In this document: positions 1 to 35,461 of the stretch, in pieces
Layout: the number at the start of each line of letters is the position of its first letter
Numbering within the stretch: the first letter of the stretch is position 1
DNA from: Bacteroidota bacterium
Lineage (GTDB): Bacteria > Bacteroidota > Bacteroidia > Chitinophagales > Saprospiraceae
DNA length: 35,461 nucleotides
Reading direction: 5' to 3'
Assembly: GCA_009908745.1 (NCBI GenBank)
Contig: JAAAOU010000468.1
Coordinates: forward strand, 1-35,461
Notes under the pieces: generated by a model
Database searches by the model: none
What the model was told of the DNA's origin: nothing
What the model saw: only the letters and a program-made list of their open reading frames with translations
Position numbers and translations under genes: made by a program

Positions 1-958
1 GCCATTCGCCCTCCACCTCGCCGAGCAGCGTACGGAAGTGGCTCAGTGCCCGGAAACGGATCAGCTCATCCCGAAAATCTATGGCCTCCCGGAACCACCC
101 CAGGCGCAAGTGCCAGACCGAGCGGTCGCCCAGGTAGCGCCACTGCAGGGAAGTTCGCAGGGTGCTGTCTTGCTGTGTAGCCAAGCTCGTATTCTGCGTG
201 CTTGTCGGCGGCAACTCGCGGTCGGTCGTTTGCCACCAGGCGTAAAGGGACAATTGATGCTTTTGATGGGGCTGCCAGTATACTTCCTGAAGCAAGCCCT
301 GTTGCAAGAAAGCGGCATTAGACTGCCTTCTGCGGCCGCCGTTAGCCAGTGTGTAGGAAAAATCATTTTGGGCTTCCCGGTGAAACAGGCGGGTATTGAA
401 GCCCCAGCGGCCCGATTTGTATTTGACCTTCATTTGCTGGTCCCACAGGCCGAAACTGCCCAGTACGGTCTGCGCATTCGCCTCCAAGCCTTGGTAAGAC
501 AGCGGCTTACTGCGCAGCCCCACCGTACCGCCTACCGCACCACTACCCCAGGAAGCCGTATTCCCGCCCCGCTGCAGGGAGGCTTGGTCTACAATCAGCA
601 TCGGCAGCAGGGAAAAATCGAGCTGCCCCAGCATCGGGCTTTGCAATGGCAGGCCGTTCCAGGTCACAGCCGTATGCCCCGCACTGCCGCCCCGTATGGA
701 GGTCGTGGCGGAGCTGCCCAAGCCATAGCTTTTGACAAACACGCCGGTTTCCCGCTCCAGCAGGTCCGGCAGGCTGTACGCCCCGTAACGGCTGATGTCC
801 GCAGAGTCCCAGCGGGTAGTAGGCTGCCCGGTAAAGTCGGACCGCAGCCGTTGCCCCATGACCTCCGCCTGCGGCAAAAGCAGGGCGGTGTCAGTCTGGG
901 CGGCTGACCAGCTTACGCTAAGGAAGTACAGTAGAAAAAAACCGTAAAGACGCTGCAT
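1..958 (-). CDS. btuB: TonB-dependent vitamin B12 receptor, N-terminal part (runs off window start)
   Basis: Partial outer-membrane receptor: 319 codons are visible from the ATG at 958 and the frame stays open to position 1. Residues 1-20 form a signal peptide ending SAA|Q. There is no carboxypeptidase-like N-terminal domain, so a plug domain follows directly: a dispensable stretch to about residue 55, then SLPDLLERETGVFVKSYG and SIRGG (plug signatures), then GAVGGTVGL near the plug/barrel junction, then the first aromatic-rich beta-barrel strands. The family moves cobalamin-like ligands across the outer membrane using TonB energy. The substrate is inferred mainly from the cobalamin riboswitch in its leader, which is stronger evidence than the protein itself. 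An AUG 150 bases downstream of the riboswitch B12 box is the only sensible start. Neighbours downstream are outside the window; other cobalamin uptake genes may follow there. Confidence 0.88.
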   Translation of the reverse strand, partial: MQRLYGFFLLYFLSVSWSAAQTDTALLLPQAEVMGQRLRSDFTGQPTTRWDSADISRYGAYSLPDLLERETGVFVKSYGLGSSATTSIRGGSAGHTAVTWNGLPLQSPMLGQLDFSLLPMLIVDQASLQRGGNTASWGSGAVGGTVGLRSKPLSYQGLEANAQTVLGSFGLWDQQMKVKYKSGRWGFNTRLFHREAQNDFSYTLANGGRRRQSNAAFLQQGLLQEVYWQPHQKHQLSLYAWWQTTDRELPPTSTQNTSLATQQDSTLRTSLQWRYLGDRSVWHLRLGWFREAIDFRDELIRFRALSHFRTLLGEVEGEW

Positions 959-1107
959 CCTGCAAGGTTTCCGGGCGTACCATCGGCAAGGCAGGAAGAA
1001 ACAGCTAGGTAGGACAGGGCAAGGCAAGCTTAAGCAACAGCTTACCCGGCAGTATATTGACCAAACTTAGTGCTCCACCCCAGCCTTTCCTCCGAAGGCA
1101 TGAATGA

Positions 1108-1275
1108 ATACCAGTTGTGGCAGGTCTTCTGGCTTACTTCTTTGTTTTGCCGCCTTCCCATCATCTCCCGACAGTGGCGTAGTAGCAAAACATCATCGAA
1201 GCTTACAGCAGCGGGGACTGCCCAGGATTCTCACCCGGTTCCCTTTTAAACAGCAGCGTAGGCTCCTGTACCATA
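1108..1275 (-). promoter_or_regulatory. Cobalamin riboswitch
   Basis: Read on the minus strand, the leader of the TonB receptor has the conserved parts of the adenosylcobalamin riboswitch in order: GGGAACCGGGTGAGAATCC (about 1243-1225), then CAGTCCCCGCTGCTGTAAGC (about 1220-1201), a variable arm, and the B12 box AAGCCAGAAGACCTGCC (1135-1119). This class represses downstream expression when B12 is plentiful. The remaining 160 bases to the start codon (958-1118) would hold the expression platform, but I could not assign a clear terminator or sequestering hairpin there. Exact ends are approximate. Confidence 0.94.
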
Positions 1276-1284
1276 ACTGTATGC

Positions 1285-1320
1285 CAAAGGTACAAAATAT
1301 AGGACAGATGGCTGACCAAA
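1285..1320 (-). promoter_or_regulatory. Predicted promoter of the riboswitch/btuB transcript
   Basis: Minus strand: perfect Bacteroidota -7 box TACCTTTG at 1292-1285, with TTTTGG at about 1320-1315 as a possible -33 element (spacing somewhat long, about 22-24 bases). Transcription would begin near 1280, a few bases ahead of the first riboswitch helix, which supports the assignment. Confidence 0.5.
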
Positions 1321-1401
1321 ATGCTTTTTCATCGCACAGAGCGACAAAGGTCACTGTTGGGAAATGGCAAGCGTATTATTTTCCCCCGCAAATAACGATT
1401 T

Positions 1402-3372
1402 ATGAAAACAATCTACCACGCCACAGTACTACTATTCCTTTTAGGCCCGGTTTGGGGCTTGCAAGCCCAGACCGAAGACTTCGTTTGCAAAGACGGCCAC
1501 GCTCTGGTAGCCATGGAAAAAGCAGCGGCAGCCCAGCAGCTGCGGTTCCGCTCCTCGCCCTTTACCGACAACTACGATATCAGCTACCACCGCATGGAGT
1601 GGGCCATCGACCCGGCCGAGTATTACATTTCCGGTACGATCACGACTTACTTCGAGCCGACGGAGGATAACTTTAACACAATCTACTTCGACTTTGCCAA
1701 CGAGCTCCAAGTCAATGAGATAAAGTACCACGGCCAAACGTTGAGCGGCTATATGCAAAATGAAGAACGGCTCCGCATTGAGTTGCCAAATGCTATTCCA
1801 ATGGGCCAACTCGACTCCATCAGCGTCCGCTACGAGGGTGCGCCCCCTTCAAACGGCTTCGGCTCCTTTGTGCAATCCAGCCACGGAGGCACGCCGGTAC
1901 TCTGGACGCTTTCCGAGCCCTACGGCGCCCGCGACTGGTGGCCCTGCAAGCAGGACTTGAATGACAAGATTGACAGTATAGATGTGTATGTGACCACCCC
2001 CGCCGAATACCGCGTGGCCAGCAACGGCCTGCTGGTCGAAGAACAACCGGAAGCAGGCAACGAAATGACCTACCACTGGCGGCACCGCTATCCGATCCCG
2101 GCTTACCTCATTGCCATCGCCGTGACCAACTATGCTTCCTATTCCGACTTTGTACCCTTGGACGATGGTGGCAGCATTGAAGTCTTGAACTACGTATTCC
2201 CAGAAAATCTGACGTACGCTCAAGACGCCACTTCCGCCACGGTAGACATTATGGAGCTGTTCAACGAGCTGTTTGGCCTTTATCCCTTTGCAGAGGAGAA
2301 GTACGGCCACGCGCAGTTTGGCTGGGGCGGCGGCATGGAGCACCAGACGATGAGCTTTATGGGCGGTTTCTCGCATTTGCTGCAAGCGCACGAACTCGCG
2401 CATCAGTGGTTTGGCAACAAGGTGACCTGCGGCAGCTGGCAGGATATTTGGCTCAATGAGGGCTTTGCCACTTACCTCGAGGGCCTGACCTACGACTATG
2501 GCCTTGGCCCCAATACCTTCCCCGATTGGCTGGCTGGCAAGATCAACCACGTGACGAGCGAGCCCGGCGGCAGTGTTTTCGTCACCGACACCAGCAGCGT
2601 AGGGCGTATATTTAGCAGCCGACTGTCGTATTCCAAAGGGGCACTGCTGCTGCACATGCTCCGTTGGAAGTTGGGCGACGAGGCTTTCTACCAAGGCGTC
2701 CGCAACTACGTCGACGCGCCAGCACTCGCCTTCGGCTACGCGAAAAGCGAGGATTTGCAATTCTACCTAGAGCAGGCGAGCGGGCAGGACTTGCAGGGCT
2801 TTTTCGCCGACTGGCTCTATGGGCAGGGTTACCCGAGCTACGCTGTGCAGTGGCACCAAGAAGGCAGTACGGTGTATGTGAAAATAGCCCAATCTACTTC
2901 GCATCCCTCGGTAGACTTCTTTGAGATGCCCGTGCCCGTGCGCTTCACCTATACCGACGGCGATAGCCAAACCCAAGTTTTTGAGCACGAAAGCAATAAC
3001 CAGATTTTCAGTTTTGAAGCCACCAGCGAGATCAGCGAGGTAACCTTTGACCCCGAGCTTTGGCTGCTCTCGGCCAATAACAGCGTAGAAGAAGCGGTAT
3101 TCACCAGCACATCGACGGCCGCGGCGGCTTCGGTAAGCCTGTTTCCTAACCCCACATCGGGAGCCGTTTGGCTGGATACCCAGGCACTGCCTAACAGTGA
3201 GCCGGTAGTGCTGGAAATCTATTCTGCCACTGGCCAATTGCTAAGCCGCTCCACCCACCCGACAGGCCAACAGGCAGCAGTGCTGCTGGAAGATTATGCC
3301 AATGGATTGTATTTCTACCAACTATGGCAGAATGACAAGCTGCTGAAGCGCGGGCGGCTGGTCAAGCAATAA
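1402..3372 (+). CDS. M1-family zinc aminopeptidase, secreted, with T9SS sorting domain
   Basis: A 656-residue exported zinc aminopeptidase that would remove N-terminal residues from peptides outside the cell or at the cell surface. Signal peptide at residues 1-22 (cleavage LQA|Q predicted). The M1 beta-sandwich is at about 60-240. The exopeptidase motif GGGMEH has Glu313 to hold the substrate amino group. The zinc site is HELAH (H330, E331, H334) with the third ligand E353 in LNEGFA, the exact HExxH-x18-E spacing. The region after about 480 is a C-terminal beta domain. Residues 578-656 are a type A T9SS sorting domain beginning SLFPNPTSG and ending in a basic KRGRLVKQ stretch. The long ERAP-like helical C-domain of cytosolic M1 enzymes is absent, as is usual for the secreted short forms. 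The start chosen is the ATG that begins the signal peptide. The gene is divergent from btuB and alone on its strand. Confidence 0.93.
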   Translation: MKTIYHATVLLFLLGPVWGLQAQTEDFVCKDGHALVAMEKAAAAQQLRFRSSPFTDNYDISYHRMEWAIDPAEYYISGTITTYFEPTEDNFNTIYFDFANELQVNEIKYHGQTLSGYMQNEERLRIELPNAIPMGQLDSISVRYEGAPPSNGFGSFVQSSHGGTPVLWTLSEPYGARDWWPCKQDLNDKIDSIDVYVTTPAEYRVASNGLLVEEQPEAGNEMTYHWRHRYPIPAYLIAIAVTNYASYSDFVPLDDGGSIEVLNYVFPENLTYAQDATSATVDIMELFNELFGLYPFAEEKYGHAQFGWGGGMEHQTMSFMGGFSHLLQAHELAHQWFGNKVTCGSWQDIWLNEGFATYLEGLTYDYGLGPNTFPDWLAGKINHVTSEPGGSVFVTDTSSVGRIFSSRLSYSKGALLLHMLRWKLGDEAFYQGVRNYVDAPALAFGYAKSEDLQFYLEQASGQDLQGFFADWLYGQGYPSYAVQWHQEGSTVYVKIAQSTSHPSVDFFEMPVPVRFTYTDGDSQTQVFEHESNNQIFSFEATSEISEVTFDPELWLLSANNSVEEAVFTSTSTAAAASVSLFPNPTSGAVWLDTQALPNSEPVVLEIYSATGQLLSRSTHPTGQQAAVLLEDYANGLYFYQLWQNDKLLKRGRLVKQ

Positions 3373-3397
3373 TAGCTGTGGTGCAAAAAAGAGGAAG

Positions 3398-4276
3398 TCA
3401 TCCCGGTTTCCCACTTTCGGCCACAGCCAGTTCCCCATGCAGGATATCGTACAGCAACTCGTGGTACTGCGGGAAGCTTGGCAAATTATTGTGGCCTCCA
3501 TCCTCTATGGGCAGCAAGCGGCTGTTGGGCACAAGTTCGTGCAGCATCTTGCCTTGACGAAAAGCAATCAGCCGGTCTTTGGTCCCGTGGATGATGAAAA
3601 TCGGGCAGTCTACCTTTTTGATGAAAAAATCAGTACGTATCTTATACCGCAGCAACCACCGCAACGGCAACCAAAAGCCGTACTGCCGCACTTGGTAAAG
3701 AAAGGAGTAGTAGGGGGAATCGAGAATCAACAGCTGCGGTTTATTCCAAGAGGCGATGCGCGCTGCGATACCGCTCCCCAGTGACCGGCCGTACAAGACG
3801 ATCTGGTCCTCGGCGTAGTGGTCGGTCAGCCACTTGTAGACTGTTTGTGCATCGTTGTACAAGGTCACCTCCGTGCGCCGCCCCGAGCTTTTCCCGAACC
3901 CCCGGTAATCGATCATGAAGAAATCGTAACCTTTGCTCACAAAGTCCTTCGCAAACTTGCCCCAGCCCTTCAAGCTGCGGGAGTTGCCCTTGAGGTAAAA
4001 GACCACGCCCTTCGCATTCGGCACCCGGAAGTGCAGGCCATTGATGCGCCCCCCGTCCTCCATCTCAAAGTCAATCTCGTCGAACGGGAAGGGGTAGCGG
4101 TACTCAAAATGGCGCGGCAGTATCTCCGGCCGGAAAAAGAAGAAGTCTTGCAAAGTGTAAAAAATGATACACAGGGCCAGGTAAATAGCAGCGGCAAAGA
4201 GCGTATAGGTCAGCAAGTGCCTGTTTTTATTCCTCGATAATGGGCAAGATAACAAAAAGCTGTATTTTACCGGCAT
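3398..4276 (-). CDS. Membrane-anchored alpha/beta hydrolase
   Basis: A 292-residue serine hydrolase of the COG1073 type (alpha/beta fold, unknown substrate). A single hydrophobic segment at about residues 21-47 should anchor it in the inner membrane with the hydrolase domain outside. The catalytic triad is readable: nucleophile Ser165 in GRSLGSG, Asp234 in HGTKD and His262 in GGHNN. The strand-turn MIDYRGFGKSSG (121-132) is typical of the family. The frame stays open 21 codons further upstream, but that stretch overlaps the opposite gene and lacks any family similarity, so the ATG at 4276 is used. Even this start shares the CATG at 4274-4277 with the divergent hemerythrin gene, so a later non-ATG start cannot be excluded. 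Esterase, thioesterase or peptidase activity cannot be told apart from sequence. Confidence 0.85.
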   Translation of the reverse strand: MPVKYSFLLSCPLSRNKNRHLLTYTLFAAAIYLALCIIFYTLQDFFFFRPEILPRHFEYRYPFPFDEIDFEMEDGGRINGLHFRVPNAKGVVFYLKGNSRSLKGWGKFAKDFVSKGYDFFMIDYRGFGKSSGRRTEVTLYNDAQTVYKWLTDHYAEDQIVLYGRSLGSGIAARIASWNKPQLLILDSPYYSFLYQVRQYGFWLPLRWLLRYKIRTDFFIKKVDCPIFIIHGTKDRLIAFRQGKMLHELVPNSRLLPIEDGGHNNLPSFPQYHELLYDILHGELAVAESGKPG

Positions 4277-4694
4277 GGAGAAACGCCAGCCACTCAAACG
4301 CGACCCTGCCCTTGTCCCTTTGTCCCGCGAGCACCACAAAGGGCTGATCTTGGCACAATTGCTGAAATCGGATGTGCCGGACTACAAAGGCCTGCCCACC
4401 GATATCCCCGGCAACGTGGCTTACGCCAAAGCGGAATACGAGCAGCGGTTGAAAGCGCATTTCGAGCGGGAAGAAACCTGGCTGTTGCCCATCAGCAAGC
4501 GAGCCGGCGGCGAACTGGCTGACATGGCCAGGCGCGTCAGCAAAGAGCACCAGGAAATCCGCACGGCCATAGCGAATTTGCACGAAGCGTCAGCGCCGGA
4601 AACCCTCGATGCGCTCGGCCGCAAACTGGAGCAGCATATCCGCTTTGAAGAGCGGGAATGGTTCCGGGCATTGCAGGAAAACAAAGTGCTATAA
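4275..4694 (+). CDS. Hemerythrin HHE domain protein
   Basis: A 139-residue cytosolic helical-bundle protein of the hemerythrin-like family, which binds a di-iron centre and serves in oxygen, NO or iron handling. Candidate ligands are H20/H21 in SREHHKG, H62 and E66 in AHFEREE, H92 in KEHQEI, and H121 plus E125/E126 in QHIRFEERE; the family needs about five His and two carboxylates, which is satisfied. No extra domains are present. It precedes the glycosyltransferase by 12 bases and may be cotranscribed with it, although no functional link is evident. Its start codon overlaps that of the divergent hydrolase. Confidence 0.87.
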   Translation: MEKRQPLKRDPALVPLSREHHKGLILAQLLKSDVPDYKGLPTDIPGNVAYAKAEYEQRLKAHFEREETWLLPISKRAGGELADMARRVSKEHQEIRTAIANLHEASAPETLDALGRKLEQHIRFEEREWFRALQENKVL

Positions 4695-4706
4695 AATGGT
4701 CTTGCT

Positions 4707-6176
4707 ATGACGCCCCATGCTCAACATCGTTTGACGCCCCTGTTTTTCCTGCTGTTGCTGGCCGGGTTTTACTTTCCCCTATTTGTGCATTTAGACTCTT
4801 TTGCCCTGCGCATCTACGACGAGGCACGCCGGGCGGTCAACGCCTTCGAGATGTGGCAAACCGGCAATCTGCTGGTCACCACCTACGGGTTTGAACCGGA
4901 AATGTGGGGCACCAAACCCCCCTTGCTCATCTGGTGCCAAGCTTTGATGATGGAGCTGCTCGGCCCTACCGTACTAGCAGTCCGGCTGCCATCCGCGCTG
5001 GCCGGCCTGGCTACGGCGATATTGCTGTTTGGGTTTGCTTACCGCAAGCTGGGCGGCTGGCCGGCGGGGCTCTTAGCCAGTTTTGCGCTGCTCACCGCCA
5101 ATGCCTATTTGAAGTCGAGCCATTCGGCCAGGACGGGCGATTTTGACGCGCTATTGGTGCTATTTTGCACGGCTTACCTGCTGGCGTTTTTCCTGTACCT
5201 CGAAAACAAGAAAACGCGCTATCTGTACCTTACTGCTTTGGGCATTCTGCTCGCCGTTTTGACCAAAAGCATTGCGGGTTTACTATTTGCGCCAGGCCTG
5301 CTGCTCTACCTGCTCCTCAAGTCGGAACTCTTACCCTTGCTGCGCAACCAGCATTTTTATTTCAGTGCTGTTTTGTGCTTACTGGGGATAGCAGCCTTTT
5401 ACCTCAGCCGGGAGCAGTATAACCCCGGGTATTTGCAAGCGGTGTGGGAAAACGAACTGGGCGGGCGGTACGGGCAGACGCTAGAGGCCCACAAACACCC
5501 TTTTTCCTATTATTTTGGGCGGTTGCCGGAACGCTTTCCATACTTCCTCTTATTCACCCTGCTAGGTATGGGCTGGGGGTTCGCGCGCCTTCGCAAAGGG
5601 CAAAGCTTCACGCAGCGGTTTGCGCTCTACAGCACTTTGCTGACCGTATCGTACCTGCTTGTTATTTCCAACTCAGGTACCAAACTGGCTTGGTATGACC
5701 TGCCGGTATTTCCTTTTCTATCGTTGTTGGCGGCGGTGGGCTGGATAGAAGTGGCATGGAGAAAGCTAAGCCAAACCCGCAAAGTAAAAGGCTGGGTAGA
5801 ATATGCCCCGTGGTTGCCCACTGCAATTACGATCTTACTGCTAACCGCCCCTTATATCGTCACCCTTAAATACTGCATGCGGCCCGACCCCGCCAAGTAC
5901 GACGGCACCGAAGCCTACGGCCACTACATCGAAAAGCTGGAAACGGAGCGGGACTACCATATTACCTCTTTGTTCTACCGGCCCGACCTCCGCTTTTACC
6001 AACTTGCTTACCAGACGCGAGGGTACAACTTACAACCCTTCAACCCCAGCCACCCACCTGAACCAGGCAACAAGGTGATGGTCTGTGGCGACAAAGAGCG
6101 GCAACGGCTGGAGGAAGCAGGCAATTTCGAGGTCCTCCACCAAAGGGGAAAGTGCCTGTTTGTAAGGATGCAGTAA
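4707..6176 (+). CDS. GT39/ArnT-like integral membrane glycosyltransferase
   Basis: A 489-residue polytopic membrane protein of the GT-C fold (PMT/ArnT family), which transfers a sugar from a polyprenyl-phosphate donor to lipid or protein on the periplasmic side. The first hydrophobic helix is followed by the catalytic-loop motif RIYDEARRAVNAFEM (D38, E39) and by GTKPPLLIW (68-76), both standard for the family. About ten further hydrophobic segments follow to residue ~390, then a soluble tail ending in a short beta-rich domain (about 400-489). The acceptor is unknown: lipid A, other glycolipid or protein are all possible. It follows the hemerythrin gene closely and ends at the intergenic stretch carrying the pruA terminator. 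Confidence 0.88.
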   Translation: MTPHAQHRLTPLFFLLLLAGFYFPLFVHLDSFALRIYDEARRAVNAFEMWQTGNLLVTTYGFEPEMWGTKPPLLIWCQALMMELLGPTVLAVRLPSALAGLATAILLFGFAYRKLGGWPAGLLASFALLTANAYLKSSHSARTGDFDALLVLFCTAYLLAFFLYLENKKTRYLYLTALGILLAVLTKSIAGLLFAPGLLLYLLLKSELLPLLRNQHFYFSAVLCLLGIAAFYLSREQYNPGYLQAVWENELGGRYGQTLEAHKHPFSYYFGRLPERFPYFLLFTLLGMGWGFARLRKGQSFTQRFALYSTLLTVSYLLVISNSGTKLAWYDLPVFPFLSLLAAVGWIEVAWRKLSQTRKVKGWVEYAPWLPTAITILLLTAPYIVTLKYCMRPDPAKYDGTEAYGHYIEKLETERDYHITSLFYRPDLRFYQLAYQTRGYNLQPFNPSHPPEPGNKVMVCGDKERQRLEEAGNFEVLHQRGKCLFVRMQ

Positions 6177-6283
6177 AAAGCAAGAACTTGCATTGCCGCT
6201 AAGCCGCTGTCGATCAGGCACTGCGTCCTACACGCGTGACACTCTTTTTTGAATACGCTTCAAACACGAGCCCCCCACCATAG

Positions 6284-6316
6284 AAAAACCCCTCCCGGTC
6301 ACGGAAGAGGCTTTTC
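6284..6316 (-). terminator. Rho-independent terminator after pruA (possibly bidirectional)
   Basis: Minus strand: AAAAGCCTCTTCCG, loop TGAC, CGGGAGGGG, TTTTTC. CCTC/GAGG and CCG/CGG pair with a two-base bulge, A and T runs flank both sides, so it can also serve the plus-strand glycosyltransferase ending at 6176. The rest of 6177-6340 shows nothing else recognisable. Confidence 0.7.
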
Positions 6317-6340
6317 GCGTTTTCTGTTTGGTGGTCCAAA

Positions 6341-7978
6341 CTACTCCTCGCCCATGTAAGGGTAGCGGTAGTCTTTCGGTGCCGTAAAGTTCTCCTTGAT
6401 GGCGCGCGGGGAAATCCAGCGGTAGAGGTTCATGATGGAACCAGCTTTGTCGTTGGTACCGGAGCCGCGTGCCCCGCCGAAGGGCTGCTGGCCGACGACT
6501 GCGCCTGTCGGTTTGTCGTTGATATAGAAGTTGCCAGCTGCATGGCGTAGCTTCTCTACAGCCATGATAGCGGCAGCGCGGTCCTTGGAGAAAATTGCAC
6601 CGGTCAAACCGTACGGCGAAGTCTGATCTACCAAGTCGAGGGTCTCCTCGTACTTTTCGTCTTCGTAAACATAGATAGTGAGCACCGGGCCAAATATCTC
6701 CTCCTCCATCGTGCGGTAGTTAGGGTCTTTCGCCACAATGATAGTAGGCTCTACGAAGTAGCCCTCTGACTTGTCATAACCACCACCGGCGATAATCTCT
6801 GCGTCCGCATCTTTTTTCGCCTGGGCAATGTACCCAGTGATCTTGTCGAACGCACTCTTGTCGATGACCGCGCCCATGAAATTAGAGAAGTCCTCCACAT
6901 TGCCCATTTTCAGGGTTTCATGGTCCCGCAGCAAGCCTTCTTTCAGGGCGGGCCAGTGGCTCTTGGGCAGATACGCCCGGGAAGCTGCGGAGCATTTCTG
7001 GCCTTGGTACTCGTAAGCCCCGCGGATGAGGGCCGTCACCACTTGGTCTACGTTGGCCGAGGGGTGCATGACCAGAAAGTCCTTGCCACCGGTCTCGCCG
7101 ACGATGCGCGGGTAGCTTTTGTAGGTATTGATATTTTTACCGATGGTTTGCCAAAGCGTTTGGAAAACCTTGGTACTGCCCGTAAAGTGCAGACCGCCGA
7201 AGTCCGGGTTAGAGAAAATGATATCCCCAGCTACTGGGCCGTCGACCAACAGCAGGTTGATCACGCCGTCGGGCAAGCCCGCTTCTTCCAAGATTTCCAT
7301 AAGCACACCCGCGGCGTAGACCTGCGTCTCAGCGGGCTTCCAGATCACCGTGTTGCCGCACATGGCTGGAGCTGCTGGCAGGTTGCCGGCGATAGCGGTG
7401 AAGTTAAAGGGCGTGATGGCTAGGATAAAGCCTTCTAGCGGGCGGTATTCCATGCGGTTCCAGATACCGCTGCCCGGCTCGCTCAGGGGTTGGTCTTCGT
7501 AAATTTCAGTTAGGTACTGTGCGTTGAAACGGAAGAAGTCGCAGAGCTCCGCCACTGCTTCGATCTCCGACTGATGGGGTGTTTTCGACTGGCCCAGCAT
7601 GGTCGCCGCGTTCATTTTGGAGCGGTAGGGCCCGGCGATGAGGTCCGCTGCTTTCAGGAAAATGTTTACGCGGTCTTGCCAAGGCATATTCTCCCAAGCC
7701 GGCTTGGCTTTCATAGCTGCCTCGATCGCCATATTGACGTGCTCAGCATCGCCTTTGTGGTAATGCCCCAAGGTGTGCTTGAGCTCGTGCGGCGGGTGGA
7801 TGGGCACTTTGTTGTCGGTCGTTATCTTTTGGCCGCCAATGGTCATGGGGACGTCCATCGTGCTGTTTTTCATAGCTTGCAGCTGCGCCTTCAGTGCTTT
7901 CCGCTCGGGAGAGCCCGGCGCATAGTTTAGAGGGACTTCGTTGACAGCTGGCGGGACAGTATAATATGCATTTGCCAT
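6341..7978 (-). CDS. pruA: 1-pyrroline-5-carboxylate dehydrogenase (L-glutamate gamma-semialdehyde dehydrogenase)
   Basis: A 545-residue NAD-dependent aldehyde dehydrogenase that oxidises glutamate semialdehyde/P5C to glutamate, the second step of proline catabolism. The length and the N-terminal start (PPAVNEVPLNYAPGSPER) match the monofunctional P5CDH group of animals and Bacteroidota rather than the bifunctional PutA. Catalytic Cys329 lies in GQKCSAASR and the general base Glu295 in VGETGGKD. ITPFNFTA (188-195) and FTGSTK (265-270) form the cofactor region, and QQPFGGARGSGTNDKAG near the C-terminus is diagnostic for P5CDH. No proline dehydrogenase gene is nearby. Divergent from tadA; a weak -7-like TAAATTCG is on the minus strand at 8029-8022. 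Confidence 0.96.
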   Translation of the reverse strand: MANAYYTVPPAVNEVPLNYAPGSPERKALKAQLQAMKNSTMDVPMTIGGQKITTDNKVPIHPPHELKHTLGHYHKGDAEHVNMAIEAAMKAKPAWENMPWQDRVNIFLKAADLIAGPYRSKMNAATMLGQSKTPHQSEIEAVAELCDFFRFNAQYLTEIYEDQPLSEPGSGIWNRMEYRPLEGFILAITPFNFTAIAGNLPAAPAMCGNTVIWKPAETQVYAAGVLMEILEEAGLPDGVINLLLVDGPVAGDIIFSNPDFGGLHFTGSTKVFQTLWQTIGKNINTYKSYPRIVGETGGKDFLVMHPSANVDQVVTALIRGAYEYQGQKCSAASRAYLPKSHWPALKEGLLRDHETLKMGNVEDFSNFMGAVIDKSAFDKITGYIAQAKKDADAEIIAGGGYDKSEGYFVEPTIIVAKDPNYRTMEEEIFGPVLTIYVYEDEKYEETLDLVDQTSPYGLTGAIFSKDRAAAIMAVEKLRHAAGNFYINDKPTGAVVGQQPFGGARGSGTNDKAGSIMNLYRWISPRAIKENFTAPKDYRYPYMGEE

Positions 7979-8149
7979 AGCTTATGCTTGGTTTTATTGG
8001 TTGATAATTGTTTTGCTCGCGCGAATTTAGGCTTTTAGGCGGTAAAAGAGAAACCCTATTGACGCGCCTTCCGCCTTATCACACATACGAAAAACAGCTT
8101 GCTCCGATGCGAAGTTGGGCCAGAAAGGGGTGAAAAATATCATGCGCCC

Positions 8150-8157
8150 TATATTTG
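8150..8157 (+). promoter_or_regulatory. -7 promoter box of tadA
   Basis: Perfect TAnnTTTG box (TATATTTG) only four bases before the tadA start at 8162. Transcription would begin at or within a base or two of the AUG, suggesting a leaderless mRNA. No convincing -33 element was seen at the usual distance. Confidence 0.5.
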
Positions 8158-8161
8158 CAGT

Positions 8162-8605
8162 ATGCTAAGTGTATTCAGTGACGAACATTTCATGAAGAAA
8201 GCGCTACAGGAAGCGCAAATGGCCTACGAGGCGGGGGAGATTCCAGTGGGAGCGGTAGTGGTCAGCCAAAACCAGATCATCGCCCGGGCGCACAATCAGA
8301 CGGAGCTGCTCAACGACGTGACCGCCCACGCCGAGATGCTCGCGCTGACGGCGGCAGCCAACCACCTTGGCAGCAAATACCTAAGGGACTGTACGCTCTA
8401 CGTCACCTTGGAGCCCTGTGTCATGTGTGCTGGCGCGCTGTATTGGTCACAGATCGGGCGGCTGGTGTACGGTGCGGAGGATGAGAAGCGGGGCTATCTA
8501 CAGCACGGCCGGGAGCTGCTGCATCCTAAAACCAAGGTGGAGTACGGCGTGCTCATGCCGGAATGCCAGGCACTGCTCAAAGCGTTCTTCCGGCAACGGC
8601 GTTAA
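8162..8605 (+). CDS. tadA: tRNA-specific adenosine deaminase
   Basis: A 147-residue zinc deaminase that converts A34 to inosine in the anticodon of tRNA-Arg(ACG), allowing it to read all CGN codons except CGG. The zinc/proton-shuttle motif HAE (H56, E58) and the PCVMC motif (C86, C89) are intact, and CVMCAGAL is characteristic of TadA rather than of cytidine or guanine deaminases. The start at 8162 gives the family N-terminus FSDEHFMKKAL; an in-frame extension to 8099 lies upstream of the promoter box and is not used. The next gene starts 94 bases downstream, beyond two small inverted repeats. Confidence 0.94.
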   Translation: MLSVFSDEHFMKKALQEAQMAYEAGEIPVGAVVVSQNQIIARAHNQTELLNDVTAHAEMLALTAAANHLGSKYLRDCTLYVTLEPCVMCAGALYWSQIGRLVYGAEDEKRGYLQHGRELLHPKTKVEYGVLMPECQALLKAFFRQRR

Positions 8606-8620
8606 TATGTGTTAATCCGG

Positions 8621-8663
8621 GTTAAAGTGTTTTAACTTGAGGCCTTAACGGGCATCTAAGGCC
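8621..8663. repeat. Two small inverted repeats between tadA and the lipoprotein gene
   Basis: GTTAAA-GTGT-TTTAAC at 8621-8636, followed by GGCCTTA-9 bases-TAAGGCC at 8641-8663. Neither has a T-run on the plus strand, so a classic terminator is not shown. They could be a weak terminator of tadA or an operator for the gene at 8700. Confidence 0.35.
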
Positions 8664-8699
8664 AAATACCGGGTGTTATTGCTACAAACCCTTATTGCG

Positions 8700-9239
8700 A
8701 TGAAATCAATCTTCTACCTCCTGCCGCTTTTGAGCCTGCTGCTTTTTAGCAGTTGCGGCCCTACGCTCAGCCCATTCACAAAGCGGGTATACGAGCAAGG
8801 CAACTTCTCCACCAGCGACCTGGAACGCATTCAGTTTTACCTGTCGGATGACATCGTGCTGCGGCGCGAGCTGACCGGCGGGCGCTCGGAAGTGATTTCC
8901 GGCGAGATCAAGATCATTGACGGGCGAAAGGTCGAGCAAGTGGTCATCCCCAAAGGGACGCCCGGCGTGCTGGCTTTCCAGTCGGATGGCGGCCGGCTGG
9001 CTGTTTCCTTTGAGGATGGCGAGGACCGCTACCTGATGTTCGGGCCCAACCCAACGGTAGACGGCCGGTACACGCTGCTGGCCTCCTCCCAAAAGAAGCG
9101 GTTTAGTGTTGTCACCTATGAGGGTAAAAAGTGGCGTGTGCAACGCAATGACGCTTACACCAACCTGATGGTAGACCTGAAGAAAATCAACAAAGTAGCG
9201 GTGCAATCCCGCACGGCAAAGGGCAGGCGGGTTGACTAA
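8700..9239 (+). CDS. Predicted lipoprotein of unknown function
   Basis: A 179-residue protein with a lipoprotein signal peptide: MKSIFYLL, a hydrophobic core, then the lipobox LFSSC with the modified Cys19. The mature part is predicted to be soluble, mixed alpha/beta, with no motif I recognise. The stretch around residues 30-60 (DLERIQFYLSDDIVLRRE) and the following hydrophilic strands look like a small beta-rich domain, and RKVEQVVIPKGTPGVL resembles lipoproteins found in many Bacteroidota, but no function is known to me. The start is the ATG directly before the signal peptide; nine further in-frame codons upstream do not fit. Its stop codon overlaps that of the convergent macrodomain gene. 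Confidence 0.78.
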   Translation: MKSIFYLLPLLSLLLFSSCGPTLSPFTKRVYEQGNFSTSDLERIQFYLSDDIVLRRELTGGRSEVISGEIKIIDGRKVEQVVIPKGTPGVLAFQSDGGRLAVSFEDGEDRYLMFGPNPTVDGRYTLLASSQKKRFSVVTYEGKKWRVQRNDAYTNLMVDLKKINKVAVQSRTAKGRRVD

Positions 9240-9757
9240 TCTTCGAGCAGCGCCTCATAAAGGGCATAGTTCTCTTGGTCGAAGCAGACAAAGACCACCT
9301 CTTGTACTGAGGAATTGGGGTGCTCCTCTTGGTAATGACGCATGGCGGCTACTGCAACCATAGCGGCTTTATCCTTAGGGTAGCCATACACGCCGGTGCT
9401 GATATTGGGAAAGGCGACCGTCTGCAGCTTGTGTTCATCGGCCAGCTGCAAGCTATTGAGGTAGCAGTTGCGCAGCAGTTCTTCCTCGCCACTTGCTCCG
9501 CCTTTCCATACCGGGCCCACTGTATGTATGACGTGCTTAGCAGGCAATTCGCCGGCTGTAGTCACCACCGCTTCCCCCGTGGGGCAGCCCCCTTGCCGCT
9601 CCCGGATAGCATCGCATTCCGCCATGATAGCAGGGCCGCCGGCACGGTGTATGGCACCATCCACGCCTCCCCCGCCCGCTAGCCGGCTGTTGGCTGCGTT
9701 GACGATAGCGTCTGTTGCCACCTTAGTGATGTCGCCTTTTTGGAGATGAATTTGCAT
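9236..9757 (-). CDS. Macrodomain protein, O-acetyl-ADP-ribose deacetylase type
   Basis: A 173-residue single macrodomain of the MacroD/YmdB class, which removes acetyl from O-acetyl-ADP-ribose or reverses mono-ADP-ribosylation. Family residues seen: IVNAANSRLAGGGGVDGAIH (19-38) with Asn23 and the catalytic Asp33 equivalents, GEAVVTTAGELPAKHVIHTV (61-80), and the phosphate-binding loop NISTGVYGYP (118-127). The length equals that of bacterial YmdB-like proteins with no fused domain. Its stop codon overlaps the convergent lipoprotein stop (CTAA at 9236-9239). Upstream lies the rpmA terminator, so it is transcribed alone. Confidence 0.92.
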   Translation of the reverse strand: MQIHLQKGDITKVATDAIVNAANSRLAGGGGVDGAIHRAGGPAIMAECDAIRERQGGCPTGEAVVTTAGELPAKHVIHTVGPVWKGGASGEEELLRNCYLNSLQLADEHKLQTVAFPNISTGVYGYPKDKAAMVAVAAMRHYQEEHPNSSVQEVVFVCFDQENYALYEALLED

Positions 9758-9811
9758 CGTTTGATTTTAGAATTTGCCAGTTTGCAGGAAAGCTCCCGAG
9801 TGTGAAGCTAT

Positions 9812-9838
9812 AAAAAAAGCCCTATCAAACGATAGGGC
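9812..9838 (-). terminator. Rho-independent terminator of the rplU-rpmA operon
   Basis: Minus strand: perfect 8-bp stem GCCCTATC, loop GTTT, GATAGGGC, then TTTTTTTAT. It lies 65 bases after the rpmA stop. A second, AT-only hairpin (AAACTAAA-TTC-TTTAGTTT, 9862-9880) sits between the stop codon and this terminator. Confidence 0.85.
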
Positions 9839-9902
9839 CCTACTAAAATATAAAGCTATGAAAACTAAATTCTTTAGTTTCTTATGTTCTGATGCGTGAG
9901 GC

Positions 9903-10652
9903 TTATTTTTCGTCTGGCTCGCGGCCGCCGTCCAGGTGGTCCTGGAAGGCTTCCAGCTCCTCCCACTTCGCTTCGTGCGCCAGTTTCGCCTGCTTCGCCC
10001 AAGTAGCGGGGCTGTGCATGCGGTAACGTGGCCCTGCTTCGTCGAGGATAGCCTGCACTTTTTCGGTTGGCGCGTTCGCCAGCTCTTCCCAAGTCGTGAT
10101 GCCGCCGTCCTTCAGCAAGCCTTCGATTTTTGGCCCGACGCCCTCGATCATTTTGAGGTCGTCCTGCTTGATCTTCTTGCCGGAAGGTAAGGTAATTTTT
10201 TCAGATTTGGAAGCTTTCGCCTTTGCTTTTGGCTTCTCCTCCTTGGGCGCTTCGGCCTTGGTATCCTGCTCCGTGGCCGGTGCTTCTGTCTTAGCCGCCT
10301 GTTCCGTAGCCGGTGCTTCCGGTTCCGGTGCTGGTGCTGCTTTTTTCTTAGGCGCTGCTTTTGCCTTCGGAGCCGCAGCAGCAAGCGTCTCTTCTGCGCC
10401 ATTGGGCAGTACGCTTACGTAGGTGCGGTTCTTGCGGCGGCGGCGGAAAGTAACGACGCCATCCACTGCCGCGTGCAGGGTAAAATCTTTGCCCTTGTAT
10501 ACGTTTTCGCCAGGGTGGAACTTGGTACCGCGCTGACGGACGATGATGTTGCCCGCTTTGGCAGCCTGGCCTCCATATAATTTTACGCCGAGTCGTTTCG
10601 AGTTGCTGTCCCGGCCGTTATCCGTACTACCTACACCTTTTTTGTGTGCCAT
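9903..10652 (-). CDS. rpmA: Ribosomal protein bL27 with C-terminal linker and helix-hairpin-helix domain
   Basis: A 249-residue protein whose first 85 residues are a complete bL27 ([20 protein letters not shown] start, [14 protein letters not shown], ending TYVSVLP), a large-subunit protein at the peptidyl transferase centre. Ordinary bL27 stops near residue 90. Here a low-complexity Ala/Lys/Glu/Pro linker (about 90-152) leads to a globular domain (about 155-245) with a helix-hairpin-helix core [17 protein letters not shown] (168-184) and a conserved-looking tail with [16 protein letters not shown]. The N-terminus starts with MAHKK, with no Firmicutes-type cleavable extension. Downstream of rplU by 49 bases and ending at a strong terminator, so a standard rplU-rpmA operon. 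The linker is Ala/Lys-biased but stays in frame, so this is a genuine fusion, not a sequencing join. Confidence 0.95.
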
Positions 10653-10701
10653 GGTTCAAACTATTTTGAGTTCTAAAAACAAACCGTACCCCAAGCCGGG
10701 C

Positions 10702-11010
10702 TTATACGGCGATATTGTCAATTTTGATCTTTGTAAAACGCTGACGGTGGCCGCTCTTGCGGCGGTAGCCTTGACGGCGTTTCTTTTTGAAGACGATAAC
10801 CTTGTCGCCTTTCACGTGCTCCAGCACGGTAGCGTTTACATTGGCGTTCAGTACCGGCGTGCCGACGGAAACCTTGCCTCCGTTGTCAACTAGAAGGACA
10901 TCTTCCAGCTTGAGGCTGTCCCCCTCCTCGGCTTCTAACTGGTGGACGAAGAGCTCCTGCCCTTCCTCGACTTTGAACTGCTGACCAGCTATTTTTACGA
11001 TTGCGAACAT
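10702..11010 (-). CDS. rplU: Ribosomal protein bL21
   Basis: A 102-residue canonical bL21: MFAIVKIAGQQFKVEEGQ at the start and the signature KKKRRQGYRRKSGHRQ near the C-terminus, which binds 23S rRNA domain V/VI region. It has no C-terminal extension, in contrast to its operon partner bL27. First gene of the rplU-rpmA operon, preceded by a perfect -7 box 43 bases upstream of the start codon. Confidence 0.97.
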   Translation of the reverse strand: MFAIVKIAGQQFKVEEGQELFVHQLEAEEGDSLKLEDVLLVDNGGKVSVGTPVLNANVNATVLEHVKGDKVIVFKKKRRQGYRRKSGHRQRFTKIKIDNIAV

Positions 11011-11052
11011 TGATTCTTAGTTGTAAAAGTGAACTATTGTAAAATTGAGGGG

Positions 11053-11060
11053 CAAAGATA
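11053..11060 (-). promoter_or_regulatory. -7 promoter box of rplU-rpmA
   Basis: Perfect TAnnTTTG box (TATCTTTG, 11060-11053 on the minus strand), giving a short leader of about 35 bases. No clear -33 element was recognised. Confidence 0.6.
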
Positions 11061-11100
11061 CATACTTTTGTGGAAAAGAAGAAATTAGAATAGCGATTGA

Positions 11101-11204
11101 CTTGATAAGTTTCTCGTGCGGGAAATCCAAGCGCTTGTCAAGTCTTCTCTTGCAGGGCTTAGGCTTGACAAGGGCAGGCGTATCCGCCATAGAAACTTGT
11201 CAAG
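11101..11204. repeat. Four evenly spaced 9-bp palindromes (CTTGnnAAG type)
   Basis: CTTGATAAG at 11101, CTTGTCAAG at 11134, CTTGACAAG at 11164 and CTTGTCAAG at 11196; steps of 33, 30 and 32 bases, close to three helical turns each. The outer two are also arms of a longer inverted repeat (AGAAACTTGTCAAGTC at 11191-11206 matches the complement of 11114-11099 with one mismatch), and the inner two face each other likewise, so the block is an inverted repeat nested in another. It lies between the divergent rplU and glycosidase genes and its last copy overlaps the possible -33 region of the latter. Confidence 0.65.
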
Positions 11205-11226
11205 TCTTGGCTAATCCGTAATTTCG
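11197..11226 (+). promoter_or_regulatory. Possible promoter of the GH63-like gene
   Basis: TAATTTCG (11219-11226) matches the -7 consensus TAnnTTTG with one mismatch, and TTGT (11197-11200) lies 18 bases upstream as a -33-like element. The latter is inside the fourth palindrome, so a protein bound there could block transcription. Confidence 0.4.
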
Positions 11227-11247
11227 CCTCGACACATAACCACACCC

Positions 11248-12567
11248 ATGCAAGACCACCCACTCCTCGCCGCCGCCCGCCAAGTCCTGGAGCAGAACTG
11301 GAACGGCCGCTTCACCAAGCCCGCCCCCAGCCTCTACCCCCATCAGTGGAATTGGGACGCCGGCTTCATCGCCCTGGGCAATGCCCACCATAATATGGAC
11401 CGCGCGATGGCGGAACTACGCCACCTCTTCCGGGGGCAATGGTCGAACGGGATGCTGCCGCAGATTGTGTTTGGCGACGACCCGCAGGCCCGCTATTTCC
11501 CCGGCCCTGATTTTTGGCAAACCGAAAAGGCGGAACATGCGCCGCAGGGCATTCAGACCTCAGGTATTTCCATGCCGCCCGTCCACGGTTTTGTCCTTTG
11601 GGAATTGTACGAAATAGCGGAAGACAAGGAGGCGGCCCGGGCATTCCTGCAAGAGATGTACCCCAAGGTGATTGCCCTGCACCGCTACTTCTACGACTAC
11701 CGCGACCCGGAGGAGGAAGGCTTGGCTTACATCCGGCACCCCTGGGAAGGCGGCACGGACAACTCGCCGATCTGGGACGCCGCCCTGGCCCGTATGGATA
11801 CCAGCCAATTGGACATCCCGCCCTACGAGCGCAAGGACTTGCAAAACCCCAAAGCCGCCGCGCACCGGCCTACGCAGGCGGATTACGACCGCTATGTGTA
11901 TTTGGTCGACCTGTTCCGGAAGAACGCCTACGATGATGCGCGTATCTACGAGCAGTGCCCCTTCCTGATTCAGGACCCTCTATTTAATGGCATCCTCTGC
12001 TGGTCTAATGAAGCCCTGATCAAAATTGGCGACTTGCTGGGCGAGGACATCAGCGAGCCGATGCAATGGCACGAACTGACCATCTGGTCGATGAACGACA
12101 AACTCTGGGATGAAGAACGCGGCCTGTACAACGCGTATGATTTGCGGCAGCAGGAGCTTATTCCCGTGTACACTTCCTCCGGCCTGATGCCCCTGTGTGG
12201 GGAAGTACCCACGCAAGAACAGGCGGAAGCCATGCTGCTAACCCTGGAAAGCGGACACTTTGGGGGCAAGCGCAAGGATATCCGCCTCTGCCCGACTTAC
12301 AGCCTGCAAGCCGAAGACGTCGACTTCAAAAAATACTGGCGCGGCCCAGTTTGGATCAACCTCAACTGGCTGCTCTACCGGGGCCTGCTGCGCTACGATA
12401 TGGACAAAGTAGCGGAGCGTGTCAAGCAGGACAGCTTGGCGCTGCTCTCCGAACAGGGCTTCTACGAGTACTTTGACCCTAGGAAAGAGGCGGAAGGCGA
12501 AATAGGTTGCGGCACGGATAGCTTCTCTTGGTCAGCGGCGCTTTGCGTAGAGTGGCTAATGAGGTGA
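11248..12567 (+). CDS. GH63-like (MGH1-type) glycoside hydrolase
   Basis: A 439-residue (alpha/alpha)6-barrel hydrolase related to mannosylglycerate/glucosylglycerate hydrolases and GH63 glucosidases. Features: PHQWNWDAGFIALG (31-44) at the N-terminal substrate pocket, HPWEGGTDNSPIWD (164-177) containing the expected catalytic acid Asp171, and FYEYFDP (405-411) with Glu407 as the expected base, followed by GCGTDSFSWSAA (420-431). No signal peptide, so cytosolic. Substrate is likely a small alpha-linked solute or oligosaccharide; glucosylglycerate, mannosylglycerate and alpha-glucoside degradation are all compatible with the family. The gene stands alone, preceded by the palindrome array and facing the SDR gene with seven bases between stops. 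Confidence 0.85.
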   Translation: MQDHPLLAAARQVLEQNWNGRFTKPAPSLYPHQWNWDAGFIALGNAHHNMDRAMAELRHLFRGQWSNGMLPQIVFGDDPQARYFPGPDFWQTEKAEHAPQGIQTSGISMPPVHGFVLWELYEIAEDKEAARAFLQEMYPKVIALHRYFYDYRDPEEEGLAYIRHPWEGGTDNSPIWDAALARMDTSQLDIPPYERKDLQNPKAAAHRPTQADYDRYVYLVDLFRKNAYDDARIYEQCPFLIQDPLFNGILCWSNEALIKIGDLLGEDISEPMQWHELTIWSMNDKLWDEERGLYNAYDLRQQELIPVYTSSGLMPLCGEVPTQEQAEAMLLTLESGHFGGKRKDIRLCPTYSLQAEDVDFKKYWRGPVWINLNWLLYRGLLRYDMDKVAERVKQDSLALLSEQGFYEYFDPRKEAEGEIGCGTDSFSWSAALCVEWLMR

Positions 12568-12574
12568 TTAGCTG

Positions 12575-13342
12575 CTAAATCTCCCAAATGTCGCCCCAAA
12601 GACGCGATCCTCCATCTATATATAAGGTCTCCCCCGTCACGTAATCCGCCAGAGCGAGGTAAAGCACCGCCTCGGCCACTTCATCCACTTTGCCCAGCCT
12701 TTTGACCGGTATAGACTTGCTCACCTGCGCCACCATTTCCGGCGGGTAGTTGTCCAAGCCAGAGCTGTGGATAATGCCCGGTGCCACGCTGTTGACCCGC
12801 ACGTTGCGGTTGGCCCATTCTACGGCGAGCGACTTAGTCAGGTTATCTACACCCGCCCGCGCCGCGCCGGTATGCGACATGCCCGGGAAGCCCCGGTAGT
12901 GGTCCACAATAATATTGACGACGCAGCCTGACTCCTGCGGCAGGAAAAAGCTATTGGCCATCTGCTGCGTCATGAACCAAGTGCCGTTGAGGTTGGTGTT
13001 GATGACCGCCAGCCAGCCCTTGGCCGGAATGGCCTCCGCGGGGGAAGGGAACTGCCCGCCGGCGTTATTGACCAGCAAATCGAGCTTGCCACTCTGCTTT
13101 TTGATCAAGGCCGCCAACTCCTCAATTTTCTCCGGTTCGCGGATGTCAAGGGCAAAGGCATGGCAGGGGCCATACTCTTGCAGCTGAGCAGCGGCCGATT
13201 GCAGCTCTGATTCTTTCCTGGAAGCAATGTAAACCTCAGCACCGTACTGCAGCAGTTGACGGGCAATTTCGTACCCAATACCGCTGCGGCCTCCGGTGAC
13301 TAATGCGGTTTTGCCTTTGAAAATCTCGGGTTGAAACATCAT
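12575..13342 (-). CDS. SDR oxidoreductase, enoyl-CoA reductase (PECR/DECR)-like, atypical active site
   Basis: A 255-residue short-chain dehydrogenase with an intact NADP(H) site, TGGRSGIG (16-23) and VNNAGG (91-96). It resembles peroxisomal trans-2-enoyl-CoA reductase and 2,4-dienoyl-CoA reductases: GGQFPSPAEAI, NLNGTWFM, GFPGMSHTGAARAGVDNLTKSLAVEW. The classical YxxxK pair is replaced: aligned on the following AGV, Tyr corresponds to Thr158 and Lys to Arg162, as in that atypical branch. It probably reduces the double bond of an enoyl- or dienoyl-CoA, but the substrate is not proven. Two ATG codons lie at the start (13342 and 13339); either is possible. It faces the glycosidase gene. Confidence 0.87.
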   Translation of the reverse strand: MMFQPEIFKGKTALVTGGRSGIGYEIARQLLQYGAEVYIASRKESELQSAAAQLQEYGPCHAFALDIREPEKIEELAALIKKQSGKLDLLVNNAGGQFPSPAEAIPAKGWLAVINTNLNGTWFMTQQMANSFFLPQESGCVVNIIVDHYRGFPGMSHTGAARAGVDNLTKSLAVEWANRNVRVNSVAPGIIHSSGLDNYPPEMVAQVSKSIPVKRLGKVDEVAEAVLYLALADYVTGETLYIDGGSRLWGDIWEI

Positions 13343-13528
13343 ACAGGGTGTTTTTGCGGCGGCAAGATAAGGGGAATGGGCAAAATAAGTCCACCTAAAT
13401 TGACCAAACAGCGGCTTTTAGGATCAAAATCAAACGTATTGCGCCACTATGTCAGCAACAAATTGCAAAACAAGCCATATTGTCACTTGCAGCCAGCCTT
13501 GCCAAGCAAAATCGGCAGCCGTCTTGGC

Positions 13529-13545
13529 TTGGTACGCCGATTGCA
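13529..13545 (+). promoter_or_regulatory. Sigma-54 (RpoN) type promoter of the Hsp20 genes
   Basis: TTGGTACG-CCGA-TTGCA matches the -24/-12 consensus TGGYACG-N4-TTGCW exactly, with GG (13531-13532) and GC (13543-13544) separated by ten bases. Transcription would begin near 13556, about 39 bases before the first Hsp20 start. It is flanked by the inverted repeat AATCGGC (13510-13516) / GCCGATT (13536-13542) and the palindrome CTTGCCAAG (13498-13506). The upstream part of this 250-base gap (13343-13495) shows no other recognisable element. Confidence 0.7.
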
Positions 13546-13594
13546 TATAGAAGGGTGAACTTGCATTAAAAAACCACACAAAACATAAGCAGTT

Positions 13595-14029
13595 ATGAAA
13601 CTCGTGAAAGTAAATCCGAACCAATTGGCGAACACTTCAATTTTTGACGATTTCGACCGCGTATTCGATGGGTTCCTGAACAGTAAGCCGCTGACCCGGG
13701 ATTTCAAGCCCGGCGTGAACGTCATCGAGGAGCCGGAGGCTTTCCGCCTGCAGCTTGCCGCGCCCGGTTTGGCGCGTGAGGATTTCGAGATCGAATTGGA
13801 CAAGGACGTACTGAACATCTCCGTCAACAAGGAGTTCCAATTAAAAGAAGGTGAAACGGCACGCCGCCGGGAGTTCGGCGACTACAACTTTAAGCGTTCG
13901 TTCCGCCTGTCTGAGCTGATTGAAACGGACCGCATCAACGCCACTTATGAAAATGGCGTGCTGAACATAGAGCTGCCCAAAGCAGAAGAGGCAAAGGAAA
14001 AGCCTGCCCGCAAAATTGAAATTGCTTAA
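13595..14029 (+). CDS. Small heat-shock protein (Hsp20/alpha-crystallin)
   Basis: A 144-residue ATP-independent holdase chaperone that binds unfolding proteins and forms large oligomers. The alpha-crystallin domain spans about residues 38-134, with AAPGLAREDFEIEL (50-63) and the hallmark YENGVLNIELPK near the end. The C-terminal IxI motif (IEI in RKIEIA) that links dimers is present. The N-terminal arm is short. First gene after the sigma-54-like promoter, 86 bases before a paralogue with the same layout. Confidence 0.93.
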   Translation: MKLVKVNPNQLANTSIFDDFDRVFDGFLNSKPLTRDFKPGVNVIEEPEAFRLQLAAPGLAREDFEIELDKDVLNISVNKEFQLKEGETARRREFGDYNFKRSFRLSELIETDRINATYENGVLNIELPKAEEAKEKPARKIEIA

Positions 14030-14115
14030 GGTTTTGTCCTTTCCGCGACCGTCCTACGTGGCAAAAGCTGGAATGATTGAATTGTCTTTTTTGTTAACCT
14101 AAATGAAAACGTATT

Positions 14116-14547
14116 ATGAAAAAGTTAGTGAATTATAACCCGTTTGGCGTCAGCAAATTCTTTGACGACTTCTTCAACCGTGACATCACGGATTTCTTCG
14201 GCAGTGATGGTTCACTCACCTTACCTTCCGTTAATGTGGTCGAAAACGAAAAGTCGTACCGCATCGAGGTAGCCGCGCCAGGTCTGGAAAAAGACGATTT
14301 CAACCTGGAAGTAGACGGTAACATGCTGATCATCTCCGCCAAGAAAGAAGCCTCCGACGAAGTCAAGGAAGACAAGTACATGCGCCGCGAATTCAACTAC
14401 ACCTCTTTCAGCCGCACTTTCCAATTGCCGGAAGGGGTGGACGCTGACGAAATCGGCGCCAAGTACGACAACGGCGTATTGCACGTGACGCTGCCCAAGC
14501 TCGAAGAAGCACAAGCAGTGCCCACAAAACGCATTGAGATCAGCTAA
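14116..14547 (+). CDS. Small heat-shock protein (Hsp20/alpha-crystallin), second copy
   Basis: A 143-residue paralogue of the preceding protein. Alpha-crystallin domain at about 36-134 with AAPGLEKDDFNLEV (51-64), the YDNGVLHVTLPK hallmark, and the C-terminal IEI in KRIEIS. The two copies differ across most of the N-terminal arm, so this is an old duplication; hetero-oligomers are possible, as known for other bacterial Hsp20 pairs. No sigma-54 or TAnnTTTG box was recognised in the 86 bases between them, so cotranscription from 13529-13545 is likely. Confidence 0.93.
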   Translation: MKKLVNYNPFGVSKFFDDFFNRDITDFFGSDGSLTLPSVNVVENEKSYRIEVAAPGLEKDDFNLEVDGNMLIISAKKEASDEVKEDKYMRREFNYTSFSRTFQLPEGVDADEIGAKYDNGVLHVTLPKLEEAQAVPTKRIEIS

Positions 14548-14555
14548 AAAGCTTA

Positions 14556-14628
14556 AAGTTCTCTAAATGTTGGGGTTAGGCCAAACTTTTGGCAGCAACA
14601 ACACCTTTTACAAGTAGACAGAGAACTT
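14556..14628. repeat. Nested inverted repeat downstream of the Hsp20 genes
   Basis: AAGTTCTCT (14556-14564) pairs perfectly with AGAGAACTT (14620-14628); inside is a second hairpin, GCCAAA-CT-TTTGGC (14580-14593). It lies in the presumed 3' untranslated region, ahead of the terminator at 14705. Confidence 0.45.
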
Positions 14629-14704
14629 GAAATGAGCACTGAAATCGGCAATGACTGATAAAGCTCAAAGAATAGTTAATAGGGTTTTAGGTGTTTATTT
14701 TGGT

Positions 14705-14736
14705 GGCCGGCACATTAATTTGTGTCGGCCCTTTTT
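14705..14736 (+). terminator. Rho-independent terminator of the Hsp20 operon
   Basis: GGCCGGCACA, loop TTAATT, TGTGTCGGCC (10-bp stem with one G-T pair), followed by CTTTTT. Confidence 0.88.
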
Positions 14737-14744
14737 GTGTTAAG

Positions 14745-14775
14745 TTGCCTCGCCGCCAAAGTTTAGGTACTTTCG
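14745..14775 (+). promoter_or_regulatory. Possible promoter of the SDR gene at 14794
   Basis: TACTTTCG (14768-14775) fits the -7 consensus with one mismatch, and TTG (14745-14747) lies 20 bases upstream in the -33 position. The leader to the ATG would be only about a dozen bases. Confidence 0.42.
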
Positions 14776-14793
14776 CTACTCAATTTAGTGGGT

Positions 14794-15585
14794 ATGACAA
14801 TTTTAGTAACGGGGGCCTCCTCCGGTTTGGGGCAAGCGGTAGCCCGTCAGCTCAGCCGGGACGGCCACAAGGTCTTCGGAACGAGCAGGCAGGAACGCCG
14901 GGTCGAATCAGGGGTGGACATGTTGAAAATGGACCTGTCTGACAACGACAGCATACAGCAAGCGATAGAACACATTCGCAGGAACGCCGGTAGCTTGGAC
15001 GCAGTCGTCAACAACGCTGGCATAGGCATCGCCGGCCCAATGGAAGAAATTGATCAGGCTGCCCTACAACGTACTTTTGACATCAACACCATAGGCACAG
15101 TGCGGGTATGGCAGGCGGTACTGCCCCTGATGCGGCAACAAGGCCACGGCAAAATACTCAACATCAGCTCTATCGGCGCGCGGGTCGGCCTGCCATTCCG
15201 GGGTGCCTACTGCGCTTCCAAGGCCTCTATTGACCTTATGACGGAAGCCTTGCGCATGGAAGTCAAACCCTACGGCATCCAAGTCTGTTGTATCCATGCG
15301 GGTGATATCCGGACAAACATTAATGACAATCGCGTACAGAGCTACCGGAAAGACGGGCCCTACCGCGATCGTTACGAACGGGTTTACCAACGTATCAATC
15401 AAGAGGTCAAAGAAGGGGTCAGCCCGCAGTTTGTGGCAGCCCACATAGCCAAACTGCTGCAAAACGATCAGCTGAAGCCTTACTACGCCATTGGCAAACC
15501 TCTACAACGCCTGTCGTTGCTCTTGAAAAAAGTGCTGCCCGCCCGGCTTTTCGAACGCCTGATTTCCAATTATGCCAACGCCTAG
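14794..15585 (+). CDS. Short-chain dehydrogenase/reductase (classical SDR)
   Basis: A 263-residue oxidoreductase with the full classical SDR set: nucleotide-binding TGASSGLG (6-13), NNAG (73-76), Ser125/Ser126, and catalytic YCASK (Tyr139, Lys143). Arg-rich residues after the second strand (TSRQERR) suggest NADP preference. The C-terminal third (GKPLQRLSLLLKKVLPARLFERLI) resembles SDRs that act on retinoids, steroids or long-chain lipids and associate with membranes, but the substrate cannot be named. The ATG at 14794 is preferred over the GTG two codons earlier because it begins MTILVTGASSG. Monocistronic between the Hsp20 terminator and the next operon. Confidence 0.88.
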   Translation: MTILVTGASSGLGQAVARQLSRDGHKVFGTSRQERRVESGVDMLKMDLSDNDSIQQAIEHIRRNAGSLDAVVNNAGIGIAGPMEEIDQAALQRTFDINTIGTVRVWQAVLPLMRQQGHGKILNISSIGARVGLPFRGAYCASKASIDLMTEALRMEVKPYGIQVCCIHAGDIRTNINDNRVQSYRKDGPYRDRYERVYQRINQEVKEGVSPQFVAAHIAKLLQNDQLKPYYAIGKPLQRLSLLLKKVLPARLFERLISNYANA

Positions 15586-15652
15586 CCTACGTTTTTTGGC
15601 ACAAAACCTTATATTCTTGTAATTTCATCATACCCAACAAAACTTATAACCA

Positions 15653-16201
15653 ATGAAAAAACATGCCCTTTACCTCATCCTGCTCGCGCTCACCGGACTG
15701 TGGGCCTGCAGCGGCGAATCTAAAACCGAACAAGACCAACTCGAAGAAGAAATTCTGGCCCTCGAAGGCACGCTCGTAGAGCAGATGGAAAACCCGGTCA
15801 TCGACACGGGTTCCGCAGTCACGCTGATCGAAAAAGTAGAAACCTATGCAGGACGCTATCCCCAAGACAGCATCACGCCTTACTTCCTCTACCGTACCGC
15901 TGATGTCGCCCGCGGTATCGGCCAAGCCAAAGACGCGATCTCTATGCACAATACCATCATCCGGGAGCACCGCGACTTCCCCAAGCTGCCGGAAACCATG
16001 TTCTTCCGGGCTTTTATCGCGGACAACGACCTGGAGGATAGGGACAAAGCCATCATGTACTACGAAGCTTTCATCCGCGCCTACCCCGACCACCCGCTCA
16101 AAACGGACGCGAAGGCGCTTTACGACGTGCTCAAGAGCGGCAAATCCCCTGACCAACTGATCGAAGAATTTCAGCAACAGCAACGTCAAACCGGAGAGTA
16201 A
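15653..16201 (+). CDS. TPR-like lipoprotein
   Basis: A 182-residue lipoprotein: basic start MKKHALYL, hydrophobic core, lipobox LWAC with Cys19. The mature protein is helical. Residues 65-165 look like two or three degenerate tetratricopeptide repeats, including YRTADVARGIGQAKDAI and DKAIMYYEAFIRAYPDHPL, the type that BamD- and YbgF-like proteins use for protein contacts. It starts the apparent operon 15653-20698 and is three bases from the next gene. A -7-like TATTCTTG is at 15612-15619. I do not recognise a named family; a role in envelope assembly with the following thioredoxin-fold proteins is inference. Confidence 0.8.
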   Translation: MKKHALYLILLALTGLWACSGESKTEQDQLEEEILALEGTLVEQMENPVIDTGSAVTLIEKVETYAGRYPQDSITPYFLYRTADVARGIGQAKDAISMHNTIIREHRDFPKLPETMFFRAFIADNDLEDRDKAIMYYEAFIRAYPDHPLKTDAKALYDVLKSGKSPDQLIEEFQQQQRQTGE

Positions 16202-16204
16202 AAA

Positions 16205-17392
16205 ATGAATACCATGAAGTACAACCTATTGCTGCTGGCTTTACTTACGCTTAGCGCAAACAGCCTGACTGCCCAAGGCATCGAGTTTTTCCACGGCAGC
16301 TGGGAAGAGGCGCTGGAAAAAGCCAAAGCCGAAGAAAAAGTCATTTTTGTGGATGCCTATGCCGAATGGTGCGGCCCTTGCAAGATGATGGCCCGCAATG
16401 TATTCCCCAACGAGAAAGTAGGCGACTTTTACAACCGCCACTTTATCAATATGAAGATCGACATGGAAAAAGGCATGGGGCTGGAATTTCGCAAAAAGTA
16501 CCCCGTATCCGCTTTTCCTACCCTCTTCTTCATAGACGGTGAAGGCGAGCTGGTGCAAAAAGCGAAAGGCGCTAAGAAAGCAGACGGCCTGATCGAATTG
16601 GGGCAACGCGTGCTCGAAAAAGCCGACAAAAGCGAAGAATACGCCAAGCAGTACAAAGCGGGCGAACGCGACCCTGCTTTTGTCTACAAGTACGTCAAAG
16701 CCCTGAACCGCGCCGGCAAATCCAGCCTGCGGGTAGCAAATGAGTATTTCGATACCGAACCAGACCTCAGCACAACCTTCAACCTCCGCTTTCTGCACGA
16801 AGCGGCTATCGAAGCGGACTCCAAGCTCTTCTCTATGATGACAGAGCGCCGTGAGGCTGTAGAAGCCATTGTAGGCAAAGCTGCTTTTCAGCGAAAGGTG
16901 TACGAAGCCTGCAAAGCCACCGCAGCCAAAGCTGGCGAGTTCAACAGCGAGTTCCTGCTCGAGGAAGCACAAGACAAAATGAAGGAGCATTACCCCGAGC
17001 GGGCTAAAGCTTTCCAACTGGAAACCGATGCCGCTTTTTTCCTATCCCAAGACCAAGCGGAGGATTACGCCAAAGCCTGCAAAAAATACGCCAAGAAGGT
17101 ACTGGATGATGATGCCGCCGCCCTTTATGAACTGGCGACAGAAATGGTCAAAAACTTCAAAGGCCAGCCTGATGTAATGGAGGAGGCGCAAGATATTGCA
17201 GAAGCGGCTTCCGAAGAAGGCAACGACTACAAGTACGATGTAACCTACGCCGAGATACTGCGCCTCAACGGCGAACCGGAGGAAGCACTGGAAGTTGCCC
17301 AGCGTGCTATGCAAAAAGCTCAAAAAAAGGGGCCTCTGGCCGTGCGCAGCGTACAGTATATCATCGACCAAATTGAGAAACAGATACACTAG
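16205..17392 (+). CDS. Exported thioredoxin-fold protein with helical C-terminal region (copy 1)
   Basis: A 395-residue periplasmic protein. Signal peptide to about residue 23 (LTA|Q), then a thioredoxin domain (about 26-140) with active-site WCGPC (Cys56, Cys59) and the cis-Pro loop AFPT. The remaining 250 residues are helical with Ala/Glu/Lys-rich repeats such as DYAKACKKYAKKVL and EEALEVAQRAMQKA, resembling TPRs. Such proteins reduce or isomerise disulfides outside the cytoplasm; the exact substrate is unknown. A second ATG (16214) would also give a signal peptide. It lies three bases after the lipoprotein gene and 45 bases before a paralogue of the same design. Confidence 0.9.
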   Translation: MNTMKYNLLLLALLTLSANSLTAQGIEFFHGSWEEALEKAKAEEKVIFVDAYAEWCGPCKMMARNVFPNEKVGDFYNRHFINMKIDMEKGMGLEFRKKYPVSAFPTLFFIDGEGELVQKAKGAKKADGLIELGQRVLEKADKSEEYAKQYKAGERDPAFVYKYVKALNRAGKSSLRVANEYFDTEPDLSTTFNLRFLHEAAIEADSKLFSMMTERREAVEAIVGKAAFQRKVYEACKATAAKAGEFNSEFLLEEAQDKMKEHYPERAKAFQLETDAAFFLSQDQAEDYAKACKKYAKKVLDDDAAALYELATEMVKNFKGQPDVMEEAQDIAEAASEEGNDYKYDVTYAEILRLNGEPEEALEVAQRAMQKAQKKGPLAVRSVQYIIDQIEKQIH

Positions 17393-17437
17393 GGGCTGTT
17401 TTCAGCGTTACACAAGCAGACTAAAACAACAAGACCG

Positions 17438-18610
17438 ATGAAAAGAATCACCGTACTCGCGTTCAGCTTGCTGCTCATGCTTACCGCCGTGCAAGCGCAG
17501 GACGGCATCGCCTTTGAGCAACAGAGCTGGGAAGACATTTTGGCGAAAGCCAGCAAAGCGGACAAAATCATTTTCCTAGACGCCTACGCTTCTTGGTGCG
17601 GCCCCTGCAAAATGATGTCCCGCAACGTTTTCACAGACGAAAGCGTAGCAGATTTCTACAACACCAAATTCGTCAATGCAAAAATTGATATGGAAAAGGG
17701 CGAGGGCGTTGAGCTGGCCAACAAATACAAGGTACAAGCTTACCCCACCCTACTCTACATCAATGGTGAGGGAGAGGTCGTCCACCGCGCAGTAGGCTAT
17801 CACGACGCGGAAGGCTTCGTCGGCTTGGGGAAAACGGCCCTCGACCCCTCACAGCGCCTAGGCGCCCTCCGGCAGCAATACGAATCGGGCAAGCGCGACC
17901 CGGAACTGCTCGCCGCTTACGCCAAAGCAGCCATGAGCGCTATGTCCCCCGACGCCGAGGCGGTAGTGAAAGACTACCTAGATACGCAGGACGACTGGAC
18001 AACGCCGGAGAACATGGAGATGGTACTGAGCGCCATCAATAAACCGGAAGGCAAATTGTACCAGTTTTTGCTTGACAACCGCTCCGCCTACGAAGAAGCT
18101 TACGGGGAAGATATGATCTCCAGCACGATCAACCGCCTGATCATGGGCAGCCTTGACCCTTCTATGGGGGAGGAAGCATACCTAACCAAAGCTGAAGAAA
18201 AACTGGAAGCGGCATTTCCCGACAAAGCGGGCAAAATGATGGCGGAGCTGAAGATGAATTACTACAGCTACGCCCAAAAAAGCGACCAATATGCCAAAGC
18301 CGCCGTGGCCTACTTCGATACTTACGGCAGCGACAACTACAATCAGCTCAACAACGTGGCTTGGTCGTTTTACGAAAACGTAGAGGACGAAGCCATGCTG
18401 CAAAAAGCGCTGGGCTGGGCCAAAAAATCGGTGGAGCTCACTGACGCTTATTTCAATAATGATACCTTAGCGGCGCTGTACTACAAGCTGGGGCAGTACA
18501 AAAAGGCGGAAAAAGCAGCCAAGCACGCCATCGAGCTGGCCAAGCTGCGCAAGCAAGACTACAGCGGCACCCAAGAGCTACTGCAAAAGATACAGCAGGA
18601 AAAGAACTAA
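17438..18610 (+). CDS. Exported thioredoxin-fold protein with helical C-terminal region (copy 2)
   Basis: A 390-residue paralogue of the preceding protein. Signal peptide 1-20 (VQA|Q), thioredoxin domain (about 23-135) with WCGPC (Cys54, Cys57) and cis-Pro loop AYPT, then a TPR-like region in which QLNNVAWSFYENVEDEAMLQ and ALYYKLGQYKKAEKAAKHA are good repeat units. Identity is high around the active site (SWE...DAY...WCGPCKMM.RNVF, KIDMEKG) and low in the C-terminal region, so the two copies may share a redox partner but hold different clients. 18 bases before thiL. Confidence 0.91.
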   Translation: MKRITVLAFSLLLMLTAVQAQDGIAFEQQSWEDILAKASKADKIIFLDAYASWCGPCKMMSRNVFTDESVADFYNTKFVNAKIDMEKGEGVELANKYKVQAYPTLLYINGEGEVVHRAVGYHDAEGFVGLGKTALDPSQRLGALRQQYESGKRDPELLAAYAKAAMSAMSPDAEAVVKDYLDTQDDWTTPENMEMVLSAINKPEGKLYQFLLDNRSAYEEAYGEDMISSTINRLIMGSLDPSMGEEAYLTKAEEKLEAAFPDKAGKMMAELKMNYYSYAQKSDQYAKAAVAYFDTYGSDNYNQLNNVAWSFYENVEDEAMLQKALGWAKKSVELTDAYFNNDTLAALYYKLGQYKKAEKAAKHAIELAKLRKQDYSGTQELLQKIQQEKN

Positions 18611-18628
18611 ACGACACCTTTCACATTC

Positions 18629-19681
18629 ATGGCAGAAGAACAACAGCCTAAGCGGACCGACGTCAATACCCTTGGGGAATTCGGGCTTATCGACCACCTC
18701 ACGCAACGCTTTCCGCTGCGCAACCCTTCCTCCGTTCTCGGCGTAGGGGATGACGCAGCGGTCATCAATAATGGCGATTTACACACGGTAGTCTCCACGG
18801 ATATGCTGGTCGAGGGCATCCACTTCGACCTCATGTACACCCCGCTGAAGCACTTAGGGTACAAATCCGTCGTCGTCAACCTGTCAGACATCTACGCCAT
18901 GAACGCGCAGCCCAAGCAGATCACCGTGTCTATGGCACTGTCCAACCGCTTTTCTGTGGAAGCGCTGGAAGAAATCTACGATGGCATCCGCACGGCATGC
19001 GAACTGTACAAAGTAGACCTAGTGGGGGGAGACACGACTTCTTCCCCCAAAGGGCTCATCATCAGCGTGACGGCGGTGGGGCAAGCCGAGCCGGATAAGA
19101 TCGTGCGCCGCAGCACAGCCCAAGTCGGTGACCTCATCTGCATAACGGGCAATGTGGGTGCTGCCTACTTAGGCTTGCAAATACTGGAGCGGGAAAAGCA
19201 GGTGTACCTTTCCAACCCTGACACCCAACCGGAGCTGGAAGGCCACGACTACCTCATCGAGCGGCAGCTGAAGCCGGAAGCCCGGCGCGACATGATCGGC
19301 CATCTGGCCAAAGCGGAGGTGCTGCCGACTTCCATGATCGATATATCAGATGGCGTAGCTTCCGAAATCTTCCACATTTGTAAATCCTCCAAAGTGGGGG
19401 CCTTGCTTGAGGAAAGCGGCGTCTCTATCCACCCGGACGCGGAGTACCAAGCGGTAGCGTTCAACCTCGACCCCATCACCTGCGCCCTGAGCGGCGGCGA
19501 GGATTACGAGCTGCTATTCACCATCAAACCGGAAGATGCGGAAAAAGTAAAATACCTACCTGATTTATACATTGCCGGCGAGATTGTCCCTGCTGAAGAC
19601 GGGGTGATGCTCAACAGCAAGGGCGGCAAGCTGCACCCCCTGACCGCACAGGGCTGGCAACATTTCAATCCCAATCAATAG
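18629..19681 (+). CDS. thiL: Thiamine-monophosphate kinase
   Basis: A 350-residue cytosolic kinase of the PurM/AIRS fold that phosphorylates thiamine monophosphate to the active cofactor thiamine diphosphate with ATP. Motifs: LGEFGLIDHL (15-24), GVGDDAAVI (38-46) with metal-binding Asp41/Asp42, STDMLVEGIHF (56-66), VNLSDIYAMNA (83-93), LVGGDTTSSP (about 129-138), IDISDG and the late SGGEDYELLF, all in family order and at normal length. No thiamine (TPP) riboswitch and no other thi gene are visible; it sits inside an envelope-protein operon 12 bases before glutaminyl cyclase. Confidence 0.96.
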   Translation: MAEEQQPKRTDVNTLGEFGLIDHLTQRFPLRNPSSVLGVGDDAAVINNGDLHTVVSTDMLVEGIHFDLMYTPLKHLGYKSVVVNLSDIYAMNAQPKQITVSMALSNRFSVEALEEIYDGIRTACELYKVDLVGGDTTSSPKGLIISVTAVGQAEPDKIVRRSTAQVGDLICITGNVGAAYLGLQILEREKQVYLSNPDTQPELEGHDYLIERQLKPEARRDMIGHLAKAEVLPTSMIDISDGVASEIFHICKSSKVGALLEESGVSIHPDAEYQAVAFNLDPITCALSGGEDYELLFTIKPEDAEKVKYLPDLYIAGEIVPAEDGVMLNSKGGKLHPLTAQGWQHFNPNQ

Positions 19682-19693
19682 CGTCGTTTTGCC

Positions 19694-20698
19694 ATGATTC
19701 AACGATACTCTACATACGTCCTCTTTGCGTTGCCGCTTCTACTGCTATGGGCCGGCTGCCAAGAGGATGTTTCCTCTACCACGGCCAACAAAACTAAGAA
19801 AGAGAAGGTGGCCGTCCCCCGCTTTGAACGCGACTCTGCTTACGCCTTTGTGGCCAAGCAACTGTCATTTGGCCCCCGGGTGCCCAATTCGGAAGGGCAC
19901 CGCGCTACCAAAACCTGGCTCGTGAGCAAGTTCCAATCCTACGGGGCAAAAGTCATTGAACAGGATTTTGAAGCCAAGGCCTATACCGGCGAGACGCTGC
20001 AGGCCACCAACATCATCGCGCAGTACAACCCGCAAGCCAAAAAACGCATACTGCTAGCCGCCCACTGGGACACCCGCCCCTTTGCCGATTCCCCCATCAG
20101 CCAAGCGCGGCAGCAAGAGCCTATACTCGGTGCTGATGACGGGGGCAGCGGCGTGGCGGTGCTGCTGGAAGTCGCCCGGCAATTGCAGGCAAACCCCATT
20201 GACCTCGGTGTGGATATTGTGCTTTTCGATGCCGAAGATTACGGGGAGAGCGGCGGCAACCAACCGGACACTTACGCCCTAGGCTCACAGTACTGGTCGC
20301 GCCACCCGCATGTCAAAGGCGCGCAGCAACCCCGCTACGGCATTCTACTGGATATGGTGGGGGCTAGAAATGCGCGCTTCCCCAAGGAATATTTTTCTTC
20401 CCAATTTGCCCCTAGGTTGCTCAATAAAGTGTGGAAACTCGCCCAAAGCATGGGCTACACCAACTACTTCGTGGATGCACAGGGCGGCGCCATCACAGAC
20501 GACCACTACTACGTCAATAAGATCGCCCGCATCCCCATGATTGATATTATCAACCGGCCAGTGGGTACACAGACCGGATTCGGGGAGCACTGGCACACCC
20601 ACAGCGATAACATGGATATCATCGACAAGCGGACCCTGCGCGCGGTGGGCCAAGTGGTGTTGGCCGTGCTCTACCGGGAGCACAACGGCGATTTTTAG
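19694..20698 (+). CDS. Glutaminyl-peptide cyclotransferase (M28-fold zinc enzyme), lipoprotein
   Basis: A 334-residue exported enzyme that cyclises N-terminal Gln (or Glu) of proteins to pyroglutamate. Lipobox LWAGC with Cys22 tethers it to a membrane. The M28-like fold has the QC pattern: AAHWDTRPFAD (122-132), GADDGGSG (146-153) with zinc ligand Asp148, FDAEDYG (178-184) with Glu181, and EHWHTHSDNMD (298-308) with the third zinc ligand His. A single-zinc site and the retained QC-type Trp/Asp context separate it from two-zinc M28 aminopeptidases, though an aminopeptidase cannot be fully excluded. Last gene of the operon; its stop touches that of the convergent deiminase. Confidence 0.9.
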   Translation: MIQRYSTYVLFALPLLLLWAGCQEDVSSTTANKTKKEKVAVPRFERDSAYAFVAKQLSFGPRVPNSEGHRATKTWLVSKFQSYGAKVIEQDFEAKAYTGETLQATNIIAQYNPQAKKRILLAAHWDTRPFADSPISQARQQEPILGADDGGSGVAVLLEVARQLQANPIDLGVDIVLFDAEDYGESGGNQPDTYALGSQYWSRHPHVKGAQQPRYGILLDMVGARNARFPKEYFSSQFAPRLLNKVWKLAQSMGYTNYFVDAQGGAITDDHYYVNKIARIPMIDIINRPVGTQTGFGEHWHTHSDNMDIIDKRTLRAVGQVVLAVLYREHNGDF

Positions 20699-23197
20699 TC
20701 AATACAGCTGCAATTTATAAGCAGAACGCGCCCCTTCTACCCCCACTTCCAATTTGTAAAGCCCCGCTGGCAGGTCACCAAGCCGGAGCGGCAATCGCTG
20801 CTGGCCCGCTGTAAAGCCCTGCTGCCCCGATCGCAGCGTCCGTCCTAAGGCGTCGTAAAGCTGCCAATTTAACGTTCCCGAGCGGGGACTGAGCACCTCG
20901 AGAAAGACCTGCTCCCGGGCGGGGTTCGGAAACAGCCGCAACGACAAGCCGGCCTCTTCCAGAGAAGCTGGCGCGCTATCCGGCATCAGCTCGCCGATGT
21001 CCACTAGATCAATGTATATGTTGTTGCCAAAATCGCCCACACTTTCAAATTCAACGGTAATACCCTGCCCGGCAAATGCGTCAAGGGGCAAAGTCACGCT
21101 TTTCCAATCGGAGCAATCCTCGGGGACGAAGGGCACCACTGAGGGGTCAGTGCTCGCCAACTCCTCGCCAAACTGTTCAAAAACCGTGGTTTTTTGCCCT
21201 TCGCAATCAATAATGTGCACCCGCAGTCCATCTTGGAAGAAGCTTGCTTTCATCGCGTAAGCCAAGTCAAAAGTCAGCGCCGGCTTCTCTAGGCCGCTCA
21301 GGTCAAAATTAGCGCGGAAGAAGTCGCTCGTGCCCCTAGTGTCATTGAAAAAGTGCTCAATGCGCATGGCACCGGGGTCGCAGCTTCCACCTTCCACCCG
21401 CTCCCAACGGGCCGCATCCTCATCCGGGTTCTCCACCGCCCAAATATCAGTTTGGAAGCTGGCAGAGAAATCTTCCAGATAAGGAGGGTAAAGAGACTTA
21501 ACCGTGACGGCTTGCTGACGCTGCAAGGTATCGGCAATGCCCTCGCCGTAGGCTATGAGCAAAACATCGTACTGCCCCCCCTCTGTGTAGATGACGGCAG
21601 GGTTTTGCTCCGTTGTTGTGGATGGGGTACCCCCCGGAAAGTGCCAGCGCAGGCTGTCGTATGCCCCCTCGGTGCTATTGCTAAAGGTGATACTGCCCCC
21701 CGGGCAAAGCGTCTGCTGTGCCGGGCTGAAAGCAGGGCGCAGCGCATCCACTTTAAACCGGAAGTACCCCTCCGGTGCCACAATGGGGCGTACCTGCTGT
21801 TTGCCGTTGTGGGCTTCGGCAGCGATGTAGTACTCGACAACTGTATTCTCCGGCTGGGCAGGGATAGCGGCGGACCATCGTGCAGCAGTGGTATCCGTTA
21901 GGGCCATAGGGATAGCGGTATAAGCATCTTCCCCTGCTATCCGGTAGTGCAAATTGGCGCTGACGATACCCGACCGGTGCTTGATAATGGCGTAAGTCTC
22001 GTAATCTTCCTCCGTGTTGTCGGTATCCCGCAGCCGGGGGTGGGCAATCCATAGCGGGTCAGCTACCCCTACGATCTTGGTGATGCAGTGGATGGCCCCA
22101 AAGCGCGGTATGATGTCGTTGCAATCGATACCCACCACATTGTAGCCGGGCAGGTTCTCCCGATAAAGGCGCAACGCGGTGGTGTCGTATTTTTCTTCGT
22201 AAATGGGTACCATGACCGTACCGTTGAGGAAGAGGGAATTGGTATAGGTGCGGTAGTCGCCTCCTTGGTCCGGGTAGCGGTCGTTACCGTCCGGCGGCAT
22301 CGGCAAACGCAGGATGTTGTAATGATTCCCAAAAGGCGTGAGCACCTCGTTGCGCAGGTACTCGATATTGGCCTCTATCTGCGGGCCATCAGCCACCCCT
22401 TCCGGGTATTGCCCAATAAACACGGTCTCCTCATCGATAAACCGCATGTGCATATCCAAGTGGGAAATGACATCATAAGGCAGGCGGGGCAGCTTGACGT
22501 AACGGCCCGCGCCGAGAAACAGCTCCGCCAGTTCATCAATCTCCGCCTCTGTCTTGTCCGGGTTTTCCTCCAACACCAAATCGGAAGAAAAAATCGTCCC
22601 CATGCCATCCCGCAAATTATTGCCGCCGGCGTGTACCCAGCGGTAAGGCGGATCGGCCGCTTCGAAGACAGGCAAGCCAAGGTGCTCGGCAATAAAAGCG
22701 GGTATTTTGTCATCGTCCTCCCGGGTGGGCCGGTTGTACCGCCAGTCGGCGATCATCAAGCTATCCACGTCATTATGGTAGATGGTCCAAGGGCCGTAGT
22801 CTCGTATCCAGATGGAATTATAGGGCGCCTGCAACAACACCACATTATCCAGCGGCACCCCGCCGGCCTCTAGGTAATCCGCTACCGCGTCAAGGTTCTC
22901 CTTCACGAAGACGTAGACGGTACACTCGTTTACGCCGTGGCGCACAATTTCCCGCAGCAGCTCGGTATGCTCATTACGCCAGCTGACAAGCAATGCCTGC
23001 GCCTCCTCCCATTCTGCCATCAAACGGACCGGCGCCGGCGGGGGCGTATTGGGCGTGTCCAGCAAAGTATAGTCTAGCAGGCTCTCTTCCGCCGGCAACT
23101 GCACAGGGGTGCCTTGAGGGTAGGAAAAGGGTTGTTGAGCTGGCAGGCTGATAGCCAAGCCCAAGTATAAGACTAGGGTGATGTAGCTTGCTTTCAT
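20699..23197 (-). CDS. Secreted peptidylarginine/agmatine deiminase-family enzyme with PKD-like and T9SS domains
   Basis: An 832-residue secreted guanidino-modifying enzyme. Signal peptide 1-20 (LPA|Q), deiminase domain about 55-395, an Ig-like stretch, a PKD-like domain (about 490-575), a jelly-roll-like domain (about 580-745), and a T9SS sorting domain 752-832 beginning SLRLFPNPARE. Catalytic residues are all present: Asp133 in IRDYGPW, His246 and Asp248 in SHLDMH, and nucleophile Cys371 in GAIHCITK, with spacing close to that of Porphyromonas gingivalis PPAD (Asp130, His236, Asp238, Cys351, from memory). The family covers agmatine deiminases and PPAD; export by T9SS favours a protein or peptide arginine substrate, which is inference. 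Abuts the glutaminyl cyclase gene with no gap. Confidence 0.9.
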   Translation of the reverse strand: MKASYITLVLYLGLAISLPAQQPFSYPQGTPVQLPAEESLLDYTLLDTPNTPPPAPVRLMAEWEEAQALLVSWRNEHTELLREIVRHGVNECTVYVFVKENLDAVADYLEAGGVPLDNVVLLQAPYNSIWIRDYGPWTIYHNDVDSLMIADWRYNRPTREDDDKIPAFIAEHLGLPVFEAADPPYRWVHAGGNNLRDGMGTIFSSDLVLEENPDKTEAEIDELAELFLGAGRYVKLPRLPYDVISHLDMHMRFIDEETVFIGQYPEGVADGPQIEANIEYLRNEVLTPFGNHYNILRLPMPPDGNDRYPDQGGDYRTYTNSLFLNGTVMVPIYEEKYDTTALRLYRENLPGYNVVGIDCNDIIPRFGAIHCITKIVGVADPLWIAHPRLRDTDNTEEDYETYAIIKHRSGIVSANLHYRIAGEDAYTAIPMALTDTTAARWSAAIPAQPENTVVEYYIAAEAHNGKQQVRPIVAPEGYFRFKVDALRPAFSPAQQTLCPGGSITFSNSTEGAYDSLRWHFPGGTPSTTTEQNPAVIYTEGGQYDVLLIAYGEGIADTLQRQQAVTVKSLYPPYLEDFSASFQTDIWAVENPDEDAARWERVEGGSCDPGAMRIEHFFNDTRGTSDFFRANFDLSGLEKPALTFDLAYAMKASFFQDGLRVHIIDCEGQKTTVFEQFGEELASTDPSVVPFVPEDCSDWKSVTLPLDAFAGQGITVEFESVGDFGNNIYIDLVDIGELMPDSAPASLEEAGLSLRLFPNPAREQVFLEVLSPRSGTLNWQLYDALGRTLRSGQQGFTAGQQRLPLRLGDLPAGLYKLEVGVEGARSAYKLQLY

Positions 23198-23230
23198 AGC
23201 TTCCTAAGGTATTGCGATAAATCGAGAAAG

Positions 23231-23259
23231 CAAAGCCTACCGCGCCGAGGAATTGTCAA
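23231..23259 (-). promoter_or_regulatory. Possible promoter of the deiminase gene
   Basis: Minus strand: TTGAC (23259-23255), 16 bases, then TAGGCTTTG (23239-23231), a -7-like box with one extra base. The 77-base gap also holds the palindrome ACCAATTGGT (23266-23275) at the end of the cyclase gene. Confidence 0.3.
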
Positions 23260-23274
23260 CCCCATACCAATTGG

Positions 23275-26200
23275 TTATCCTTTCAGTTGATCCAGGCGAT
23301 TGCGGTAGATGAATTTGGGCGTGGAGTTATACAGCTTTTCGTAGAGCCGCAGCGCATGCTGTTGGTAAGCGGTTTCCTGCGGATGGACCAACTGTAGTTC
23401 GTAGTAAATGGCGGCCAGGTTATCTTCCTCCTCCGTAGTGTCGAGCAAAGCGTTGAGGATGTGCAGCGCGCCGGCTTCGTCATCGTGCGCGTGATGCTGC
23501 TTGGCGGCGAGCATTTGTGCCTCAAATATCAGGTCAGGGTTGCCGAGCTCTTCGGCAATGCCCAATACTTCCTCTACTACCTTTTCCAAAGCCGCCAGGT
23601 CTTGTATAGCCAACAAAACCAAACCTTTTTCCACTAAGCTGCTGCCGAGCACCAATTTGTTGTTGATGCGGCGCGTGACTTCAATGGCACGGTCGTAGTA
23701 GTGCAATGAGCGCTTGTACTCCTCCATCAAATAGAATACGTCGCCCAGGGTATTCAGGGCTTTGGCGATCCCCTTTTGATACCCCAGCTCTTCGCAGAGC
23801 ATCAAGTTTTTTTGCAGGTATTCAATAGCTTTGTTGAAATGCCCTTCAATGCTGTGCAGCTCACCGATCAGGCCGAGGGCGATAGCTGTCCCCTGCTTGT
23901 CGCCTAGCTCCTCGCACAATTCCAAGTCGCGCTGAAAGTTCTCCATTGCCCGGTGGTAATCGCCTTTGCGCTCGTACACACTGCCAATACAGCCGATAGC
24001 GATGGACGTCAGCAGTTTGTTACCCAGTTCTTCGCTCAGGTCCAGCCCTTTCTGGTAGCTTTCCAAAGCCGCGTCGTAGTCGCCTTTTTCAAAGTAAACG
24101 ATGCCTAGGTTGGTGTAGAGGTTGGCCATGCCCTGCTTGTCGTTGCTACGCTCGCTGACTTTCAGTTGGAGCCGTTGCGACTTGATCCCCTCATCGTAGT
24201 CGCCCTGATTCATGTAGGTCAGCCCCAGGTTGGAGGCCACCTGCGCGCGGCTGCTCGGGTCTATGCTATCGTCTTCGATGTCCAAGCTTTGCCGGAAGTA
24301 AGCTTTAGCCTCATCGTACTTCCCTTGCCGGAAATAGAGATTGCCGAGGCTGCCGTAGACCCGTGCCAACCCGCCCTGATCGTCCACCGACTCAAACAGC
24401 CCGGCGGCGATCTGCAGGTAATTCATGGCTTCTTGGTAGTCGCCCTTGAGCAGCAGCAGCCCGCCCAAGCTGTTGTTGGCTTGGCCCAGCAGCAGCACAT
24501 CGCGTGACTGCTTGGCGATGGCCAGTGCTTTTTCGTAAGCCGTTTGGCACTCCTCCCAGTTGCCGATGAGTTCCAATACCTTGCCTTTATTGAGATAGGT
24601 ATGGATTTGGTCGGCGGTGTCTTTTTGCTGGCCCAGTTTTTTCAGCAGCTTTTCGTAGTAGTCCAGCGCCTGCTGATTTTGGTAGTTGCTGCGGGCGTAA
24701 TCAGCCGCTTTTTGCAGGTATTCACAGGTCTTGTCAAATACGCCAGCCTGTTCGTAGTGGAAGGCCAGGTCGACGTAGCGTTCTTCGATATTGTTGCCGT
24801 ACAGCCGCTCGATGGCTTCCGCGATCAGGCGGTGCAATTGCTCCAGCCGGGCCCGCAGTTGCATGCTGTATACCGCTTCCCGCAGCAGGGAGTGCCGGAA
24901 AATGTAGCGCAATTCGTTCATCGCGTGCCATATCTGCCCCTCTTCGGCGTGTTTGATCTGCTCTTTCAGCAAGTGGGAAGCCTTGCCGTTCTGTTCATTG
25001 AATTCTGCTTGTTGCTTCATCACCTCCGACAAGATCGGCACTTCAAATTCCCGGCCGATCACCGCCGCCGCCTTTACGGTTTCCTTCACCATGTCCGACA
25101 GGCGGTCGATGCGGGCGGTGAGAATCGTATTGATGGAACTCGACAGCTGAATATCTTTGTCCTTCATCGTCCACTCCCCGTTTTCCTTGTCCAGCAAATG
25201 CCGCTCGGAGAAGTACTCCAAAATCTGCTCTAGGTAAAAGGGGTTGCTGTTGGAGGTGCGCAGCAGCATCTCGAAAAAGCCCTTACTCAGCGAGCCGCCC
25301 AGCCGCAATTCCGCAAACTCCCGCACGGCTTCCGGGCTGAGGGTATTGAGGTCAATTTCGAGCACCGGCAAGGTTTGCTCCTCTTCTACCATGCCGTTGA
25401 GAATAGGCGGCTTGGTGCCATCGTCCAGATAACGGGAGGTGATGACCATAAAGATGGGGAAACGCTCCATTTGCCGGACAAACTCCGAGAGCAGTTCCCG
25501 GCTGTTGTCATCTACCCAGTGCCCGTCTTCCAACTCCAGCACCATAGGCTGAATGAGGGACTCGGCGACGAGCAGGTTGATAATGGAAGACAGCGTATTT
25601 TGGTAACGCCCCTTGGCATCCAGCAAATCCCAGATGGAATCTTGGTACTCGAGGCCGATCAGCGCCGCTAGTATGGTCTTGGTCCGCACCAGTTCCCGGC
25701 GTACAGATTTGGCCTCGACGTTATTGACGGCGTCCAACTCTTCTACCAACTGCTGATAGCGCTCCTCGAAGTGCTGCAGATTGGCCAGGGGGGTGCTTTC
25801 CGGGTATTGCTCAAAGTAGTTTTTGAGGAAATAGATGAAAGGGTTGAACGGCTTGCGCAAAATCTGATCGGCCTGGCAGGTGTGCCATTGTACGAGCTTT
25901 TCGCCGTAGAGCACATCTTTGAGCTCGTATACCAGCCGCGTTTTGCCGACTCCAGCCTCACCGTATACATAGGCGATACCTGCGGGCCGCTCATCAAATA
26001 TAGGCTCTGCAAAAGCAATGAGTTTTTTAAGCTCTTGTTCCCGCCCTACCATCGCGCTAATGTAGGTCGGCCGGGTTTCGTAATTGCGCCCGATCAGCTT
26101 GTAGGTCGGTACGTTGCCCTTGATGCCCTTGTACTGTATGTCGCCACGGTGCTGAAAATTGAAGTGGCGGTTTTTCTGTATGTCGCTGTCTACCAGCACC

Positions 26201-27300
26201 TCGCCCCAGTTGGCGTACGTCATCAGCCGGGCCGCCAGGTTGACGCGGTTGCCCACAGCAGCGTACTGACAGCGTTCCTGCCCGCCGACGATGCCGGTGT
26301 AAGCCGTTCCCACAGTGATCCCTACGCGGTACTGCAGCTTGCTTTCCATCTGTAATTCCCGCAAGCTTTCGCGCAGGGTAAAGGTAAATTCCAAAGCCCG
26401 GTCGCTGTTGTTTTCAAACGACACCGGCGCGCCGAAAAAGCCGACCATCACGCCGCCTTTGTCGCCAAAGTCCACCTCCTTGAAATAACCGGAAAAGCTA
26501 TCGATTTGCTCCAGCACTACGGAGGCGAAGCGGTCGAGCTGCTCGTGGCTGTCCACTCCACGGAACGACAGGAAGATCGAGATAACGGTACGGAATTCCC
26601 CCTCTTGATTGTAGTTGGCTACTGCTTGCGGCAGGAACTTCAGCACCACCTCCTCGTCCAGCGGTGCCATATCTTTCACTGCCGGCGCTTCGGCCTGCCC
26701 TTCCGGGAGCAAGCCCCAGACCTTGTAGTAGCCGTCCTCTAGTTTTTTGATGTAAAAACCTTCCTCTTTGAGCAGCTGGCACAGCGCCTCGTCAATGACG
26801 ATATCCTGATCCTGCGCTTTCGTTTGGCATTCGGCGCAGTTGTCAATCGGCACGCCCCGGAAGTAAAAGGCTTTGTGGCTTGGTTTTCCGACAACGCCCC
26901 ACTCCACCTCGCCAAAGGAGAGCCCAAACTTGATGCCGATGGTAAAATTGCCAAAGCGGAACTCCCGCCGGCTGAACAGCTCCCGGGCCAGCATAGCGAC
27001 TTGCACGATGTCCCGCCCTTTTTCGGCTGACTGTTCGGCCGGGAACACCGCCGTGAAAGCATCGCCGGCGTAGTAGGGTATGAACCCGCCGTTGTTGTAG
27101 ACGAGGCTCACCAAAGGTTCGAATATCTCGTTGAGCACGTTGGTCAGCTGCTCGGCACCACGGCTCCCTTCCCGCATGAGGGCCTGCGTCAGGGGGGTGA
27201 AGCCGGACAGGTCTACGAAAAGGGTGTATGCTTTTACATGCCCGTGGCTTTGGCCTTTCAGGTATTGCTCTTGGATGTAGTGTGGAATAAGGTTCTTCAC
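23275..27300 (-). CDS. Soluble adenylyl cyclase-like protein: two class III cyclase domains, AAA ATPase, TPRs
   Basis: A 1341-residue cytosolic protein with the layout of animal soluble adenylyl cyclase. C1 (about 22-200) has both metal aspartates, FVDLSGFT (Asp30) and YYAGDAF (Asp80), but lacks a transition-state Asn/Arg. C2 (about 235-405) has lost the first aspartate (FLSFRGVD) yet keeps VNLAARL (Asn354, Arg358) and Lys274. The halves therefore complement each other to form one active site, as in sAC. A AAA/STAND-like ATPase follows (about 415-830): Walker A GEAGVGKT (Lys453), Walker B-like MVLELEDGHW (586-595). From about 860 to 1290 there are at least eight 40-residue TPRs, for example DYDAALESYQKGLDLSEELG. 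TPRs and ATPase likely sense or gate the cyclase. The product nucleotide is unproven. Lies 202 bases downstream of the TIR gene on the same strand. Confidence 0.92.
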   Translation of the reverse strand: MKNLIPHYIQEQYLKGQSHGHVKAYTLFVDLSGFTPLTQALMREGSRGAEQLTNVLNEIFEPLVSLVYNNGGFIPYYAGDAFTAVFPAEQSAEKGRDIVQVAMLARELFSRREFRFGNFTIGIKFGLSFGEVEWGVVGKPSHKAFYFRGVPIDNCAECQTKAQDQDIVIDEALCQLLKEEGFYIKKLEDGYYKVWGLLPEGQAEAPAVKDMAPLDEEVVLKFLPQAVANYNQEGEFRTVISIFLSFRGVDSHEQLDRFASVVLEQIDSFSGYFKEVDFGDKGGVMVGFFGAPVSFENNSDRALEFTFTLRESLRELQMESKLQYRVGITVGTAYTGIVGGQERCQYAAVGNRVNLAARLMTYANWGEVLVDSDIQKNRHFNFQHRGDIQYKGIKGNVPTYKLIGRNYETRPTYISAMVGREQELKKLIAFAEPIFDERPAGIAYVYGEAGVGKTRLVYELKDVLYGEKLVQWHTCQADQILRKPFNPFIYFLKNYFEQYPESTPLANLQHFEERYQQLVEELDAVNNVEAKSVRRELVRTKTILAALIGLEYQDSIWDLLDAKGRYQNTLSSIINLLVAESLIQPMVLELEDGHWVDDNSRELLSEFVRQMERFPIFMVITSRYLDDGTKPPILNGMVEEEQTLPVLEIDLNTLSPEAVREFAELRLGGSLSKGFFEMLLRTSNSNPFYLEQILEYFSERHLLDKENGEWTMKDKDIQLSSSINTILTARIDRLSDMVKETVKAAAVIGREFEVPILSEVMKQQAEFNEQNGKASHLLKEQIKHAEEGQIWHAMNELRYIFRHSLLREAVYSMQLRARLEQLHRLIAEAIERLYGNNIEERYVDLAFHYEQAGVFDKTCEYLQKAADYARSNYQNQQALDYYEKLLKKLGQQKDTADQIHTYLNKGKVLELIGNWEECQTAYEKALAIAKQSRDVLLLGQANNSLGGLLLLKGDYQEAMNYLQIAAGLFESVDDQGGLARVYGSLGNLYFRQGKYDEAKAYFRQSLDIEDDSIDPSSRAQVASNLGLTYMNQGDYDEGIKSQRLQLKVSERSNDKQGMANLYTNLGIVYFEKGDYDAALESYQKGLDLSEELGNKLLTSIAIGCIGSVYERKGDYHRAMENFQRDLELCEELGDKQGTAIALGLIGELHSIEGHFNKAIEYLQKNLMLCEELGYQKGIAKALNTLGDVFYLMEEYKRSLHYYDRAIEVTRRINNKLVLGSSLVEKGLVLLAIQDLAALEKVVEEVLGIAEELGNPDLIFEAQMLAAKQHHAHDDEAGALHILNALLDTTEEEDNLAAIYYELQLVHPQETAYQQHALRLYEKLYNSTPKFIYRNRLDQLKG

Positions 27301-27502
27301 AGATCGTTGTCCTCGTTCTGTATGATTAAGGGGGTTAAATTACAAATTTTTGCGTCGGGTTGCGGCAATTGATCGTTTTCAATCAGCAGCGCGGACTCGT
27401 TGTCAAGGCTTTTTCGGCACATAAGGTGGAGCGTGCATCCTGCACATTAACGCGGCAAGGGGCAAAAAATTACACCCTGCCCCGCAGCTTCTTGCCATTT
27501 GC
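27301..27502. other. Gap between the TIR gene and the cyclase gene
   Basis: 202 bases with several inverted repeats: GGCAA-GGGGCA ... TGCCCC ... TTGCC (27454-27495, two nested arms) and GTGCA-TCC-TGCAC (27433-27445). None is followed by a T-run on the minus strand, so a terminator is not shown. Closer to the cyclase start the minus strand has TTGC, 21 bases, TAATTTAA, a weak promoter candidate. Cotranscription and a separate cyclase promoter are both possible. Confidence 0.4.
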
Positions 27503-28600
27503 CTAATCCATTTCCGTAAGCAGCCCCAGCAACTCCTCGTTGAGCTTATTGTGGCGCACCTCAAGCTCGGCGGGCATGGCAGTGGCATTGAGCCGGTCAT
27601 CTTTGAGGGCTTTCCAGCGTTGTTCCAGCAGCAGGGCACGTTTGAAAAAAGCCGGCTGCCGCTCCGTGATGCTGATCAGCTCTTGAATGAGCCGCTCGGT
27701 CTTGCCGTCCCGGAATAATTGAATAAGGACGTCGGTGTCATAATCGAAGCCCTCGTGCTGCCCGGGGCGGGGCGGCGGCGTGGCTTCGGAGACCGCATCC
27801 TCGGTGTAATCGAGTTGATCCCGTATGGTATCGACAAGCTGGCCGAGCTCGCGGCTGATGCCCGCGAAGGCTTCGTCCTCGCTGTCCCAAGACGTGATAG
27901 GCTGCCCACTACGAGGCAGCGCTTGCAACTGGCCGATCGGCAGCTGCTCTAAATGGGCGGTAGGCGCGTACAAAATGGGGACCAAAGCCAAGCGCTGCTG
28001 TTGCTGCCGGGTATACGCTCGCTGCTGCAGCTCTAGGCATTCAGCGGAAGCTACAAACTCCCGGCTGATTAAGGGGAGCACAATCTCTGCTTGCGACAAG
28101 GCTTGCTGCAAGGCTTTTTCGCGCTGCCCATGCGCCACTTGGTGCTGCCCAAATACTTCTACGCGCTTGAGGTGGCGGAGCAGGGCCATGCTTTTGACCA
28201 ATTCATTCATGCCCGATTCGTCAGCCGCAGCGTGTAAGATCATCAGGTTCACCGGGCCTTGCCCGCGCGCACTGCCGAAAGGTGGGTCGTAATGGGCAGC
28301 ATTCGCCGATACAGCACCGGTTTCGTCTTCTGAGACTAGCAGTCGTTCTTCGATAGCGTCTGCCAGCTTGAGCAGTTGGCGCTTGAGGCGATTGCGGCGT
28401 TCCCGAAGCGCGGTGTCGTTGCCTAGTTCCAGTTCCTCCCGCTCAATCGCGAGGAGTTCCGACTTTTGCATACTGACTGCCGTAAGGTAAGTTTCGCTGT
28501 AAGTCTTTGCCAGCGCCCGCAGCGCTTCGATAGCGGGGCCGAGTTCGCCAGCTTCAATTTGCTGCCGGATTGCGCTAACCCTGGAGTCTGCTGAGGCCAT
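27503..28600 (-). CDS. TIR domain protein flanked by effector-associated-like helical domains
   Basis: A 365-residue cytosolic protein with three parts. Residues 1-88 are a helical domain resembling effector-associated domain 11 (IRQQIEAGELGPAIEAL ... ERRNRLKRQLLKLADAIEE). Residues about 116-258 are a TIR domain: VNLMILHAAAD, then the helix/strand run to IVLPLISREFVASAEC (173-188), VPILYAPTAHLEQLPIG, LQALPRSGQPITSWDSEDEAF, a pattern common in bacterial conflict-type TIRs. Residues about 286-365 are a second EAD11-like domain (VLIQLFRDGKTERLIQEL ... RHNKLNEELLGLLTEMD). TIR domains cleave NAD or act as adaptors; EADs recruit partners. The usual catalytic Glu is not obvious: Glu190 is two residues past Cys188, and the position four past it is Gln192. 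Upstream of, and on the same strand as, the cyclase. The domain calls are by eye. Confidence 0.78.
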   Translation of the reverse strand: MASADSRVSAIRQQIEAGELGPAIEALRALAKTYSETYLTAVSMQKSELLAIEREELELGNDTALRERRNRLKRQLLKLADAIEERLLVSEDETGAVSANAAHYDPPFGSARGQGPVNLMILHAAADESGMNELVKSMALLRHLKRVEVFGQHQVAHGQREKALQQALSQAEIVLPLISREFVASAECLELQQRAYTRQQQQRLALVPILYAPTAHLEQLPIGQLQALPRSGQPITSWDSEDEAFAGISRELGQLVDTIRDQLDYTEDAVSEATPPPRPGQHEGFDYDTDVLIQLFRDGKTERLIQELISITERQPAFFKRALLLEQRWKALKDDRLNATAMPAELEVRHNKLNEELLGLLTEMD

Positions 28601-28783
28601 AGTGTAAATGCGTTTGCGGTAAAAGTATCGAATTTTTGATCGCCCGGCTCAGAATGTGTATTTTTCTTGCGGAATTGCCATGCCCGCTCTCCGCCGGGTC
28701 ACCTATTAGGCAAAACCGCCGCCTCTCGAAGGGCGTTTAACAATAGTAGGTTACCTGATTCCACTTCACCAACTGATTGCCGT

Positions 28784-29605
28784 ATGCAAAAATTGCTCAT
28801 CGCCGTCGACTTTTCCCCTGCTTCCCGCAATGCCTACGAGTACGCCGCCTGGCTGAGCCTGGAACTAAGTGCGGAGGTCCACTTGGTATTTGTCAACAAA
28901 GCGGTTCAGGCAGAAACCACACTGCCCGAAAAGGCCCGCCGGGAAATGGTCACCCGAGAAAACCTGGAATACGAGCAACGCCTCCGCCGCCTGGCCACCG
29001 CTTACCCCGACCAATCGCCGGAGGAGTGGTCGAAGCTGCAGCTTCAGTCGCTGATGGTGCGCAATGGCCCAGTGGCAACGACCTTGGCCGAGACCGCAGT
29101 GGAAGTTGGAGCCGACTTGCTCGTCGTTGGTGTTCGCGAAAAGCACCAACTGCAAGAATACCTCTTTGGCAGCGTCAGCACCCACCTTGCGAGCAGGGTG
29201 CCCTGCCCCCTGTTGATCGTCCCGGAACACGCCCAGTACGAAGCAGTCAAAAACATTGCTTTTGCCGTGGATATTACGCTGGACGAGCAATTGATCCTCC
29301 CGCAGCTCCGGGCATTCGCAGCACCATTGGGCGCCGAAGTCCTGCCCTTCTTTGTGAATATGCTCCCGGAAGAGCAAGACAAGATCAAAGTAGAACGCCT
29401 GAACGCCGAAGGACAACGCATCGACATGGTGCGGGACGAACGGGTCAGCAGCGGTATCAACTACTACCTCGAGCACTTCCCCTGCCAAATGCTAGCGATG
29501 TACTTGCCCAAGCGGGCGTTTCCGGACAATTTACTGCGGAGGAACTTGGTTAAGCGCACGGCTTGGCGGAGCCCGTTGCCGTTTTTGGTGTTTCGGGAGC
29601 AGTAG
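28784..29605 (+). CDS. Universal stress protein, tandem UspA domains
   Basis: A 273-residue cytosolic protein with two UspA-type domains. Domain 1 (1-148) starts MQKLLIAVDFSPASRNAYEYA, typical of the family, and ends VPCPLLIVPE with a nucleotide-binding type loop (VVGVREKHQLQEYLFGS.ST). Domain 2 (about 155-273) is more divergent, starting KNIAFAVDITLDE, and its ATP loop is not recognisable. Tandem Usp proteins respond to stress or starvation; the ligand is unknown. Start chosen at 28784, because the 39 further upstream codons of the open frame show no family similarity. The 183 bases to the divergent TIR gene contain only weak promoter-like boxes. Followed by the tandem repeat region. Confidence 0.9.
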   Translation: MQKLLIAVDFSPASRNAYEYAAWLSLELSAEVHLVFVNKAVQAETTLPEKARREMVTRENLEYEQRLRRLATAYPDQSPEEWSKLQLQSLMVRNGPVATTLAETAVEVGADLLVVGVREKHQLQEYLFGSVSTHLASRVPCPLLIVPEHAQYEAVKNIAFAVDITLDEQLILPQLRAFAAPLGAEVLPFFVNMLPEEQDKIKVERLNAEGQRIDMVRDERVSSGINYYLEHFPCQMLAMYLPKRAFPDNLLRRNLVKRTAWRSPLPFLVFREQ

Positions 29606-29619
29606 GGTAAACCTTTCAC

Positions 29620-29750
29620 CCCTTCAACCTTCCGTGCCCGCCGTTGAAAAGTTCTAAGGTTGTAAAGTTGTAAAGTTGCTGGCCGTCAAGCCAACCCTGA
29701 AGGACTCCACTCCCTGCGGTCGTTCCGCCTTCAGGGTAAACCCTTCAACC
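29620..29750. repeat. Tandem 131-bp repeat, copy 1
   Basis: First of two direct copies with a period of 147 bases. Contains AAAGTTGTAAAGTTG, then a perfect inverted repeat ACCCTGAAGG (29694-29703) / CCTTCAGGGT (29728-29737), and ends in CCTTCAACC. The purine-rich front and pyrimidine-rich end (CAACCTTTCAACC) are complementary, so the unit can fold into a long hairpin. The copies differ at the TC/CT in CCGTCAAG versus CCGCTAAG. Confidence 0.9.
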
Positions 29751-29766
29751 CTTCCCAACCTTTCAA

Positions 29767-29897
29767 CCCTTCAACCTTCCGTGCCCGCCGTTGAAAAGTT
29801 CTAAGGTTGTAAAGTTGTAAAGTTGCTGGCCGCTAAGCCAACCCTGAAGGACTCCACTCCCTGCGGTCGTTCCGCCTTCAGGGTAAACCCTTCAACC
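29767..29897. repeat. Tandem 131-bp repeat, copy 2
   Basis: Second copy, offset exactly 147 bases from copy 1, with the inverted repeat at 29841-29850 / 29875-29884. The block 29606-29924 separates the converging USP and acyl-CoA ligase genes and contains no gene. It may act as a two-way terminator or be a spreading intergenic element. Confidence 0.9.
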
Positions 29898-29924
29898 TTT
29901 CAACCTTTCCAACCCTCCAAACCT

Positions 29925-31595
29925 TTACCCCTTAGCCTCCTCCCGCAGTTCACGGCGCAATATCTTACCCACATTCGTCTTGGGCAGCTCTTTGCGGAAC
30001 TCAATATGCTTCGGCACTTTGTAACCCGTCAGTTCGCCCCGGCAGTATTCGATCAATTCTTTCTCCTTCAAGGATTTGTCGCGGCGTACTACGAATAGCT
30101 TGACCACCTCGCCCGACTTTTCATCTTCCACACCTACCGCAGCACATTCTAGCACTTTAGGGTGGGCAGCAGCCACTTCCTCGACTTCATTGGGGTAGAC
30201 GTTGAAGCCCGAGACCAGGATCATGTCTTTCTTGCGGTCTACGATGCGCATGAAGCCGTCTTCGTCTATCGTAGCCACGTCGCCCGTACACAGCCAACCG
30301 TCTACTACCGTTTTCTTGGTGTCTTCCGGCCGGTTGTAATAGCCTTTCATCACCTGCGGGCCTTTCACTTGCAGTTCCCCCGGCTGATTGTACGCCAGGA
30401 CGTTGCCCTGCCGGTCGACGATGCGGACATCCGTAGAAGAAACCGGCAAGCCGATCGTGCCGATGCGCCCCGTATCATCTAAAGGGTTGACGCTTACGAC
30501 CGGGGAGGACTCCGTCATGCCGTAGCCTTCTGACAACGGGCAGCCCGTGGCTTTCTGCCAAGCTTCCGCCACTGAGCGCTGTACGGCCATACCGCCGCCG
30601 ACGGTCACTTTCAGGTGGCTGAAATCTACCGAGCTGAAGTCCTTGTGGTTGACCAAAGCGTTGAAAAGCGTATTCACGCCCGTTACCAGTGAGATCGGAT
30701 AGTCCTTCATAGCTTTTATGACGGAGTCGAGGTCGCGGGCGTTGGTCACTAGCACATTCGTCGTGCCGAAGCTCATCAGGGCCAGGCAATTGACGGAAAA
30801 GGCGAAGATGTGGTAAAGCGGCAGCGGGTTGAGCGCTACCTCATCGGCTTCTTTCAGGAAAGGCCCCATCCAGGCCCGTATCTGCAGCATGTTGGCGACG
30901 AGGTTGCGGTTGGTCAGCATGGCCCCCTTGGCTACGCCGGTAGTGCCGCCGGTGTACTGGTGCAAAATAACGTCATCGGGCTCCCCTTTGTGCTCCTGCA
31001 GGGAGAAGCGCTTACCTTGCTTGAGTGCGTCCGAGAAGGTCACCGTATTGGGAATGCTGTAGGACGGCACCATTTTCTTGACATTACGCACCACAAAATT
31101 GACGATGTGCTTTTTGGGGAACCCCAACATCTCGCCTATGCTAGTGGTGATGATAGCCTGGATATTGGTGTCGCCTAGTATTTTTTGCAGGTTGGCGGCA
31201 AAATTCTCCGCTATGACGATGGCTTTCACATCCGAATCTGTAAACTGATGGCGCATCTCCCGCGGCGTGTACAGCGGGTTGGTATTGACGACGATCAGGC
31301 CCGCCCGCAGCGCGCCGAACAAAGCGACGGGGTACTGCAGCAAGTTGGGCATCATCAAAGCGATGCGGTCGCCGGGCTGCAGGCCGCGAGAATGCAAGTA
31401 GGCCCCGAAAGCCCTGGATTTTTTGTCGATTTGCGTAAAGCTCAGTTCCTTGCCCATACAGGAGAACGCCGTGCGGCTCCCGTACTTCTTGAAGGTGTCG
31501 TTGAACATATCGACTAGCGTCGGATATTCGTCAGGGTTGATGTTGGCTGGAATACCGCTGGGGTAATTCTTGAGCCAAGGCCTTTGATCACTCAT
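29925..31595 (-). CDS. fadD: Long-chain fatty acid-CoA ligase
   Basis: A 556-residue ANL-superfamily enzyme that activates long-chain fatty acids with ATP to acyl-AMP and then acyl-CoA, for beta-oxidation or lipid synthesis. P-loop YTGGTTGVAKGA (214-225), LPLYHIFAFS (A5-like), YGMTESSP (A5), GDVATIDEDGFMRIVDRKKDMIL (A7/A8) and the acyl-adenylation Lys544 in PKTNVGKILRRE are all in place. Length and the DxR/KDMI arrangement match FadD rather than acetyl-CoA synthetase. Peripheral membrane attachment is expected from the family. Converges on the USP gene across the repeat block. Confidence 0.94.
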   Translation of the reverse strand: MSDQRPWLKNYPSGIPANINPDEYPTLVDMFNDTFKKYGSRTAFSCMGKELSFTQIDKKSRAFGAYLHSRGLQPGDRIALMMPNLLQYPVALFGALRAGLIVVNTNPLYTPREMRHQFTDSDVKAIVIAENFAANLQKILGDTNIQAIITTSIGEMLGFPKKHIVNFVVRNVKKMVPSYSIPNTVTFSDALKQGKRFSLQEHKGEPDDVILHQYTGGTTGVAKGAMLTNRNLVANMLQIRAWMGPFLKEADEVALNPLPLYHIFAFSVNCLALMSFGTTNVLVTNARDLDSVIKAMKDYPISLVTGVNTLFNALVNHKDFSSVDFSHLKVTVGGGMAVQRSVAEAWQKATGCPLSEGYGMTESSPVVSVNPLDDTGRIGTIGLPVSSTDVRIVDRQGNVLAYNQPGELQVKGPQVMKGYYNRPEDTKKTVVDGWLCTGDVATIDEDGFMRIVDRKKDMILVSGFNVYPNEVEEVAAAHPKVLECAAVGVEDEKSGEVVKLFVVRRDKSLKEKELIEYCRGELTGYKVPKHIEFRKELPKTNVGKILRRELREEAKG

Positions 31596-31791
31596 AATAC
31601 TGGTCGTATCTGGTTTTACGTTTATTAACTATACAGCCAAAGTACAAACTTTATCGGCAATTTTGCCCTGCTGCCCCCATGAATCCGCGAGCGGCAGCGT
31701 ACCGTGGCGTAAGGAAAATACAATTGCTGCGGAATTTTGTTCCCCAGCTCCCTGCCTGCCGCACTTAACCACATAAAAGGCCAGCTTCGCC

Positions 31792-31822
31792 TTTACATTG
31801 CTGAATATTTGCCGTACCTTTG
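31792..31822 (+). promoter_or_regulatory. Promoter of rpsA
   Basis: Perfect -7 box TACCTTTG (31815-31822) with TTTA (31792-31795) 19 bases upstream as a -33-like element. The transcript would start near 31829, giving an 88-base leader before the S1 start at 31917. The 321-base gap 31596-31916 otherwise holds a weak minus-strand -7-like box (TACTTTGG, 31644-31637) for the acyl-CoA ligase, and no gene. Confidence 0.6.
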
Positions 31823-31916
31823 CCCCGCTATTGCGGAAAGTAGTAGTCAAAGCTTTGATTATCAAGCCTTTCGCACTGGTTTTTATCCTATTTTTTCACC
31901 AAAAAGCATTCTTTCA

Positions 31917-34184
31917 ATGCTAGACGACAAAGATTTAGAAAAAGAAGAAGGGCAGGAAACGCCCGAAAATCAGGCCGAGGAGACACCTGCCGAGGCCGAA
32001 GACAAAGCAGCAGCGGATAAAACCGCGGAAAGCGAAGCCAAGGCCGAAGCTGAGGAAACCACCGAAAGCGAGGCCAAGACTGAAACGGAGGAAACTGCCG
32101 AAACGGCAGCCCCCCAAGCGGAAACGGCTGAAGAAGAAGCCAACGAGGCAGAAACACCGCAGGCGGAAGCAGACAAAGCGGACGAAAAACCAACCGCTGA
32201 AGAAGAAAAGGAAACGGCGGCCCCACAAGCGGAAGCCGAAGCAGCCAGCGAAGAAGAAGACGATACCGACGACAACGACGAAGCCGGAGCAGCCGACGAG
32301 GAAGACAAGTCGGATGACGAGGACAGCGATGACGAGGAAGAAGACGAAGAGGAGGAGGAAGAAGAAGAGCCTGTCGTTGCCGAAACCGCGCACGACGACT
32401 TTGACTGGGGCGTAGACCGCCGTTCTGGCCTCTCCTATACTGAGGACAAGCGCGAAGAGCTGGAAAAGCAATACGACTCCACGCTTACTTCCGTCATCGA
32501 AAACGAAATCGTAAAAGGAAAAGTCACTTCCATCAGCGACGGTGACGTAGTACTGGACATCAACTTCAAGTCCGATGGCCTGGTATCCCTTTCTGAATTC
32601 CGCGACACACCGGACTTAGACGTGGGCGACGAAGTAGACGTTTACGTAGAGCAGCAAGAAGACGCCCGCGGGCAGCTCGTATTGTCCCGCCGCAAAGCGA
32701 AACTGCTGCGCGCTTGGGAAAACATCGTCGACTCCTACGAGAACGGCACCGTCATCAAAGGCACCGTCATCAGCAAGACCAAAGGTGGCCTCATCGTGGA
32801 CTGTAGCGGGCTGGAAACCTTCCTGCCAGGCTCACAGATCGACATCAAGCCGATCATCGACTATGATTCCTATGTGGGTAAAACCATGGAGTTCAAAGTG
32901 GTCAAGATCAACGAGCAGATCAAAAACGCCGTGGTCTCGCACAAGGCACTCATCGAAAGCGACCTGGCCGAGCAGCGCGAAGCTATCATCGCCAGCCTCG
33001 AGAAAGGACAAGTGCTCGAAGGCCTGGTCAAGAACATTACCGACTTCGGTGCCTTCTTGGACTTGGGCGGCGTAGACGGCCTGCTGTATATCACGGATAT
33101 CTCCTGGGGCCGCATCAGCCACCCGAGCGAAGTGCTTTCCCTCAACCAGAAGATCAATGTGGTGGTACTGGACTTCGACGAGAACAAGAAGCGGATTTCG
33201 CTTGGCCTGAAGCAGCTGCAGCCGCATCCTTGGGAAACACTCGGAGAAACCATAAAAGAGGGCAGCGTTGTCAAAGGCAAGATCGTCAACATCGAAGACT
33301 ACGGCGCTTTCTTGGAGATCAAGCCCGGAGTAGAAGGCTTGATCCACGTCTCGGAAGTCAGCTGGAGCAATCAGCCGATCAACGCCCGCGAGTATTTCAA
33401 GCTGGGACAGGAGTACGATGCGAAGATCGTCACGATCGACCGCGAGGACCGCAAGATGTCCCTCTCCATCAAGCAACTGTCCCAAGACCCATGGAGCGAC
33501 ATCGAGCAGCGCTTCCCCGAGGGCAGCCACCACAGCGGCGAGGTCAAAAACCTCACGCCCTACGGTGTGTTTGTGGAACTGGAAGAAGGCATTGGCGGCA
33601 TGATCCACATCTCCGACCTGTCTTGGACCAAGCGTTACTCCCACCCCTCTGAATTCACGAAGGTGGGCGAGACCATCGACATTATGATCTTGGACATCGA
33701 CAAGGACAACCGCAAACTGTCGCTTGGCCACAAGCAACTGGAAGAGAACCCTTGGGATACCTTCGAAAACGTATTCCCCGTTGGTTCTTACCACGAAGCT
33801 ACGGTGGTGCGCAAGGACGACCGCGGTGCCATCGTGCAGATGCCCTACGGCCTGGAAGCTTTTGCTCCCATCAAGCACATCCGCAAGGAGGACGGGCAAC
33901 TGGCAGAAGTGGAGGAGACGCTCACGGTCAAGGTGATCGAGTTCAACCGCGACGACAAGCGTATCTTGGTATCGCACTTGCGCTACTTGGATGATATCCG
34001 CCGCGAGGCAGAGACCGAAGTACGCCGCGAGAAGCAAGAAGAGCGCAAGCAGACGCGTAAAGCGGTCAAGAAGCAGCAATCTTCTGTGGAGAAGTCTACC
34101 CTGGGCGATCTCGATGTTTTCAACCAACTGAAGGATCAACTGGAGGACGAAGACGACAACAAGGACGAGAAGAAAGAGGATTAA
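31917..34184 (+). CDS. rpsA: Ribosomal protein bS1 with acidic N-terminal extension
   Basis: A 755-residue S1 protein with six S1 RNA-binding domains (about residues 195-690), which brings mRNA to the 30S subunit. Repeat units include GQVLEGLVKNITDFGAFLDL, SVVKGKIVNIEDYGAFLEI and HHSGEVKNLTPYGVFVEL. Residues 1-157 are a low-complexity extension made almost only of Glu, Ala, Thr, Asp, Lys and Pro, ending in a run of about 20 nearly all acidic residues, before DFDWGVDRR (about 161-169) joins normal S1 sequence. The tail (about 691-755) is charged and helical. The start at 31917 is used because the reading frame extension upstream overlaps the promoter and leader; the ATG is followed by LDDKDLE. 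Bacteroidota rely little on Shine-Dalgarno pairing, so S1 matters here. A strong terminator follows. Confidence 0.95.
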   Translation: MLDDKDLEKEEGQETPENQAEETPAEAEDKAAADKTAESEAKAEAEETTESEAKTETEETAETAAPQAETAEEEANEAETPQAEADKADEKPTAEEEKETAAPQAEAEAASEEEDDTDDNDEAGAADEEDKSDDEDSDDEEEDEEEEEEEEPVVAETAHDDFDWGVDRRSGLSYTEDKREELEKQYDSTLTSVIENEIVKGKVTSISDGDVVLDINFKSDGLVSLSEFRDTPDLDVGDEVDVYVEQQEDARGQLVLSRRKAKLLRAWENIVDSYENGTVIKGTVISKTKGGLIVDCSGLETFLPGSQIDIKPIIDYDSYVGKTMEFKVVKINEQIKNAVVSHKALIESDLAEQREAIIASLEKGQVLEGLVKNITDFGAFLDLGGVDGLLYITDISWGRISHPSEVLSLNQKINVVVLDFDENKKRISLGLKQLQPHPWETLGETIKEGSVVKGKIVNIEDYGAFLEIKPGVEGLIHVSEVSWSNQPINAREYFKLGQEYDAKIVTIDREDRKMSLSIKQLSQDPWSDIEQRFPEGSHHSGEVKNLTPYGVFVELEEGIGGMIHISDLSWTKRYSHPSEFTKVGETIDIMILDIDKDNRKLSLGHKQLEENPWDTFENVFPVGSYHEATVVRKDDRGAIVQMPYGLEAFAPIKHIRKEDGQLAEVEETLTVKVIEFNRDDKRILVSHLRYLDDIRREAETEVRREKQEERKQTRKAVKKQQSSVEKSTLGDLDVFNQLKDQLEDEDDNKDEKKED

Positions 34185-34208
34185 GCCCTGCCGCTTAGTT
34201 AAATATTG

Positions 34209-34254
34209 AAAGGCTTGCCTCCGCGCTGCGGAATGGCAAGCCTTTTTATTTTTT
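34209..34254 (+). terminator. Rho-independent terminator of rpsA
   Basis: AAAGGCTTGCC and TCCGC, loop GCT, GCGGA, AT bulge, GGCAAGCCTTT: 11 plus 5 base pairs, followed by TTATTTTTT. Confidence 0.94.
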
Positions 34255-34317
34255 CACCCCCTAACACTGGACAAAATGGAGGAAGTTTTATATTTTGCTT
34301 TATAAACACCTCCCGCT

Positions 34318-35461
34318 ATGAAACCTCCACATAACTCCTTTTTGTCTTTTTATCTTTTGATCACACTCCTTTTTGCGCCTTTTTATTTTACATACGGTCA
34401 ACACGACTCCATACTGGAAGACTACCGGAGGCGCCTAGAGCAGCAACAGCGGCTTTCCTCCAATGAATGGGCGCAGTACATTGAAAAACTACACGACCGC
34501 ATTGCCGCAGCCTACGAAGAGGATGATGAATCTCCCGAAATCGCGGAGGCCTACACGAAATACCTCCTTCCTTACCAAGAGCAGTTCTTGGCGCAGAGAC
34601 ACCCCTTAACCCCCAAGATTGTCTATAACAGCTGTTATGCGATTTACAGAAACAAGCAGTACGAGGCTACGTCTAATCTTATCGATCAGCTTGATCGAAT
34701 CAAGCCTATTGAACGACTGACCATGCTCACATCAACCGAAAGACACCACATACTTACTGTGTTGGCCGATGCCTATGGAAAGCTTGAAAAGCTTAGCTTA
34801 TCCATAAATACCTGTAAAAGGAAATTGAGTTTTCTCAGGCAAGAGCAGGATATTGAAGACCGGATTTTACACATCAACTTCAATTTGGAACAGATAGCTC
34901 TGTGGGAATATGATCAAAACAAGGATTGGGAGACCGCCTTTAGACTATGCCAGAAAGCAGAAAACAACTGTAAGAAAGCAAAAGACAAAAAATATTGCTA
35001 TATAAACAACTACTTGGTCCAAGGTAAGCTGTTTGTCAAAAAATGGGACTATGACCGGGCCAAGCAACAGTTTAAAAAATGCTTTGAAATTTTAGCTCGT
35101 CATCCTGAAATCACAGACGTCAAAAAAGCCCAAGTATACTCAGCAGCTGCTAAAGCCTATTACTACTCCAACGAGATGCGAACGGCAATTAAATACTTCA
35201 AAAAGGCTACGGCGTATGGTGGCGACAGATTCCAAGAACACCTCAATATTGGAAGTTGCTACACCTATTTGGAAGAGTACGACAAGGCGGAAAAGTATAT
35301 CAACAAAGCACTGAAACTATATGGCTACCAGTTTGGCAAAAAGCACCCCTATGGTCATTTAGAGAGACTTAACTACAGTCACTCTGTAGCGGCATATATG
35401 CAAGCGCAAAACCACCAAATCGCCTTTCAAAAAGGAGAAGGCACACCCTATCTTTACAAAG
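34318..35461 (+). CDS. Exported TPR protein, N-terminal part (runs off window end)
   Basis: 381 codons are visible from the ATG at 34318 and the frame remains open. Residues 1-27 form a signal peptide ending TYG|Q. The rest is helical with TPR-like units, the clearest being KKWDYDRAKQQFKKCFEIL and YTYLEEYDKAEKYINKALKL, and a KKHPYGHLE turn like those of kinesin-light-chain-type TPRs. In Bacteroidota, exported TPR proteins of this type often continue into a CHAT protease or a two-component/LuxR output domain; the part that would decide this is outside the window. The gene is visibly richer in A+T and in codons ending A/T than its neighbours. A -7-like TATATTTTG lies at 34289-34297. Confidence 0.8.
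   Translation, partial: MKPPHNSFLSFYLLITLLFAPFYFTYGQHDSILEDYRRRLEQQQRLSSNEWAQYIEKLHDRIAAAYEEDDESPEIAEAYTKYLLPYQEQFLAQRHPLTPKIVYNSCYAIYRNKQYEATSNLIDQLDRIKPIERLTMLTSTERHHILTVLADAYGKLEKLSLSINTCKRKLSFLRQEQDIEDRILHINFNLEQIALWEYDQNKDWETAFRLCQKAENNCKKAKDKKYCYINNYLVQGKLFVKKWDYDRAKQQFKKCFEILARHPEITDVKKAQVYSAAAKAYYYSNEMRTAIKYFKKATAYGGDRFQEHLNIGSCYTYLEEYDKAEKYINKALKLYGYQFGKKHPYGHLERLNYSHSVAAYMQAQNHQIAFQKGEGTPYLYK

Follow-up and report, generated by a model that had tools for sequence, protein, structure and literature searches.

A bacterial tandem class III nucleotidyl cyclase with a predicted sAC-type fold and guanylyl-type base-selecting residues

In human sAC (ADCY10), the cyclase is followed by an AAA/NTPase part and TPRs. 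Kobayashi, Buck and Levin reportedly described in 2004 a domain structure common to bacterial and eukaryotic sAC, and Roelofs and colleagues are said to have worked on the Dictyostelium enzyme, sGC. Among bacterial guanylyl cyclases, Cya2, XC_0250 and that of R. centenum are, to our knowledge, not tandem STAND-TPR proteins. Dictyostelium sGC is described as sAC-like, with two catalytic domains, and makes cGMP (available text of PMC11988041). By this description it is a eukaryotic precedent for an sAC-like guanylyl cyclase, although it differs from a bacterial protein in its host and in an N-terminal region through which it can associate with cortical actin. As of 2013, cGMP as a bacterial messenger was called poorly understood, with compelling evidence only recent (excerpts of PMC3770947).

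The window analysed here is a stretch of 35,461 nucleotides of contig JAAAOU010000468.1 from a member of the Saprospiraceae (Bacteroidota; assembly GCA_009908745.1). On its reverse strand, the reading frame 23275-27300 is open throughout and encodes 1341 residues in the order C1-C2-AAA-TPR (Table 1). Screening with Pfam gave Guanylate_cyc in two stretches (1.8e-22), AAA_16 at residues 418-617 (8.7e-19) and TPR models up to residue 1293. The GTG start fits the relatives, in whose alignment the start Met is at least 90% conserved, the ends of several rows having been set by homology.

Table 1. Features of the cyclase gene, in window coordinates.
Feature	Position	Strand	Detail
Complete gene: C1-C2 class III nucleotidyl cyclase, AAA/STAND ATPase, TPR	23275..27300	(-)	1341 aa, GTG start
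C1 half, about residues 1-195	26716..27300	(-)	Metal site D30 and D80, phosphate Lys K124; degenerate Asn/Arg positions D153, E157
C1 metal residue D30	27211-27213	(-)	Codon checked
C1 metal residue D80	27061-27063	(-)	Codon checked
C1 phosphate Lys K124	26929-26931	(-)	Equivalent to sAC K144
C2 half, about residues 234-405	26086..26601	(-)	N354 and R358 present; first metal Asp replaced by F243
C2 N354	26239-26241	(-)	Codon checked
C2 R358	26227-26229	(-)	Codon checked
F243 in place of C2 first metal Asp	26572-26574	(-)	Alignment
E275, position of adenine-recognising Lys334 of human sAC	26476..26478	(-)	Three alignments and codon
A347, position of Thr405 of human sAC, second base-selecting residue	26260..26262	(-)	Alignment and codon
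Y76, position of bicarbonate-binding Lys95 of sAC	27073..27075	(-)	Alignment and codon
A156, position of bicarbonate-binding Arg176 of sAC	26833..26835	(-)	Alignment and codon
AAA/STAND ATPase, about residues 415-810	24871..26058	(-)	P-loop G447, G450, G452, K453; Walker B E591, D592
TPR region, about residues 850-1341, likely sensor (putative role)	23278..24753	(-)	Pfam TPR models

The predicted model of residues 1-410 (pLDDT 89.3, pTM 0.88) superposes over its whole length on the C1-C2 pseudo-heterodimer of human sAC (PDB 4clf and others). The first 24 matches among solved structures were all human sAC (TM by query 0.81-0.84), the best with Z 40.4, an rmsd of 2.7 Å and 25% identity over 391 aligned residues, and the transmembrane-type cyclase tmAC AC9 ranked behind (Z 36.8, 17% identity). 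Likewise, sequence searches against solved structures returned human sAC as the best cyclase match for both halves, with 2.8e-25 for the single sequence and 8.5e-54 for the profile. The two fused cyclase domains are thus predicted by the model to form one pseudo-heterodimer of the sAC type.

The catalytic residues D47, D99, N412 and R416 of human sAC are all matched, and the C2 hairpin with its DKG turn is alike. Conservation was followed in two sets without overlap, 81 rows (this protein and 80 loci) and 20 divergent relatives, 101 sequences in total. D30, D80, N354 and R358 are each identical in 81/81 and 20/20, and the phosphate Lys at K124 is retained in 80 of the 81 rows (Arg in one) and in 13 of the divergent set (Arg in the other 7). 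The C1 positions for Asn and Arg are occupied by D153 and E157, both residues being present there in a single row of 81. In C2, Phe stands at the place of the first metal Asp (F243) in 81/81 and 20/20, and no Asp or Glu was found at residues 239-245 in any of the 81 rows. Because the model matches sAC and the four catalytic residues are invariant, purifying selection has kept a single composite site of the sAC type, with the metals in C1 and the Asn/Arg pair in C2; the placing of these residues in one pocket rests on the whole-length superposition and on ungapped local alignments. The division of labour that the earlier note had read from the letters, with both metal Asp and no Asn/Arg pair in C1, and Asn354 and Arg358 without the first Asp in C2, is therefore borne out, as is its comparison with sAC.

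The same note had called the architecture mammalian. The succession of C1/C2, a STAND-type AAA ATPase and TPRs does hold, but the layout is not specially mammalian, and tandem cyclase-AAA proteins were already known from bacteria. One search of plasmid records, from which alone spread outside the Bacteroidota is known, found tandem cyclase and AAA domains in four other bacterial proteins of 1317-1397 residues, from Leptospira, Microvirga, Ensifer and Rhizobium jaguaris. The query matched each of these over both halves (20-24% identity over 387-407 positions); AAA_16 was found in 4/4, and Pfam TPR models above cut-off only in that of Leptospira. In an unrooted FastTree tree of 16 sequences, human sAC grouped with the Rhizobium, Microvirga and Ensifer proteins (0.914) and the present family stood apart (0.995), so that we did not accept the sAC match as a sign of kinship with animals.

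The base-selecting residues depart from those of sAC. The adenine-selecting K334 is replaced by E275, and Glu is present in 81/81 and 20/20. The two positions are paired without gaps in single-sequence, profile and MAFFT alignments, and the register, anchored by the preceding Gly and the following DKG turn, would have E275 face the base. K281 was considered as the adenine-binding Lys and rejected, as it aligns to sAC K340. At the second position, T405 is replaced by A347. The conservation of this Ala in 81/81 is inflated, one of the scan patterns that gathered the relatives having required it, and was dropped as independent evidence; among the 20 divergent relatives the residue is Ala in 10, Val in 5, Ser in 3, Ile in 1 and Asn in 1. 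In guanylyl cyclases the Lys gives way to Glu, and the second base position is filled by Cys, Ser, Thr, His, Ala or Gly (excerpts of PMC4215837). A347 fits this rule, as do the Ala or Ser residues of 13/20 divergent relatives, whereas the Val, Ile or Asn of the remaining 7/20 lie outside the quoted list and speak against a GTP substrate. Among bacterial guanylyl cyclases, Cya2 has Glu-Gly at the base positions (same excerpts), and XC_0250 has Ala (Ala150) at the substrate-specifying position, reported as conserved in the R. centenum enzyme (available text of PMC3770947); XC_0250 differs in being without the Asn/Arg pair and compares only distantly.

Glu together with a small residue is a guanylyl-cyclase signature and suggests that the product is cGMP, not cAMP. 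Base-selecting residues are imperfect predictors, since swapping them did not fully convert an adenylyl enzyme (as far as the accessible part of PMC4215837 reports). Furthermore, the guanylyl-cyclase rule may not transfer to this branch, because at the first position the four tandem proteins from other bacteria have Leu, Arg, Gln or Glu (base pairs Leu/Thr, Arg/Thr, Glu/Met and Gln/Thr).

An sAC-kind adenylyl cyclase that tolerates Glu and Ala at the base positions, or that uses the adjacent K274 for adenine, is an alternative that we consider unlikely. K274 is as invariant as E275 (81/81 and 20/20), and a bulge would place it in the base position; moreover, sAC is the closest solved cyclase, and bacterial class III enzymes are said, in the title of a reference cited by PMC4215837, to be mostly adenylyl. 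Against this, it is E275, not K274, that stands opposite K334 in three ungapped alignments, T405 is gone too, and the three other PF00211 class III cyclases found in the same genome retain the Lys/Asp pair of adenylyl enzymes.

Of 298 genomes sampled from the host's family, 141 gave a match to the cyclase, and the relatives include Phaeodactylibacter xiamenensis and Lewinella cohaerens. A conserved partner gene was sought at 80 loci, where neighbours recur only partly: the most frequent neighbour cluster occurs at 29/80 loci (29 members, of which 26 lie upstream in divergent orientation), the next at 25/80, downstream, and a Usp gene at 4/80, some contigs ending close by. The host genome holds 11 cNMP-binding matches, which do not tell cAMP from cGMP.

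In the window, the gene directly upstream and on the same strand encodes a ThsB-like TIR protein with EAD11 (Pfam, PADLOC), an arrangement in which the cyclase could be a Pycsar-like pyrimidine cyclase, making cUMP or cCMP and working together with the TIR gene in phage defence. Six PycC models of PADLOC give matches (best 7.7e-15), of which five score best on C1 and the sixth on C2, and according to the available text of PMC11224242, clade A PycC has two cyclase domains, the uridylate cyclase BcPycC has an Asp (D94) among its base-recognising residues, and the pyrimidine-recognising residues vary between clades. We hold this to be improbable: weak PycC matches would be expected of any class III domain, the TIR gene adjoins the cyclase in only 1/80 loci (some flanks being short), the TIR protein is without a cyclic-nucleotide-binding domain in Pfam, and the cyclase gene is widespread in one bacterial family. 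A dead cyclase within a STAND protein whose main role is structural or regulatory is very improbable, for D30, D80, N354 and R358 do not vary in any of the 101 sequences, despite a drift of C2 in some members (3/20 divergent relatives have Glu-Glu as the DKG turn).

K95 and R176 bind bicarbonate in human sAC, and the sea urchin and salmon enzymes, each without one of the two, do not respond to bicarbonate (excerpts of PMC12867704). Here the positions hold Y76 and A156, with Lys at the first in 0/101 sequences and Arg at the second in 0/101, and bicarbonate control via the sAC site is judged from these residues to be absent. An adenylyl cyclase regulated by bicarbonate and Ca in the manner of ADCY10, as implied by the assays that the note had proposed, is consequently very improbable despite the similar architecture and fold, as both bicarbonate residues are missing and the adenine pair is of the guanylyl type (E275/A347).

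C-terminal to the cyclase, the features expected of a STAND ATPase were found, namely an AAA-type ATPase with P-loop and Walker B, and a repeat array. The P-loop residues G447, G450, G452 and K453 and the Walker B residues E591 and D592 are each identical in 81/81. The predicted model of this part, of moderate confidence (pLDDT 76.3, pTM 0.71), resembles MalT (8bob), Apaf-1, NB-ARC and the STAND-TPR protein 6mfv (Z 14.1-14.5), a Z near 14 being also common to origin-recognition AAA+ proteins (best 2qby, Z 14.8). Predicted AAA fold, P-loop and Walker B are thus shared with STAND ATPases, whereas the output domain here is an N-terminal cyclase and the profile of the AAA part gave no match to PDB sequences at 0.001.

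Taken from its sequence, the protein is most likely a nucleotidyl cyclase gated by a STAND ATPase and TPRs, a putative guanylyl cyclase on the sAC chassis. We put at about one in two the probability that it is a class III nucleotidyl cyclase, soluble and gated by a signal, with one composite site, most likely converting GTP to cGMP, and without bicarbonate control via the sAC site. A single active site would lie where two fused and specialised cyclase domains meet, C1 supplying the metals and C2 the base and transition-state contacts, and the C-terminal STAND-type ATPase with its TPR array would sense a partner or ligand and turn the cyclase on. More tentatively, and at somewhat less than even odds, this would be a sAC-chassis, STAND-gated guanylyl cyclase across a Bacteroidota family, a bacterial counterpart of Dictyostelium sGC, whose former bicarbonate pocket, rebuilt around Arg148 and Asp277 (both strongly conserved), may accommodate another ligand. 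Searches of open-licence papers yielded none on a Saprospiraceae cyclase and, among the papers listed, none whose title concerns an sAC-like bacterial guanylyl cyclase.

If this is true, it would show how a scaffold of the sAC type can alter its base specificity and shed control by bicarbonate, and the step from cAMP to cGMP on that scaffold would have been taken in bacteria too. The protein would serve as a model of cyclase activation by a STAND ATPase, and bacterial cGMP signalling would become testable in named strains, for example Phaeodactylibacter xiamenensis and Lewinella cohaerens.

The fold of the cyclase was examined by aligning residues 1–410 with 20 relatives, followed by structure prediction. 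The resulting model (pLDDT 89.3, pTM 0.88) returned human soluble adenylyl cyclase (sAC) as all of the first 24 PDB matches in Foldseek, with TM-scores by query of 0.81–0.84. In VIA-align it superposed on sAC with a Z of 40.4 (rmsd 2.7, 391 residues, 25% identity), and transmembrane AC9 came next (Z 36.8, 17% identity). The earlier note had proposed an sAC-type architecture with complementary half-sites in a C1/C2 pseudo-dimer; because the model superposes on sAC, the predicted fold is consistent with that pseudo-dimer. Pfam placed the class III cyclase domain in two stretches, followed by AAA_16 at residues 418–617 and many C-terminal TPR models.

Ungapped alignments equate D47, D99, K144, N412 and R416 of sAC with D30, D80, K124, N354 and R358 of the cyclase. 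D30, D80, N354 and R358 are invariant in the window and 80 further loci (81/81), and again in 20/20 relatives chosen for divergence (32–50% identity, no sequence in common with the 81-row set); residue 124 is Lys in 80 rows and Arg in one. Phe243 occupies the position of the first Asp of C2 (81/81 and 20/20), and a complete Asn/Arg pair in C1 is confined to one of the 81 rows. Such conservation suggests that the two half-sites form one composite site, kept by selection. Both the architecture and the half-sites had been read correctly, and the comparison with sAC is apt as regards fold and catalysis.

According to PMC12867704, sAC binds bicarbonate through K95 and R176 and recognises the base through K334; the cyclase has Y76, A156 and E275 at these positions. 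Residue 76 is Tyr in 78, His in two and Cys in one of the 81 rows, and Tyr in 13, His in five, Cys in one and Leu in one of the divergent relatives, while Arg at position 156 was found in 0 of the 101 sequences. R148 and D277 lie at the former bicarbonate pseudo-site: the first is Arg or Lys in 81/81 rows and 16/20 divergent relatives, the second Asp or Glu in 81/81 and 20/20, and the two possibly form a new ligand pocket or a salt bridge.

T405 of sAC is described as an adenine contact (PMC12250328), and A347 stands in its place. Residue 275 is Glu throughout (81/81 and 20/20), its register being anchored by the preceding Gly271 and the following DKG turn and identical in three alignments. 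In the predicted C2 hairpin (strands 272–279 and 282–289), the distance from E275 to the turn would equal that from Y76 to the turn in C1, once two extra residues per strand are allowed. In guanylyl cyclases, as PMC4215837 describes them, Glu replaces Lys and the second position is Cys, Ser, Thr, His, Ala or Gly, with a Glu-Gly pair in cyanobacterial Cya2; PMC7384201 presents data in favour of the Glu contact having a major role. The bacterial guanylyl cyclase XC_0250 is reported to make cGMP, not cAMP, with Ala150 at a substrate-specifying position and loss of activity in A150S (PMC3770947). Against GTP, K274 is as invariant as E275, residue 347 is Val, Ile or Asn in 7 of the 20 divergent members, and residue swaps in an adenylyl enzyme reportedly gave no full change (PMC4215837). 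We put the probability that GTP is the substrate at about 0.5.

The AAA part keeps, in 81/81 rows, its P-loop (G447, G450, G452, K453) and Walker B residues E591 and D592 and, likewise invariant, R623 of a TSR motif. Its model (pLDDT 76.3) gave Z 14.1–14.5 against MalT, Apaf-1, NB-ARC and a STAND-TPR protein, a tie with origin-recognition AAA+ proteins (Z up to 14.8). MalT and Apaf-1 have a closed resting state that is released by a signal; by analogy, the cyclase may rest closed until a signal on its TPRs releases it. A Pycsar-like role alongside the neighbouring TIR protein, which is ThsB-like (8e-22, PADLOC), is kept as a rival. The TIR gene lies beside the cyclase in 1/80 loci, that of the nearest relative, and we treat the pair as local to this branch. 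The agmatine-deiminase-like neighbour is probably secreted, because it carries a T9SS sorting domain, a feature consistent with Bacteroidota.

Features of the window and codons of the former bicarbonate pseudo-site
Feature	Position	Strand	Remark
Cobalamin riboswitch	1102-1290	(-)	117.2 bits
Agmatine-deiminase-like protein with T9SS sorting domain	20699-23197	(-)	
Cyclase ORF	23275-27300	(-)	1341 residues encoded
D277 codon	26470-26472		
R148 codon	26857-26859		
TIR protein with EAD11 effector-associated matches (Pfam)	27503-28600	(-)	directly upstream of cyclase, same strand

The closest named relatives are from Phaeodactylibacter. The 59 nearest genomes, source included, comprise 36 Saprospiraceae and 23 members of the order's other families. 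Twenty of them, all Saprospiraceae, have a two-domain match with an identity of 39% or higher; the 23 gave no such match, and a one-domain match in one. In the family sample 141/298 genomes matched at 1e-25 (counting outlier G017 and one fragment), and in the phylum sample 3/395 at 1e-18, all Saprospiraceae and one the source genome. We infer an old gene, retained mostly inside Saprospiraceae. In one divergent branch of relatives (L131–L133, 35% identity) the C2 DKG turn has become Glu-Glu, while D30, D80, N354 and R358 are kept.

A plasmid search gave some match in 162 records, in 13 of which a single place spans 80% or more of the query. Four of six records fetched (Leptospira, Microvirga, Ensifer, Rhizobium jaguaris) matched both halves in proteins of 1317–1397 residues with AAA_16; among these, Leptospira alone has Pfam TPRs above the cut-off. 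At the base-selecting positions the four carry Leu/Thr, Arg/Thr, Glu/Met and Gln/Thr, respectively. In a small tree sAC groups with the three alphaproteobacterial proteins among them (0.914); the Saprospiraceae cyclases are separate (0.995). The base site is diverse across the tandem scaffold, and the Saprospiraceae cyclase is fixed at Glu; with Leu, Arg, Glu and Gln replacing the adenine Lys in these tandem proteins (L125–L128), the substrate of bacterial sAC-like proteins may vary. sAC-like enzymes are already known in bacteria; what appears new here is a fixed guanylyl-type base pocket together with a lost bicarbonate site.

A PF00211 search placed four such cyclases in the genome, that of the window and three sisters. 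The sisters carry EKIKT(I/V)GDAY and YDIWGD, hence Lys and Asp as against Glu and Ala in the window cyclase, so that two messengers would be divided between these enzymes.
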